From: Thiomicrorhabdus sediminis
Lineage (GTDB): Bacteria; Pseudomonadota; Gammaproteobacteria; Thiomicrospirales; Thiomicrospiraceae
DNA: 64,000 nucleotides
Direction of reading: 5' to 3'
Assembly (NCBI RefSeq): GCF_005885815.1
Contig: NZ_CP040602.1
Coordinates: 2,185,630-2,249,629 of the forward strand
The translations under genes were made by a program, and so were the position numbers. Positions within the stretch are counted from its first letter, which is position 1. The number at the start of each line of letters is the position of its first letter. Below are positions 1 through 64,000 of the stretch, piece by piece. The notes under the pieces are model-generated. The model searched no databases, was not told where the DNA came from, and saw only the letters and a list, made by a program, of their open reading frames with translations.

Positions 1-950
1 GAGAATTTGGTTTCAAAATCCTTCAATGCATTCTGCGCTGCTTCCGCACTATGGAAACGCTCGATCAACTCTAATGCCAGTTTGACTTTAATATTACGAG
101 GGTTTTCACCGTCTTTCACCGCCGCTTTATATTCAGCGATCGTTTCCAGCGATTCAAAACTTAGCAATTCATAGTAACGCCACATCAGTTCATCAGAAAC
201 CGACATCACCTTACCAAACATATCATTTGGCTCGTCTTTAATACCAATATAGTTACCCAAAGACTTGGACATTTTCTGCACACCGTCCAAACCTTCCAGA
301 ATCGGCATAGTCAAAGTACACTGCTGCGGCTTGCCATAATGGCCCTGCAAAGTACGCCCCATTAACAGGTTGAACTTTTGGTCCGTACCACCCAGCTCGA
401 TATCCGCTTCCATCGCCACCGAATCATAACCCTGTACCAACGGGTACAGGAATTCATGAATGGCAATAGGTGTATTTGATGCATAACGATCACCGAAGTC
501 GTTACGTTCCAACATACGCGCAACCGTCGTTGTCCCCGCTAACTGAATCATATCGGCGGCAGTCAATTGCCCCATCCACTCGGAATTGAACATCACCTTA
601 GTTTTTGCCGGATCGAGGATTTTGAAGACCTGCTCTTTATATGTCTCGGCATTTTTCAAGACTTCGTCTTTAGTTAAAGGCGGGCGTGTGGCGCTTTTAC
701 CGGTTGGATCACCGATCATCGCGGTAAAGTCACCGATCAGAAACATAACCTCATGACCCAAATCCTGGAACTGCTTAAGCTTATTGATAAGTACAGTATG
801 ACCCAGATGCAAATCCGGCGCTGTCGGATCGAAACCGGCTTTAACCTTTAGCGGACGACCACTTTCCAGCTTTTCGATTAACTCTTTTTCCACCAAAATT
901 TCTTCGGCACCACGCTTGATCACGGCTAACTGTTCTTGTACTGACTTCAT
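1..950 (-). CDS. tyrS: Tyrosine--tRNA ligase, 3' part outside window
   Basis: Charges tRNA-Tyr with tyrosine in the cytoplasm. Reading the minus strand from the ATG at 950 gives an open frame of 316 codons that runs off the left edge. The class I signatures are visible: HLGH at residues 48-51 (the HIGH motif) and KMSKS at about residues 226-230. The order of motifs and the N-terminus fit the TyrS type with a C-terminal S4 RNA-binding domain; family members are usually 400-420 residues, so roughly 85-100 residues, including the S4 domain, lie outside the window. It follows pyrD by 40 bp on the same strand, so the two may be co-transcribed. Identity is secure; only the C-terminal part is unseen. 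Confidence 0.96.
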
Positions 951-990
951 AACTTTATTCTTACTTAATTCATTTAAATTCGTTGAGGCA

Positions 991-1938
991 TTAACCGCAC
1001 AAGACCGTGTCGGTATTTAACGCCAGCTGACCGGTCAATTGGCTGACCGAGTTCAAATTATTCTGTGTTAGGTATTTGGCGATACCTTTATTTACTTTTT
1101 TGACCAATAACGGGTCTTTGGCGATAGCGGTACCAATTGCCACCATTGATGCACCGGCAAGGAAAAATTCGATGGCATCTTCGGCACTGGCGATACCGCC
1201 AAGACCGATGATCGGAATATCATACTGCTTGGCAACCTGATAAACCTGATGCACCTTCAATAAAGCCACCGGCTTGATTGCAGGCCCCGACAAACCACCT
1301 TGGTTGTTACCCAAAGTCGGCTTACGACTATGGATATCGATCTGCATTCCCATCAAGGTATTCACCGCCGATAACGCATCGGCACCGGCATCGATGACAC
1401 GACGTGCCCCTTCGGCGATATCGGTCTGATTAGGTGATAACTTCACTATCAATGGCTTGGTTGTATTGGCACGACACGCCTCAACAACACGCGCCGCCAT
1501 CTCCGGATCATTACCGAAGGCGGCACCTCCTTTTTTGACGTTCGGACATGAGATATTTACCTCAATCGCCGGCAAGTCGGTTTGATCGAACAAACGCACC
1601 ACCTCGGCATACTCTTCAATCGAAGAACCCGATACATTGATAATAAAGCGTGATTCGCTCAAATCTAATTTTGGCAGATAATCTTTAATGACCGCCTGCG
1701 CACCGGGGTTTTGCAAGCCAACCGAATTCATCAAACCACAAGGGGTTTCCATCACTCGCTCGGGCTTATTCCCCAGTTTTGGCTCAAGGGTAGTGCCTTT
1801 TAAAAACACCGCGCCAACATCTCTATTGGAAAAGCCGGAAACACACTGGTATTCTATGCCATAACCAGCATTCCCCGAAGCCATGGCCACCGGAGAATTA
1901 AAGTGTATACCACAAATATTTACTGATAAATCAACCAC
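991..1938 (-). CDS. pyrD: Dihydroorotate dehydrogenase, class 1B type catalytic subunit
   Basis: Oxidises dihydroorotate to orotate in pyrimidine synthesis using FMN. The 315-residue TIM-barrel protein has NISCPN with Cys131 as the expected catalytic base, KLSPN (Lys166) for FMN, and [10 protein letters not shown] for phosphate binding. A Cys base and this spacing mark class 1 enzymes; class 2 enzymes, usual in gammaproteobacteria, use Ser and have an N-terminal membrane extension that is absent here. The length and the [10 protein letters not shown] block favour subclass 1B, which normally works with the iron-sulfur flavoprotein PyrK; no pyrK is in the window. The start is GTG at 1938 with an AGGTGA ribosome site. 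It lies 12 bp from the divergent trmL start and 40 bp upstream of tyrS. Confidence 0.92.
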
Positions 1939-1950
1939 AGAATCACCTAT

Positions 1951-2415
1951 ATGCTACATATTATTCTTTACGAACCTGAAATCCCGCAAAATACCGGGGC
2001 ACTGATTCGTTTAAGCGCCAACATGGGCGCTCATCTTCACTTAATCCATCCCATCATGTTTGATTTAAGTGAGAAAAAAGTTCGTCGTGCCGGCCTGGAT
2101 TATGGCGAGCTGGCCAATGTGCATGAACACGAAAACCTGCAAACCTGTTTGGATAACATCCAACCGAACCGAGTGTTTGCCCTGACCACCAAAACCACGC
2201 GCTATTATAATGAACCGAAGTTTGAAGATAACGATGCGTTCTTGTTCGGCCCGGAAAGCCGCGGCCTGCCAATGGAAGTCATTGAAAGCTTTCCATTTGA
2301 ACAACGACTGACCATTCCAATGGTGCCGGGTGGCCGCAGTTTGAATCTGGCTAATGCCGTATCGGTAATGGCCTATGAAGCCTGGCGACAGCTAGACTTC
2401 AATATGGAACTGTAA
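1951..2415 (+). CDS. trmL: tRNA (cytidine/uridine-34-2'-O)-methyltransferase TrmL
   Basis: SPOUT-family enzyme that methylates the ribose of the wobble nucleotide in tRNA-Leu isoacceptors using S-adenosylmethionine. The 154-residue length is typical. The N-terminus LYEPEIPQNTG, the GPESRGLP block at residues 100-107 and SLNLANAVSV at 130-139, which forms the trefoil knot and cofactor pocket, are all present. The start at 1951 matches the family N-terminus, but no clear Shine-Dalgarno lies before it and only 12 bp separate it from the divergent pyrD start, so its promoter must overlap pyrD or the mRNA may be nearly leaderless. Its TAA stop directly abuts the gpsA stop on the other strand, with no space for a terminator. 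Confidence 0.95.
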   Translation: MLHIILYEPEIPQNTGALIRLSANMGAHLHLIHPIMFDLSEKKVRRAGLDYGELANVHEHENLQTCLDNIQPNRVFALTTKTTRYYNEPKFEDNDAFLFGPESRGLPMEVIESFPFEQRLTIPMVPGGRSLNLANAVSVMAYEAWRQLDFNMEL

Positions 2416-3444
2416 TCACTCCTGCAACGCTTCGGCTTTGCCGGAGCGTGACATCAATGCCTGCACAGCCTGTAAAGGCGTAATCTTCTCTTCCACCAAC
2501 AGGTAAACCTGTTGCATGATCGGCAATTCCACATTCAGGCTATCCGCCAACTGCTTAACGGTTCTCACCGCCTTAACGCCCTCTACCACCTGCCCGATCT
2601 CCTCCATTACCTGTTCGGCGGAAAGATCGCCGCGCGCCAAACCAAAACCAAAACGGCGGTTACGCGACAGATCATCGGTGCAAGTCAATACCAAGTCACC
2701 CAGACCGGCCAAACCCATAATGGTTTCGGTCTGCCCACCTAAGGCCTGACTAAAACGCATCATCTCGACCATTCCGCGAGATACCAAAGCAGCACGCGCA
2801 TTGGCACCCATATTCAGGCCATCACTGACGCCGGTGGCGATTGCCATAATATTCTTATAGGCACCACCGACTTCAACACCGACCATATCGGACTGGGTAT
2901 ACATACGGAAATTTTCACCGTGAAACAAATCCGCCCAATACTGCGCTTCATCCTCTTGATTAGACGCACTAACCATTGCCGTCGGCAGACCTTTGGCCAC
3001 TTCTTCGGCAAAGGTCGGGCCCGACAACACCGTCATGCGCACCTGCTCACCCAGAACTTCCTGCGCCACCTCATGCAACAGCTTTTTGCTCTGCGGTTCA
3101 AACCCCTTGGTCGCCCAAGCCAAATGGACTTGTGCAGCAATTAAACTCTTGATCTGCTCAAGCGTTGCGCGAAAAGCGTGGCTCGGTACAACACACAACA
3201 CGGCTTGCGCTTGATCAAGCACCGCCTCGATATCAGAGCTGACCGTTAGGTTTTCAGGCAGGGCGATATTTGGCAAATAACGTGAATTTTCACGTTCGGC
3301 ATTCAGCTTGGCGGCCTGCTCGGCATTATGAGACCAAAGCGCCACCTGATGACCCACCTTGGCAAGATGGATCGCCAAGGCCGTACCCCAGGCACCCGCT
3401 CCTAAAACACCTACTTTTGCTACCGTCACTTGCTCTGTGGCCAA
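2416..3444 (-). CDS. gpsA: Glycerol-3-phosphate dehydrogenase [NAD(P)+]
   Basis: Reduces dihydroxyacetone phosphate to sn-glycerol 3-phosphate, the backbone for phospholipid synthesis, in the cytoplasm. The 342-residue protein has the dinucleotide-binding GAGAWG at residues 15-20, a SGPTFAEEVA block near 141-150, and the catalytic Lys197 in EVGGAYKNIM. The C-terminal helical domain includes LAGLGDLVLTCT near residue 246. It is the last gene of a rhodanese-grxC-secB-gpsA series, 14 bp after secB, the same order as in E. coli. It meets trmL tail to tail with no intervening base. Confidence 0.97.
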   Translation of the reverse strand: MATEQVTVAKVGVLGAGAWGTALAIHLAKVGHQVALWSHNAEQAAKLNAERENSRYLPNIALPENLTVSSDIEAVLDQAQAVLCVVPSHAFRATLEQIKSLIAAQVHLAWATKGFEPQSKKLLHEVAQEVLGEQVRMTVLSGPTFAEEVAKGLPTAMVSASNQEDEAQYWADLFHGENFRMYTQSDMVGVEVGGAYKNIMAIATGVSDGLNMGANARAALVSRGMVEMMRFSQALGGQTETIMGLAGLGDLVLTCTDDLSRNRRFGFGLARGDLSAEQVMEEIGQVVEGVKAVRTVKQLADSLNVELPIMQQVYLLVEEKITPLQAVQALMSRSGKAEALQE

Positions 3445-3458
3445 GACAATGCCTTCAA

Positions 3459-3914
3459 TTACTGCTTATTCTGTTCAGCCTGCGCTTGAACATTTTTCAC
3501 ATGCTCAGCATACATCGCTTCAAAATTCACCGGCTCCAACAACAACTGAGGGAAACCACCGCGAGTGACTAGATCAGAGACCGTCTCACGCGCATATGGA
3601 AACAATACGGTTGGACACTGCACACCCAGCATATAAGCCAATTCGTTATCATTGAAACCGCTCAAAGTGAAAATACCCGCCTGCTCTACTTCACATAGAA
3701 ATGCCGTATTATCTTCCACCTTAGTGGTTGCAGTCACGCGCACCACAACATGGTAAACATCATCTTCCAACTGCTTGCTTTCAACGTTTAGATCCATATT
3801 CAAACGTGGCTGAAATTCAGAAGTAAAAATCGCCGGTGCGTTTGGCGATTCGAACGAGATATCTTTAGTGTAAACTTTTTGAATAACAAATGACTGTTGC
3901 GGAGCTTCCGACAT
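3459..3914 (-). CDS. secB: Protein-export chaperone SecB
   Basis: Tetrameric cytosolic chaperone that keeps preproteins unfolded and hands them to SecA. The 151-residue length is typical. Family blocks visible are the N-terminal QKVYTKDISFESPNAP segment, the acidic ExxQAGIFTLSGF strand and the C-terminal region FPYARETVSDLVTRGGFPQLLLEPVNF split across residues about 105-132, followed by a Gln-rich tail. An AAGGAAACC ribosome site precedes the ATG. It sits between grxC and gpsA on the same strand, matching the conserved enterobacterial order. Confidence 0.97.
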   Translation of the reverse strand: MSEAPQQSFVIQKVYTKDISFESPNAPAIFTSEFQPRLNMDLNVESKQLEDDVYHVVVRVTATTKVEDNTAFLCEVEQAGIFTLSGFNDNELAYMLGVQCPTVLFPYARETVSDLVTRGGFPQLLLEPVNFEAMYAEHVKNVQAQAEQNKQ

Positions 3915-3984
3915 GAGGTTTCCTTAATTCTTTAATTTTCTGGCGCTTAGCAACAAGCGCCAAAGATTTGAGTATTGCAGACAG

Positions 3985-4239
3985 TTACGCCTGTAGTAGC
4001 GGATCAATTTCACCGCGCTTGTCGGCAGCTGACAAATCGTCAAAACCGCCGATATGTTGATCACCGATATACACCTGTGGCACGGTATTACGTCCGGATT
4101 TTGCTTCCATATCCGCCCATTTCTGTGAATCGTTACCCACATCAATAATCTGGTATGCAACACCTTTTCCATCAAATAGACGCTTCGCCATCATGCAATA
4201 AGGGCAGGACGAGGTTGCATAAATTACTACGTTTGGCAT
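3985..4239 (-). CDS. grxC: Glutaredoxin 3
   Basis: Small glutathione-dependent thiol-disulfide oxidoreductase of the cytoplasm. The 84-residue protein carries the dithiol active site CPYC at residues 12-15, the cis-proline segment TVPQVYIGDQHIGG and the GGFDDL glutathione-binding end, all in the usual places. AGGAAG upstream of the ATG at 4239 supports the start. It lies between the rhodanese gene and secB in a probable operon; the association with secB and gpsA is conserved in gammaproteobacteria, though no functional link is proven. Confidence 0.96.
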   Translation of the reverse strand: MPNVVIYATSSCPYCMMAKRLFDGKGVAYQIIDVGNDSQKWADMEAKSGRNTVPQVYIGDQHIGGFDDLSAADKRGEIDPLLQA

Positions 4240-4307
4240 AGAAACTTCCTTTTTCTCTACTTGTTGTGTCGTGACCGGCGTTGATTGCGACGTTCTTTTA
4301 GCGCGTT

Positions 4308-4748
4308 TTACTTTTTGCGGTTTTTTTTAGACTTATTGGTCCCTACCGGTAACCCCGCATTTTTCCAGGCATTGATACCACCGGACAAATTGAACACCTG
4401 GGTGTACCCGGCCTTAACCAATTGACCAGCGGCACGTGCAGAACGTGCACCAGACAGACAGTAAACCAATACCGGGGCATCCTTATCCTTGGGCAACTGG
4501 CCCAGTTTACCGTTTAATTCGCTAACCGAGATATTGGTCGCATTGGCAATAGCACCTTCTTTAAATTCATTAGCGCTACGCACATCCAATACATAAGCCT
4601 CATCGTTGTATAGACGAATCGCTTCAGCGGTATTGACGCTTTTATAGCCAGACAACTTATCACCAAAGTAGCTGTATGCCAGCATCATAATAATCATCGC
4701 AACAGCTAAAAATAACGGCCACTGCTCTTGAAAGAATTCATTAAACAT
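4308..4748 (-). CDS. Membrane-anchored rhodanese-like protein (YibN-like)
   Basis: Single-domain sulfurtransferase-like protein of 146 residues. An N-terminal membrane segment covers about residues 10-28, followed by a rhodanese domain with the LDVRSANEF entry block and the active-site loop CLSGARS, with Cys97 as the persulfide-carrying residue. The C-terminus is strongly basic, rich in Lys and Arg. It is the first gene of the series ending in gpsA, as yibN is in E. coli, and is divergent from gpmI. The domain argues for sulfur transfer or persulfide handling at the inner membrane; the substrate is not known from sequence. Confidence 0.9.
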   Translation of the reverse strand: MFNEFFQEQWPLFLAVAMIIMMLAYSYFGDKLSGYKSVNTAEAIRLYNDEAYVLDVRSANEFKEGAIANATNISVSELNGKLGQLPKDKDAPVLVYCLSGARSARAAGQLVKAGYTQVFNLSGGINAWKNAGLPVGTNKSKKNRKK

Positions 4749-4851
4749 TCATATTCCCTTGGTAAGCTTATTATCAAACCTAATGATTTTAACAGCGAAA
4801 CTCTATACAATAAACAGAATTGACTAAATTTTTACAGGGTAAAAACAACAA

Positions 4852-6420
4852 ATGCCTAGCAAAGAAAAAACTGCAAAATCGCCACAACGTCCTACAGGTT
4901 TAATTATCCTTGACGGTTGGGGGCATCGTGAAGAAGTTGAACACAACGCCATTGCGCAAGCCAATACCCCAAACTGGGACAAGCTGGTAGCCAATAGCCC
5001 AAAGACCTTAATCGACACCTCAGGTATGTCGGTTGGCCTACCGACAGGACAGATGGGGAACTCGGAAGTGGGTCACACCAACCTGGGTGCCGGTCGTATT
5101 GTCTATCAGGAATTGACTCGTATTCAAAAGGATATCGATGAAGGTCGCTTTTTCAACAACCACGCTTTATTGAACGCGATTGACAAGGCCAATCAGCGCG
5201 GTCGTCATGTACACATCCTCGGTCTTTTATCGGACGGTGGCGTGCATTCGCACATCGACCATATCAAAGCGGCAGTAAAACTGTCGGTTGAACGCGGCGT
5301 TAAGACTTGGGTTCACGTTTTTGCCGACGGCCGTGATACGGCACCACAAAGTGCCAAGCAATATGTTGAAGAGCTGGAAAACTACATGGCCGAAATCGGC
5401 GGCGGTCGCATCGCCTCGATCACCGGTCGCTTCTTTGCGATGGACCGTGACAACCGTTGGGACCGTATCGAAAAAGCCTATAACAACGTTTGCTGTGCAC
5501 AAGCGAACTTTGAAGCCAACAGCGCTCAAGAAGCGATTGATATGGCTTATGCCCGTGAAGAGACAGATGAATTCATCCAGCCGACCACCATTTTGAAGAA
5601 AAGTGGCAAAAAACCGCGCATTAAAGACGGCGACTCGGTTATCTTCATGAACTACCGTGCCGACCGTGCGCGTCAAATCACCAGCTCGTTCATTATGGAT
5701 GACTTCGGTGACTTCCATCGTTGTGCCAAGCCGATCCTGTCAAGCTTTGTCACGCTCACCGAATACAACAAGAATTTCGAGAAATTCGGTGCCAGCATCG
5801 CTTATCGCCCAACCAACCTGAAAAACACTTTCGGTGAAGTGATTTCAAACCTGGGCATGAAGCAACTGCGCATTGCCGAAACCGAAAAATACGCGCACGT
5901 CACTTTCTTCCTCAACGGAGGTATCGAAGCGCCTTACCAAGGTGAAGACCGTATTTTGGTGCCATCACCAAAAGTTCGCACCTACGACATGCAACCTGAA
6001 ATGAGTGTCGAAGAAGTTGCCGATAAGCTATGCGAAGCGATTCGCTCCGGTGAATACGATACATTCATCTGTAATATCGCCAACCCGGACATGGTCGGCC
6101 ACACAGGTATTATGGAAGCCTGCATCAAGGCGGTCGAAGCGGTTGATACAGCCCTGGGTCGCGTTCTTGATGCGTTGCAAGAAGTTAACGGTCAGGCAAT
6201 CATCACTGCAGACCACGGTAATATCGAAATGCTGGTTGACCCGGAAACAGGAAAACCTCTGACTTCACACACTACTTGCCCGGTTCCACTGGTCTACTTC
6301 GGTAAACGCGAATGTGAACTGCGTAGCGGCGGTAGCTTACCGGATGTTATGCCGACCATGCTTGATCTAATGAACATCAAGCAACCGGAAGAAATGACCG
6401 GCCAGACGCTTTGTAAATAA
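4852..6420 (+). CDS. gpmI: 2,3-bisphosphoglycerate-independent phosphoglycerate mutase
   Basis: Interconverts 3- and 2-phosphoglycerate in glycolysis and gluconeogenesis using two Mn2+ ions. The 522-residue size is normal. It belongs to the alkaline-phosphatase superfamily: the metal-binding DGWG at residues 21-24, the phosphorylated Ser71 in GQMGNSEVGHTN, ADGRDT near residue 160, NYRADRARQ near 267, and ITADHGN near 450 are all seen. The protein has about 14 polar residues before the core, slightly longer than usual; a weak AGGGT site precedes the ATG. It is divergent from the rhodanese gene and is followed by two stem-loops. Confidence 0.97.
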   Translation: MPSKEKTAKSPQRPTGLIILDGWGHREEVEHNAIAQANTPNWDKLVANSPKTLIDTSGMSVGLPTGQMGNSEVGHTNLGAGRIVYQELTRIQKDIDEGRFFNNHALLNAIDKANQRGRHVHILGLLSDGGVHSHIDHIKAAVKLSVERGVKTWVHVFADGRDTAPQSAKQYVEELENYMAEIGGGRIASITGRFFAMDRDNRWDRIEKAYNNVCCAQANFEANSAQEAIDMAYAREETDEFIQPTTILKKSGKKPRIKDGDSVIFMNYRADRARQITSSFIMDDFGDFHRCAKPILSSFVTLTEYNKNFEKFGASIAYRPTNLKNTFGEVISNLGMKQLRIAETEKYAHVTFFLNGGIEAPYQGEDRILVPSPKVRTYDMQPEMSVEEVADKLCEAIRSGEYDTFICNIANPDMVGHTGIMEACIKAVEAVDTALGRVLDALQEVNGQAIITADHGNIEMLVDPETGKPLTSHTTCPVPLVYFGKRECELRSGGSLPDVMPTMLDLMNIKQPEEMTGQTLCK

Positions 6421-6434
6421 AACATTGCCTTTCA

Positions 6435-6475
6435 CAGCATGGGCTCAACGCAGAGCCCATGCTGAACAAGCTTTT
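6435..6475 (+). terminator. Rho-independent terminator of gpmI, first hairpin
   Basis: A perfect 12-bp stem pairs 6435-6446 with 6453-6464 around a 6-base loop (AACGCA). A T-run follows after a short spacer at 6472-6476. It sits 15 bases after the gpmI stop. Confidence 0.75.
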
Positions 6476-6477
6476 TC

Positions 6478-6503
6478 AAAATGACCGCTTATCGGTCATT
6501 TTT
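6478..6503 (+). terminator. Second hairpin after gpmI
   Basis: A 10-bp stem pairs 6478-6487 with 6493-6502 around a 5-base loop and ends in a run of T. It stands directly behind the first hairpin, so gpmI appears to have tandem terminators, and its A-rich 5' arm could also stop transcription from the right. Confidence 0.65.
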
Positions 6504-6562
6504 AGTATTTGCCAATCAACAAATTGACAGCAAATTTAATAGCCTGCAACCGCGGCTAAGCA

Positions 6563-6592
6563 TTGATTTATAGCGTCAAAATAAAGTATAAT
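6563..6592 (+). promoter_or_regulatory. Predicted sigma-70 promoter for gltBD
   Basis: TTGATT at 6563-6568 and a perfect TATAAT at 6587-6592 are separated by 18 bases. The pair lies about 140 bp before the gltB start, leaving a long 5' leader in which I see no strong hairpin. The prediction is by eye only. Confidence 0.6.
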
Positions 6593-6730
6593 CCCTCGCT
6601 ATTTTTATAAATTTGAACGCGCAAAAAAGACACAAATTCCAGATATTTCAAAGGGTTAAATAATTTTTTCGAGATATTATCCCTGCCAAAAAACAATATT
6701 TGGAAATGAACGACAAACAGGAAACTGACT

Positions 6731-12645
<5,915 letters not shown>

Positions 12646-12682
12646 AATTCGTTTAAGATTCCCTTAACAATCTGCCTTAAAG

Positions 12683-12719
12683 AAACCCGCAAGGAAATTA
12701 TTCCTTAGCGGGTTTTTTA
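12683..12719 (+). terminator. Rho-independent terminator of gltBD
   Basis: AAACCCGC at 12683-12690 pairs with GCGGGTTT at 12708-12715, extended inward by AAGGAA/TTCCTT with one bulged A, and followed by six T. It lies 38 bases after the gltD stop. Confidence 0.88.
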
Positions 12720-12848
12720 TTGCCCTAAATAACGGCATAATCCTGAATATTTATTAGTATATGTAATATTCTGTATAATCATAGAAAACTTTATTACCAA
12801 TTTAATGACTAACACTAGCTAAGTTTTAAGTCGATAAACGGAGATAAG

Positions 12849-13622
12849 ATGGAAATATTAGATTGGGCTGCAATTCTCGGAGCCCTTGCTTGGACACCTC
12901 ACGTCTTTTCGGTTATAAAAAACGCAGTAACAAAACCAGTCATTCGGGTAATCACCAAACGTGACGGGGAGATTGGCTTTACAGTTCTTGGCCCAATTTT
13001 CAATATTCGAATTGCCTTCTCTGTCGAAAATCGAGACATAGTCGTATCAGGTCTAAAAATTAAACTGGTACACGAAAGCGGCGAAGAAAAAATATTTGAA
13101 TGGCAAGGTATTCGTCAGCAGGTTTTAAAAATGACCGCTCCAGATGGAAGTGTTTTGCCATACGAAAAAGAACAATCTGTATTAGCGATTAAATTAAACC
13201 AAAAAGAAATTGAAGAGCGATCTATAGAGTGCCAAGAAACCCTTTATTTGAATAATAAGTACGATCTTGAGTTAGCAGCAGTAAAAAAACTCTCATACTT
13301 AAAACAACAAGAAAAATATGAGCCTAAAGAGTTCATTGCGTGTCAAGAAATGACAGACCTTTACAGCTTTATAAAGCAATCATTTTCTTGGAAGACTGGA
13401 AGGTATACTGCAACAATTGAATTACATTCACCAGAGGAATTTAAACTCGTAGACAACCAATATGAGTTCATCCTCACTCCAATTGATATTGAACGACTCG
13501 AAAAAAACAAACAAAATATCGAACTTGATTACAAAAATAACTTCGTTCCACAAAATGATAAAGAATTCAAAAAAGTAGACTGGAACTGGTGTAATCCCAC
13601 ACTAAAAAAGCTTACAAATTAA
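12849..13622 (+). CDS. Unrecognised protein, N-terminal hydrophobic segment
   Basis: I do not recognise this 257-residue protein. CGGAGATAAG just before the ATG is a good ribosome site and the frame is open throughout, so it looks like a real gene. The first 25 residues are hydrophobic (ILGALAWTPHVFSVIK) and could be one membrane or re-entrant segment. The rest is predicted cytosolic, Lys/Glu/Gln-rich and strand-like, with FNIRIAFSVENRDIVVSGLKI resembling a beta-sandwich half-turn. It uses more A/T-ending codons than gltBD and stands alone between the gltD terminator and an inverted-arm repeat element, which suggests acquisition by transfer. Function unknown. Confidence 0.72.
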   Translation: MEILDWAAILGALAWTPHVFSVIKNAVTKPVIRVITKRDGEIGFTVLGPIFNIRIAFSVENRDIVVSGLKIKLVHESGEEKIFEWQGIRQQVLKMTAPDGSVLPYEKEQSVLAIKLNQKEIEERSIECQETLYLNNKYDLELAAVKKLSYLKQQEKYEPKEFIACQEMTDLYSFIKQSFSWKTGRYTATIELHSPEEFKLVDNQYEFILTPIDIERLEKNKQNIELDYKNNFVPQNDKEFKKVDWNWCNPTLKKLTN

Positions 13623-13721
13623 ACTCAAAATAATCGAAGAGTCTGAGTAAACTTAAATGCAGCGGTTGCGAAGCCTTTTTAATTATTTTACTTTGCCTTA
13701 ATTTCATTTAATAGGCTTCAC

Positions 13722-13751
13722 CCTACTTTGTTGCTTGTCCAACAAAGTAGG
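13722..13751. repeat. Left hairpin of the inverted-arm element
   Basis: A perfect 11-bp stem pairs 13722-13732 with 13741-13751 around the loop GCTTGTCC. It mirrors the right hairpin in position and loop sequence. Confidence 0.8.
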
Positions 13752-14147
13752 CAAAAAAAGACACCCTGTTACATAAATAGGCAGGTTCTAAACTTGTTCA
13801 CTGAAATTCTCGAACTCGCGCCGCAAGCTTCGCTCAAACATGCGAGAATTTTTCATCGTTCACTACGTTAAGAACTCTGCTCTATTTATTCCAAAGGGAC
13901 TTTTGGCGTCAAAGTCATTTTTCTTAGGTGGTTAAATATCACGCACCTAACTCAAAACCTACGATTAAATAAGCGACGTTGAATCAAAATAACGTGCGCG
14001 GAACGGGCCCCCTTTTGTAAGCTCTTGTGATTTCAATTAGCGAAGGATGCGGTTAAGAATTCCCGCATGTTTGAGCGCAGCGAGTTCGGGAATTCCAGCA
14101 GACGAGCTTAGTGAAATAAAGGGCGTCATCAGGGTGCCCTTTTTGTG

Positions 14148-14179
14148 GTTACTATTTTTGGGCAAGCAAAAATAGTAAC
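14148..14179. repeat. Right hairpin of the inverted-arm element
   Basis: A perfect 12-bp stem pairs 14148-14159 with 14168-14179. Read on the minus strand the loop is GCTTGCCC, one base different from the left hairpin. The stem sequences themselves differ, which suggests paired base changes that keep the fold. Confidence 0.8.
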
Positions 14180-14494
14180 GTGAAGCCCAATATAGAAATC
14201 CAAAGATATAACGATGTCTATAAGGGCTTCGCAACCATCTAAACCAAATCATTACCCCTTAAACAAAGCTCAACACCTAAAATTCAAAAAAATAATTGGG
14301 GTCAGTGAAATGCTAACCAGTTTACATAAAGACAGTTGAGCAAAAAACATCTGATGATAGTTAAATCAGTGCTGACAATTTTTGGCAAAAATCTGTATCA
14401 TCCCCATTTTTCTTCAGCACATAAAATTTACTCCGAATTTCCCTGCTAAATGTCTTAGGATATTTTGTGAGTAAGCTTAATTACGAGATAAGAA

Positions 14495-15127
14495 ATGGAA
14501 AACCAACTTCTTTTTGCCTTTAGTGTGTTCATGGGCTTTTTCGCCATTATGAACCCGGTGGCGATTGTGCCGATATTCTTGAGTTTGACGCGCAGTGAAG
14601 ACAGCCATACTACCCGCTTTATTGCGGTGCGCTCGCTGATGCTGGCGTTTATTATCGTTGCGGTATTTTCGATTACCGGTAACTTTATCTTTACCATTTT
14701 CGGTTTGACGGTATCGGCGTTTCAGATCACCGGGGGCTTGATTCTGTTTGTCATTGGTATGCAGATGTTGCAAGGCTCGCAATCAAGCGTGCAGAACCCA
14801 AGCGAGAAAGACCGCAAACAATCACGCGAAGCCGCCTTGGGAATTGCCATTTCTCCGTTGGCGATGCCGATTTTGGCCGGACCGGGTACCATTACCACGG
14901 CGATGAGTTTTTCCGCAGGTGGCGATATATTGCCGGTGCTTATCACCATTGCGATGTTCGCGGTCATGTGTGTCATCACCTATTTCTTGTTTATCTACGG
15001 CGAGAAATTCATCACCTACATCGGTGCCAGCGCCTTGGGTGTGATCACCCGTATGATGGGGATGATTCTGGCAGTAATCGGTACACAAATGGTCGTGAGC
15101 GGTATCCAGGGCGCCTTCAATCTTTAA
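14495..15127 (+). CDS. MarC family integral membrane protein
   Basis: Predicted inner-membrane protein of 210 residues with six transmembrane segments and short loops. The N-terminal FAIMNPVAIVPIFLSLT and the mid-protein AISPLAMPILAGPGTITT blocks are the pair of repeated Asn-Pro/Gly-Pro motifs of the MarC/UPF0056 family. The charged loop between them (about residues 95-115) is rich in Ser, Lys and Arg. Some relatives have been linked to amino-acid export, while E. coli MarC itself was shown not to be an antibiotic-resistance gene; the substrate here cannot be read from sequence. It stands alone, downstream of the inverted-arm element. Confidence 0.88.
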   Translation: MENQLLFAFSVFMGFFAIMNPVAIVPIFLSLTRSEDSHTTRFIAVRSLMLAFIIVAVFSITGNFIFTIFGLTVSAFQITGGLILFVIGMQMLQGSQSSVQNPSEKDRKQSREAALGIAISPLAMPILAGPGTITTAMSFSAGGDILPVLITIAMFAVMCVITYFLFIYGEKFITYIGASALGVITRMMGMILAVIGTQMVVSGIQGAFNL

Positions 15128-15268
15128 GCTGCGCCAAACTTCAAAATAGAGCTTTATTATCGATGTTCGCGATGGGCAAGCAAGCCATTCGCGAGCAAAA
15201 GATCTTTTTCCGGCAAAATCCGCTATAATAAAATCATCTTTATTAACAGTCACTTGCAAGGAACGATC

Positions 15269-15658
15269 ATGAAAACAGCTCGGTTTTTCTTGTTCGCTAG
15301 CGTCACGCTAATGCTCTCTGCCTGCGGCACTGAAAATAAAAACGAACTCAAGGTCACCGCCACGGCCTATACCTCAACCCACTCCCAAACCGATAAGACA
15401 CCGTTTCTCGCTGCCTGGAACAATGAACTCGAACCGGGCATGAAAGCGATTGCGGTCTCACGCGATTTATTGCAACATGGCTTAACAAACGGCAGCAAGG
15501 TGACTATCTCCGGCTTACCGGGCGAATATATCGTGCTCGATAAGATGCATAAACGCTGGGAAAAGAAAATCGATATCTATATGGGCTTGGATCATCAGGC
15601 CGCTAAAGAATGGGGCAAGCAAGAAGTCACCATCAGCTGGATCGCCGCAAACCAATAG
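15269..15658 (+). CDS. Lipoprotein with 3D (double-psi barrel) domain
   Basis: Predicted 129-residue lipoprotein. A signal peptide ends in the lipobox LSAC, which would be lipidated at Cys18. The rest is a 3D domain, named for three aspartates: KVTATAYTST opens it, followed by Asp in TDKT, VLDKM and KIDIYM. The fold is that of the double-psi beta-barrel found in MltA-type lytic transglycosylases, but the large MltA domain is missing, so this could be a small cell-wall binding or cleaving protein of the periplasm. AAGGA precedes the ATG at 15269; an in-frame TTG 15 bases earlier is less likely as the start. Confidence 0.82.
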   Translation: MKTARFFLFASVTLMLSACGTENKNELKVTATAYTSTHSQTDKTPFLAAWNNELEPGMKAIAVSRDLLQHGLTNGSKVTISGLPGEYIVLDKMHKRWEKKIDIYMGLDHQAAKEWGKQEVTISWIAANQ

Positions 15659-15710
15659 TCGTCACAAATAGCCAAAACCAATTTATCTCAACCGGTTTCT
15701 GTACAGATTA

Positions 15711-16580
15711 TCAATCCAATAACTTCTCTTGAATGGTTTCGCTCTCAACATAGGGTAAATACTGAGTTAACAACTGCTGATAAATCCCCTCTTGCTTCAG
15801 CTGCTTCAAAACCTTAGCCAAACCCTCCGCCAACGCCTTATGTTTGACATGAACATAGGGGTAAGCAAACTCTTCAACCAGAATCCCCACTTGCTGCAAA
15901 GTCTTATATTTCTCTTGAGCTAAATTAGGCGAGATACGAGATTGCAAATCAATATATAGATCCACTCGTCCTGCCAACAATTGATCCAGACTGAACTGAA
16001 CCTCGGAATTGGAAACGATGCTGCTCTTTGGCAAGACCTTGTTTAACTCTCGCTCTGTGCGTAAAGAGCCGATTAAATGAGCAACATAAAGATTGCTGTC
16101 TTGTAAGCTCTGCCAGCTGTCGACATGAAACTCATCATTGTTAGCAATAGCGACAACACGATTGATAAACACTGGCTCGTCGACACGAACCATATTGGCA
16201 TAGGTTTCACCATAGGCGAAAATTCGGTTGGGTTCACCGTCCACTTCACCATTATTGGCCATAAGTGAACTGCGCTTTAAGGGCAACTGCTTAATCGAAA
16301 ATTCATAACCTAATCGAGTAAAAGCCTGAAGATATAACTGGTAAAAAAAGCGGTATAAAGGCGCCGAATCCGGGGACATGGGAAACCCCATAACGAAGCT
16401 TTTTTTGGCTTGTGCTAAAGAAGGAGCCGATGATAACTCAATCGTCTGAAATTGATTGACTGGCTGTGACATGGCCGCAACGGGGCCGCTACATAAGGCA
16501 ATAAAAATGATTCGATTAAAAGCCACGCCGGCCAATCGATTAAAACACCGATTGAAGCTAAATCTTTTCAAAAAAAACAT
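15711..16580 (-). CDS. Periplasmic solute-binding protein, amino-acid-binding (SBP_bac_3) type
   Basis: Predicted secreted binding protein of about 289 residues. After an N-terminal hydrophobic signal (FNRIIFIALCSGPVAA) the body shows features of the family 3 solute-binding fold: FFYQLYLQAFTRLGYEFSIKQLP near the front, DGEPNRIFAYGETYANMVRVDEP in the middle and an ending with KVLKQLKQEGIYQQLL. No ABC permease or ATPase genes are near. Many such stand-alone proteins in this bacterial group are of unknown ligand, or act as sensory partners. The start is uncertain: an ATG at 16580 is chosen over an upstream in-frame TTG at 16604; neither has a good ribosome site. Confidence 0.78.
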   Translation of the reverse strand: MFFLKRFSFNRCFNRLAGVAFNRIIFIALCSGPVAAMSQPVNQFQTIELSSAPSLAQAKKSFVMGFPMSPDSAPLYRFFYQLYLQAFTRLGYEFSIKQLPLKRSSLMANNGEVDGEPNRIFAYGETYANMVRVDEPVFINRVVAIANNDEFHVDSWQSLQDSNLYVAHLIGSLRTERELNKVLPKSSIVSNSEVQFSLDQLLAGRVDLYIDLQSRISPNLAQEKYKTLQQVGILVEEFAYPYVHVKHKALAEGLAKVLKQLKQEGIYQQLLTQYLPYVESETIQEKLLD

Positions 16581-16729
16581 AAATATGGCCGGGGCTTGTT
16601 TCAATCTACTATTAGGGCCATCATAACCTCAACAGAGATAAAATTCAGCCCTTGGCAAACACTTATGCAACAAATATTTCTAGCAAGAAATATCGACACT
16701 TATCCAGCAATAATACGTTTTATCGGTGC

Positions 16730-17050
16730 TTATTCATCTGAGAAAACCCGGACATTCCAATCCTTTGCGAGCCCGTCTTCGGCAAGACAATAGTTCTGAA
16801 AAAAATCGACGATATAGTCTTTTTGGCAGTGCAGCTCGAAATCGGCCATTGAAGCCCAGATTTCGTTAAACACTATCGGGAAACCGGTTCCCTCGGCAAA
16901 AGAGCTGGCAACCTGCCGGGTGACTCGGTATTGAATACAGCCGTCTTCTCTTAAGGTTTGCGGCTCTAGCGAACGTAGCACTTCAAACAGGGCTTGTTCC
17001 TGACCGGCTTTAGGCAAAAATTCGGCAATACAGTAAACTTTGGATGACAT
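16730..17050 (-). CDS. Antibiotic biosynthesis monooxygenase (ABM/YgiN-like) domain protein
   Basis: Small 106-residue protein with the ferredoxin-like ABM fold: the opening VYCIAEFLPKAGQEQALFEVL, a central strand region FPIVFNEIWASMADFELH and a closing helix near the C-terminus. Family members include quinol monooxygenases and heme-degrading enzymes, but many have no known substrate, and no specific motif here decides among them. It ends the pair that begins with the GGDEF-EAL gene, starting 8 bp after that gene's stop, so the two are probably co-transcribed. Confidence 0.82.
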   Translation of the reverse strand: MSSKVYCIAEFLPKAGQEQALFEVLRSLEPQTLREDGCIQYRVTRQVASSFAEGTGFPIVFNEIWASMADFELHCQKDYIVDFFQNYCLAEDGLAKDWNVRVFSDE

Positions 17051-17058
17051 CCTATTCC

Positions 17059-18963
17059 TTATTGATTAAGTCCATCATTGTGTTGTTGGATAAATTCGAT
17101 TAGCTTTTCCAGCGGCAAGGGCCTGCTATAGTAGAAACCTTGGATTTCATCACAACCTATTTTTTTGAGAAGCGCGCACTGCGCTTGTGTCTCAACCCCT
17201 TCGGCGAGCACTTTCAAGCCCAAATTATGCCCCATTTCGATAATACTTGCAGTAATCGCATAATCATCATTACCGTCTTCCAATTCACGAATAAAGGATT
17301 GGTCGATTTTCAAGCGGCTTGCGGGTAACGATTTTAAATAACTCAATGATGAATAGGCGATACCAAAATCGTCAATCGAGACCGTCATTCTTTCTTGCTG
17401 AAATCGGCTCAGGGTTTGAATCGCTTCTTGCGGTGAGCGCATCACCGCGCTTTCGGTGAGCTCCAAGTCGATTTTTTCGGCTTTGACACCGGTGCGATGC
17501 AACAATGCCAATAGATGATCAAGCAGGGAGGGCTCTTCAAATTGTCTGGCAGACAAATTGATACTCATGCTATGCAGGTCGATACCCTTTAATTGCAAAG
17601 TTTTCAGGTCGATCAATGCCTGCTCAAAAATCCAATACCCCAAAGGCACAATCAACCCGGTGTGCTCGGCGATAGGAATGAAATCGGCGGGACTCAAGCT
17701 GCCCAGCTCCTTGTCCTGCCAACGAACCAAAGCCTCGACCCCGCAGATCTGTTCGGTCTGTATATTGATTTTTGGCTGATATTCCAAATAAAAGCCTTTT
17801 TGTTCGTTGATGGCGCGGCGCAGGCTATTCTCGATACGCAGTCGAGCTTGTGATAACGACAACAGATTCTGTTGAAATAGTAGATAACGGTTGCGCCCTT
17901 GGATTTTGGCCTCGTTCATCGCGGTTTCGGCTTCGCGCGCCAATAATATAAAATCATCACTCGGCTCGACTTTAAAGGCGATACCGACACTACAGGTCAA
18001 AATCACCTGTTCATCTTCAAGTTCAATCGGCTCGGCAAGAGTCGCCAGTAATTTTTGCGCCAGCCTTTCCACCGTCTCTTTGTCAGGATAATTCATTATC
18101 GCTACGGTGAAGTGGTCACCGCCAAAGCGCGAGACAATGTTTTGATGCCGCGCTGCAATCTGCTTGATACGTGTCGAGACCTGCTGCAATACCAAATCTC
18201 CGGTGGAATGACCAAAAGATTCGTTAATGGCTTTGAAACCGTCTAAACCGATTGCCAGTACGGCAAGCCTTTTCTGCTTCCATTCCGGCTCTTTGGTATA
18301 GATTTCACCTAACTCTGCAAACATGGTGCGGTTGGGAAAACCGGTCAAGGAATCGAAATGTGACAACTTATAGATAGTCTCTTCCGAAGATTGCTGCAAT
18401 TCATCAATCAGCTGCATATTCTGCTGGCGCAACTTGACCGTATCGAACGCCAATAAGGTGATAAAAATCAGTGCTAACACCAGTACAATACGGGTGGTCA
18501 GCTCAACCGGGAGGAAAAAAGCGCCCAGACAACCGATGGCGGCAAATCCAAAAAAACGCATCTTATTGATATAGAGAAAGTCGGAAATATAGGCGAAATA
18601 AAGCAGCGCATAGATCATCGCCACCCTGATTTGAAAATCACTGCTTTGGTTTTCTATAAAAAGCGGCACGATAATCAGTACCAGCAAAGCGATGCTTTTC
18701 AAATAAAACAGCATCACCTCCAAAGCATCGATGGATTTACAAAAACCGACCACCCCGAAGCCAAACAAGGGCACAAGAAACAGCGATATGGCAAGAATCA
18801 AGTCGCTCTCGAGATTCTGCCATAGGGAAAACACGGAAAAAATAAGAATAAGGACTACCGAAAACTTGATCCGCAACATCACGGTTTTTCGATAATTCTC
18901 GGTACTGTAGCCATGATGAGGCAAAACTCTAAATTGACTATTATTCTCCACAGATGACCTCAT
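17059..18963 (-). CDS. Membrane GGDEF-EAL protein, probable c-di-GMP phosphodiesterase
   Basis: About 634 residues. Five or six hydrophobic segments lie between about residues 30 and 175, then a GGDEF domain, then an EAL domain. The GGDEF domain looks inactive: the signature reads GGDHF (about 281-285), with His for the metal-binding Glu, and the first Asp of the usual DxDxFK block is Gly (IGLDGFKAIN). The EAL domain looks intact, with EALVRW near 410, the NLSARQ, ELTES and DDFG blocks, the Lys of LKIDQSF and EGVET. It should therefore hydrolyse c-di-GMP, perhaps with GTP binding to the degenerate GGDEF as a control. ATG at 18963 is preferred to GTG at 18966. Confidence 0.9.
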   Translation of the reverse strand: MRSSVENNSQFRVLPHHGYSTENYRKTVMLRIKFSVVLILIFSVFSLWQNLESDLILAISLFLVPLFGFGVVGFCKSIDALEVMLFYLKSIALLVLIIVPLFIENQSSDFQIRVAMIYALLYFAYISDFLYINKMRFFGFAAIGCLGAFFLPVELTTRIVLVLALIFITLLAFDTVKLRQQNMQLIDELQQSSEETIYKLSHFDSLTGFPNRTMFAELGEIYTKEPEWKQKRLAVLAIGLDGFKAINESFGHSTGDLVLQQVSTRIKQIAARHQNIVSRFGGDHFTVAIMNYPDKETVERLAQKLLATLAEPIELEDEQVILTCSVGIAFKVEPSDDFILLAREAETAMNEAKIQGRNRYLLFQQNLLSLSQARLRIENSLRRAINEQKGFYLEYQPKINIQTEQICGVEALVRWQDKELGSLSPADFIPIAEHTGLIVPLGYWIFEQALIDLKTLQLKGIDLHSMSINLSARQFEEPSLLDHLLALLHRTGVKAEKIDLELTESAVMRSPQEAIQTLSRFQQERMTVSIDDFGIAYSSLSYLKSLPASRLKIDQSFIRELEDGNDDYAITASIIEMGHNLGLKVLAEGVETQAQCALLKKIGCDEIQGFYYSRPLPLEKLIEFIQQHNDGLNQ

Positions 18964-19225
18964 CACTGATAACCTATATTTTTAAGACATAAGCGCCGTA
19001 ATTACTTTCACATATTAATCAACGATTTGCAATCGACTACCGTTTTCAACCCAAACCGAATTGAAACACCAAGCAACCCGTGCTCTACTCAGTGTAGGGT
19101 CAGCAAACCTGAATGTTAAATCAGAATATCTGATATGGGCGCAAAATTATGCGCGCAGGCTCCCTCATTCAATATAATGACGTTAAGATTTTTAGTTAAA
19201 CCGCAAACCCCGATACCCGTCATTT

Positions 19226-20185
19226 ATGCTCAGCACCCTAACCATCCTATTTCCGGTATTTGCTTTGATAGGCGCCGGCTATGCAAGCCGCAAGGCCGGT
19301 ATTTTCGGCGCAAATGCGGCCGGTGAGCTAAGCCGATTTGTGATCTGGCTGGCACTGCCGGCACTGCTATTCGAAATTATGGCTAAAAGTGACTGGCAAA
19401 AGCTGTTTCAGGCGGATTTCATCATGGCCTATACGCTAGGCACCTTTGCGGTGTTTTTTCTGGTTTTGCTGTGGCGCTTGAAAAAAGGGGTCGATTTAGC
19501 CGCCGCAAGCATTGATAGTGTCGCCGCCTCTTATGCCAATACTGGTTATATCGGTTTTCCTCTGATGTTTCTGGTATTTGGTGCAGCCAGTGAAATACCT
19601 ACCGCCATTGCCAGTATTATCGTTGTCTCGATTCTATTCGGATTTGCTTTGATACTGATTGAAACGGTGATACACGCTTCTTTGGCTTGGCACTTACGCG
19701 CACTCAATGTCTTCAAATCGGTTTTTAAGAATCCATTGGTGCTTGCCCCGATTGGCGGTGCCCTATTTGCCGCCACCCCCTATTCTCTGCCAAGCGGCGT
19801 GGATACCTTTTTGGGCTTACTGGCGGACGCGGCCAGTCCTTGCGCATTAATCAGTCTTGGGCTGTTTTTAGCCAATGCTTCGGCCGACCAAAGCGCAACA
19901 CTGAGCCAAGCCCGTAAGACGGCTTTGAGCTTGACCGCAGCCAAACTGATAGTGCAACCACTATTAATGGCGGTGTTAGTGTTTTATCTGTTTGAGATAC
20001 CGACCGAATTGGCGATGATGGCGGTATTTCTCGCTGCCCTGCCGACAGGTACAGGCCCTTATATGCTTGCCGAGTTTTACCGGAAGGATGCCTTGATTAC
20101 CGCGCAGACCATTTTGTTATCGACCGTTTTATCTTTGCTGACGCTATCGCTTCTGCTCAATTTTTCACCGATTCCTTTAACCTGA
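19226..20185 (+). CDS. AEC (auxin efflux carrier) family transporter
   Basis: Predicted inner-membrane carrier of 319 residues with about ten transmembrane segments in two halves, matching the usual length of bacterial AEC proteins. Family features are LPALLFEIMA near the N-terminus, SYANTGYIGFPL near residue 105 (the conserved Asn and Pro of the crossover), KNPLVLAPIGG near 173 and the second-half ALPTGTGPYMLAEFY near 270. Bacterial relatives include malate and malonate transporters, but the substrate is unknown here. It lies 104 bp upstream of the [FeFe] hydrogenase on the same strand. A 6-bp hairpin (20193-20210) without a T-run separates them, so co-transcription is possible. Confidence 0.88.
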   Translation: MLSTLTILFPVFALIGAGYASRKAGIFGANAAGELSRFVIWLALPALLFEIMAKSDWQKLFQADFIMAYTLGTFAVFFLVLLWRLKKGVDLAAASIDSVAASYANTGYIGFPLMFLVFGAASEIPTAIASIIVVSILFGFALILIETVIHASLAWHLRALNVFKSVFKNPLVLAPIGGALFAATPYSLPSGVDTFLGLLADAASPCALISLGLFLANASADQSATLSQARKTALSLTAAKLIVQPLLMAVLVFYLFEIPTELAMMAVFLAALPTGTGPYMLAEFYRKDALITAQTILLSTVLSLLTLSLLLNFSPIPLT

Positions 20186-20288
20186 AAAAATGGCAACAAT
20201 TCAATGTTGCTTACAGCCAAAATAGTTTTTTAATCAGCTCAGTTATGTAATACTGCAAATTCTTCCTTATTAAATGCGGGGGAATGCG

Positions 20289-22361
20289 ATGATTAAAGCA
20301 ACTGTAAACGGTCGTAACGTCGAGCTTGAACAAGGCGCTACCTTATTGGACGCCGCGCGTCTTGCCGAAGTGCATATTCCAACCCTGTGCTATTACCCTC
20401 GCTTGCCAACCCATGCGGTTTGCCGTATGTGCCTGGTTGAGGTCAGCAGTGCGCCCAAACCTCAACCGGCTTGTAAAACCCAAGTCAAGGACGGCGATAT
20501 TATCGTCACCGATTCGGCCAAACTGGAAGAGTTTCGCAAGACCGATATGCAATGGCTGCTGGCTCGCCACCCCAATGATTGTATTCGCTGTGAAGTCAAC
20601 GGCTCCTGCCAGTTCCAAAACCTGGTCAGTGAATATCAACTGGAAGATGTCTGGCCGAAACTGCCGCGTGGCTCGATTCAGCACCCCGAACACCGCTTGA
20701 CCGACCACACCTCGCCAAGCATCTGGCGAGACCTCTCCAAATGTGTCGAATGCGGACTTTGTGCCGAAGCCTGTGGCGATGCCGGACAAAATTTGCATAT
20801 TATCGGGTTTGCCGAACGCAGTTCAGGACGGATTCCGGTGACCGTATTCGATCAAGAACTTTCCCAAACCGATTGTATCTCATGCGGCCAATGCACTCTG
20901 GTCTGCCCGGTGGGCGCTTTGATCGAAACGCCGCACTGGCATGATGTGATCCATACTCTAGATAGCCACCGCCGCGTCTCCGCGGTGCAGGTCGCACCAG
21001 CGACACGCGTTGCGATCGGTGAAGAGTTTGGCATGAAACCCGGTACTATCAGCACCGGTCGGATGATTAACGCCTTACGTCAACTCGGCTTCGATTATGT
21101 CTTTGATACCAACTTTGCCGCAGATTTGACCATTATGGAAGAAGGCACCGAATTATTGGCCCGCCTCAAAGAACACAAAAACCTGCCTTTATTCACCTCG
21201 TGTTGTCCCGGCTGGATTAACTGGGTGGAAATCCATCGTCCGGATATCCTGCCTCATCTCAGCACCACCAAATCACCCCAACAGATGCATGGCGCCCTAA
21301 CCAAGCGTGGCGCTTTTGCGAAAAGCTTGGGCGCTGGTTTTGCTGAAGGCGAGGATGAACCCTATGTGGTCAGCGTCATGCCTTGTACCGCAAAAAAAGA
21401 CGAAGCGCAGCGCCCTGGCGTTTCCGAGGATGTCGATCATGTGCTCACCACACGTGAATTGGCTCGTATGATTAAAGCCCGCGGCATCAAGTTCAATGCG
21501 CTTGAGGAAGATGGCGAATTTGATAATCCTCTGGGTGAAAGTACCGGTGCTGCGCAAATCTTCGGCGCCTCCGGCGGCGTTATGGAAGCGGTTGTCAGAA
21601 CCGCCGCACACTTTATTGGTGAAGAAGATTCGTTACCCATGGATTGGCATCAATTGCGCGGCGTCCATCAAGGCATTAAAACCGCCGAGATCTCAGGCGT
21701 CGGCAAGGTTGCCATCTGTAACGGCATTGCCGCCGCACAACGACTGCTGGCAGATGAAAGCTGGCGCGACGAGTTCATCGCCATAGAAGTCATGGCTTGC
21801 GTCGGCGGCTGCCTGGGTGGCGGCGGCGAACCCAAATCGATGGATCCTCAAGTACTGCAAAAACGCATGCAGGCAATTTATCAGATTGATCAGAATTCAC
21901 CACGACGCCGCTCTTATGAAAACCGCGACGTTCAAACCCTCTATGCCACCGAGCTTGACCAGCCCAATTCAGCCAAGGCGCATAAACTATTACACACCCA
22001 CTATGCGCCAAGGCATTCGAAACGCTTGTTGTTGATGCAGTTTCTCGACAGTGTCGACCGTCGTGATAGCTCACGTATTGAGCAGCTGTTTCACCCGCAA
22101 GCCATTTGGTCAACGGCCTCGCCTTTTGGTGAAGTCAAAGGCATTGAAAATATCAAACGATTGATTTCCGAAAAATTGCCACCAAGGCAATTCGCGGCCA
22201 TGTTTGCCCGCCATCAAATGCGTTCTGCCGCAGATAGTGAAGACCTAACCGTTATAACCCCGCTAGGAGAGACCTGTCGTTTCCACGTGGAACTGACAGA
22301 AACCGATGCCGGAACTGGAGGCAGACCATTAATAAAACGTCTGCAAAGAGAAGTCCTGTAG
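20289..22361 (+). CDS. [FeFe] hydrogenase, M3-type, with extra C-terminal domain
   Basis: Catalyses proton reduction or H2 oxidation. The 690-residue protein has, in order: a [2Fe-2S] domain (Cys34, 45, 48, 62); a His-ligated [4Fe-4S] site (His94, Cys98, 101, 107); two more [4Fe-4S] motifs (Cys152-162, Cys196-206); and the H-cluster domain with TSCCPGW (303-309), MPCTAKKDE (364-372) and MACVGGCLGGG (502-512). All cluster ligands and the proton-transfer Cys305 are present. The usual C-terminus ends near LLHTHY (567-572). About 117 more residues follow and resemble an NTF2/SnoaL-like fold. No signal peptide is seen, so it is cytoplasmic. No maturase genes are in the window. ATG 20289 follows a CGGGGGA site. 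Confidence 0.95.
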   Translation: MIKATVNGRNVELEQGATLLDAARLAEVHIPTLCYYPRLPTHAVCRMCLVEVSSAPKPQPACKTQVKDGDIIVTDSAKLEEFRKTDMQWLLARHPNDCIRCEVNGSCQFQNLVSEYQLEDVWPKLPRGSIQHPEHRLTDHTSPSIWRDLSKCVECGLCAEACGDAGQNLHIIGFAERSSGRIPVTVFDQELSQTDCISCGQCTLVCPVGALIETPHWHDVIHTLDSHRRVSAVQVAPATRVAIGEEFGMKPGTISTGRMINALRQLGFDYVFDTNFAADLTIMEEGTELLARLKEHKNLPLFTSCCPGWINWVEIHRPDILPHLSTTKSPQQMHGALTKRGAFAKSLGAGFAEGEDEPYVVSVMPCTAKKDEAQRPGVSEDVDHVLTTRELARMIKARGIKFNALEEDGEFDNPLGESTGAAQIFGASGGVMEAVVRTAAHFIGEEDSLPMDWHQLRGVHQGIKTAEISGVGKVAICNGIAAAQRLLADESWRDEFIAIEVMACVGGCLGGGGEPKSMDPQVLQKRMQAIYQIDQNSPRRRSYENRDVQTLYATELDQPNSAKAHKLLHTHYAPRHSKRLLLMQFLDSVDRRDSSRIEQLFHPQAIWSTASPFGEVKGIENIKRLISEKLPPRQFAAMFARHQMRSAADSEDLTVITPLGETCRFHVELTETDAGTGGRPLIKRLQREVL

Positions 22362-22413
22362 TGCCAGATTGACATTAAGCTGACTTCACACACGCTGTAC
22401 TAAGGAAGCGAAT

Positions 22414-23418
22414 ATGAAAAAAGTATTAGTCATTGGTGCCAGCGGCTTTGTCGGCAGTCATGCTTTACAGGCGATTGCCGCCGACAACTCCATCGAAGTC
22501 ATTGCCGCTTGCCGCAACCCACAAAGATTACCACCTGGGTTTACGGGTAAAATCAGCGCCGGAGATATCAATGACAAGGCTTATCTGCACTCACTGTTTG
22601 ATGGCGTTGACACCGTCTGCAATGCTTTTGCATGGACCTCTTTATATGGTCATGCCCCAGAATCCGAACAACTTTTTCTGTCACCTACATTACATATGAT
22701 CGATTTGGCCGTTAAGGCCGGGGTCACACGATTTATCAATGTCAGTACCACCAGCGCGGCAGCTCCGGACCGGTCGAACGATGCAATGAACGACGGTATT
22801 CGCAGGGATTTCTGGCCTCATTTGAACAATGTCATCCGCATTGAGAACTATTTGAGAGAAAAGGCCACAGGTTCATTCACCGTCATCAATTTGCGTTTAG
22901 GACTGTTTGCCGGTCAACGTTATGCCTTGGGGTTGTTACCGATTTTGATACCACGCTTGAAAACACACTTGGTACCTTGGGTGGCTCATGGACAAACCAG
23001 CATGCCAATCACCGATGGACGAGATATCGGTCAGGCTTTTTACCGAGCCGTAGTGACCGAGGGCATATCGGGCTACGAGTCATTTAATATCACTGGTCCG
23101 GAAATACCCACGGTTCGAGAGGTTATTGAATACCTGCATAGCAAAGGTCACCCTAAACCCCATTTCAATGTTTCCTTTTCCATGGCTTATCTATTTGGTT
23201 GGCTAATGGAAAAATTGAACCCTATTGTACCCTGGCAACCCTTGGTGACCCGAAGCATTATTCACTTACTGGAAGAGGTCAATGTCGACAACCACAAGGC
23301 TACTGACATACTTGGTTATCAACCGCAACACCACTGGCAAGAAGCAATCGATGTACAATTAAGCGAGATGCAGCACAAGCAACAAGCCAATATGAGTATG
23401 GCCAAACCCATAAATTAG
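22414..23418 (+). CDS. NAD-dependent epimerase/dehydratase-like protein (extended SDR)
   Basis: Predicted cytoplasmic protein of 334 residues with a Rossmann fold. The N-terminal VLVIGASGFVGSHALQ carries the GxxGxxG nucleotide motif at residues 8-14, and a VINLRLGLFAGQRYALGLLP stretch near 155 and GYESFNITGPE near 215 match the substrate half of extended SDRs. The catalytic Tyr-x3-Lys pair is not where expected: after NVSTTSAAAPD the region reads FWPHLNNVIRIENYL, so the protein may bind NAD without the usual chemistry. It begins 52 bp after the hydrogenase gene on the same strand. Confidence 0.8.
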   Translation: MKKVLVIGASGFVGSHALQAIAADNSIEVIAACRNPQRLPPGFTGKISAGDINDKAYLHSLFDGVDTVCNAFAWTSLYGHAPESEQLFLSPTLHMIDLAVKAGVTRFINVSTTSAAAPDRSNDAMNDGIRRDFWPHLNNVIRIENYLREKATGSFTVINLRLGLFAGQRYALGLLPILIPRLKTHLVPWVAHGQTSMPITDGRDIGQAFYRAVVTEGISGYESFNITGPEIPTVREVIEYLHSKGHPKPHFNVSFSMAYLFGWLMEKLNPIVPWQPLVTRSIIHLLEEVNVDNHKATDILGYQPQHHWQEAIDVQLSEMQHKQQANMSMAKPIN

Positions 23419-23500
23419 CACCGACTTGGCATCAAATAATACTGTTTTCATCCTCAAATTGCCGAATGAAATGTGGAATCGGCTCGAATCAAACCCGCCG

Positions 23501-23543
23501 AAAAAATAAAAATCCCCAACCCGATCTGGACAGGTTGAGGATT
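23501..23543 (-). terminator. Terminator of soxZ
   Basis: On the minus strand an 11-bp stem with one G-T pair (23533-23543 with 23511-23521) encloses an 11-base loop and is followed by an AT-rich, mostly T stretch at 23501-23510. It lies 27 bases beyond the soxZ stop. Confidence 0.78.
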
Positions 23544-23569
23544 ATCTAGCTTAATCAAATTGATTCAGG

Positions 23570-23881
23570 TTATTTAAGAGTGATCACTTCGGAGCCTTTT
23601 TCTCCGGTATTGTCTGATAACTGAACCGTTACCTTATCACCTTTATCGGCCTTAACCTTGACCGCCATATAAGGGTTGGCCGAAACCGCACCTGACCATT
23701 GGGCATCAACGGTTTTCTCACCATTTACCAGCACTTCCACCATATCGATAAATTTCGCTGGATACGGCTTACCGGTTTTCTTATTCATACGCGCACCGGA
23801 TTCCATCTCATGCTTAATCAAAGCTTTGATTTCAGCTACGCCATTGACTGATTTACCACGCATTCTGATTTTAATACTCAT
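23570..23881 (-). CDS. soxZ: Thiosulfate oxidation carrier protein SoxZ
   Basis: Partner of SoxY in the periplasmic Sox carrier complex, which holds the sulfur atoms of thiosulfate during oxidation. The 103-residue beta-sandwich has the family opening IKIRMRGK, KALIKHEMESG, a PAKFIDMVEVLVNG strand, the SANPYMAVKVKA block and the closing GEKGSEVITLK. It has no signal peptide, as expected, since SoxZ is thought to travel with SoxY through the Tat system. Two adjacent ATG codons (23881, 23884) follow GAGGA; the inner gives better spacing. The gap to soxY is 185 bases, wide for this pair, and holds a structured repeat. Confidence 0.96.
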   Translation of the reverse strand: MSIKIRMRGKSVNGVAEIKALIKHEMESGARMNKKTGKPYPAKFIDMVEVLVNGEKTVDAQWSGAVSANPYMAVKVKADKGDKVTVQLSDNTGEKGSEVITLK

Positions 23882-23959
23882 CATCTTGTCCTCTACAGAA
23901 TTCTTAATCTAAAGTTTTGGCTTTTTAAATAGTTACGTTTTAAAAAGAGAGATTTTATT

Positions 23960-24041
23960 CAGTGTCTAGGCGCTTAAGAAACCGAATCGGAATGTATATC
24001 GATACATGAGAATCGGAAGTCGCAAGGCAACAACGACACTG
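23960..24041. repeat. Structured intergenic repeat between soxY and soxZ
   Basis: Outer 7-bp arms CAGTGTC (23960-23966) and GACACTG (24035-24041) enclose a nested hairpin: CCGA 23982-23985 with TCGG 24013-24016, and inside it ATGTAT 23992-23997 with ATACAT 24002-24007 around an ATCG loop. A separate stem GGATC/GATCC with a following T-run (24041-24058) sits at its right edge and reads as a terminator only for the plus strand. The shape resembles the interspersed palindromic repeats found in gammaproteobacterial intergenic regions, but I could not name a family. Confidence 0.55.
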
Positions 24042-24066
24042 GATCAAAGATCCTTTTTAAATTTAA

Positions 24067-24534
24067 CTAGCCGCCGCAGCCACCAATCGTGACTTTAACT
24101 TCTTGTTTCGCTTGATAGAGTTTGCCACCGGCTTTGACCACCGCCATGACATCCATGGTTTGTCCCATCTTGATACGAGTCGAGACATAACCTTCGGCAC
24201 CGGCGGCAAATCGGTATTCACAAACCAACGGCTGCGGGTTCTTGCTGGCAAGAATCGCAATCGACTCCACGCCTTCAAGTGCCGAAGCATCAACCGTCAC
24301 CGGGGTTACCGCACCATTTTCTGCAATTGCCGGCGCCTTTAATTGAATATCGCCCGACTCTGCAACACTGCTGCTACCAAAAATTCCTTTCAATGCCTCA
24401 TCACTGGTCTTCGCACTGAAAGCCTGTTTGTTCCAATCCGCTAATACGGTTGTTGGAGTTAGTAAACCTGCATTCACCGCAATCAATGCAGAACCGGTTG
24501 CTAATCCGTGTTTTAAAAATGATCTACGTTTCAT
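24067..24534 (-). CDS. soxY: Thiosulfate oxidation carrier protein SoxY
   Basis: Carries sulfur intermediates on a C-terminal Cys in the periplasmic Sox pathway. The 155-residue precursor opens with a Tat signal (KRRSFLKHG, then a hydrophobic stretch ending near residue 32). It ends in KVTIGGCGG with Cys153 as the substrate-binding residue on a flexible arm, the diagnostic SoxY feature. The SoxY body includes IQLKAPAIAENGAVTPV and the ESIAILASKNPQPLV strand. It precedes soxZ on the same strand; soxA, soxB, soxX and soxCD are not in the window, so the rest of the pathway must be encoded elsewhere. GGAGC sits upstream of the ATG. Confidence 0.97.
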   Translation of the reverse strand: MKRRSFLKHGLATGSALIAVNAGLLTPTTVLADWNKQAFSAKTSDEALKGIFGSSSVAESGDIQLKAPAIAENGAVTPVTVDASALEGVESIAILASKNPQPLVCEYRFAAGAEGYVSTRIKMGQTMDVMAVVKAGGKLYQAKQEVKVTIGGCGG

Positions 24535-24934
24535 GATCGTTAGCTCCTTTTAGAAAATTACTGGTGAGGAATTAAACCCTTCGTTTGTAGCACCTGTTTG
24601 ATTATCAATATAAGCAAGGGCTAATATCCTTGACTCCAGATTATTCATTTCCATAGATAAGGCAAGCAAAATAATTTGCCACATTTTTATCCCATCAAAA
24701 CTTCAAAACACTTAAAACAGATATTTTTATACTTACTTATCAACAGGTTATAACAAAAACCAAACCTCCATTAGAAAAACTAGCGTATAAACTATTGCCA
24801 GAGTTGCTCCAAACAATCAGTACTTGCCTCAATACTTATCACAAGATTGAAAAGCATGGATTTGCTTGCACGGATGGGTAAATAGCCGTAAAGTTCTTGC
24901 CAATTGGAGTCAAAATCACAAGTAAAGGAATGCT
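24535..24934. other. Divergent promoter region between soxY and an SDR gene
   Basis: About 400 bases without a gene. It is AT-rich and must hold the soxY promoter on one side and the SDR promoter on the other. A weak hairpin (GGCAA 24661-24665 with TTGCC 24676-24680) is the only fold I noticed; I see no clear operator or small ORF. Confidence 0.5.
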
Positions 24935-25645
24935 ATGCGACAGGTGGTGATTACGGGTGGAAATAAAGGCATCGGCCTTGCTTTAAGCAAAATGTATCTT
25001 GATCAGGGAGACTTTGTCCATATCATTGCCCGCGATTTCAGCAATCAGGCCGGGTTCGATTACCAGAACCACCCTAATGTTAAGCTTCATCCTTTCGACC
25101 TCAGCCACATTGAGCAGTTAGAAGCCTTAACCAACCGATTCGATAATATCGATGTGCTCATTAATAATGCCGGGCTTTTGCAGCCGATTACCTATGAAAA
25201 CTATCCCCGCGAACGCCGTGACTACGCCTTGAACCTGAATATCATCGCCCCGGTTGAGCTGACCCGTTTATTGGAACCGGCTCTCAGGGCCAAGTCAGCC
25301 TATACTCCAAGAGTGGTCAATAACGCCTCGATTGCCGGACAGATTGGTCATCCCGATATTTGGTACGGTATTGCCAAGGCGGGCTTAATCAATGCAACCA
25401 AAGCTTATTCGAAAGCCTTTAGAGGTGACATTATTATCAATGCGGTCGCGCCTAGCCCGGTGGAAACCGATTTACTGGCGAGTATTCCCGAACATCGACA
25501 AAAAGCGTTTTTGCAAAACACCATTAGCGGCCGTTTTGCCTCGGCCGAGGAAGTCGCTCAGGCGATGTTCTGGCTAGGTACGGAATGCCCTGAATACATC
25601 AATGGAATCTGCATCGACATCAATAACGGTTCCTTGCCAAGATAA
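24935..25645 (+). CDS. Short-chain dehydrogenase/reductase
   Basis: Predicted cytoplasmic NAD(P)-dependent oxidoreductase of 236 residues. It shows GGNKGIGLAL near residue 8 (the TGxxxGxG cofactor motif), the INNAGLL structural block, Ser in VNNASIAG and the catalytic Tyr-x3-Lys in YGIAKAGL, so it is a complete classical SDR. The AVAPSPVETDLL stretch after the active site is typical. An AAAGGA site precedes the ATG. It stands alone between soxY and the heme diguanylate cyclase; the substrate is unknown. Confidence 0.88.
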   Translation: MRQVVITGGNKGIGLALSKMYLDQGDFVHIIARDFSNQAGFDYQNHPNVKLHPFDLSHIEQLEALTNRFDNIDVLINNAGLLQPITYENYPRERRDYALNLNIIAPVELTRLLEPALRAKSAYTPRVVNNASIAGQIGHPDIWYGIAKAGLINATKAYSKAFRGDIIINAVAPSPVETDLLASIPEHRQKAFLQNTISGRFASAEEVAQAMFWLGTECPEYINGICIDINNGSLPR

Positions 25646-25781
25646 TGTCTCAAAGCATCTGCACCAAGATACGCATAACAGCTTAAACCATTAATTTATA
25701 TACGGTTTTTCTTGATTGCAAAACACTACAAAAAGTAAAAAAATTCTGCGGATTTGATAAAACATCAATTATGATATCTTT

Positions 25782-27098
25782 ATGAAGTCTGCAAATATCC
25801 CCAATATGCCGCCAAAAATTGAGTCCATCAATAAGAAGCCTCTGTATCTATTGGCGCTGATTCTTTTAACGACCTATTTGCTGGTTTCATTTGTCCTTTA
25901 TGACAAAATCCGCCAATCAACGATTGAAAACAAGCTTAATGATTTAAGCCATCATCTACTCTACCAAAAAGCCTTACGTAGCTATATCAGCAACAATGTC
26001 AAACCGGTAATCTACGATTATATGCATCAAGGTCTGCTTTCATCGGACTACTTTGAAAAACGTGTCTTATCTTCGGCCTATATCTCAGAGCAGGTTTTCC
26101 GTATTTATCAGAACCTGCTTATTGAGAACCAATTACCCGAGTGGCAATACCGGATAGCCGCCAGTAATGCGATGAATCCGAAAAACCAGGCAAGCCAAAC
26201 CGAGTTGGAATTGATAGAGCGTTTCAACCAGGAGCCTAATTTAAAGCAGATCCAGAATATTGATAGCATCAATGGCAAAGAAGCGCTTCATGTCATATTG
26301 CCTTTGGCAAAAACACAATCTTCATGCTTATATTGTCATGGTGATCCGAAACAGGCTCCGCAAGATTTGATCGAACAATATGGCAGTGAACGCGGCTTTT
26401 TTGAACCGGTCGGTAAAATTCGCGGTTTTATTTCCTATAAGATCGACTTGGATAATGCCTTAAAGACCTCCAAACAAGCTTTTCTCACCGTCAATACAAT
26501 CATCTTGCTAACCTCTATTCTGATTTTCGTGCTGGTCAGCCTGATCTACAACTCGGAGCAGAAGAGAAAATTGCTCAACAACAAATTACAACGTGAAACA
26601 CATTATATTGCTCATCATGACTTTTTGACCGGATTGAAAAACCGTCATAGCCTGAATTTGACTCTGCCGCAAAAACTCATCGAGTATCAAGAATCCGACA
26701 ATAAAAAAGCCATTTGGGCGATAATGATCGATATCGATCACTTTAAGAAGATCAATGACAGCTACGGTCATGATATCGGCGATCGGGCTTTGCAGGAACT
26801 TGGCAAAATTCTGAAAAGGGTCGCCAAATTCTATATCAACGCCGATGTCTATCGTTTAGGCGGTGAGGAATTTCTTATCGTGCTAGAAGGCACTGAAGAT
26901 TCGATCAAACAGCTTTATCACCGCATCCAAGAGCTACTCGATAAAATCACAATCGATCAGTGTGAACAAGACATAAAAGTTTCTGCCGGGGCGACAGCAT
27001 ACCGTCGGCAAGAACAGCAATACGATTTTCTTAAGCGTGCCGACAACGCGCTTTACAGCGCCAAGCAGCAAGGGCGTAACTGCATGGTCATCGATTGA
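25782..27098 (+). CDS. Diguanylate cyclase with periplasmic c-type heme sensor domain
   Basis: Predicted membrane sensor that makes c-di-GMP. Of 438 residues, a membrane segment covers about 21-40, a periplasmic domain 41-232, a second membrane segment 235-256, then a short helix and a GGDEF domain. The periplasmic part has CLYCH at residues 182-186, a single covalent heme c site, followed by a GDPKQAP stretch and ERGFFEPVGKIRGFISYKI split over 203-221, matching the Tll0287-like (DUF3365) sensor fold. The cyclase domain has MIDIDHFKKIND and RLGGEEF (360-364 GGEEF), so it looks active. The RxxD product-inhibition site is absent. Redox or gas sensing is inferred from the heme. Confidence 0.9.
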   Translation: MKSANIPNMPPKIESINKKPLYLLALILLTTYLLVSFVLYDKIRQSTIENKLNDLSHHLLYQKALRSYISNNVKPVIYDYMHQGLLSSDYFEKRVLSSAYISEQVFRIYQNLLIENQLPEWQYRIAASNAMNPKNQASQTELELIERFNQEPNLKQIQNIDSINGKEALHVILPLAKTQSSCLYCHGDPKQAPQDLIEQYGSERGFFEPVGKIRGFISYKIDLDNALKTSKQAFLTVNTIILLTSILIFVLVSLIYNSEQKRKLLNNKLQRETHYIAHHDFLTGLKNRHSLNLTLPQKLIEYQESDNKKAIWAIMIDIDHFKKINDSYGHDIGDRALQELGKILKRVAKFYINADVYRLGGEEFLIVLEGTEDSIKQLYHRIQELLDKITIDQCEQDIKVSAGATAYRRQEQQYDFLKRADNALYSAKQQGRNCMVID

Positions 27099-27127
27099 TC
27101 CGTTAATTGGGATTGAGGTGGCTGCAA

Positions 27128-28150
27128 CTAACTGATTTCAATTTCATTCAACAGACGTTTTGAATCTTTGCCCTGCTTACGATATTCATAAATGTTCTGC
27201 GCGGTGGTTTCGGCAATATGGCTCAAAGCTTCCTCGGTAAAGTAGGCTTGATGTCCGGTCACCAATACGTTGGGAAAGGTCAATAAACGCTCGAATTCGT
27301 CATCATAGATAATCTCGCAGGAGTGGTCCTCAAAAAACAACGCGCCTTCGCGTTCAAAAACATCCATACCCAAGTAGCCGATTTTCTTAGACTTGAGGCC
27401 TTCTATCAGCGCTTTGGAATCCATCAAGGCACCGCGTCCGGTATTGATCAACATGACCCCCTTTTTCATCGTCGCAATGCTCTGATCATTAATCAAATGT
27501 GTCGATTCAGGGGTTAGGGGGCAATGCAGAGTGATGATATCGGCATTTTCGAAAAGGGTGTTCAATTCGACTTGCTTGATCCCCAACTCTTTACAGGCCT
27601 CGCAGGAATAGGGATCATAAATCAAAACATGGCAACCAAACGCCTTGAGCATTTTACCTACCAAGCGACCGATTCGACCGGCACCGACAATTCCGACTGT
27701 TTTACCGTGCATATCGAAACCCAGCAGCCCTTTCAAAGCGAAGTTGCCATCACGCACACGGTTATAGGCTTTATGAAACTTTCGGTTCAATGCCAACATC
27801 AGACCAATCGTATGTTCTGCGACCGCATAAGGGGAGTAGGCAGGAACTCGAACCACACGCAGACCTAAACGCTTGGCCTCGGCCAAATCGACATTATTGA
27901 ATCCGGCACAACGCAAAGCGATTAGCTCTACGCCATAGTCATTGAGTTGTTGCAGAATCGGCGCGCTTAAATCGTCATTGACAAACGCGGTGATTACTTT
28001 GGCTTGCTTGGCATAGACTACGGTATTGGCATCCAAAGGCACTTCCAGGTATTTCGCATGGATGGTTTCATCGAAAACCCGACACAAGGCCTGCTCGTCA
28101 TACTCTTTACAGCTGAAGGAGACAACGTGGGTAACGGTATTATCAGACAT
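27128..28150 (-). CDS. D-2-hydroxyacid dehydrogenase, D-lactate dehydrogenase-like
   Basis: Predicted cytoplasmic NAD-dependent enzyme of 340 residues. It has the GIVGAGRIGRLVG cofactor motif near residue 150, the substrate-binding Arg in NTGRGALMDS near 240, and the catalytic His in TGHQAYFTEEAL near 304. The general architecture and the SFSCKEYD opening resemble fermentative D-lactate dehydrogenases (LdhA-like), which reduce pyruvate to D-lactate, but glyoxylate or other keto acids cannot be excluded. Two ATG codons follow AAGGAAGAA; the one at 28150 is better spaced. It is convergent with the heme diguanylate cyclase and lies 47 bp downstream of another cyclase on its own strand. Confidence 0.88.
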   Translation of the reverse strand: MSDNTVTHVVSFSCKEYDEQALCRVFDETIHAKYLEVPLDANTVVYAKQAKVITAFVNDDLSAPILQQLNDYGVELIALRCAGFNNVDLAEAKRLGLRVVRVPAYSPYAVAEHTIGLMLALNRKFHKAYNRVRDGNFALKGLLGFDMHGKTVGIVGAGRIGRLVGKMLKAFGCHVLIYDPYSCEACKELGIKQVELNTLFENADIITLHCPLTPESTHLINDQSIATMKKGVMLINTGRGALMDSKALIEGLKSKKIGYLGMDVFEREGALFFEDHSCEIIYDDEFERLLTFPNVLVTGHQAYFTEEALSHIAETTAQNIYEYRKQGKDSKRLLNEIEIS

Positions 28151-28197
28151 CATTTCTTCCTTTAGTGCCAGCGAAGTTTAAGTGCTTAGCGCTAAAG

Positions 28198-29361
28198 TTA
28201 TGATGCCAAAATTTCGACCAAATCTGAACCATTATATTTGACCGCGCAGTTTCGGCCATGTTGTTTGGCCAGATACATACCGTCGTCGGCAGCTTTATAT
28301 AACCGGTCAAAATCGGCACGTGTTGCCACCTGACTAGAACTGATTCCCATCGATACGGTGACAAAAGGATGCTCGCTTTCGTTGGCGCTACGCAGGTTTA
28401 AATTTTCAATCTCTTTGACCAGTCCAACAAGCCATTTTTCGATATTATCGCTGTCGCGACCGCTGACCAGCCCGCCGAACTCTTCTCCCCCCAATCGAAA
28501 CACCAGGTCGTTCTCGCGTTTGACATAGTCTTTAATGGTCTTGCCCACCAACTGTAACGCCTCGTCTCCCTGTTGATGACCATAGGTGTCGTTGTAGAAT
28601 TTAAAATCATCGATATCCAGTAAAAAGAAGGTCATCTGTTTTTCTTGGTTTTGACTCTGCAGCACAAAATCATCAATCACCTCATTGAAGTAATGGCGGT
28701 TATACAACCCCGTCAAGGCATCGGTACGCGACATATTGCGCAGCTCCTGCATGCACAATTGCTGCGCATTGCGGCGATGATTTTCACGTTTGGCACTGAT
28801 GCATCGACTGAACTCGACCAAAAACGCGACACCGGCAGAAATCAGTGAAATCAGCAGCAAACGGACAATATCATCATAATGCCATTCACCACCATACCAG
28901 CGCCCCACTCCTTGAAAAGCAATCGGCATGATCAGAACCAGCCAAATGGCAAAATACAGCACTCCGGCACGGTTACCGTTAAGCAGAAATAAAATAAAAG
29001 GGATTAACGGCGCCAGAAAAATCAAATCGTATTGATAGGAACTATAACCAAGTAACATGGCATAACCGCATACGGTGATCACCGCGGTGATGTGTCCGAT
29101 CATGACTAGGTTTTGCTTTTTGCGCAACAGCAGCATCAAACCGATAAAGACAAAAAAGGCGATAATATGCATGACAAAGCCGTAAGATCCGGGGGAGGTA
29201 AACAAGTTCAGCGTTGCTAAAAACGCATTCAATAGCACACCCACCAACAATAAGGCATTTGCCAATAATAGCCTTGAATAACGACGTGGATCCTCAATAC
29301 TGGTATCCAATGCCCTTGCCCAGATAGGTTTGGCTGTTTCTAAATCCGCTGACTCTTTCAT
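28198..29361 (-). CDS. Membrane diguanylate cyclase
   Basis: Predicted c-di-GMP synthase of 387 residues. Six hydrophobic segments lie between about residues 30 and 185, a sensor region I cannot assign to a named MASE type. A short linker leads to a GGDEF domain with LLDIDDFKFYND near 247, GGEEF at 291-295 and an intact RxxD inhibitory site (REND, 282-285) nine residues upstream, so it is predicted active and feedback-regulated. It precedes the D-lactate dehydrogenase-like gene by 47 bp on the same strand, which could reflect co-transcription. Confidence 0.92.
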   Translation of the reverse strand: MKESADLETAKPIWARALDTSIEDPRRYSRLLLANALLLVGVLLNAFLATLNLFTSPGSYGFVMHIIAFFVFIGLMLLLRKKQNLVMIGHITAVITVCGYAMLLGYSSYQYDLIFLAPLIPFILFLLNGNRAGVLYFAIWLVLIMPIAFQGVGRWYGGEWHYDDIVRLLLISLISAGVAFLVEFSRCISAKRENHRRNAQQLCMQELRNMSRTDALTGLYNRHYFNEVIDDFVLQSQNQEKQMTFFLLDIDDFKFYNDTYGHQQGDEALQLVGKTIKDYVKRENDLVFRLGGEEFGGLVSGRDSDNIEKWLVGLVKEIENLNLRSANESEHPFVTVSMGISSSQVATRADFDRLYKAADDGMYLAKQHGRNCAVKYNGSDLVEILAS

Positions 29362-29561
29362 TCCCGAAATCCAATACGCTTACAGTTGATGGCGATTAAA
29401 CAAATTCGTTCAGTTAATAATGAACATGAACAGACTTAATCGGCACAAGTACGTAAAAGTTTAGCCTTAAAATAATTAAATACGCATTTTAACCTATCAA
29501 AAATAAATCGCAATTAAAACTTGGAGACCAAAATAACCCTCCATTGCATTTCAGCAGACAT

Positions 29562-29600
29562 AAAAAAACCGCCGCTTATCTTGTGATAGGCGACGGCTTT
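29562..29600 (-). terminator. Terminator of the TRAP binding-protein gene
   Basis: Read on the minus strand, a 12-bp stem with one mismatch and a G-T pair encloses a 4-base loop (ACAA) and is followed by seven T. It begins 31 bases after the gene's stop. Confidence 0.85.
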
Positions 29601-29631
29601 AAACCAACTGTTTTTATTGTCGACCCAGGCC

Positions 29632-30732
29632 TTATAAAGCTCTGGCACGTAAATAAGTCTGTTCGGAAATTTCCGTCCATTTAATCACTTGTTCTTTAAA
29701 CGCCTTTTGTGAGGCCCAAGCGCGCTTAGACAAATCATCCTTGGCAGCTTCTTCTTCAATGACTTCCATCGAGATCTTTTTCAACTCTTTTAAAACATCA
29801 TCCGGGAAGTGGCGTAATTCAACATTATGCTCGGTAATCAATGTATGCAGAGCCTGCTGGTTACGTGCGGTATATTCCGACAACATATCGGCGTTGGCAA
29901 CCTTGATGGCATTACGCACGATACTCTGCAGGTCCGCTGGCAATCCGTTAAATGCTTCGGCATTGATCATACATTCCATGGTGGTACCCGGCTCCTGCCA
30001 GCCTGGAGTGTAGTAATACTTGGCCACCTTATGGAAACCAAACGCCAAGTCATTGTATGGGCCAACCCATTCGGTGGCGTCAATCGCCCCCGATTGCATG
30101 GATGGGAACAGCTCGCCACCAGGAAGAGTTACCGGAATACCGCCGGCACGTTTCAAGACTTCGCCACCCAAGCCCGGCATACGCATTTTCAAACCTTCCA
30201 AATCGGCCAAGGAATTGATTTCCTTATTGAACCAGCCACCCATCTGAGTGCCTGAGTTTCCGCCCGGATTTGGAATCAGACCAAATGGTTTATAGGCTTC
30301 TTCCCAAAGTTCAAGACCACCGCCATAAAACAACCAGGCATTCATTTCATCTGCCGTCAGACCAAAAGGTACCGAAGAGAAAAACGAGGCCGAAGGAATC
30401 TTACCTTTCCAGTAGTAAGCCCCGGCATGCCCTAATTGCGCATTGCCCTGTGATACCGCATCAAACACCTCAAAAGCACCCACCAGTTCACCGGCACCAT
30501 AGACCTTGACATTGATACGTCCACCGCTCATTTCGGTAATCAACTTAGCGATATTATTGGCGCAAGTACCTAGTCCAGGAAAGTTCTTCGGCCAGGTGGT
30601 GACCATTTTCCATTCATAGCTTTTTTGAGGTTCGACATTGACGGTTTTTGCCGACTCTTCATTACCACAAGCCGTCAAAGCCGTTGCCGCAGTCGCCCCC
30701 GCTACAGCGCCGAGAAAATCTCTACGTTTCAT
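29632..30732 (-). CDS. TRAP transporter periplasmic binding protein (DctP-like)
   Basis: Predicted periplasmic receptor for a carboxylate-type solute. The 366-residue protein starts with a Tat motif (KRRDFLG), a hydrophobic stretch and a lipobox LTAC, so it may be a Tat-exported lipoprotein. The DctP fold is seen in EWKMVTTWPKNFPG, KVYGAGELVG, GLKMRMPGLGGEVLKRAGG (the region holding the conserved Arg) and SGAIDATEWVGPYND. Similarity to TakP-like 2-oxoacid binders is suggested by the DATEW and GWQEPGTTME segments. The small and large membrane subunits (DctQ, DctM) are not nearby, so it is an orphan receptor in this window. Confidence 0.92.
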   Translation of the reverse strand: MKRRDFLGAVAGATAATALTACGNEESAKTVNVEPQKSYEWKMVTTWPKNFPGLGTCANNIAKLITEMSGGRINVKVYGAGELVGAFEVFDAVSQGNAQLGHAGAYYWKGKIPSASFFSSVPFGLTADEMNAWLFYGGGLELWEEAYKPFGLIPNPGGNSGTQMGGWFNKEINSLADLEGLKMRMPGLGGEVLKRAGGIPVTLPGGELFPSMQSGAIDATEWVGPYNDLAFGFHKVAKYYYTPGWQEPGTTMECMINAEAFNGLPADLQSIVRNAIKVANADMLSEYTARNQQALHTLITEHNVELRHFPDDVLKELKKISMEVIEEEAAKDDLSKRAWASQKAFKEQVIKWTEISEQTYLRARAL

Positions 30733-30930
30733 ACTAAAACTCCTTTATTAAATTTGGCTCCATTTTAGCAAAATCCCATTTATCTGCTATATTTTCTAAA
30801 TTGTTGATATACGTCATGTTACCCAGTAAGAAAATCTGCTAACCTAAACCGGGTGAAATATCACACCCCCCTCGACAATATGAATAAAAAAACACATTGA
30901 TTAAACCTTGCGGTCATTCGGGAGCACATG

Positions 30931-33603
30931 ATGAAACTTACCCCTAAGCTGTTAAGCAGTTTTTTGTTAGTTGGCCTGACACCCCTGTTTATTTTCGCCA
31001 TAGTTTCCATTCAACAAGCCGATAGAGGCCTCAAACAACTGGCAGAAGGCCAGCTGGCATCCATTCGTGATGGTCAAAAAGCCTCTATCGAGCGTTACTT
31101 CGACAATGTCGCCAGTCAGGTTTATACCTTGGCCGATACTCAGGTTATTTTACAAGCGATGTTCTACCTGCCTAATCAGGTCAATAGCTATCAGGCTCTG
31201 GCGAAAGAGCAAAACCTCGAAAATGTGCGCGCGCAATTATCGCAAAGCTACCTAAAGCTGGATTCGGCAAAAAACCTCAACCAACAAAACTATGCCGAAA
31301 AGCTCGACGATGTCGCCTTGATGATGCAGCAGGACTACCTGCTTAATAACCCGAATAATGAAACCGAATTCTGGAAACTGAATAAAGGAACCAGCCAATC
31401 GCCTTATCACGCTATCCACGCCTCGATGCAGCCGGTGGTGAAAAACTTTATCGATAACGCTAAATTCAAAGACCTTTATCTAATCGATTACAAAAGCGGG
31501 CGTATTTTATATAGCGTCAATAAAAAGGCCGATTTCGGTCTATTACTGCCATCCAGCCCACTGGCTGAAAGCGGTCTGGATCAGGCTTATCAGCAGGCGA
31601 AAAACCTAAACTATCATGAAATGGCATTGATCGACTTTGCTCCTTATAAAGCCGTTGGAAATCAGGTAAGAGCCTTTGCCGCCACACCGATCTTTTTCAA
31701 TAACCAACCTCTAGGCGTTTTGGTGGTACAACTGGATAACAGTGCCTTAGAACAAATCACCTCCGATCAAAGCGCCGGCGACTCGAGTCGTGACAGTTTT
31801 ATTGTCGGTAGCGATTACCTGATGCGTACCGCTTCCAGAAAGGATGCCGCTCACCAGGTGGCCGAATCCTTCACCAACCCAGCTAGTGGTGCCGCGAATT
31901 ATGCCGCCGTCAATCAGGCGCTAAAAGACAATGCCGGGGTCGACATGATGGCGAGCTTTAATCAGACACAAGTAATGAGTGCCTATACACCGCTGGATAT
32001 TTACGGTTTGAAATGGGCGCTAATTGCTGAACTCGATAGAGATGAAGCCCTTGCCAGCAGCCACAGCTTGCAAATGACCGCATGGCTGGTTTTTGTCATT
32101 GCCGTTTTATTGATTGTCTTGCTGGCGGTTCTGATTGTACGCACCATCACTCAGCCAATTCATAAACTGGTACAGACCATTCAGCAAATCGAATTAAGCA
32201 GTGATTTCAATATTCGTCATCAGGTACAAGGTCAAGATGAAATTGCGCAAGCAGGTATTGCCATCAATAATTTAATGGGCAAACTGGACAACTCTTTTGG
32301 AGAGATCAAACAGATTATGCAAGCGATCGGTGACGGGGATTTCACACAACGCGTCAATGCCGAACTCAACGGTGACCTGGATGAACTGAAACAGGCGGTC
32401 AATGCCTCGGCGCAAAGCGTTCAGTTCACCATGAACGAATTATCAAAAGTGATGCAAGGAATCGCACTGGGTGATTTCTCGGTACGTTTGGATGAACAAG
32501 TGCGCGGCGAACTGAAACATCAGGTCGATACCGCCTTAAGCCAAATGGACAATGCGATTCACAGCATCAGTGAAGCCATGGAATGCTCCGCCAAAGGGGT
32601 GTTCTCACGTCGCGTTGAAGGTGAACTGCAAGGTCAGATGCAAAACCTGCAGAACTCGGTCAATGCTTCGCTATCGGAAATACAGTCGGCGATTGATGAA
32701 ATCACTAATTCCGCCAAGGCGATGGCCGAAGGTAATCTGACCCAGATGATCGAAGACCAATATGAAGGAGAACTGGAAGAACTGAAGCAGGCATTGAACA
32801 GTTCCATCCAACATTTGGGCAATATGGTGTTATCGATTCGTGAAGCTTCGAATATCGTTTCCAATGATGCCAACGAGATCTCTAGCGGCAGTATTGAACT
32901 CAACCAGCGTACCCAACAACAGGCCGAATCGCTGGAAAAAACCGCTACCGCTATGGAACAGATGACCGCATCGGTGCAAAACACCTCGCAAAACGCACAA
33001 CGCGCTCACGAACTGGCACAAAATGCGAGCACGACCACCCAACAGGGGGTGCAGATTATGCAGCAGACCATGAAAGCGATGCATGATATTGAGCAGGCAA
33101 GCGGCAAAATCAATGAAATCATCACCATGATTGATGGTGTCGCTTTCCAGACCAATCTTTTGGCATTAAACGCCGCGGTGGAGGCGGCTCGCGCCGGTGA
33201 AGCCGGTCGTGGTTTTGCCGTGGTCGCCGGTGAAGTGCGTAATCTGGCAGGGCGCTCCGCCGATGCGGCAAACGAGATCAAACAACTGATTGAAAACACG
33301 GTAAAAGAGATTCAGGGGGGAACCCAACTGGTGAATCAATCCAATGAGTCGCTGGAACAGATTCATCTGGCGATTGAGGAGGTCAATAACATTGTTGCCG
33401 AAATCAGCGCCGCCAGCTTGGAACAAGCCGATGGCATCACTCAGGTCAATAGCAGTATCACCGATATGGATCAAACCACGCAGAACAATGCGCATCTGGT
33501 GGAAACCCTATCGCAAAATGCAATTCAGGTGAACAGCGAAGCCCAAGAGCTTGAATCCACCGTGGCCGGTTTTGAAATTGATAGTCAAAAACGTCTTAAG
33601 TAA
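30931..33603 (+). CDS. Methyl-accepting chemotaxis protein with repeated HAMP-like units
   Basis: Predicted chemoreceptor of about 890 residues. A membrane segment at about 7-28 is followed by a large periplasmic sensor domain (about 30-380, perhaps Cache-like), a second membrane segment at about 383-404 and a canonical HAMP starting at TQPIHKL. Four further units follow, each with a short xGxF/L core ([32 protein letters not shown]), spaced about 45-90 residues apart, then the signalling domain with the tip [22 protein letters not shown] in the usual conserved form. A GGGAG site precedes two ATG codons; 30931 is better spaced. The ligand is unknown. Confidence 0.92.
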
Positions 33604-33621
33604 ATTTAAAATCTGAAAAAC

Positions 33622-33649
33622 AAAAAAGCGCCATTTAGGCGCTTTTTTT
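33622..33649. terminator. Bidirectional terminator between the chemoreceptor and cbpA-like genes
   Basis: An 11-bp stem (33622-33632 with 33638-33648) with a 5-base loop, with A6 before and T7 after, so it can work for both convergent genes. It begins 18 bases after the chemoreceptor stop. Confidence 0.88.
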
Positions 33650-33668
33650 ATGGATTAAGCAAGAGTGA

Positions 33669-34571
33669 TTACATATCCGCTCGCGGATTAAACGCCATCT
33701 GTTCCGCCATTTTTTCGTAAAGTTCACGGTCGGCTTCACTGCTGACTGGCGGGGTATGAATTTGCACAATCACATACTGGTTGCCCGGATCGACACCCAG
33801 GCCGCGGCCTTTTATACGCAATTTAGCACCGGATTGTGTGCCTTCGGCAATCGCCATTTTGATTTTACCTTTCAAGGTCGGGATCTCGACCTTGGCACCC
33901 AAAGCGGCTTCCCAAGGCGTAACCGGCAAATCCAGATAGACATCCTTGCCTTCGACACGATAATGCGGATGTTTTTCCAGATTGACCTGAATAATCACAT
34001 CACCATTCGGTCCGCCATTAAATCCGCTGAAACCTTTGCCCTTAACACGGATTTTCTGATCCTGAGTCACTCCGGCCGGGATACGAATCTTGAGCGGTTT
34101 GGTATCATAGGAATAACTCGCCGAATTCGGATTACCGGTTTGGATGTTAATGGTACGTTCAGTGCCTTCGACCGCTTCGCTCAAAGACACCATGACATTG
34201 ACGGTCTGGTCTTCGCCTTTTTGCGGGCGTGCTTGTCTCTGGCCGCCGAAACCGCCACCGGCACCACCAAAACCGCCGCCGAACATATCACCGAAGATAT
34301 CGCCGAAATCACCACCCTGAAAACCGCCAAAACCTCCGCCACCACCAAAACCGCCATGCTGCTGGTAATCGGAACCGAACTGGTCATACATCGAGCGTTT
34401 TTCCGCATCACTCAAGGTCTCATAGGCTTCACTAATCTCCTTGAACCTGGCTTCATCTCCTGTCGGTTTGTCTGGGTGATACTTGGCCGCCATCTTACGA
34501 TAGGCTTTTTTAATTTCGGCATCACTCGCGGTACGAGAAACACCCAAAGTTGCATAATAATCTTTACTCAT
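33669..34571 (-). CDS. cbpA: CbpA-like DnaJ co-chaperone without zinc finger
   Basis: Cytoplasmic J-domain co-chaperone that would stimulate DnaK ATPase. The 300-residue protein has a J domain (residues 5-70) with the HPD motif near residue 33, a Gly/Phe-rich linker (about 73-112) and two C-terminal beta domains that bind client peptides. The zinc-finger region of full DnaJ with its four CxxCxGxG repeats is missing, which places it with CbpA-type proteins. In CbpA relatives this protein can also bind DNA; nothing here shows that. It is transcribed convergently with the chemoreceptor gene. The next gene on its strand, the TonB receptor, ends at its own terminator. Confidence 0.92.
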
Positions 34572-34692
34572 AAAGCATCTGATCTCATAAATTTTCTGAC
34601 TGCCTTTAAGATATGGGCTAAAGTAGTTTTTTCAAGTTAGATGATGCAAATAATCCAGCACCCATCAGCAGTCTTTTTGCGGCACAGAATAC

Positions 34693-34721
34693 AAAAAAGC
34701 CTGTAATAAATACAGGCTTTT
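34693..34721 (-). terminator. Terminator of the TonB-receptor operon
   Basis: On the minus strand a stem of at least 7 bp (34699-34705 with 34711-34717), extended by A-T pairs, has a 5-base loop and ends in six T. It lies 26 bases past the TonB-receptor stop. Confidence 0.8.
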
Positions 34722-34746
34722 AAGTAATTAACAACAAAAACTTTGC

Positions 34747-36960
34747 TTAGAAATCCATTTTCATTGTCAATTTGAAGTTGCGCCCACTATTTAGGGTATA
34801 ACCTTTGTAGGTATTTAAGAAATCAATGTAAGCCGTGTCAAACAAGTTTTCGACCGCTGCCGACACCTTTAAGTTTTGCTTGTCCAGCTTAACTTGCGCC
34901 TGATAGCTTAAACCATAAACCGCATAAGCCCGAGTACTTGAAGTGCCAACTTTGACAGATGAATCAAACTGAGAGAAAGGCTCATAGGCTCCAGCCGCAT
35001 TCTTTGCATCCACCAACTTAACATTCAAACTCCATTTCTGTTGTTCTAGATTTTGCCAATGCTTTGGTTGGTAATGAATGGCTACACGTGCATTATTCGC
35101 TGGAATCAAAGGCAGAATTCGATTCTGCTTAGTATCTTCCCCACGAATAATTTCTATACCTAAATCAGCGGACCAAGTTGAATCAAACTGATGGTTCAAA
35201 CTAAACTCGGCACCAAAAATACGGGCATCAGTTTGCTGCGCCTGCATTTCTGGCAAAGTACCTGAAGGCTGAGTTCCTTCAGCAAAACGCGTTGCCAAAT
35301 CATCTTCATCTAAGGCACCGTTCGATTCAATTTCCGCTTCGCTGTAACGATAGAATCCAGTATTTGCCAAGTAAATATAGTTCTTGATACTGTTGTTGTA
35401 TAGAGTCGCTACCATCTGCGTTTTATCCGACTGGAAACGAAGCGATAGGTCAGCGTTCAAAGATGTTTCAGCATCCAGATCAGGGTTTCCAAGTTGAAAA
35501 GCCTGTACGCCACCATGCTCACCACCTGCATAGAGTTCAAAGATACTCGGTGCTCTGAAGCCTTGACCTAGATTGGCGGCTACACTCCAGTTACCGTCTA
35601 AACGATAGTTTGCGCCGAATGAACCTGTCAAAACCCCGAAGTCACGTTCATTATTTGTTTCATCGAAAAAACCTAAATGCTCGAAATGCTCATTCTGAGC
35701 ATTGATAGGAGCCTCAACTGAGTGAGTATCATAGCGAGCACCAAATTGAACTAACCAGTTATCCATTTCGGTTTCTTCAAACAAGTAAATCGCCTTTTTA
35801 TCAACATTTGCTGTTGGCGTTAAATGCCCTGAACGTAAAATTTGATCTTTATCGGTTAATTCAACCCCTAACTCACCTTCAAAGCCGCCAATTTTAGGGT
35901 GCTCAAAAGCCAACTTATAGTCGTTTCGCCTAACCAATACATCTAAATAATGATCTTCACCCTTTTCTTGAGCCATCGTTTCAAACGGCAGATCATGGGT
36001 CGCTTCACGCTGATTCCGAATATGGCTCCAGCTCGGCTTTATCACCCAATCACTATCGGTAAAAAATTCTGCCTTGAATTGCATCTCATCATTCTGCAAT
36101 TTTTGACCGGCAGCAACCGCTTCATATTCGGATGCAGTATTATCGGCCTCAATACCTAAATAATTCTGTAGTGAGTGCCAGTGATTAAATCTCAACTCAA
36201 CCAAACCCCAGTCTTGCTGGTAACCCATTCCCAGTGTCGCAGCACGGTTTTTAAAATTGGTATTAAGCACTTCACCTACAAATAATGGATCATAGCTTTT
36301 GACACTGCTTGGCGTTGCGCCTTGTGAAGAGCTGACCGTAGGTACATGAAAATTATCCGCCTCTCGAATAGATGCTCCTGCATGAACCGCAAATCTGTCC
36401 GACCCCATACCGATCTTGGTTCCAATCATTTTTTCCTGATTGTTTGTATTGTATTCAGCAGCCACTTCTCCTTCAGAGTGCTGCCCATAAGGCAAACTTG
36501 ACTGCATCACATTGACAACCCCCGCCAAAGCCTCGGAACCAAATAACACGCTTTGAGGACCACGAATCACTTCAATACGCTCAGCAAGGTACGGATCCAT
36601 ATTTGGATTATGGCGATTACCATAAGCCTGATAGTCGGTCGTCTGACCATTGGATAATACCTTGACGCGATTTCCTGTCATCCCTCGAATAACCGGTTTA
36701 CCTGACTGACTCCCACTTGATAAGTTATTCACACCCGTAATAGGCTCTAGCATGTCAGCCAAAGAACCACTTTCTTTCGCTGACTTATCATTGTCGGTTA
36801 AAACATTAATTTGTGAAGGCACATCAAAAGTACCATGTTGGTTAATCGGTGATGCGGTTAAGGTCACCGGAGCCAGTTCTGAGGCCTGTTCTGCAGAAGC
36901 ATGCTGAGCCAAACCATAGGCGGCAAGCAACACCGCTAAGTTTAATTTCGTTAATTTCAT
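34747..36960 (-). CDS. TonB-dependent outer-membrane receptor
   Basis: Predicted 22-strand outer-membrane barrel with an N-terminal plug, energised by TonB. The 737-residue precursor has a signal peptide (KLTKLNLAVLLAAYGLAQHASA), a plug with PVTLTASPINQ, GSLADMLEPITGV, KPVIRGMTGNRVKV and IEVIRGPQSVLFGSEALAGVVNV, and a C-terminal Phe ending TLNSGRNFKLTMKMDF. The substrate cannot be read directly. The upstream gene encodes a His-rich exported protein, a pairing seen with zinc-uptake receptors, so zinc is the favoured guess. The ATG at 36960 follows AGGAAAAAG and starts the signal peptide; an upstream in-frame start is less likely. Confidence 0.92.
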   Translation of the reverse strand: MKLTKLNLAVLLAAYGLAQHASAEQASELAPVTLTASPINQHGTFDVPSQINVLTDNDKSAKESGSLADMLEPITGVNNLSSGSQSGKPVIRGMTGNRVKVLSNGQTTDYQAYGNRHNPNMDPYLAERIEVIRGPQSVLFGSEALAGVVNVMQSSLPYGQHSEGEVAAEYNTNNQEKMIGTKIGMGSDRFAVHAGASIREADNFHVPTVSSSQGATPSSVKSYDPLFVGEVLNTNFKNRAATLGMGYQQDWGLVELRFNHWHSLQNYLGIEADNTASEYEAVAAGQKLQNDEMQFKAEFFTDSDWVIKPSWSHIRNQREATHDLPFETMAQEKGEDHYLDVLVRRNDYKLAFEHPKIGGFEGELGVELTDKDQILRSGHLTPTANVDKKAIYLFEETEMDNWLVQFGARYDTHSVEAPINAQNEHFEHLGFFDETNNERDFGVLTGSFGANYRLDGNWSVAANLGQGFRAPSIFELYAGGEHGGVQAFQLGNPDLDAETSLNADLSLRFQSDKTQMVATLYNNSIKNYIYLANTGFYRYSEAEIESNGALDEDDLATRFAEGTQPSGTLPEMQAQQTDARIFGAEFSLNHQFDSTWSADLGIEIIRGEDTKQNRILPLIPANNARVAIHYQPKHWQNLEQQKWSLNVKLVDAKNAAGAYEPFSQFDSSVKVGTSSTRAYAVYGLSYQAQVKLDKQNLKVSAAVENLFDTAYIDFLNTYKGYTLNSGRNFKLTMKMDF

Positions 36961-37039
36961 TGTCTTTTTCCTAAAATAAATCAACACAACCCCCTAGCGC
37001 GTAAACACTATGGGTCAAAAAAATTGTCAGTGGATTTAG

Positions 37040-37351
37040 TTAGAAAGCTGGCGGAGCTCTGCCAAAGAAGTGGTCGACATGACTTTTATGAAAAAGAGGT
37101 ACAAGCTGTTCTAAATAGGCATCGGATGCTGTCTGCGACAGATCCGCAAAACTTGCATGAGTTGTCGGGCTGAAGGGTTGCGCCAGATTCTCAAAAATGT
37201 CACAACTGGCTTCATGCTCATGGAAATGATGAATTTCGGCATGAACAATCCCCTCTGTTTGTGCGAACAGGAACATCGCCAGAAAAATGAACGCGAATCT
37301 ACTTACAAGTATGCGCCAATTAACACAATGATTTAAAAAGTTATTTTTCAT
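37040..37351 (-). CDS. Small exported His-rich protein upstream of TonB receptor
   Basis: Predicted 103-residue secreted protein. A hydrophobic signal covers about residues 14-38 (RFAFIFLAMFLFAQ to VHA). It is followed at once by a metal-binding-like cluster EIHHFHEHEASCD, with four His and one Cys in a dozen residues, and two more His near the end. It lies 79 bp before the TonB receptor on the same strand. Similar small proteins next to such receptors are sometimes annotated as zinc chaperones; I cannot confirm homology here. Its likely role, inferred, is to bind a transition metal in the periplasm. Confidence 0.7.
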   Translation of the reverse strand: MKNNFLNHCVNWRILVSRFAFIFLAMFLFAQTEGIVHAEIHHFHEHEASCDIFENLAQPFSPTTHASFADLSQTASDAYLEQLVPLFHKSHVDHFFGRAPPAF

Positions 37352-37387
37352 AAAACCGACAATTGAGTTCCCAACCCGCTCATTATA

Positions 37388-37407
37388 AATAAAAACCGGT
37401 ATTTATT
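37388..37407. promoter_or_regulatory. 20-bp near-perfect palindrome, possible operator
   Basis: Nine of ten base pairs match across the centre CCGG at 37396-37399. It lies 36 bases upstream of the His-rich protein start and about 110 bp before pgm. It does not match the enterobacterial Zur box I know. A metal-responsive repressor site is only a guess. Confidence 0.35.
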
Positions 37408-37515
37408 GATTAAAAATAACTTCAGGAACACTGCCAAAATAGAAATCATAAAAAATCAGTATAAATTGGATAGAATGGATAGTAATTCAATCATTCAGTT
37501 TAAAGGTAGGGTTTC

Positions 37516-39159
37516 ATGGCTGTTTCTGAATATGCGGGTCAAAAAGCACCACTTTCGTTACTTGAAAACATTCCCTTTCTGGTGAGTAATTACTACCACC
37601 TCAAACCCGATATCAACGATCCCGCACAACAAGTCAGTTTCGGCACATCGGGTCATCGCGGTTGCGCCAATAAACACACCTTTAACGACACCCATATCGC
37701 CGCCATCTGCCAGGCAATTGTCGAGTATCGCCATCTTAACAATATTATCGGCCCGCTGTTTATGGGTATGGATACCCACGCCCTGTCAGAGGCCGCGCAC
37801 AGTACCGCAATCGAAGTGTTTGCCGCCAATAAGGTTAAGCTCGTTATTCAAGGCAATGGCCGCTATACGCCGACACCGGTGATCTCCAATGCCATTCTCA
37901 GTTATAACGCAGGACGTCAGGCCGGTCTGGCCGATGGCGTCATCATCACCCCATCACATAACCCTCCTGAAGATGGTGGTTTTAAATACAATCCGCCTAA
38001 TGGCGGACCTGCCGATACCGATATCACCAATTGGATTCAAGCTCGCGCCAATACGATTATCAAAGATGGTTCGACAGCGGTTCAGCGCATCGATTTAGAT
38101 GATGCTTTGGCATCGGAATTTGTCAATGCGCAGGACTTGATCAGCCCTTATGTCGATAATCTCGACAAGGTCATCAATATGCAGGCGATTAAAGATGCCA
38201 ATCTCAAACTCGCGGTTGACCCGATGGGTGGCGCGGCTATTGATTTCTGGCAACCGATTGCCGACAAATACGGTTTGAATATCGATATCGTCAACCCGCG
38301 TGTTGATGCCACCTTTTCATTTATGAGTGTCGACAAAGACGGCAAAATCCGTATGGATTGTTCCTCTCCTTATGCGATGGCAGGATTGATTAAACTTAAA
38401 GACAAATACGATTTGGCTTTCGGTAACGATCCCGATGTCGACCGCCACGGCATTGTCACCCGATCGATGGGTTTGATGAATCCAAACCATTATCTGGCGG
38501 TGGCGATTGACTATCTGTTTACCCATAGAGAAAACTGGCCGACTCAGGCCGCTGTGGGGAAAACATTGGTTTCCAGCTCGATGATCGACCGTGTCGCCAA
38601 AGCCAATGGCCTTAACCTGTGTGAAGTACCGGTTGGTTTTAAATGGTTTGTCGATGGCCTACAGACCGGCGAATTCGGTTTTGGCGGCGAAGAATCTGCC
38701 GGCGCCTCTTTCTTGCGTTTGGATGGCAATCCTTGGAGTACCGATAAAGACGGGATTATTCTCAACCTGCTCGCCGCGGAAATCCTTGCTGTCACCGGTA
38801 AGGATCCGGGCGAACATTATCATGCCTTGACGCAAAAATATGGCTCACCGGTGTATACACGTATTGACGCGCCGGCAAACCGTGAACAAAAAGCGATTTT
38901 AAGTAACCTCAATGCCGACATGGTCAAAGCCGACACCTTAGCCGGAGAAGCGATTATCGACAAACTCACCCATGCGCCGGGCAATCATGCTGCCATCGGC
39001 GGGCTCAAAATCACCACCGAAAACGGCTGGTTCGCGGCTCGCCCATCCGGCACCGAGGACATCTATAAAATCTATGCCGAAAGCTTCTTGGGGGAAGAAC
39101 ATTTGACAAAAATCCTAGAAGAAGCACAGCAGATTGTCAGTGAAGCTTTGAACGGCTGA
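37516..39159 (+). CDS. pgm: Phosphoglucomutase (alpha-D-glucose phosphate-specific)
   Basis: Interconverts glucose 1- and 6-phosphate, linking glycolysis with glycogen and cell-surface sugar synthesis. The 547-residue length is that of bacterial Pgm. It has the FGTSGHRG opening near residue 42, the phospho-Ser loop in [12 protein letters not shown] near 145, the metal-binding DPDVDRHG near 312, the sugar-binding GEESAGASF near 393 and the phosphate-binding [10 protein letters not shown] near 513. It is monocistronic, with its own terminator. Confidence 0.97.
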
Positions 39160-39182
39160 TTTAATTCTCGTTACCAACAGGT

Positions 39183-39212
39183 AAATGCCGCCAATTCCCA
39201 GCGGCATTTTTT
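39183..39212 (+). terminator. Terminator of pgm
   Basis: A 9-bp stem (39183-39191 with 39201-39209) has a 9-base loop and continues into T-rich sequence; it begins 24 bases after the pgm stop. Confidence 0.78.
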
Positions 39213-39330
39213 ATGTCTGCCGCAGACCCCACTTTCAAAAAACCATCATCCAGTTGTCACAGCTGCGTCATATTCTCTATTGATAATCGATACTGAGTTA
39301 TTAGCGTTATCATCATAGGTATAAGCAGCC

Positions 39331-41100
39331 ATGTTAAATAAGACATTAGACATTGAATCGATTTTGGCGGCAAAGTTTCCCAAACTGAGTCAAAAGAAAA
39401 GCGGACAATTGACCATTAAGGTCATTAAGGCATTAAGCCATGAAGAAGAAATCAATGCCTTTATCGAACAGAACCGGCACCTACGCGGTTTTGCCTTTTT
39501 GGATGCGGTATTGCGCTATTTCAATTTCAGTTATAAAACCAGTGCCCAAGCGATTGAGCGCATTCCGTCACAAGGTCGAGTGGTGATTATCGCCAATCAT
39601 CCTATCGGCTCTTTGGACGGTTTGGCGCTATTGAAAATGGTGCGCAGCGTTCGTGCCGATGTGCGCATCGTCGCCAATGACCTGCTTAACACCATTCAAC
39701 CCTTACAATCCTTGTTTTTGGGTGTTGATAGCTTCAATAAGAACCGTTCACACAAAACCCTGTTCAAGAATATGCGTGAAGCACTGCAAAACGACGAAGC
39801 TTTGATTATCTTTCCAGCCGGTGAAGTCTCACGTATTGCCGCCAATGGCGTACGCGACGCTAAATGGCAAAACGGTTTTATTAAACTGGCGCAAAAGACC
39901 CGGTCACCGATTCTGCCAATCTATATTGATGCGCAGAATTCATCGCTGTTTTATGCCTTATCCGCACTCTATAAACCCTTAGGCACGATGATGCTGGTCA
40001 AAGAGATGTTCAATAAAAGCCATCAGCAAATCGAGTTCTATATAGGCAAACCGGTTCCCTACAAAGAATACTCTCAGTTTGACGACCTCAAAGCACTCAA
40101 TAAACGCTTTAAAAAGCATTTATACCGTTTGCCGAAGGAGTCGAAATCGGCGAAAAAAGGCAAGCAAGAGCTGTTTCAATGTGAACAGACCATCGCTCAC
40201 CCGGTTAACAGCAAAGCCCTGAAAAAGGAGCTGAAAAAATCTCAACTACTTGGCACAACCCAAGATCATAAAGCGATCTACCTTTTCGACAATCACGATG
40301 ATTCGGTGGTGATGCAGGAAATCGGCCGCTTGCGCGAATTGACCTTTCGAACGGTTGAAGAAGGCACAGGTGAAGCCAGCGATGTCGATGCCTATGATAG
40401 CCGTTACCGCCACTTGGTATTGTGGGATGAAGAAGAGCTGGAAATCGTCGGCGCCTACCGTTTGGGGATCTGCGCCGACCTGACCGATAACGGTAACAAT
40501 TTTGATGCGCTTTATACCAGCACCCTGTTTCACCTAAAAGAGGAAATGGCCGGTTATCTGCCTTATGCCATCGAGCTGGGGCGCAGCTTTGTCCAGCCTA
40601 AATACTGGGGCAAACGCAGCCTTGATTACCTTTGGTACGGCATTGGCGCCTATGTGGCACAAAACCCGCATATTCGCTATCTGTTCGGGCCGGTTTCATT
40701 GAGTGACGCCTATCCGCAAAACGCCAAAGAATTGATTATTGAGTTTTACCAGCGCCAATTCGGTTCCAAGCAGGATTTGGCAAAAGCATTACGTCCGGTG
40801 AAAATCAGTCAAACGAACCAAATGATTGGTGAAACGCTCTTTAGCGCTGACTACAGGCACAGCTATAAAAAACTCAATAGTTTACTTGAGTTAGACGGCG
40901 TTAAGGTGCCGCCACTATTTAAACAATATGCGGAAGTGTGTGACGACAAGGGCTGCCGTTTTATCGATTTCAGTATCGATCCTGATTTCGGCAACTGTAT
41001 CGATGCTTTGATACTGGTCGATTTACAAAAACTGACCACCAAAAAACGCGCTCGTTATATCGACATCAATATCGAAAAAATCGCCACCAGCGCGGCTTAG
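39331..41100 (+). CDS. olsF: OlsF-like bifunctional ornithine-lipid synthase (acyltransferase plus GNAT)
   Basis: A 589-residue fusion. The N-terminal half (about 50-270) is a 1-acyl-glycerol-3-phosphate acyltransferase-like domain with HPIGSLDG at residues 90-97 and FPAGEVSR near 164-171, similar to OlsA. The C-terminal half (about 325-560) has an OlsB-like acyltransferase (GNAT-fold) region with RLRELTFRTVEEGTGEASD, followed by LEIVGAYRLG and ELGRSFVQPKYWG. This two-domain order is that of OlsF, which makes ornithine lipids in one protein; I infer the same here. Ornithine lipids are phosphorus-free membrane lipids useful under phosphate stress. It stands alone. Specificity for ornithine cannot be proven from sequence. 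Confidence 0.8.
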   Translation: MLNKTLDIESILAAKFPKLSQKKSGQLTIKVIKALSHEEEINAFIEQNRHLRGFAFLDAVLRYFNFSYKTSAQAIERIPSQGRVVIIANHPIGSLDGLALLKMVRSVRADVRIVANDLLNTIQPLQSLFLGVDSFNKNRSHKTLFKNMREALQNDEALIIFPAGEVSRIAANGVRDAKWQNGFIKLAQKTRSPILPIYIDAQNSSLFYALSALYKPLGTMMLVKEMFNKSHQQIEFYIGKPVPYKEYSQFDDLKALNKRFKKHLYRLPKESKSAKKGKQELFQCEQTIAHPVNSKALKKELKKSQLLGTTQDHKAIYLFDNHDDSVVMQEIGRLRELTFRTVEEGTGEASDVDAYDSRYRHLVLWDEEELEIVGAYRLGICADLTDNGNNFDALYTSTLFHLKEEMAGYLPYAIELGRSFVQPKYWGKRSLDYLWYGIGAYVAQNPHIRYLFGPVSLSDAYPQNAKELIIEFYQRQFGSKQDLAKALRPVKISQTNQMIGETLFSADYRHSYKKLNSLLELDGVKVPPLFKQYAEVCDDKGCRFIDFSIDPDFGNCIDALILVDLQKLTTKKRARYIDINIEKIATSAA

Positions 41101-41117
41101 CGATTAGCGATTAGCGA
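41098..41117. repeat. Short tandem repeat of TAGCGAT
   Basis: Two perfect copies and one partial copy of a 7-mer start at the stop codon of the olsF-like gene. It could change length by slippage; being at the stop it would have little effect on the protein. Confidence 0.6.
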
Positions 41118-41138
41118 CCAGTCTCAATTCCGGCCATG

Positions 41139-41945
41139 TCAGGCTTTGCCTTTCTTGCTATTGATCAAGCAATCAAGACAGAGGCGCTGGCGCGCATCGA
41201 AAATCTGACGCCCGGCCAGCTCGACGGCAATCAGGGTTCCCAAACCGGTTGAGGTGGCGATCAACAGCATAATCATAATTTGATATTTGACCGCTTCAAT
41301 CGGATCGATTCCGGCAAGGATCTGTCCAGTCATCATCCCCGGCAAGGAGATGATTCCGGCGGCCACCAGCATATTGATCACCGGAATCATCGCTGCATGC
41401 AAACTCTGCTGTTTGACGAAATGCAGCGACTGTTTCGCCGTTCGACCTAGTGCAAGCTGTGCTTCAATCGCCTCTTTAAGCTGTTTGCTATTACGTGTCA
41501 AGGTATCCAGTCCCAGACCGATCGCGGTCATGCTATTACCTAACAACATGCCCAGCAATGGAATGAAATACTGCGCCTGATACCAAGGATCGGGTTGGAT
41601 CACCAGAGTCAAGACACCTACCAGTAAGGTCAGACTGGTCATCGATAAAGCCATCAAACCGATCAGTAAGCTTCGCGATTTCTTAAAACGGTACTGTTGG
41701 CGTTTACTGACTTCATAGCCTGCGGCAATAAGCATAATCAAACCGACCAGCAAGACCCAGACAATCTGCTCGGAATAAAATACCCAACTTAACCAGACTC
41801 CCATAAACAAAAGCTGGGCAATCATGCGCAAAGTCGACCACCAAAGCTGCTTGACTTCGGAAAAGCCGTTCATCCACAGCAAGACACCGAGCATGAACAC
41901 CAAAAACGATAGGCTGGCTAAATCAATATAACTGATGGATATCAT
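41139..41945 (-). CDS. fetB: Iron-export ABC transporter permease FetB
   Basis: Membrane subunit, with FetA, of an ABC system that exports iron and protects against oxidative stress in E. coli. The 268-residue protein has about seven membrane segments and the family block QYFIPLLGMLLGNSMTAIGLGLD near residues 124-147, ALGRTAKQSL near 165, and VAAGIISLPGMMTGQILAG near 195. It follows fetA by 13 bp, with uvrD 30 bp before fetA, so the three may share a transcript. The role in iron efflux is from the family. Confidence 0.92.
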   Translation of the reverse strand: MISISYIDLASLSFLVFMLGVLLWMNGFSEVKQLWWSTLRMIAQLLFMGVWLSWVFYSEQIVWVLLVGLIMLIAAGYEVSKRQQYRFKKSRSLLIGLMALSMTSLTLLVGVLTLVIQPDPWYQAQYFIPLLGMLLGNSMTAIGLGLDTLTRNSKQLKEAIEAQLALGRTAKQSLHFVKQQSLHAAMIPVINMLVAAGIISLPGMMTGQILAGIDPIEAVKYQIMIMLLIATSTGLGTLIAVELAGRQIFDARQRLCLDCLINSKKGKA

Positions 41946-41958
41946 GGTCTAGCCTCTG

Positions 41959-42594
41959 TTAAACATAATCGGCAAGTGAAATGATCGCATCGTCATCGGC
42001 CAAACGCCGACACTGCTGCTGGTCATGCGACACCCACAAGATGGCTCTGTCTTCCGAATCATCGGCTTGAATATAATCGATCAACAAAGCCTCGATTTGC
42101 GCGGTGGTGGTCGCATCCAAATTAGCGGTGATTTCATCGAGTAACAATACCTGCGGTTGGTATTGCAGGCCGCGCAATAACGCCAAGCGTTGCTTTTCAC
42201 CGCTGGAACACTGTTCCGGATGGGCATCGAGCAGTTTTATCGATAACCCCACCGACTTTAATTCTTCCGCACTGGGTCTTTGTTGAAAATGCTCGGCAAT
42301 ACTATCGGCCCACCAGGCACTATGGGCGGCAAAATACATCACCTTTTGGCGCCACTGCGGAGCACCGGTTTGTTGCTGTTTCAGCTTGCTCGGTTTTAAT
42401 AGGCTGATATCGGCCTGATGCACAATCAAATCCGACAACGCTTTGAGAATCAGAGACTTGCCGGATCCAGATGGGCCAACCAACATACTGATCTTGCCGA
42501 CCGGCAAGCTGAAATCGAGCGGTCGTTGCATTTGACCCATCTGTAGATTTGCCACCGATAACAACGTTGTACGCAATGAATCCGCCAATGCCAA
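41959..42594 (-). CDS. fetA: Iron-export ABC transporter ATP-binding protein FetA
   Basis: ATPase subunit paired with FetB. The 211-residue size fits. It has Walker A GPSGSGKS at residues 40-47, the signature block CSSGEKQRLALLRGL near 129 with the LSGGQ position read as SSGEK, Walker B VLLLDEITANLD near 150 and the switch His in WVSHDQQ near 190. It lies 30 bp downstream of uvrD and 13 bp upstream of fetB on the same strand. Confidence 0.93.
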   Translation of the reverse strand: MALADSLRTTLLSVANLQMGQMQRPLDFSLPVGKISMLVGPSGSGKSLILKALSDLIVHQADISLLKPSKLKQQQTGAPQWRQKVMYFAAHSAWWADSIAEHFQQRPSAEELKSVGLSIKLLDAHPEQCSSGEKQRLALLRGLQYQPQVLLLDEITANLDATTTAQIEALLIDYIQADDSEDRAILWVSHDQQQCRRLADDDAIISLADYV

Positions 42595-42624
42595 TCTCCC
42601 AACTAATTTGTTTATGGTCTCGAC

Positions 42625-44901
42625 TTATAAAGCCTGTAAATTGGCGTAAGCCAATACCAGCCACTTACTGCCGGCATGTTTAAAATTAACCTGAATGCGC
42701 GCATGGTCGCCACTGCCTTCGGTGGCCAGCACCGTGCCTTCACCAAATTTTTGATGAAATACCGGCTGCCCGGTATTAAAACCGGTTTCATTCAAATTCG
42801 CCGCCCCCCAGTCATCGGTCTGCGCATAACTATCGGCAAAACCGCTTGAAAAACCACTGGTGACGGAACCGGCCAGACGCACATGCTCAAGACAATCTTG
42901 CGGAATCTCTTTGATAAAGCGCGATGGCGCCGGAAAGAACTCTTTACCATGCAAACGGCGTCGACTCGCATAGGTGATCATCAAACGCTGTTCGGCACGG
43001 GTAATGCCGACATAGGCAAGGCGACGCTCTTCTTCGAGACGCAAAGCATCTTCATAAGACTGCTGGGACGGAAACAAGCCTTCTTCGACACCGATCATAA
43101 AGACCAATGGAAACTCCAGACCTTTAGCGGCGTGCATGGTCATCAATTGTACCGATGATTCCCATTCATCCGCTTGCTGTTCACCCGCTTCTAATGCCGC
43201 CTGGGCTAGAAATTCACTGAGTGGATTGTCATACTGCGGCTGTAATAACGTTTGCAAATTGGCATCATCGGTGTCGTCACTCAAAGACTCGGCAAAGGCT
43301 TGCGCCTCGGATTGCATATCCGGCGTCTGCTGCTGTTGCATCGATTTAAACTGGCTCGCGGCATTAATCAATTCATCAATGTTTTCCAGACGGCCTTGGC
43401 CTTGTTCCGATTTATCTTTTTCAAAGTGTGCCTGTAAGCCGGATTGCGAAACCACCTTGATGACCTGATCCTGCAAATCCATCTCTTCCGTCTGCTCGGC
43501 CATCGCATCAATCAAATCCAAAAACTGCTGCACCGCGGTTTTGGCTCTTGCGCTCAGTCTGTTATCGACCATCAATTGAGCCGCTTGCCAGAGTGAAATC
43601 TGCTGCTCTTTGGCGACCTGACGAATACTGTCGGCGGTTTTTTGGCCGATGCCTCGCGGCGGGTGGTTATAGGCCCGTTCAAAGGCGGCATCGTCATCAC
43701 GGTTCAATAATAATCTCAAATAACCTAAAACATCCTTGATTTCGGCACGGTCATAGAAACGCAACCCGCCATAAACACGATACGGAATCTGTGCTTGCAT
43801 CAATGCTTGTTCCAGAATTCGCGACTGCGCATTGGAGCGATAGAGAATCGCTATCTCATTCCGCGCGCCGCCGTTTTCACACCAATGCTCAATCTGGTTA
43901 CAGACATAACGCGCTTCGTCCATTTCATTGAAAGCTTCATAGACCTTGATTGGCTCTCCAGCATCACCGGCACTCCAAAGTTCCTTGCCCATTCGTGAAC
44001 TGTTATTGGCGATCAAGCCGTTTGCCGCTTTCAAAATCGTTTCGGTGGAACGATAGTTCTGCTCCAGACGTACCATTTTGACATTGGCGAAATCTTCACC
44101 GAACTGGCGGATATTCTCCACCTTGGCGCCACGCCAGCCGTAAATCGACTGATCGTCATCACCGACCACAAACAGCTTGCCGCTGCCACCGGCCAACACG
44201 CGCAACCAGGCATATTGCAGGCTATTGGTATCTTGAAACTCATCGACCAGAATATGTTTGAAACGCGCCTGATAATGCGCCAACACTATCGGATTTTTTA
44301 ACCACAATTCATGAGCACGCAATAACAGCTCGGCAAAATCGACCAGACCGGAGCGCTGACACTGTTCTTCATAGGCCTTATAGACTTCGACCATTTTGGC
44401 GACAAACGGGTTGTGACCGATATCGATATGATGCGGACGGCGGCCTTCTTCTTTTTCACCATTAATAAAAGCTTGGATCTGTTTATGCGGCCACTGCGCC
44501 TCATCCATCTCCATCGCTTTTAAAAGACGCTTGATCACGCGCTTTTGATCATCCGAATCGAGAATTTGGAAATCCTGCGGCAGATTGACCTCTTTATAAT
44601 GCTGACGCAGCACTCGGTAAGCGATACCGTGAAAAGTTCCCATGGTCAAACCATTTGCCTGAGCGCCGATAAGCTGCTCGATACGACCACGCATCTCATT
44701 GGCGGCCTTATTGGTAAAGGTTACCGCCAAAACATTATAAGGCGAATAACCCATTACCTGAGTCAACCAGGCAATGCGATGCACCAGCACACGGGTTTTA
44801 CCACTGCCGGCGCCGGCAAGAATCAAGGCATGCGTATCCTCGGCGGTCACCGCATCGCGCTGTGCATCGTTAAGGTCGTTAATAATGTGTGAAATATCCA
44901 T
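42625..44901 (-). CDS. uvrD: DNA helicase II
   Basis: Superfamily 1A 3'-5' helicase of mismatch and nucleotide-excision repair. The 758-residue protein has the Q motif LNDAQRDAV, Walker A AGAGSGKT near residue 31, DEFQDTN near 220, the GDDDQSIYGWRGA block near 246, QNYRS near 282, and the C-terminal motifs VQLMTMHAAKGLEF near 559 and VGITRAEQRL near 608. The MDISHIINDLN start at 44901 matches UvrD N-termini; an in-frame GTG at 44934 has no better ribosome site. fetA follows after 30 bp. The closely related Rep is shorter and lacks this C-terminal tail. Confidence 0.96.
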   Translation of the reverse strand: MDISHIINDLNDAQRDAVTAEDTHALILAGAGSGKTRVLVHRIAWLTQVMGYSPYNVLAVTFTNKAANEMRGRIEQLIGAQANGLTMGTFHGIAYRVLRQHYKEVNLPQDFQILDSDDQKRVIKRLLKAMEMDEAQWPHKQIQAFINGEKEEGRRPHHIDIGHNPFVAKMVEVYKAYEEQCQRSGLVDFAELLLRAHELWLKNPIVLAHYQARFKHILVDEFQDTNSLQYAWLRVLAGGSGKLFVVGDDDQSIYGWRGAKVENIRQFGEDFANVKMVRLEQNYRSTETILKAANGLIANNSSRMGKELWSAGDAGEPIKVYEAFNEMDEARYVCNQIEHWCENGGARNEIAILYRSNAQSRILEQALMQAQIPYRVYGGLRFYDRAEIKDVLGYLRLLLNRDDDAAFERAYNHPPRGIGQKTADSIRQVAKEQQISLWQAAQLMVDNRLSARAKTAVQQFLDLIDAMAEQTEEMDLQDQVIKVVSQSGLQAHFEKDKSEQGQGRLENIDELINAASQFKSMQQQQTPDMQSEAQAFAESLSDDTDDANLQTLLQPQYDNPLSEFLAQAALEAGEQQADEWESSVQLMTMHAAKGLEFPLVFMIGVEEGLFPSQQSYEDALRLEEERRLAYVGITRAEQRLMITYASRRRLHGKEFFPAPSRFIKEIPQDCLEHVRLAGSVTSGFSSGFADSYAQTDDWGAANLNETGFNTGQPVFHQKFGEGTVLATEGSGDHARIQVNFKHAGSKWLVLAYANLQAL

Positions 44902-45292
44902 AATGAAAACTGTTTTTTTACTTCTGTCAGGCACTAAATTTATTAGCCATATCCTACGCTAAATCGTGGCAAAATTGGCGTAAATCTAGCTTTCAGAGCA
45001 GCCAATTTTGTCGTTTGAAAACCGTTAAAGTTGGTCGCTTAGAAAAAGATTGCTTTTTTACGACATTTAACGCATTATTTATTCAAAAATAGGCTTGATA
45101 TTTAAATTGCGATAATGTAATAATTAGCCTATCAATGAGTTACAAAGACATTTTGATTCTAAAACGCAGGTCAAACGCCTGTCGTCACATCAAATAAAAA
45201 AATCCATATACCTCACTTGTCCATTTTCTCAGTAAAGTATTTAGACAATACTGGTATATGTGTATATATAATAAAAACAGTTAGGAGAAATC
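44902..45292. other. Divergent promoter region between uvrD and trxA
   Basis: About 390 AT-rich bases without a gene. A TATAAT at 45267-45272 lies close to the trxA ribosome site, and a spaced 7-bp inverted repeat (ATAGGCT 45089-45095 with AGCCTAT 45126-45132) could be a weak operator. No small ORF with a good ribosome site was noticed. Confidence 0.45.
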
Positions 45293-45607
45293 ATGATTTC
45301 AACAAGTGATTCAAATTTTGAAGCTGAAGTTTTACAGTCGGACATTCCTGTGCTAGTGGATTTTTGGGCAGAATGGTGTGGACCTTGTAAAATGATTGCG
45401 CCAATTTTGGAAGACATCACCAGTGAATATGAAGGTCGTGTAAAAGTCGCAAAATTAAATATCGACGAAAACCCTTCTACACCTCCTAAGTATGGTGTTC
45501 GTGGTATCCCGACATTAATGTTGTTCAAAAACGGTGAAGTTGATGCCACTCAAGTTGGTGCGCTATCTAAGTCTCAGTTAACCGCATTCTTAGACGATAA
45601 CCTATAA
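45293..45607 (+). CDS. trxA: Thioredoxin
   Basis: Cytoplasmic dithiol reductant for ribonucleotide reductase, PAPS reductase and protein disulfides. The 104-residue protein has the active site WCGPC near residues 32-36, the buried Asp of LVDFWAEW, and the cis-Pro loop [21 protein letters not shown] site sits just before the ATG. It is followed by rho, as in E. coli, across a 138-bp gap with a GC-rich hairpin. Confidence 0.97.
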
Positions 45608-45613
45608 TTTTTT

Positions 45614-45639
45614 GGGGCGCAGCCAAAAGCAGGCGCCCC
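45614..45639 (+). promoter_or_regulatory. GC-rich hairpin between trxA and rho
   Basis: GGGGCGC (45614-45620) pairs with GCGCCCC (45633-45639) across a 12-base loop, directly after the trxA stop. There is no T-run after it, so it is not a standard terminator. Since rho genes are autoregulated in their leader, it could stabilise the trxA 3' end or pause transcription ahead of rho. Confidence 0.45.
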
Positions 45640-45745
45640 GCAAAACACCCCGTCTTGAAACAATCATTCAGTTTTTAACAAAACCCAGTCTAACCATTGA
45701 ATTTATTTTCTTTAATTCAAGCCTACATTTTAGTAAGTAACCTTT

Positions 45746-47002
45746 ATGCATCTACTCGATTTAAAAAAACAATCTGCAGCCAAGCTTCTTGATTTAGCTT
45801 CCAGTATGGGGCTAGACAACCTTGCACGTCTGCGTAAACAAGACATTATCTTCGCTATTTTAAAAGCGCACTCTAAACAGGGTGAAGACATTTATGGCGA
45901 AGGTGTATTGGAAATCCTGCCTGACGGCTTCGGTTTCTTGCGTTCTTCCGACGGCTCCTATCTTGCCGGACCGGATGATCTTTATGTTTCACCTAGCCAG
46001 ATCCGTCGTTTCGGTTTGCGCACCGGTGATACCATTCAAGGTAAAATCCGTCCGCCAAAAGAAGGCGAACGTTATTTCGCGTTATTGAAAGTTGAGAAGA
46101 TCAACTTTGAAGACCCTGAAGTGGCGCGTAAAAAGATTGCTTTTGAGAACTTGACGCCTCTACATGCGCAAGATCGTTTGAAAATGGAACTGGGTAACGG
46201 CAGCACCGAAGATATTACTGCACGTATTATCGACATCGCCTCGCCATTCGGTAAAGGTCAACGTGGTTTGATCGTGGCGCCGCCAAAATCCGGTAAAACC
46301 GTGATTTTGCAGCAGATGGCACAGTCAATTGCGGAAAACTATCCGGAAGCGCACTTAATCGTATTGCTAATCGATGAGCGTCCGGAAGAAGTGACCGAAA
46401 TGGAACGTACCGTTAAGGGTGAAGTGATTTCATCGACCTTCGACGAGCCGGCGGCACGTCACGTTCAGGTTGCTGAAATGGTGATCGAAAAAGCCAAACG
46501 CCTGACCGAGCACAAGAAAGATGTCATTATCCTGTTAGACTCGATTACCCGTCTGGCACGTGCTTACAATACGGTAACGCCTGCATCCGGTAAGATTCTA
46601 TCAGGAGGTGTTGATGCCAACGCGCTGCACCGTCCTAAGCGTTTCTTCGGTGCTGCACGTAATATCGAAGAAGGTGGTTCCTTGACCATTATTGCGACCG
46701 CTCTGGTTGAAACCGGTTCCAAAATGGATGAGGTTATCTTCGAAGAATTCAAAGGTACCGGTAATATGGAACTGCACTTGTCGCGTAATATTGCCGAGAA
46801 GCGCACCTTCCCAGCGATTAACCTGACCAAGTCCGGTACTCGTAAGGAAGAGCTGTTAATGCCGCCTGATGAATTACAGAACGTTTGGATTTTACGTCGT
46901 TTCCTAGGCGCGATGAACGAAATCGAAGCGATTGAAACCCTGATTGACCAGATGAAAGTATCGAAAACCAATGATGCTTTGTTTGAAGCAATGAAACGCT
47001 AA
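45746..47002 (+). CDS. rho: Transcription termination factor Rho
   Basis: Hexameric RNA-dependent ATPase that ends transcription at C-rich sites. The 418-residue length is typical without large insertions. It has the N-terminal helical and cold-shock-like RNA-binding domain ([17 protein letters not shown] near residues 51-67), Walker A APPKSGKT near residue 178, Walker [17 protein letters not shown] near 260 and the R-loop and Q-loop TLS-like SGGVDANAL near 284. The trxA-rho order is conserved in gammaproteobacteria. A short hairpin follows its stop. Confidence 0.98.
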
Positions 47003-47027
47003 ATAAACCGTTTCGGTTTTTATTTAA
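47003..47027 (+). terminator. Possible terminator of rho
   Basis: AAACCG (47007-47012) pairs with CGGTTT (47016-47021) around a 3-base loop, with AT-rich flanks; the stem can extend through AAATA/TATTT with mismatches. It directly follows the rho stop. The stem is short. Confidence 0.55.
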
Positions 47028-47080
47028 AATAACAACGCATTAGCGAGACTCGTTAATTTGCAAAAAAGGCAAAAAGCTAC

Positions 47081-47108
47081 TTGCAATTTGACGAGTTATT
47101 CATATAAT
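47081..47108 (+). promoter_or_regulatory. Predicted sigma-70 promoter for rpmE2
   Basis: TTGCAA at 47081-47086 and a perfect TATAAT at 47103-47108 are separated by 16 bases, 43 bp upstream of the rpmE2 start. Confidence 0.65.
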
Positions 47109-47150
47109 GCACCTCTTTTAGAAAATTAATTTATTAATTGGACCGTCATC

Positions 47151-47399
47151 ATGAAAGCAGATATTCATCCAGAGTACAAAGAAGTAGTTTTCCAGGATAT
47201 TTCAACTGGTGAAACATTCCTAACTCGCTCTACAATTGAAAAGACTTCTGGCGACACAATCACTCTAGACGGTAAAGACTACCCACTAGTTCGTGTTGAA
47301 GTTTCTAGCGCTTCTCACCCATTCTTCACAGGTAAGCAAACTCTTGTGGATACAGAAGGGCGCGTTGAGAAATTCAAGCAGAAGTACGCTCGTCGTTAA
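47151..47399 (+). CDS. rpmE2: 50S ribosomal protein L31, type B
   Basis: Ribosomal protein of 82 residues. It opens with [16 protein letters not shown] and has the family [12 protein letters not shown] block near residue 53 with [11 protein letters not shown] at the end. The Cys residues that bind zinc in the type A paralog are missing, so this is the C-minus (YkgM/RpmE2) type. In bacteria with both types the B form replaces the A form when zinc is scarce; whether a type A gene exists elsewhere is not visible. It stands alone, with a strong promoter and terminator, consistent with a main ribosomal role. Confidence 0.95.
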
Positions 47400-47417
47400 T
47401 CAGACCCCTGATTACTC

Positions 47418-47456
47418 AAAAAAAGCGCTACAGGTTCGGCCTCTAGCGCTTTTTTT
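47418..47456 (+). terminator. Terminator of rpmE2
   Basis: A stem of ten pairs with one mismatch, built on AGCGCTA and TAGCGCT, encloses a 5-base loop (TTCGG) and is flanked by A7 and T7. It lies 19 bases after the rpmE2 stop. Confidence 0.9.
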
Positions 47457-47568
47457 ATATCTAAAATCTTCACAATTTGGCTTGGCAATTGCTTAACTTA
47501 AACGTTAGTTAAGCATCCAGATTAATCAATCCGTGCCAAACAACCATAAACCCATTACAATCGAGACT

Positions 47569-48390
47569 ATGAAACGACACGCTGTTAAGTTATTTATTTT
47601 ACTGACGTTAGTCCTTAGCCAGCATGCAAAAGCGGCAACGGAGGATAGCTGTCGTGCCGACAAAATAGATCTGTGGGCCAAAGCCGAGTACGCCTTAAGC
47701 GGCGATACCATCGTCATCCAAAACAAACGTGTCCGTTTAATCGGTTTATATGCACCGCAAAAAGAGCGCAAACAGAAATTCCATACCCCGGGCGAACCGT
47801 TGGCGGATCAGGCACAACTGCATTTGAACAAGCTACTGGCGAATAATGATTTGCAGGTCGGCATACAATACGACACTACCAAGGTCGATAATCGTTACCG
47901 CCAACTGGTACATCTGTTTTTCAAAGACGGCACCAGTGTGCAGCAAAAAATGCTCGAAAGTGGCTTTGCCATCAACCGCACCCAATATAACAACCTAAAA
48001 TATGCCGACTGTTATTACCAAGCCGAGAAAACCGCACGCCAAGGCGAATATCAATTATGGGATCTATTGGCGAAAAACCCCGAACGCCATTTTCCTCTTG
48101 CCGAAAGTGCTGATTTAACGAAGGATGACGAAGGTTATCGTATTATCCGCGGCAAAATCGTCAAGGTCGATAAAAGTGCCACCAACTATATCCTCAATAT
48201 GGATACCACTGGCATCCGTGTGGCGAAAAAGCATTGGCAAAATTTCGACTACAAGCAACTGCAATCCCTACTTGGCCAAACCATTGAAGTCAGAGGTTAT
48301 ACCTATCTCTATAAAGGCTCGATGTATATGATGATCGAGCACCCTTATGCAATCGATGTCCTAAGCCCGATTGGCCAGTTTAAGCGCTGA
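47569..48390 (+). CDS. Exported thermonuclease-like (SNase fold) protein, probably not a nuclease
   Basis: Predicted exported protein of 273 residues with a signal peptide ([16 protein letters not shown]) and a staphylococcal-nuclease-like domain (about residues 40-175) followed by a C-terminal OB-like domain of about 95 residues ([15 protein letters not shown] to the end). Several SNase landmarks are there: [28 protein letters not shown]. The usual acidic pair in the loop after RLIG is changed: the family D-x-P-E reads Y-A-P-Q, so the metal-binding Asp and catalytic Glu are missing. It likely binds nucleic acid or protein rather than cleaving DNA. ATG 47569 is chosen over the upstream GTG because it starts the signal. 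Confidence 0.82.
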
Positions 48391-48542
48391 TTCTGCAAAA
48401 TCTTTTTAACAACATTCATCTAGCTTGGCACTCGCTATGGCGTAAACTTGCTTTAGCCCTACTTTCCGCTAAAATAAGCGTCTGTTTTCCAGCGTTATCA
48501 AGGGCATCTTGCCCCTACAAAATAAACAAAAAGGGCCGAACC

Positions 48543-49607
48543 ATGGCAGAACTACAAAACGATCGCTTTTTACGCGCTTTATTAAAACAACCTGTTGACC
48601 GCACACCGGTTTGGATGATGCGTCAAGCAGGGCGTTATCTGCCAGAATACCGTGCAACTCGCAAACAGGCCGGCTCTTTTATGGATCTATGCCGCAATAA
48701 GGAGCTGGCTTGCGAAGTGACCCTGCAGCCATTGGAGCGCTACCCACTGGATGCTGCGATTCTGTTCTCTGATATTTTGACTATTCCTGATGCGATGGGA
48801 TTAGGTCTTCGTTTTGCCACAGGCGAAGGACCAATCTTCGATAACCCGGTTCGCAGCTTGGCCGATGCCAAAAAACTCTATGTACCGGATATGGCGTCAG
48901 ATTTGGGTTATGTAATGGATGCCGTAAGCACTATCCGTACAAACCTGAACGGTCGCGTGCCGCTAATCGGTTTCTCGGGCAGCCCGTGGACTTTGGCGAC
49001 CTATATGGTTGAAGGCGGATCAAGTAAGACCTATTCGATCATCAAAGCGATGATGTACGATGAGCCTGCCACCCTTCACCACATCCTTGATGTATTGGCC
49101 GATTCGGTCATCGCCTACCTGAACGCGCAAATCCAAGCCGGTGCGCAAGCGGTGCAGATTTTCGACACCTGGGGCGGCGTCTTGACACCTCGTGACTATA
49201 AAGAGTTCTCGCTGAACTATATGCACAAGATTGTCGATGGTCTGATTCGTGAATATGACGGTCGTAAGGTACCGGTAATATTGTTCACCAAAGGTGGAGG
49301 TCAATGGCTTGAAGCCATGGCCGAAACCGGCTGTGATGCTTTAGGTTTGGACTGGACCACAGACATTGATGTTGCCCGCGCTCGTGTTGGCGATAAGGTC
49401 GCATTGCAAGGTAATATGGATCCTAGCATTTTGTATGCATCGCCGGAACGCATCCGTCAAGAGGTGGCGACCATTCTGGAGAAATTCGGCAAGGGTTCAG
49501 GCCACGTATTCAACTTAGGTCACGGTATCCACCCGGAGGTCAATCCGGAACATGCCGGAGCCTTTATCCGTGCGGTCACCGAACTGAGTGGTAAATATCA
49601 CCAGTAG
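48543..49607 (+). CDS. hemE: Uroporphyrinogen decarboxylase
   Basis: Removes four acetate carboxyls of uroporphyrinogen III to give coproporphyrinogen III in heme synthesis. The 354-residue size is typical. It has the [16 protein letters not shown] signature near residues 21-36, the catalytic Asp in [15 protein letters not shown] near 78, [16 protein letters not shown] near 141, and [17 protein letters not shown] near 323. It stands alone with its own terminator. Confidence 0.98.
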
Positions 49608-49627
49608 TGGGATAATCGAGACAAATA

Positions 49628-49656
49628 AAAAAAGCCCGCTTTATGCGGGCTTTTTT
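49628..49656. terminator. Bidirectional terminator between hemE and the EAL-HDOD gene
   Basis: A 12-bp stem, GCCCGC/GCGGGC extended by A6/T6, has a 5-base loop (49640-49644). It serves the convergent genes on either side. Confidence 0.9.
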
Positions 49657-49670
49657 GTTCAAACGATGAC

Positions 49671-50876
49671 TTAACCTAATTTGATACTTTCGGCAAAATG
49701 CATTGATTGCACATACATTTCGGAAAGCATATTTGGCGTCAGGCCTTGCGGTAAATCAAAACCGGTTTGCCCCTGCTCCATTGCACGCACCGTTTTCAAT
49801 GCCAAACCGAGTTCACCCTGTTCCGCCAACAAAGCCTTGCAAATCGATTCATCTAAATGCAATTTCTCAAGCAATGTCTTCATCTCTGTATCCATAACCG
49901 CATCCAGGCAGGAAAACAGTCCAACGGTGAAAAAACTCTCTTTGGCATGACGGGAAACTTTCTCGCCGTACAACTCACAGAACTTAGCATGCAATAAGGA
50001 GGTTTTCAACAACTCAAGCGGCTTGTCATCGACTCCGGCCAGAACCAACATACTCGCCCAGCTTTTCAAACGGTTGAGGCCAAAACGCAGAACCGCATCA
50101 TGAATCGAATGGATATGCACATTCTCACTGCCAGTATCGGCAACAAACTTTAACAACTTCTGGCTTAATGCCACATCTCTACCGACAATATCGGAAAGTT
50201 TATGCATATCCACTTCAGGATCATAAACGTTCGATAGTAGCTCCAACACGGTTAACTTAGCAGTAGGTAAACGACGTCCGGCAATAATTTGCGGCTTAGC
50301 GAAGAAATAGCCTTGGAAATAATCGAAACCGAGTTTAGCGCAATATTCGAATTGCTCGCGGGTTTCGACTTTTTCGGCCAATAATTTAATGCCCTGAGCA
50401 CGCAGACGCTTGCTGTGTTCAATTAGCTGCTTTGGACCAACCTCATGGATTTCCACCTTGATGATATCGGCAAAACGCTCTAACGGCAGCAGTTCCGGGT
50501 TGAAGACATAGTCGTCAAGCGCAATCAAAAAACCTTTTTGCTTAAGCTTTTCCAGCGATTCAATCAACACCGGAGTCACCTTAACGTCTTCAAGTACCTC
50601 AATGACCACCTTGTCTTTGGGAAAGAACGACTGGTTTTCACGCAGCAATAAACCTTCGGTAAAGTTAATAAAACCGCGGTGTCTGCCAACCAGATCCTTA
50701 ATGCCAAACTCACCAAAAGCGTTCATCATCACTTCCGCTGAAGCGGTGTCGCCACCTAGGATCTGCGCACTATTGTTATGCGCATCGCCACGGAACAGCA
50801 ACTCATAGCCGATGACATTCATTTTTCTGTTGAAAATAGGCTGACGGCCAAGATAGATATCAATGTATTGATTCAT
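49671..50876 (-). CDS. EAL-HDOD signalling protein (YuxH-like), EAL degenerate
   Basis: Predicted cytoplasmic regulator of 401 residues with an EAL-type domain (about 1-200) and an HDOD domain (about 205-390). The EAL signature reads ELL (residues 25-27), the DDFG block reads DDYV, and the metal-binding set is incomplete, so c-di-GMP hydrolysis is unlikely. The EKVET and YFQGYFFAKP blocks of the fold remain. The HDOD half contains LSDIVGRDVALSQKLLKFV and a regular helical ending. Proteins of this pair usually act in motility or stress control by binding partners. It starts 23 bp after the yggX stop on the same strand. Confidence 0.9.
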   Translation of the reverse strand: MNQYIDIYLGRQPIFNRKMNVIGYELLFRGDAHNNSAQILGGDTASAEVMMNAFGEFGIKDLVGRHRGFINFTEGLLLRENQSFFPKDKVVIEVLEDVKVTPVLIESLEKLKQKGFLIALDDYVFNPELLPLERFADIIKVEIHEVGPKQLIEHSKRLRAQGIKLLAEKVETREQFEYCAKLGFDYFQGYFFAKPQIIAGRRLPTAKLTVLELLSNVYDPEVDMHKLSDIVGRDVALSQKLLKFVADTGSENVHIHSIHDAVLRFGLNRLKSWASMLVLAGVDDKPLELLKTSLLHAKFCELYGEKVSRHAKESFFTVGLFSCLDAVMDTEMKTLLEKLHLDESICKALLAEQGELGLALKTVRAMEQGQTGFDLPQGLTPNMLSEMYVQSMHFAESIKLG

Positions 50877-50899
50877 TTAAAACCTGGTTAGACAGTCAC

Positions 50900-51169
50900 T
50901 TAGACTTTTTTGAATTCATCAGGCATATCGATATCCTGATCATCAAACAGGAATTTCTGCATCTCTTCCATTAAAAAGCTGCGTGCTTTCGGGTCTAGAC
51001 TGGATAAACGATATTCGTTAATCAAAATCGTCTGCTGGGCTAACCACTGTTTCCACGCCTCTTTAGAGATCGAATCAAATACCTTTTGACCTAATTCACC
51101 TGGAAATGGCGGAAAATCCAGACCTTCCAGTTTTTCGCCCATTTTTACGCAATCAACTAATCTACTCAT
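50900..51169 (-). CDS. yggX: Fe(2+)-trafficking protein YggX
   Basis: Small iron-linked protein of 89 residues that helps protect Fe-S clusters from oxidation. It shows the usual opening MSRLVDCVKMGEKLEGLDF with Cys7, the PFPGELG block and the SFLMEEMQKFLF ending. It lies 33 bp after mutY on the same strand. The mutY-yggX pair is a conserved operon, and the [4Fe-4S] enzyme MutY fits with an iron-protecting partner. Confidence 0.95.
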   Translation of the reverse strand: MSRLVDCVKMGEKLEGLDFPPFPGELGQKVFDSISKEAWKQWLAQQTILINEYRLSSLDPKARSFLMEEMQKFLFDDQDIDMPDEFKKV

Positions 51170-51202
51170 TCTATTACTCCATAAGCCCGGGGCTTTTCAT
51201 CA

Positions 51203-52381
51203 CTATAGTGCCTGTAAGGCACACCAATCATCCAAAACCTTACTGATTGGTGCCGGTAACGCATAGTCACCGGATGCCACCTGATGCGCGCTTAACCAGC
51301 GCTTATCTTTTGTTTCATCAGGTTTTTCCGTGCCAAAAGCATGCAAGGGTTCAGCCACTTTTTGCAATTCAGAGTCATATTGCTCTGTTGTCAGTGCCAA
51401 GTTTAGATACATTGGCCGTATCTGCAAATGATAGTGCGAAAAGCTATGTTTTAAGTTAGGCCATTCTACCAAACTCTCAAAGCCTAGTCCTCGGCTTTGT
51501 AAGAATTCCTGCAGTGCAAATTCACTTTCAAATTCCGGCAAACTCCAGAGACCGCCCCATATGCCATTTTGCGGCCTTTTTTCCAACAATAACTGCTGCT
51601 GCTCATTAACAAAAACCAACATGCAGGCCTGTTTGCTCGGCTTGCTTTTTTGTGGCTTTCTGTAAGGGTAATCGGAGACTTTATCAAGTTCATAAGCCTT
51701 GCAATGCTTGGCTACCGGACAAGCCTGACAATCGGGTTTGCTACGTTTACACAGTGTCGCCCCCAAATCCATAATCGCCTGGGTATAATCATCGAAACGC
51801 CGCTCCGGCGTCAACTTGTCGGCCAGCTGCCACATCGCCTGCTCGATTCGGCGCTCTCCAGGCCAACCGTCAATAGCAAAAAATCGCGACAATACACGCT
51901 TCACATTACCATCCAAAATGGCAAAACGCTGCCCGAGCGCAATCGATAAAATCGCCCCCGCGGTGGAACGTCCAATCCCCGGCAAGGCCACAATCTGTTC
52001 AAATTCCGTAGGGAATTCGCCTTGATATTGCTCGACAATCCATTGCGCGCTCTTATGCAAATTACGGCCCCGCGCGTAATAGCCAAGCCCGGCCCAATGT
52101 GCGAGAACTTCTTCCTGATCGGCCTGTGCCAAGTCCGCAATGGTCGGGAAACGCTGCATAAACTTCTGGTAATACGGAATCACCGTGACGACCTGAGTCT
52201 GTTGTAGCATGATTTCGGAAACCCAAACACGGTAAGGATTGATTGCCTTCTGCCAAGGTAAATCATGGCGACCGAATTGATCAAACCAGGCCAATAAGTT
52301 AGCCGAAAACTCATTCGCTTGAAATTCATCAACCGATTCAAAGGGTAATGCAACATGTGCAGGCGAATTTTGCTTTGCCAT
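51203..52381 (-). CDS. mutY: A/G-specific adenine DNA glycosylase
   Basis: Removes adenine mispaired with 8-oxoguanine. The 392-residue protein has the catalytic Glu in EIMLQQTQV near residue 56, the helix-hairpin-helix LPGIGRSTAGAIL near 130, the catalytic Asp in AILDGNVKRVLSR near 156, and the [4Fe-4S] ligands in CKRSKPDCQACPVAKHC near 210-226. The C-terminal Nudix-like domain opens with GIWGGLWSLPEFE near 271 and recognises 8-oxoG. There are about 20 extra residues at the N-terminus compared with E. coli. ATG 52381 is used. It is divergent from trmB and followed by yggX. Confidence 0.97.
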   Translation of the reverse strand: MAKQNSPAHVALPFESVDEFQANEFSANLLAWFDQFGRHDLPWQKAINPYRVWVSEIMLQQTQVVTVIPYYQKFMQRFPTIADLAQADQEEVLAHWAGLGYYARGRNLHKSAQWIVEQYQGEFPTEFEQIVALPGIGRSTAGAILSIALGQRFAILDGNVKRVLSRFFAIDGWPGERRIEQAMWQLADKLTPERRFDDYTQAIMDLGATLCKRSKPDCQACPVAKHCKAYELDKVSDYPYRKPQKSKPSKQACMLVFVNEQQQLLLEKRPQNGIWGGLWSLPEFESEFALQEFLQSRGLGFESLVEWPNLKHSFSHYHLQIRPMYLNLALTTEQYDSELQKVAEPLHAFGTEKPDETKDKRWLSAHQVASGDYALPAPISKVLDDWCALQAL

Positions 52382-52570
52382 AATCAAAAATCTTGCTGGG
52401 AAAAGATTGCAACCAAAAAACAGTGGGCGAACACCCAGCCGTATTGATTTTTTTAAATTAGGCTATACTATACGCATTCAAAATTAACTCAAGTGATTCA
52501 TAGATTTATTTCTGTCTTGCATAGAGCACAACAGATCTTATGAGTCGACAACCAGACAGTAAGCATAACT

Positions 52571-53293
52571 ATGACCGATACCCATTCTGAACAGCCTGAA
52601 AACCAGAGCAATGGCGAAAAAATCCAACACCGTATTAAAAGTTTTGTACTGCGTCAGGGACGCCTTTCCGCCGCGCAGAAAAAAGCATTAGATACTCAAT
52701 GGCCTAAATTCGGTTTAGAAGTCGGCGAACAAAAACTCGATTTGACCGAAGTGTTCGGTCGTCAGGCACCGACCATTGTCGAGATCGGTTTTGGCATGGG
52801 AACCAGTTTGGCGGCGATGGCTGAAGCCAATCCTGAACAGAACTATATCGGTATTGAGGTACATCGTCCGGGTGTAGGCGCTTTGCTAAAACTGGTCGAG
52901 GAAAAAGGTCTGACCAATATTCGCGTCTTTAACCATGATGCGATTGAAGTGTTGGAAAAATCGATTCCACAGGACGCCTTGGCCGGTGTTTATCTGTTTT
53001 TCCCTGATCCATGGCATAAAAAACGCCATCACAAACGACGAATAGTGCAGCCGCTGTTCGCGCAGACCATTGCCAAACACCTGCAGCTTGGTGGCCAGTT
53101 TCATATGGCAACCGACTGGGAAGATTATGCTCATCATATGATGGAGGTGATGAGTGCGGCTGAAAATTATCGCAATATCAGCGGCAAAGGTGAATTTACG
53201 CCGCGTCCTGATTATCGCCCGCTAACCAAATTCGAACAGCGAGGACACCGCTTGGGTCATGGTGTTTGGGATTTGATTTTCGAACGAGTATAA
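52571..53293 (+). CDS. trmB: tRNA (guanine-46-N7)-methyltransferase
   Basis: Adds m7G at position 46 of tRNA variable loops. The 240-residue Rossmann methyltransferase has the SAM site VEIGFGMG near residue 72, [16 protein letters not shown] near 96, and the family [14 protein letters not shown] near 143, which holds the tRNA-binding and catalytic Asp/Pro block. An N-terminal polar stretch of about 25 residues is usual for gammaproteobacteria. It is divergent from mutY, an arrangement seen in E. coli. Confidence 0.96.
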
Positions 53294-53311
53294 ACCCCGT
53301 TTAACACATCC

Positions 53312-55480
53312 TCAAGACTGACCGGACTGCGCCAGATTGATAGACCATTTTGGCGCTGCCACCGGCCCGGCAAACAAGAGTTTGATTTGCGACCCTTGCA
53401 GTAAAGCGGTTAGCAGATTGCTGGCCTGCAGCGTCAATAACAACTGCCCTTCAATCTGCTCTTCAAACAGATTCCAACTGAAATAACCGTTACCCTGAAA
53501 ACGTTCGCTTTGCGCACTAAAACGTTTCGGCGCATAGATGCCCTGCTGCCAACTTCCCTGAATATCAATCCGACTGAATTCTGTATATGCCTGTTTGGCC
53601 AAATTGGCAGTATGCAAAACGATTTCACCACCGAGCAAACCGTTCACATCCATGCCATAGACTTTGGCCTGAGTTAAGCGGTTATTCCAAAGACCATTCA
53701 GATTTTGCTGCCATTGCGCCGGTTTAATACCTTGGGTGCGCCAGTAAAAACGGCTATCGAGCACACCGTCCAAGGATTTATTGCTCGGCAAAAAAGCGCC
53801 TAGCGATAACTTTTCTGCACCACCCTGCCAACTAAGTTGTTGTGTTTTACCATTAAAGGCAAACTGCGATGTCAACTTACCTTGCGCAAATTCAATATCT
53901 AATGGTGCAATTTCAAGCCGCTTGTCTTTAACATGAATCTCGGCATTGATTTGCTTGATGCCGACATTCGCGACGCGAACATCAGCCAGTTGCAACTTTC
54001 CCAGCAGCTTATCCCCTCTATCGGGCTTGTCCAACTGCTGCTTCAGCGCTTGGGAAATCAGCGCCAATAAGGCCTGATCGATATGATTGAACTGTGCTCC
54101 CTGCTCAGTTTTTGCCGGATGCTGCGCCAAAGCATTGCTATCCAGAGCGCTAATCTGTAAATCAAATGTGCTTTGGCCAGTCGCTTGTAAAGCCCAGCTG
54201 ATCTTGCCGCTGAGTTTGGCATCTGCCTTATCTTGTTGCTTTAATTGCAGATCGATTTTATCCAATTTCAACCATTGACCGTCCCAAGACCAGGAAAATT
54301 TGCCAGCGGTATTTTTTAAAGCCTGCGGTGCAACCCCTTCCGGCATAGGCAGACCTAAACTGTCCAACCAGCGAGGAATATCGATTGATTCGGCGCTGAA
54401 TTCACCCTTATAGGAAGGGTTGGCGCCATATTCGCCCTGAAAACTGGTTTCGACTTCGGCATTGAGCCCCTTGAGCTGTGCTTTATGGACATAAAGCTGC
54501 TGGTGCCTAAAATCGACCATCAGGTTTTTACCGCTGGTCGCCAAACGGATATCCGGACGATTATCTTCTCTTGGCAGCTGCAAACGGAACACCCCGTTCC
54601 AATCACTTAGATACAGTTGGCTATAATCATCGGATAATGCCAGCTTGGCATTGACCTCGAATTCAAAAGTACGCGGTGACTCACTGTGTTCGTAAATAAA
54701 ATGGCTGTTAATGCGAAACGGCTCATGCGGCAAGACATCAAACGCCAATAAATCGACCTGCTTCAGGCTGATTTCAAAATCATCGACCTGATTGATAAAA
54801 CGAACCTGCGCATCCTGAACACTAAAATTTTCCAGTACCCATTTTTCATTGCTCGCGCTCACCGGTGCCGTTGCCTTCTGCGCTGGTGCATTGGCCACCT
54901 CAACCAGCATATTTGCTTGCTGGCCTGTGATCATCGCCGGTTGCAGCCGGGCAAGACCAACACGCTTATCCAAGCTGGCGAATAACGGCATATCCTGCCA
55001 GTTATTATCGTTTTCTCTTTTGATAAAGGTGATTGACGGCTCTATCAACTCAAGGCTTTTAATATTTAAGTTCTGCTCTAAAAACAGATCCGGTAAAGAC
55101 AGCTCTAACTGTGCTTCTTTGATGGTTAACAGGTTGGGTTGTTCGAAACCCTGAGGGTTTTTTAACGTCATTTGCCCAATGGAAAGCATAAAGGGCAGCA
55201 CCGATACCTCAATATCTCCGTCGATAACGAATTCTCGCTGAGTAAGCTCAGCGATCTCTTTTTCAATCTGCGGTTTATATTGATTAAAGTCCATCAGCTT
55301 AACCGCTCCGGCAAAGGCTAGGAACAACAATATCGGAATGGTAATCAACAAGGTCAACAGGCGGCGGGTCCATTTAAAGCGGCGCTTAGGACAAGCCACC
55401 GTTTGGCATTGCGCCTGACTCGCATCGACTTGAGATGCGTTTTTGTTCTCTGTTCGGGTTTCACTGTGTTTTGTAGCCAT
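53312..55480 (-). CDS. AsmA family membrane-anchored protein
   Basis: Predicted 722-residue inner-membrane protein with one N-terminal membrane segment (about 39-62) and a very long periplasmic part. It has the AsmA N-terminal pattern KEIAELTQREFVIDGDIEVSVLPF and the C-terminal AsmA_2-like region with GVLDSRFYWRTQGI and MDVNGLLGGEIVLH near residues 590-640. AsmA-like proteins form elongated bridges tied to phospholipid transport and outer-membrane biogenesis. The first 38 residues are polar and unusual, with two Cys. It is convergent with trmB at an 18-bp distance and follows hemW on its own strand after a 160-bp gap. Confidence 0.88.
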   Translation of the reverse strand: MATKHSETRTENKNASQVDASQAQCQTVACPKRRFKWTRRLLTLLITIPILLFLAFAGAVKLMDFNQYKPQIEKEIAELTQREFVIDGDIEVSVLPFMLSIGQMTLKNPQGFEQPNLLTIKEAQLELSLPDLFLEQNLNIKSLELIEPSITFIKRENDNNWQDMPLFASLDKRVGLARLQPAMITGQQANMLVEVANAPAQKATAPVSASNEKWVLENFSVQDAQVRFINQVDDFEISLKQVDLLAFDVLPHEPFRINSHFIYEHSESPRTFEFEVNAKLALSDDYSQLYLSDWNGVFRLQLPREDNRPDIRLATSGKNLMVDFRHQQLYVHKAQLKGLNAEVETSFQGEYGANPSYKGEFSAESIDIPRWLDSLGLPMPEGVAPQALKNTAGKFSWSWDGQWLKLDKIDLQLKQQDKADAKLSGKISWALQATGQSTFDLQISALDSNALAQHPAKTEQGAQFNHIDQALLALISQALKQQLDKPDRGDKLLGKLQLADVRVANVGIKQINAEIHVKDKRLEIAPLDIEFAQGKLTSQFAFNGKTQQLSWQGGAEKLSLGAFLPSNKSLDGVLDSRFYWRTQGIKPAQWQQNLNGLWNNRLTQAKVYGMDVNGLLGGEIVLHTANLAKQAYTEFSRIDIQGSWQQGIYAPKRFSAQSERFQGNGYFSWNLFEEQIEGQLLLTLQASNLLTALLQGSQIKLLFAGPVAAPKWSINLAQSGQS

Positions 55481-55644
55481 ACAAGCAATCCGTTCCTGCT
55501 CATGTTAATTCTGCTGATTGTCTTATAATCATAAAGGATTTCATGATAAGACAAACTCTATTGTCAGATTATCGGTGATTTAGCGCCTTGAATCAGCGCA
55601 GGAAGCTTGAGATAGTCTGGCAGACTAGTGAAAGCGGCGTCAAC

Positions 55645-56802
55645 TCAAGAAGCCGGTAAAAAGGCTTCAACTACATTATTAAGGTAGTTGCGGCCACGCT
55701 CCGTCAGCTTCAACCAGTGATTATCAATTGCAATCAACTGCTGCGCTTGTAAGCTTGTCAAAGTCGTTTCAATCAAACTTAGACTGAGTCCGGTACGCTG
55801 TTCAAATAAGGCCAAATCAAAACCGTCCTGCAGTCTTAATGCATTGAGCATAAATTCGAAACTGACGTCAGCGCCCTGCAGCCAAGTGGTTCGTCCAGGC
55901 TCGGCTGTCTGCATCTCGGCAATGTAACCACCCGGTGATGCCGGCATCTGCGTACGGAAAATGCGACCTTCAGGTGCCATGGTGATCTTGCCGTGAGCGC
56001 CAGCGCCAAGACCGATATAGTCACCGAATTGCCAGTAGTTGAGATTATGGCGCGACTCTTTATTAGCCTGTGCATAAGCCGAGACTTCATAATGATGATA
56101 ACCGGATTTGGCCAATAGCTCCTGACAAGCCAACTGCATATCCCAAGCCAAATCATCATCAGGCAGTTGCGGCGGGTGACGATAGAACGGCGTATTCGGT
56201 TCCAGCGTCAATTGATAATGCGACAAATGCGGCGGGGCGAACTCCAACGCTTGCTCCACATCCTCGAGCGCCTGTTGCAGACTCTGCTGCGGCAAAGCAA
56301 ACATCAGGTCGAGGTTGAAATTGCCAAAGCCGGCATTTTTTGCGGCGGCAATCGCTCTTTTGGCTTCTTCGCTGCTGTGAATGCGACCCAGCGCCTTTAA
56401 TTTATCATTGGCAAAACTCTGGATTCCCATCGACAAACGGTTGATACCGGCATCGAAAAACCCGGCGAATTTTTCATAATCCACCGTGCCCGGGTTGGCC
56501 TCCAAGGTGATCTCAATATCCGGTGAAAAACCCAACAGGGCTCGCGCTTGTGACATAAAACGCTGTAAGCCGGCTTGTGAAATCAAACTCGGAGTACCAC
56601 CACCGAAAAAAATCGATTTGATCGGACGCCCCCAAATCTGCGGCAGCATCAATTCCAACTGCTTCAACATCGCATCGATATAGGCCGCTTCGTCAATCTC
56701 AGCCTTAAGGGTATGTGAATTAAAATCACAATATGGGCATTTTTGAATACACCAAGGGTAATGCACATAAAGGCTGAGAGGTAAGGGTTGATTAAATTTC
56801 AC
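55645..56802 (-). CDS. hemW: Heme chaperone HemW (radical SAM)
   Basis: Radical SAM family protein that hands heme to respiratory enzymes; formerly annotated as oxygen-independent coproporphyrinogen oxidase. The 385-residue protein has the cluster motif C-x3-C-x2-C at residues 18, 22 and 25 in the CIQKCPYC stretch, GGGTPSL near 67, and HNLNYWQFGDYIGLGAGAHG near 232. The fourth Cys before the cluster that is typical of HemN is not present. The start is GTG at 56802 with only a weak ribosome site. Its usual neighbour rdgB is upstream on the same strand, but an orphan gene on the other strand lies between them. Confidence 0.95.
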   Translation of the reverse strand: MKFNQPLPLSLYVHYPWCIQKCPYCDFNSHTLKAEIDEAAYIDAMLKQLELMLPQIWGRPIKSIFFGGGTPSLISQAGLQRFMSQARALLGFSPDIEITLEANPGTVDYEKFAGFFDAGINRLSMGIQSFANDKLKALGRIHSSEEAKRAIAAAKNAGFGNFNLDLMFALPQQSLQQALEDVEQALEFAPPHLSHYQLTLEPNTPFYRHPPQLPDDDLAWDMQLACQELLAKSGYHHYEVSAYAQANKESRHNLNYWQFGDYIGLGAGAHGKITMAPEGRIFRTQMPASPGGYIAEMQTAEPGRTTWLQGADVSFEFMLNALRLQDGFDLALFEQRTGLSLSLIETTLTSLQAQQLIAIDNHWLKLTERGRNYLNNVVEAFLPAS

Positions 56803-56852
56803 AATATATAACCATCTGTTTTGTATTGATTTAATTTTTTAGGGTAAGTATT

Positions 56853-56918
56853 ATGACTAAGAAGCTCTATGACAGAGAGGAGGAATCCTGTGAAAGCTTT
56901 TCGTTTGGTCCTACTTAA
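56853..56918 (+). CDS. Possible short upstream ORF, 21 residues
   Basis: ATG at 56853 follows AGGGT and opens a 21-codon frame, rich in Glu and Ser, that runs out of frame through the ribosome site and start of the next gene and stops within it. If translated it could couple to that gene. It may equally be chance; I have only the ribosome-site match. Confidence 0.25.
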   Translation: MTKKLYDREEESCESFSFGPT

Positions 56919-57300
56919 TCTTGTTGGCTTCGGCCTGCTGTTTAACCCTGCAGTCAGCTATGCGCAAAACGACTCCAAAGCCGTTAATGCCAGAGCAATT
57001 CTGCTTAACCCGGTCATCGGCAAGATTCACCCAGACCAACCTAAAACGGTTAATTTCCGGGTATTAACCGGGCCGGCAAAAAACTGTATTCTATCGGCAA
57101 AAGCCCATTTGGATCCGCATCGTCTGCGCCATATCTACCAACTCAGCAACAATATTTGCCAAATCGATGGACAAAACATCTTGCTCGGTGGTGTCGTCAG
57201 AGGTCAGCATAATATTGTCGGCACCATGGCAAACAGCGGTATGGGACGCCGTTATTTAATCTCCAATAAGGGCGTTGAAGTCACTCTTTCGGTAAAGTAA
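56890..57300 (+). CDS. Unrecognised exported small protein
   Basis: I do not recognise it. A strong ribosome site, GAGAGGAGG at 56875-56883, supports a GTG start at 56890 giving 136 residues; an upstream in-frame ATG at 56869 would lie before that site. The first 25 or so residues form a signal peptide (FRLVLLNLVGFGLLFNPAVSYA). The mature part has two Cys (in NCILSAKAH and ICQIDGQN) that could form a disulfide, then a Gly-rich segment and a basic stretch near the end. It is on the opposite strand between hemW and rdgB, whose pairing it splits. Its ending meets the rdgB end one base away. Confidence 0.7.
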   Translation: MKAFRLVLLNLVGFGLLFNPAVSYAQNDSKAVNARAILLNPVIGKIHPDQPKTVNFRVLTGPAKNCILSAKAHLDPHRLRHIYQLSNNICQIDGQNILLGGVVRGQHNIVGTMANSGMGRRYLISNKGVEVTLSVK

Positions 57301-57301
57301 G

Positions 57302-57910
57302 TCAAGCTCCACGGCGCAACTGCATGACTAGCGCGTTCAAAGCCTGAGCGCGGTGACTGACACGGTTTTTCTGCTCTTTATCGAGTTCTGCGGCGGTTTT
57401 ATTGAACTCTTCGAGCCAAAAAATCGGATCATAACCAAAGCCGCCATCACCGCGTTTTTCACGCAGGATTTCACCATACCAACGCCCTAAACCGATTACC
57501 GGTGTCGGATCGTCGGCATGCTCGACATAGACCATGGCACAGTAATAGCTCGCTTGACGTTGATGATCATCAACCTGAGTCAATTCATCCAATAGCTTTT
57601 GCAGATTGGTTTCATCATCCGCATCCGCGCCATGAATATCCTGTGAATAACGTGCCGAATAGATGCCAGGCATACCACGCAGCGCCGACACTTCGATACC
57701 GGAATCATCGGCAATCGCCGGCAAGCCGGTTTTCCGTGCGGCAAAACGCGCCTTTTGAATGGCGTTTTCAATAAAACTTAAGCCGGTCTCTTCCGCTTCA
57801 TCCTGAAAAAACTCGGCTTGCGCTTTTACCTGCCAACCATGCGGCTGCAGAATATCGGCCATTTCACGAATTTTACCGGCATTGCCGGTAGCTAACACCA
57901 CAGTCTGCAT
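57302..57910 (-). CDS. rdgB: dITP/XTP pyrophosphatase
   Basis: Hydrolyses non-canonical purine triphosphates to keep them out of DNA. The 202-residue protein has LATGNAGK at its start, [26 protein letters not shown] with the catalytic Asp region near 44-69, and [15 protein letters not shown] near 148, matching the HAM1 family. ATG 57910 follows AAAGGA. It lies 25 bp after rph, on the same strand, so the two are probably co-transcribed. Confidence 0.95.
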
Positions 57911-57935
57911 AACAAACAATCCTTTATCTATGAGC

Positions 57936-58670
57936 TTATGCCATCACCGCTTTTTGCGCCGCGACCAGCTCTTCAATACCTTTTTTACCAAGTGCCAACA
58001 TCGCATTAAGCTCTTCCATACTATAAGGTTCGGCTTCGGCAGTTCCCTGCACCTCGATAAAACGGCCGTCTTCGGTCATTACCAGATTCATGTCGGTTTC
58101 CGCAGTTGAATCTTCTGCATAGTCCAAATCCAACACCGGCATTCCCTGATAAACACCGACCGAAATAGAAGCGACATTCTGAATAATTGGCGATTCAGCC
58201 AAAAGCCCTTGCCCGATTAACTTTTCAATAGCAATCTGCAAAGCCACAAAACCACCGGTAATCGATGCGGTACGTGTGCCGCCATCGGCCTGAATCACAT
58301 CGCAATCGACAAAAATGGTACGCTCACCCAGTTTTTTCAGATTTACCGCAGCGCGCAATGACCGACCAATCAGACGCTGAATCTCTTGGGTTCTGCCGCT
58401 CTGTTTTCCGGCAGAAGCTTCACGGCGCATACGCGAACCGGTCGAACGCGGCAACATGCCGTATTCAGCGGTTACCCATCCTTGTTGTTTACCGCGCAGA
58501 AAAGGCGGCACCGTCTCTTCCACGGTCGCATTACAAATAACCTTGGTATTACCAAATGAAATCAAAACCGACCCTTCGGCATGCATGGTAAAGTCCTGGG
58601 TAATCGACACTTCTCTTAATTGATCCGCTTGACGTTCACTGGGACGAATAACCGTTGTCTTGTCATTCAT
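57936..58670 (-). CDS. rph: Ribonuclease PH
   Basis: Phosphorolytic 3'-exoribonuclease for tRNA 3'-end trimming. The 244-residue protein has [13 protein letters not shown] near the front, the [19 protein letters not shown] strand block, [19 protein letters not shown] near 78, and the catalytic region [20 protein letters not shown] near 124. It is complete, with no sign of the frameshift of E. coli K-12. It is divergent from yicC, the order found in E. coli, and upstream of rdgB. Confidence 0.97.
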
Positions 58671-58787
58671 AATGGATTCCTTTTGAAAACTGATAAAATT
58701 AGCGGCATTATAAACGATATGCCTTAAAGATTAAGGCTGTCTGAATATCAATAACTTATGGCTGGCCAAACTGATGAGGAGATCGTC

Positions 58788-59711
58788 ATGACGATTAGCG
58801 AACCTTCACCGCATCTCTACAATGTTCACAGTATGACGGCATTCGCCCGCTTCCAATCGAACGCAGACTTTGGCCGTTTCAGCTGGGAGATTCGTTCCGT
58901 CAACCAGCGCTACCTGGAAGTGAACTGTAAGTTACCGGATAATTTCCGTCATCTGGAACCCTTGATCCGCGAACAGATTAAAGCGCATATCAACCGAGGT
59001 AAACTGGATATCAGCCTCAGTTTCGAAGTTCAGCAAAACAACGACAGCCTGACGGTGAATCCCGATGTGCTTGACCCGTTAGGTCAAGCCATCGAGAGGG
59101 TGCAACAACTCCTGCCCAACGCCAATCAACTCAATCCGCTGGAAATCTTACGCTGGCCCGGCTTATTAATCAGCCAGGAACAGCATCCGCAACAGGAGGC
59201 TATTGAGCAGAAGCTGCTCGAAGGTCTGGATAAAACCATTAATGTATTATTGCGTAACCGTGCACGAGAAGGCCAAGCACTGGCTCATATTATTGAAGAC
59301 CGCTGTCAACAGATCGCCCAGCAACTCAATTTATTGGAACCTCAGCTGGAAGAATTTGTCACTCTACACAGCGACAAGCTGCGCCAGAAAATCGCCGAAT
59401 TGACCGATACGATTGATGAAAATCGTTTTCACCAGGAAGTCGCCATTCTTGCCCAAAAGGCCGATATCACCGAAGAGATCGACCGACTTAGAACCCATAT
59501 CAAAGAAGTGCTGCATATTTTGCAAAGACTACCGGTTGGCGGCGAACCCCGTAAACCGATTGGTCGCCGACTCGATTTCTTAATGCAAGAACTTAACCGC
59601 GAGGCGAATACATTAGGCTCTAAAGCGACCCATATTGAAATCTCACAAACCAGCGTTGAACTGAAAGTCTTGATCGAACAGATGCGTGAGCAGATCCAGA
59701 ACATCGAGTAA
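58788..59711 (+). CDS. yicC: YicC family endoribonuclease
   Basis: Predicted RNA endonuclease of the YicC/YloC family, 307 residues. The N-terminal SMTAFAR block, the WEIRSVNQRYLEV block near 36, and the C-terminal IGRRLDFLMQELNREANTLGSKA block near 262-284 are the family hallmarks. In E. coli the homologue degrades the small RNA RyhB. GATGAGGAG before the ATG at 58788 makes this start better than an in-frame ATG at 58758. It is divergent from rph. Confidence 0.94.
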   Translation: MTISEPSPHLYNVHSMTAFARFQSNADFGRFSWEIRSVNQRYLEVNCKLPDNFRHLEPLIREQIKAHINRGKLDISLSFEVQQNNDSLTVNPDVLDPLGQAIERVQQLLPNANQLNPLEILRWPGLLISQEQHPQQEAIEQKLLEGLDKTINVLLRNRAREGQALAHIIEDRCQQIAQQLNLLEPQLEEFVTLHSDKLRQKIAELTDTIDENRFHQEVAILAQKADITEEIDRLRTHIKEVLHILQRLPVGGEPRKPIGRRLDFLMQELNREANTLGSKATHIEISQTSVELKVLIEQMREQIQNIE

Positions 59712-59867
59712 AGCTTCACAGCAAGCTGAACAAGGTCGTTTTTTTGCAAAAAAACCGCAAAGTTGATGCAAATCAAGCCAAAAGCGTGAAATCCGTTGAA
59801 ATTTTTACTCAATCTGAGTATAGTTCGAATTATTGAAAAAACTATCATTTTAGCTGAGGCAAAAATT

Positions 59868-60080
59868 ATGAGTAACCTAACAAAAATGTTGCTAACTATC
59901 GTAGTAACAGTTGTAGTTCCTTTATTGGTTCTTCTAGGCATCTGGTCTGGTGTTTTACCAGAATCACTTCAGGTTGCCATCGGTATCGCAGGTGTTATCC
60001 TTGCAATCACTTTCATCGTTGGTGGAAACTTAATGTTGATGTGGGGTGACATCAAGTCAGGTCGTTACTCCAAGAAGTAA
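59868..60080 (+). CDS. Small two-segment membrane protein
   Basis: I do not recognise it. A 70-residue protein starting at an ATG with TGAGG upstream; the longer frame from 59796 has no ribosome site. It has two hydrophobic segments (about residues 5-27 and 36-58) joined by VLPESLQ, with a short basic cytoplasmic end DIKSGRYSKK, so it is probably an inner-membrane hairpin. The gene has its own leader and a terminator and is likely expressed as a single unit. Function unknown. Confidence 0.72.
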   Translation: MSNLTKMLLTIVVTVVVPLLVLLGIWSGVLPESLQVAIGIAGVILAITFIVGGNLMLMWGDIKSGRYSKK

Positions 60081-60107
60081 TTGTCTCCAGGACTGTCCCC
60101 ATTTAGA

Positions 60108-60133
60108 AAAACCCAGCTTATGCTGGGTTTTTT
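60108..60133 (+). terminator. Terminator of the small membrane-protein gene
   Basis: A 10-bp stem (60108-60117 with 60122-60131) with a 4-base loop ends in six T. It lies 27 bases after the stop. Confidence 0.88.
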
Positions 60134-60307
60134 GTTTTTTGTCGATAATAAAACCGTTACGTCACCATGAAAGCAATCTGAAACATTGCAATAGGCACGG
60201 TGTCACCGCTCATTAATTCAAGCTATAATACGTAACAAAATGTTTTTATAAACAGTTTTCATCCACCGAATTTGTAATTTTGGCTTTGACCACATAGGCA
60301 GTGATAA

Positions 60308-62758
60308 ATGAGCGAACTTGAGAAAGACGCAAAACCAACAGAGCAATCCGCCGAAGCACCGCTTCCGTCAGAAAAGAAATCTCGTCAAACGTCCTCAACG
60401 ATGCGCTTTATTAAATGGTTTATGGCCATCAATTTTTTAATTGGTGCTCTACTGATTCCGTTAGCTGCCGCGACCTATTACTACTTGACCATCTACCCGA
60501 CCCTGCCGGATGCGACCGAACTTAAGGATGTCAGCTACCAGGTTCCGCTGAAAATCGTCACAGCTGATGGCCAACTGATCAGTGAAATCGGCACCAAGAA
60601 ACGTATGCCGATCACTTATGCGGAAATTCCAGAGCGCATGACTCAAGCAATTATCTCTTCAGAGGATGAGAGTTTTTTTGAACATGGCGGGGTCGACTAC
60701 AAAGGTCTGGCACGTGCGGTTTATGAATTGGTAACGACCGGTGAAAAAAAGTCCGGTGGTTCGACAATCACCATGCAGGTGGCGCGAAACTTCTTCTTAA
60801 CACGTGAGAAATCTTATTTACGTAAACTCAATGAAATCATCTTGTCTTACAAGATTGAAAATGAGCTGAGTAAAGAAGAGATTCTTGCCCTCTATCTCAA
60901 CAAAATTTTCTTAGGCTACCGTTCTTACGGTGTCGCGGCTGCGGCGCAAACCTATTATGGCCGTCCCTTGGCGGAATTAACGCTTGACGAATACGCGATG
61001 ATTGCCGGCCTGCCGAAAGCGCCATCGGCTTACAACCCTATCGCCAACCCGGAAAGAGCCAAACTGCGTCGTAACTATGTATTGCGTCGTATGCATGAGC
61101 TTAACTTTATCAGCGAAGAAGAAATGCTTGCCGCCCAAGCGATTGAAGTCCATGCCGAAAAACATGCCTCTTATATCGATATCGAGGCAGGTTATGTCGC
61201 TGAAATGGCGCGTAGTTTTGCCATGGAGAACTTCGGTGAAGAAGCCTTACAAAACGGTCTGACCATTGTTACCACGATTGACAGTCGATTACAGGCGCAA
61301 GCCAATCAGGCGATTCGTCACGGTCTGCAACGTTATGAACGTCGTCATGGTTTCCGCGGACCAATCCAACAACTGGATTTGAATCAGTTCACCGATGATG
61401 AAGAGCTGTTTGATGCCTTAAAAGACTTTAGGAACTACGGAGATCTAAAAGTTGCCGTGGTCACCGATATTGCCAAACAATATGCCGAAATCACCATTGA
61501 AGACGGCGAACGCAATCAATTGACGTTTGATACCATGAGCTGGGCTGCGCCTTATATCACCGTTAACAGTACCGGTAAAGCGCCTAAAACCGTGAGTGAC
61601 GTTTTACAAACCGGTGATGTGGTCTATGTGCAAAAACTGGATGACAAATGGCATCTGGCACAAGACCCGGCTGTGGAATCGGCACTGGTCTCACTGGATT
61701 CCCATAATGGTCGTATTAAGGCTTTAGTCGGTGGTTATGACTACTTTAAGAGTAAGTTTAACCGCGTTACCCAGGCTCGCCGTCAGGTTGGTTCGAATAT
61801 CAAGCCGTTCCTTTATTCGACCGCTCTAGATAACGGCATGACCGCTGCCAATACCATCAATGATGCGCCAGTGGTTTTCCATGACCGCAACCTTGAGGAT
61901 ATTTGGCGTCCGGAAAACTATTCCGGTCGATTCTACGGCCCGACGCGCCTGCGCAAAGCTTTGGCTTTCTCTCGCAACCTGGTTTCAATCCGTCTGTTAC
62001 AGCATCTTGGCATCAGCACCTTTGCCGATTACCTACAGCGTTTCGGTTTCCCGCAGGATGAAATCAACCTGCACCGCGACCTGTCATTGGCATTGGGTAG
62101 CGTACAATTCACCCCTCTCGAAGTCGCTCGTGGTTATGCCACCTTCTCCAATACAGGCTATCTGATCGAGCCTTATCTGATTGAAGAGGTCAGAGACTTT
62201 AATGGTGACTTGCTGTTTAAGGCTGAACCCAAACGTGCCTGTTTACATAACCAATGTATTGAAGGCGACAACCTGAATGCACCAAGAGTGATTGAAGAAC
62301 GTAACGCCTATATCATGACCAGCATTATGCAGGATGTGATTCGCATTGGTTCCGGTAGAAAGGCGCGCGCTTTACAACGTGAAGATATTGCCGGTAAAAC
62401 CGGTACCACTAACGAGCAAAAAGACGCCTGGTTCTCCGGCTTCAATGGCAATATTGTTACCACTGTATGGACCGGTTTCGACACCCCATCGACCCTGGGT
62501 AGAAGTGAAGTCGGTGGGCGCGCATCCTTGCCTATCTGGATGGAGTATATGGAATTGGCATTAAAAGCTTACCCGAATATTCCGTTTATGCAGCCGGAAG
62601 GGCTGGTGAATATTCAGATTGATAAGGATACAGGTCAAGCGGTACCGGTTGGTACACCGGGAGCCGTTGAAGAGATCTTTAGAGAAGAAAACGCACCGGA
62701 AATTCCAAGCGTCAGTCAGAAAAAAATCGAAGAAATTACCGAAGACCTATTTGAATAG
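60308..62758 (+). CDS. mrcA: Penicillin-binding protein 1A
   Basis: Bifunctional peptidoglycan synthase. The 816-residue protein has a Lys-rich cytosolic tail, a membrane segment at about 37-58, a GT51 transglycosylase domain with SSEDESFFEHGGVDYKGLAR near 117, GGSTITMQVARN near 151, and a transpeptidase domain with the nucleophile in GSNIKPF (SxxK), SRN near 559, and GKTGTTNEQKDAW near 697. An inserted OB-like domain lies between the two enzymatic parts, as in E. coli PBP1A. It starts after a short intergenic region and is followed by the fructosamine-kinase-like gene at 20 bp. Confidence 0.96.
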   Translation: MSELEKDAKPTEQSAEAPLPSEKKSRQTSSTMRFIKWFMAINFLIGALLIPLAAATYYYLTIYPTLPDATELKDVSYQVPLKIVTADGQLISEIGTKKRMPITYAEIPERMTQAIISSEDESFFEHGGVDYKGLARAVYELVTTGEKKSGGSTITMQVARNFFLTREKSYLRKLNEIILSYKIENELSKEEILALYLNKIFLGYRSYGVAAAAQTYYGRPLAELTLDEYAMIAGLPKAPSAYNPIANPERAKLRRNYVLRRMHELNFISEEEMLAAQAIEVHAEKHASYIDIEAGYVAEMARSFAMENFGEEALQNGLTIVTTIDSRLQAQANQAIRHGLQRYERRHGFRGPIQQLDLNQFTDDEELFDALKDFRNYGDLKVAVVTDIAKQYAEITIEDGERNQLTFDTMSWAAPYITVNSTGKAPKTVSDVLQTGDVVYVQKLDDKWHLAQDPAVESALVSLDSHNGRIKALVGGYDYFKSKFNRVTQARRQVGSNIKPFLYSTALDNGMTAANTINDAPVVFHDRNLEDIWRPENYSGRFYGPTRLRKALAFSRNLVSIRLLQHLGISTFADYLQRFGFPQDEINLHRDLSLALGSVQFTPLEVARGYATFSNTGYLIEPYLIEEVRDFNGDLLFKAEPKRACLHNQCIEGDNLNAPRVIEERNAYIMTSIMQDVIRIGSGRKARALQREDIAGKTGTTNEQKDAWFSGFNGNIVTTVWTGFDTPSTLGRSEVGGRASLPIWMEYMELALKAYPNIPFMQPEGLVNIQIDKDTGQAVPVGTPGAVEEIFREENAPEIPSVSQKKIEEITEDLFE

Positions 62759-62778
62759 ATAACAAACAAGGAGCCGCT

Positions 62779-63675
62779 ATGGATTGGCAAGCATTTTCTG
62801 AATACCTCAGCAATCAACTCAACCAACCAATCCATATCGAAACGGCTCATTCGGTTGCCGGCGGAGATATCCATCAAGCCTACCAACTGCATTGTCACGA
62901 CAAAAATCTGTTCTTAAAGCTCAATCAAGCTCACCTGCTACCTCTGTTTGCCTGTGAAGCACATGGCTTAGCGGCGATTCAACGCAGCTTAACCATGCGC
63001 TGCCCTAAAGTGCTCGGTTATGGCGAATACAACAACCAAGCCTGGCTGTTAATGGAGCACCTGGAGTTGACTCATCAGGGCGATGACTTCGAGCGCGGTC
63101 GCTCCTTGGCACATATGCATCATACGGTGAATCGGGATGCTCAACCCTTTGGCTGGTTTGAAGACAACTATATCGGTCATAGCGCACAAAACAACGCATG
63201 GCATAGTGACTGGACTGATTTTTACGGCTCGCAACGACTCAAACCTCAACTCGAATTGGCACAACTGCGTGGTGCCGGTAAAGAGCTTTTTGACTTAGGT
63301 CACCAGTTGATTGCACACCTCGACTATTGGTTTAGCGATTATCAGCCCGAAGCTTCGCTTCTCCATGGTGACCTGTGGGGTGGCAATAGCGCTTTTATCA
63401 AAGACAAAAATGGGAATGAACCGGTTATTTTTGATCCCGCTTGTTACTATGGCGACCGCGAAACGGACTTGGCCATGACCGAACTGTTTGGCGGCTTCAG
63501 CCGCGATTTTTATGACGGTTATCAAAGCGTTTTTCCAATTGATGCTGGCTATCAACAACGAAAATCGCTCTATAACCTTTACCATATTCTCAATCACTTC
63601 AACCTGTTTGGCGGTCACTACGAGCATCAGGCACTCAACAGCATCAAGCAACTATTGGCGCAATGCAGCACTTGA
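62779..63675 (+). CDS. Fructosamine kinase family protein
   Basis: Predicted cytoplasmic small-molecule kinase of 298 residues, of the protein-kinase-like (APH) fold. Key parts seen are FLKLNQ (the ATP-binding Lys) near residue 46, LLMEHLEL near 92, the catalytic-loop LLHGDLWGGN near 195 and FDPACYYGDRETDLAM near 217, which holds the metal-binding Asp. E. coli YniA belongs to the same family; some members phosphorylate fructosamine residues on glycated proteins, but the natural substrate in bacteria is uncertain. It follows the PBP1A gene by 20 bp with AAGGAGCC before the ATG. Confidence 0.92.
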   Translation: MDWQAFSEYLSNQLNQPIHIETAHSVAGGDIHQAYQLHCHDKNLFLKLNQAHLLPLFACEAHGLAAIQRSLTMRCPKVLGYGEYNNQAWLLMEHLELTHQGDDFERGRSLAHMHHTVNRDAQPFGWFEDNYIGHSAQNNAWHSDWTDFYGSQRLKPQLELAQLRGAGKELFDLGHQLIAHLDYWFSDYQPEASLLHGDLWGGNSAFIKDKNGNEPVIFDPACYYGDRETDLAMTELFGGFSRDFYDGYQSVFPIDAGYQQRKSLYNLYHILNHFNLFGGHYEHQALNSIKQLLAQCST

Positions 63676-63698
63676 TGGCGTTGTTTCGGCGGCAAACT

Positions 63699-64000
<302 letters not shown>

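Follow-up and report, generated by a model that had tools for sequence, protein, structure and literature searches.

The window analyzed here, a stretch of 64,000 nucleotides from Thiomicrorhabdus sediminis, encodes an M3-type group A [FeFe] hydrogenase that carries an added C-terminal domain with a predicted NTF2-like fold. Enzymes with the same fusion form a single clade, and in 21 genomes that hold one we found no HydE, HydF or HydG. The reading that we favor, and to which we give an even chance, is that the window's protein belongs to a distinct NTF2-fused subfamily of M3 group A enzymes and functions as a working redox enzyme whose diiron site, if present, is not made by HydEFG.

Pfam matches and ligand conservation reveal the complete M3 layout, with a [2Fe-2S] cluster, a His-Cys [4Fe-4S] cluster, two further [4Fe-4S] clusters and the H-domain (Table 1). 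The H-cluster motifs L1 (TSCCPGW), L2 (MPCxxKK) and L3 (EVMACxGGCxGGG) are present. The protein scores above the cut-off of the NCBIfam model FeFe_hydrog_A (TIGR02512; 442 bits against 406), and the nearest finer NCBIfam group is A6, at 674 bits and under its cut-off of 765. We used the ATG at 20289, the start common to the relatives, for the gene; an alternative in-frame ATG lies at 20274, and the stop codon occupies 22359-22361. The relatives come from 31 fetched loci, which yielded 27 full-length proteins, 25 of them distinct with the window's own included; cut and broken copies were left out. The initial annotation held that all ligands of the H-cluster and accessory clusters are in place. 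This is borne out across the family of fused enzymes, as the four H-cluster cysteines and the 16 other ligands occur in all 25 sequences.

Table 1. The hydrogenase gene and the domains of its product, in coordinates of the window
Feature	Position	Strand	Residues and remarks
M3-type group A [FeFe] hydrogenase with predicted C-terminal NTF2-like domain	20289..22361	+	690 aa + stop; Pfam, NCBIfam
N-terminal [2Fe-2S] domain, Fer2_4	20289..20516	+	residues 1-76; ligands C34, C45, C48, C62, kept in 25/25
His-Cys3 [4Fe-4S] domain, NADH-G_4Fe-4S_3	20535..20648	+	residues 83-120; H94, C98, C101, C107
Two [4Fe-4S] ferredoxin-like clusters	20724..20942	+	C152/155/158/162 and C196/199/202/206
H-cluster domain, Fe_hyd_lg_C	20982..21824	+	residues 232-512; ligands C306, C366, C504, C508
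H-domain proton path			C305, E285, E288, S325, R292; also K369, M364, M502; mapped by alignment to CpI, kept in 25/25
Fe_hyd_SSU	21849..22013	+	residues 521-575; ends near LLHTHY (residues 567-572)
C-terminal NTF2/SnoaL-like domain (predicted)	22008..22358	+	residues 574-690; profiles, model, alignment

The canonical end of the hydrogenase, LLHTHY, lies at residues 567-572 as first annotated, and we count 118 residues downstream of it where about 117 had been given. The accompanying statement that M3 enzymes end near residue 570-590 also agrees with the solved M3 chains: HydA1 of T. kivui has 571 residues, HydA1 of A. woodii 583 and CpI 574-584. These HydABC subunits and CpI are the closest chains in the PDB, and their matches to the window's protein stop at residue 572-576. 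Because the solved M3 chains and seven plasmid-borne group A-type enzymes (458-596 aa) are shorter, the C-terminal extension is extra. Having a C-terminal addition does not by itself set the enzyme apart, since the HydA of T. maritima (645 aa) also extends beyond its match to our protein. The observation of an M3-type group A [FeFe] hydrogenase with an added C-terminal domain is therefore real and confirmed.

The extension had been assigned by eye to the NTF2/SnoaL fold, and prediction supports the assignment. When the window's C-terminal 120 residues were searched alone against Pfam, SnoaL_2 matched residues 584-630 with an E value of 7e-5, a sub-threshold match (23.8 bits, where the cut-off is 27). 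The SnoaL_4 and SnoaL_2 profiles match all ten members of the domain alignment, with best E values of 2e-7 and 8e-6, respectively. In an AlphaFold2 model built with an alignment of ten relatives, eight of the 11 ten-residue blocks of residues 581-690 reach pLDDT values of 79-89, with weaker values (47-66) at 631-650 and 671-680; the mean over the whole model is 43, and the hydrogenase body is poor. We take the order of helices and strands in the modeled domain to be that of NTF2-like proteins. A single-sequence AlphaFold2 model of residues 562-690 reached a pLDDT of 47 and was discarded.

Structural comparison of the model points to the same fold. Among the 50 VIA-align matches listed, 49 cover the C-terminus, with Z scores of 9.0-10.6 over 98-115 residues, and the remaining one covers the N-terminal 2Fe-2S part. 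The titles of the 49 are mostly NTF2, ketosteroid isomerase, SnoaL, LinA, CaMKII hub, OCP C-terminal homologue or 'cystatin-like', and a few of these listed matches are uncharacterized or designed proteins. A Z score below 8 in VIA-align may reflect a common arrangement; the values for this domain are all higher. With the whole model as the query, the best 50 of 435 Foldseek matches are hydrogenases only. VIA-align re-aligns Foldseek's own candidates, and it is on VIA-align that the fold call rests. A profile search of the PDB with the domain gave E values of 0.33 or worse, with 12 of the 13 matches to steroid delta-isomerase and one to a retro-aldolase. In this weak alignment (E 0.33), Ser611 falls opposite the Asp of the EDPFG segment of ketosteroid isomerase, a residue that is catalytic in that enzyme.

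Profiles and model together thus support an NTF2-like alpha plus beta cone fold for residues 574-690 as the predicted structure. The likeness to the NTF2-like superfamily lies in this fold and in the SnoaL_2 and SnoaL_4 profile matches, whereas the sequence match of the window's own copy is sub-threshold. The extension is modeled as folded rather than disordered, it does match NTF2-like proteins, and it is not universal among group A M3 enzymes.

Sequence conservation extends to the residues around the active site. In CpI numbering, C299, C300, E279, E282, R286, S319, M353, C355, K358, F417, M497, C499 and C503 are identical in all 25 sequences, and the equivalent of Q325 (Q331 here) is kept in 24. 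We assume that the mapped residues play the parts they have in CpI, including proton transfer by C299, E279, E282 and S319. S232 and S357 of CpI are replaced by Ala in all 25 fused enzymes; in T. kivui and A. woodii, the S232 position is likewise Ala and the S357 position is Gly or Ala.

Both the hydrogenase body and the NTF2-like domain are under purifying selection. By Nei-Gojobori counting, body dN/dS is 0.028-0.065 in eight pairs, values that are rough for the six pairs whose body dS exceeds 1. Firmer values come from the two most similar pairs, whose dS in the body is 0.37 and 0.39; their dN/dS is 0.039 and 0.034 in the body, and 0.190 and 0.147 in the domain. Six of the eight pairs give domain values of 0.079-0.190, and in the other two dS is saturated and yields no value. 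Of the domain's 117 alignment columns, 35 are invariant, including R575, D587, D590, R592, W607, S611, R633, R641, H642, D652 and C663. This invariance across 25 sequences, together with a dN/dS of 0.08-0.19, confirms that the extension is not a product of chance or a frame artifact. From the conserved residues and the low dN/dS we infer that cells use the protein, its domain included.

The initial annotation proposed looking for the same fusion in other proteobacteria, and it is indeed present in other Pseudomonadota: the 25 distinct full-length proteins come from records labeled Gammaproteobacteria, Alphaproteobacteria and Gallionellaceae. A scan of species genomes returned 11 loci at 68-84% identity. 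Nine are full-length, all with the domain; L010 leaves its contig within the domain, and L011, which contains a frame change, is a contig-end fragment covering residues 182-299. Because five of the scan's six peptide patterns fall in the hydrogenase body, close non-fused relatives were also detectable. Within the window's own family, the gene occurs in 17 of 62 genomes, with every match reaching query residue 687-690 and no internal stop in any of them. Two family matches start late, one at a contig end (G422) and one in a damaged copy (G423). The latter, in a draft genome (L071:2-1674), changes frame near residue 96 and is missing about 78 residues (193-270) around the second 4Fe-4S cluster. 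It represents either misassembly or real decay, in which case some hosts may be able to do without the gene. Every clade relative with a readable C-terminus keeps the NTF2-like domain.

Across the sampled phylum, four of 398 genomes match: the window's own, two more with fused enzymes and one (G697) with a non-fused enzyme of 415 aa. A profile of the domain finds four of 369 class genomes at E<=1e-8, three in reading frames of the hydrogenase's size (692-701 aa) and one cut by a contig start; no stand-alone copy of the domain was seen among these 369 genomes, and a search of plasmids found no copy. Matches to the body come from 15 plasmid records, all below 60% identity. Thirteen of them end by query residue 576, and the other two at 581 and 601, the latter beyond its annotated 582-aa protein. 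One group A-like enzyme without the NTF2 domain, on a Cetobacterium plasmid (L127:983-2704), is encoded between fdhF and a molybdenum cofactor guanylyltransferase gene, an arrangement that suggests a formate-linked complex.

A tree on residues 145-573 places the 25 fused enzymes in one clade (100/100) on a long stem, and the comparison set of eight other, non-fused group A-type enzymes, several of them long-branched, shows the clade's separateness from these enzymes, not its exact position in the family. Rather than grouping with its own genus, the window's copy joins enzymes from two further genera in the family (96/91). Copies from metagenome-assembled genomes labeled Alphaproteobacteria are scattered through the tree. 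These placements suggest horizontal transfer, in a tree that leaves 13 of its 30 inner branches without resolution and for assemblies whose labels can be wrong.

To our knowledge, HydE, HydF and HydG are the only machinery for building the diiron site of the H-cluster. We searched for them in 21 genomes with a fused enzyme, which represent five families and seven genera by label and include the one with the broken-looking G423 copy. Nine of these genomes are single-contig and some are drafts; 19 have a completeness of 90% or more with contamination of 5% or less. Profile searches found HydG in none of the 21 at E<=1e-3 and HydF in none at E<=1e-40. HydE did not exceed its cut-off in any of them, and the three weak matches are BioB (G341, G335) and HemN (G436). 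In the window's own genome, the best HydF match reached 98 bits against a cut-off of 326, and the second was Era. The same searches applied to the non-fused G697 returned HydG at 536, HydE at 298 and HydF at 513 bits, all close to the hydrogenase on the same contig. Since only one clade and one non-fused genome link the fusion to maturase absence, the association may reflect a single evolutionary event.

HydE and HydG work might in principle fall to another radical-SAM protein. A Pfam census of the window's own complete genome gave nine such proteins over the cut-off and one below it, namely MoaA, RimO, HemW, MiaB, HemN, BioB, LipA, RlmN, EpmB and QueE, all housekeeping. Three further weak places (E 0.1-5.6, two with stops) were taken as noise. 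Judged by family, this genome, the one in which radical-SAM genes were identified, appears to hold no spare protein above noise for either task. Radical-SAM genes were also counted in twelve genomes, some with the hydrogenase and some lacking it; there are 8-11 in nine members of the same family and 11, 13 and 16 in three distant fused genomes. They point to no extra enzyme in the family; the distant fused genomes could hold one.

The gene neighborhood offers neither a widely shared partner nor a candidate for an alternative maturase: besides the hydrogenase, each gene cluster occurs in nine or fewer of the 31 fetched loci, a set in which two loci duplicate others and several are short at contig ends. 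The cluster that reaches nine resembles, by eye, a glutamate synthase small-subunit gene. In the window, the hydrogenase is flanked by a transporter and an epimerase, and no HydB- or HydC-like (NuoF/NuoE-like) genes adjoin it; nor do such genes form a neighbor cluster shared by more than nine of the 31 loci. Upstream of the 25 genes we found no sigma-54 boxes and no clear excess of FNR/ANR boxes (FNR in 2 of 25 against 0.8 expected with one mismatch, and in 11 of 25 against 7.7 with two).

Several other genes in the surroundings deserve mention. Beyond the downstream epimerase gene, the minus strand encodes SoxZ (23573-23884) and SoxY (24070-24534), which fit a sulfur-oxidizing host and lie near the hydrogenase in only four of the 31 loci. 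Three genes of GGDEF type by eye, one of them also EAL-like, lie within 10 kb at 17059-18966 (-), 28198-29361 (-) and 25782-27098 (+); a merged GGDEF cluster appears in eight of the 31 loci, perhaps merely because such genes are common. A gene for a small ABM-domain (antibiotic biosynthesis monooxygenase-like) protein is located upstream of the hydrogenase at 16733-17050 (-). Genes that by eye resemble selD and tRNA 2-selenouridine synthase lie near the hydrogenase in L001, L054, L058, L062, L064 and L066, two of which are from the same genome. In L002, three related genes, each of about 600 codons, stand in tandem directly 5' of the hydrogenase, about 5 kb upstream of 10001.

On the reading that we favor, the subfamily would be a stand-alone and probably horizontally exchanged enzyme of sulfur-oxidizing and related Pseudomonadota. 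Its four accessory clusters would carry electrons to an H-domain still built for proton/H2 chemistry, and the diiron site, if present, would be assembled by a route other than HydEFG. The near-complete retention of the pocket and the proton path speaks for a diiron site that carries out hydrogen chemistry. The NTF2-like domain would most likely provide a dimer interface, a small-molecule pocket for an effector or cofactor precursor, or both, beside the catalytic body; the initial annotation had suggested that it might bind a small ligand, dimerize or protect the enzyme from oxygen. Several observations weigh against this reading. The missing maturases would be explained most simply by an enzyme that never receives a [2Fe] subsite, the neighborhoods yielded neither an alternative maturation gene nor an operon partner to serve as one, and one of the 21 genomes has the broken-looking G423 copy. 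In addition, three Thiomicrospira species reported with [FeFe] hydrogenases, which may be of this subfamily, consumed no H2 in culture (PMC4744846).

A real possibility, although we lean somewhat against it, is that the protein holds only the [4Fe-4S] half of the H-cluster along with its other clusters. It would then serve as an electron carrier, a redox or gas sensor or another kind of reductase, with the NTF2-like domain as an effector or substrate pocket. The absence of all three maturases from 21 of 21 genomes fits this alternative, as does the lack of any unassigned radical-SAM protein above noise in the window's own genome. E. coli, which is without HydEFG, makes [FeFe] hydrogenases that hold the [4Fe-4S] cluster alone (PMC6984386). 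Rhodospirillum rubrum is also without maturases, and on that same ground earlier authors judged its enzyme probably inactive or differently employed, as reported in PMC4967309. The three related species that consumed no H2 count on this side as well. What stands against it is the conservation of residues that such a protein would not need: those of the proton path and diiron pocket are invariant in 25 of 25 sequences, apart from Q331 in 24.

We regard as rather unlikely the bolder combination in which a complete H-cluster is built without HydEFG and the NTF2-like domain itself does some of the maturases' work by holding or passing a diiron precursor. The sole support for this idea is that the fusion and the maturase absence co-occur in one clade.

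It is highly improbable that HydEFG is present and was missed, whether too diverged, on an unassembled plasmid or supplied by neighboring organisms. The searches relied on curated models with thresholds, among them E<=1e-40 for HydF, and some genomes are drafts. However, most of the 21 genomes are near complete and nine are in one contig, the same models detect all three proteins in G697 (298-536 bits), and the radical-SAM census of the window's genome leaves nothing unassigned above noise.

We give still less credence to an ordinary M3 hydrogenase with an ordinary SnoaL-like dimerization domain unlinked to the missing maturases. NTF2-like domains often dimerize, and CaMKII hub domains are among the structural matches. 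In CbA5H, an accessory SLBB domain participates in the dimer (PMC13397568). By itself, though, this explanation leaves the assembly of the active site unaccounted for, and it must also face the retention of the domain in every clade relative with a readable C-terminus. Finally, a decaying relic of a transferred, disused hydrogenase is the least credible account: patchy presence (17 of 62 family genomes), the lack of an operon, the G423 copy and the L011 fragment with its frame change would suit it, but it is mostly rejected by the low body dN/dS, and the 17 family matches contain no stop and the cluster ligands are kept in all 25 full-length copies, a set that by construction excludes broken ones.

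Hydrogenase genes without HydEFG have so far been set aside as probably inactive. Here, a clade across several bacterial families keeps its catalytic residues under strong selection in genomes where HydEFG was not found. A diiron site in the protein would mean that the H-cluster can be made by a second route; without one, the H-domain fold would have a conserved function other than that of a hydrogenase. The absence of maturases changes the likely nature of the enzyme from the one pictured in the initial annotation.

Among known systems, the A3/A6-type HydA subunits of the HydABC complexes from T. kivui (8a6t) and A. woodii (7q4v) have the same M3 layout and H-domain to residue 575-576, at 495 and 434 bits. 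They show no match to the C-terminal domain of the window's protein. The window's protein also differs in scoring below the A6 cut-off, in having no HydB/HydC-like neighbors and in that maturases were not found in its genome; two plasmid A6 genes adjoin NuoE/NuoF-like genes, unlike the window's gene. CpI (C. pasteurianum, group A1, M3) shares the domain order and the active-site residues (370 bits). It differs in its length of 574-584 residues and in the Ser at two pocket positions that are Ala in the fused clade. CpI needs HydEFG.

Closer relatives may already have been described. Greening et al. (2015) placed proteins of Thiomicrospira and Hydrogenovibrio in group A1, an assignment called uncertain for want of biochemistry in PMC4744846; neither 'HydE' nor 'C-terminal' occurs in the main text of that paper. 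They come from the same lineage as the window's enzyme and are probably the same protein. In the open-access literature, covered by titles and opening abstracts for the longer result lists, we found no fusion of an NTF2-like or SnoaL domain to an [FeFe] hydrogenase and no tie of such a fusion to maturase absence. Proteobacterial [FeFe] hydrogenases without maturases do have a precedent in print. R. rubrum and Entamoeba resemble the present case in having a hydrogenase gene without HydEFG, and Entamoeba invadens is tabulated with [FeFe] hydrogenases and no maturases in PMC4967309. The fused enzymes differ from both in that the maturase-less set here is a conserved clade in 21 genomes.
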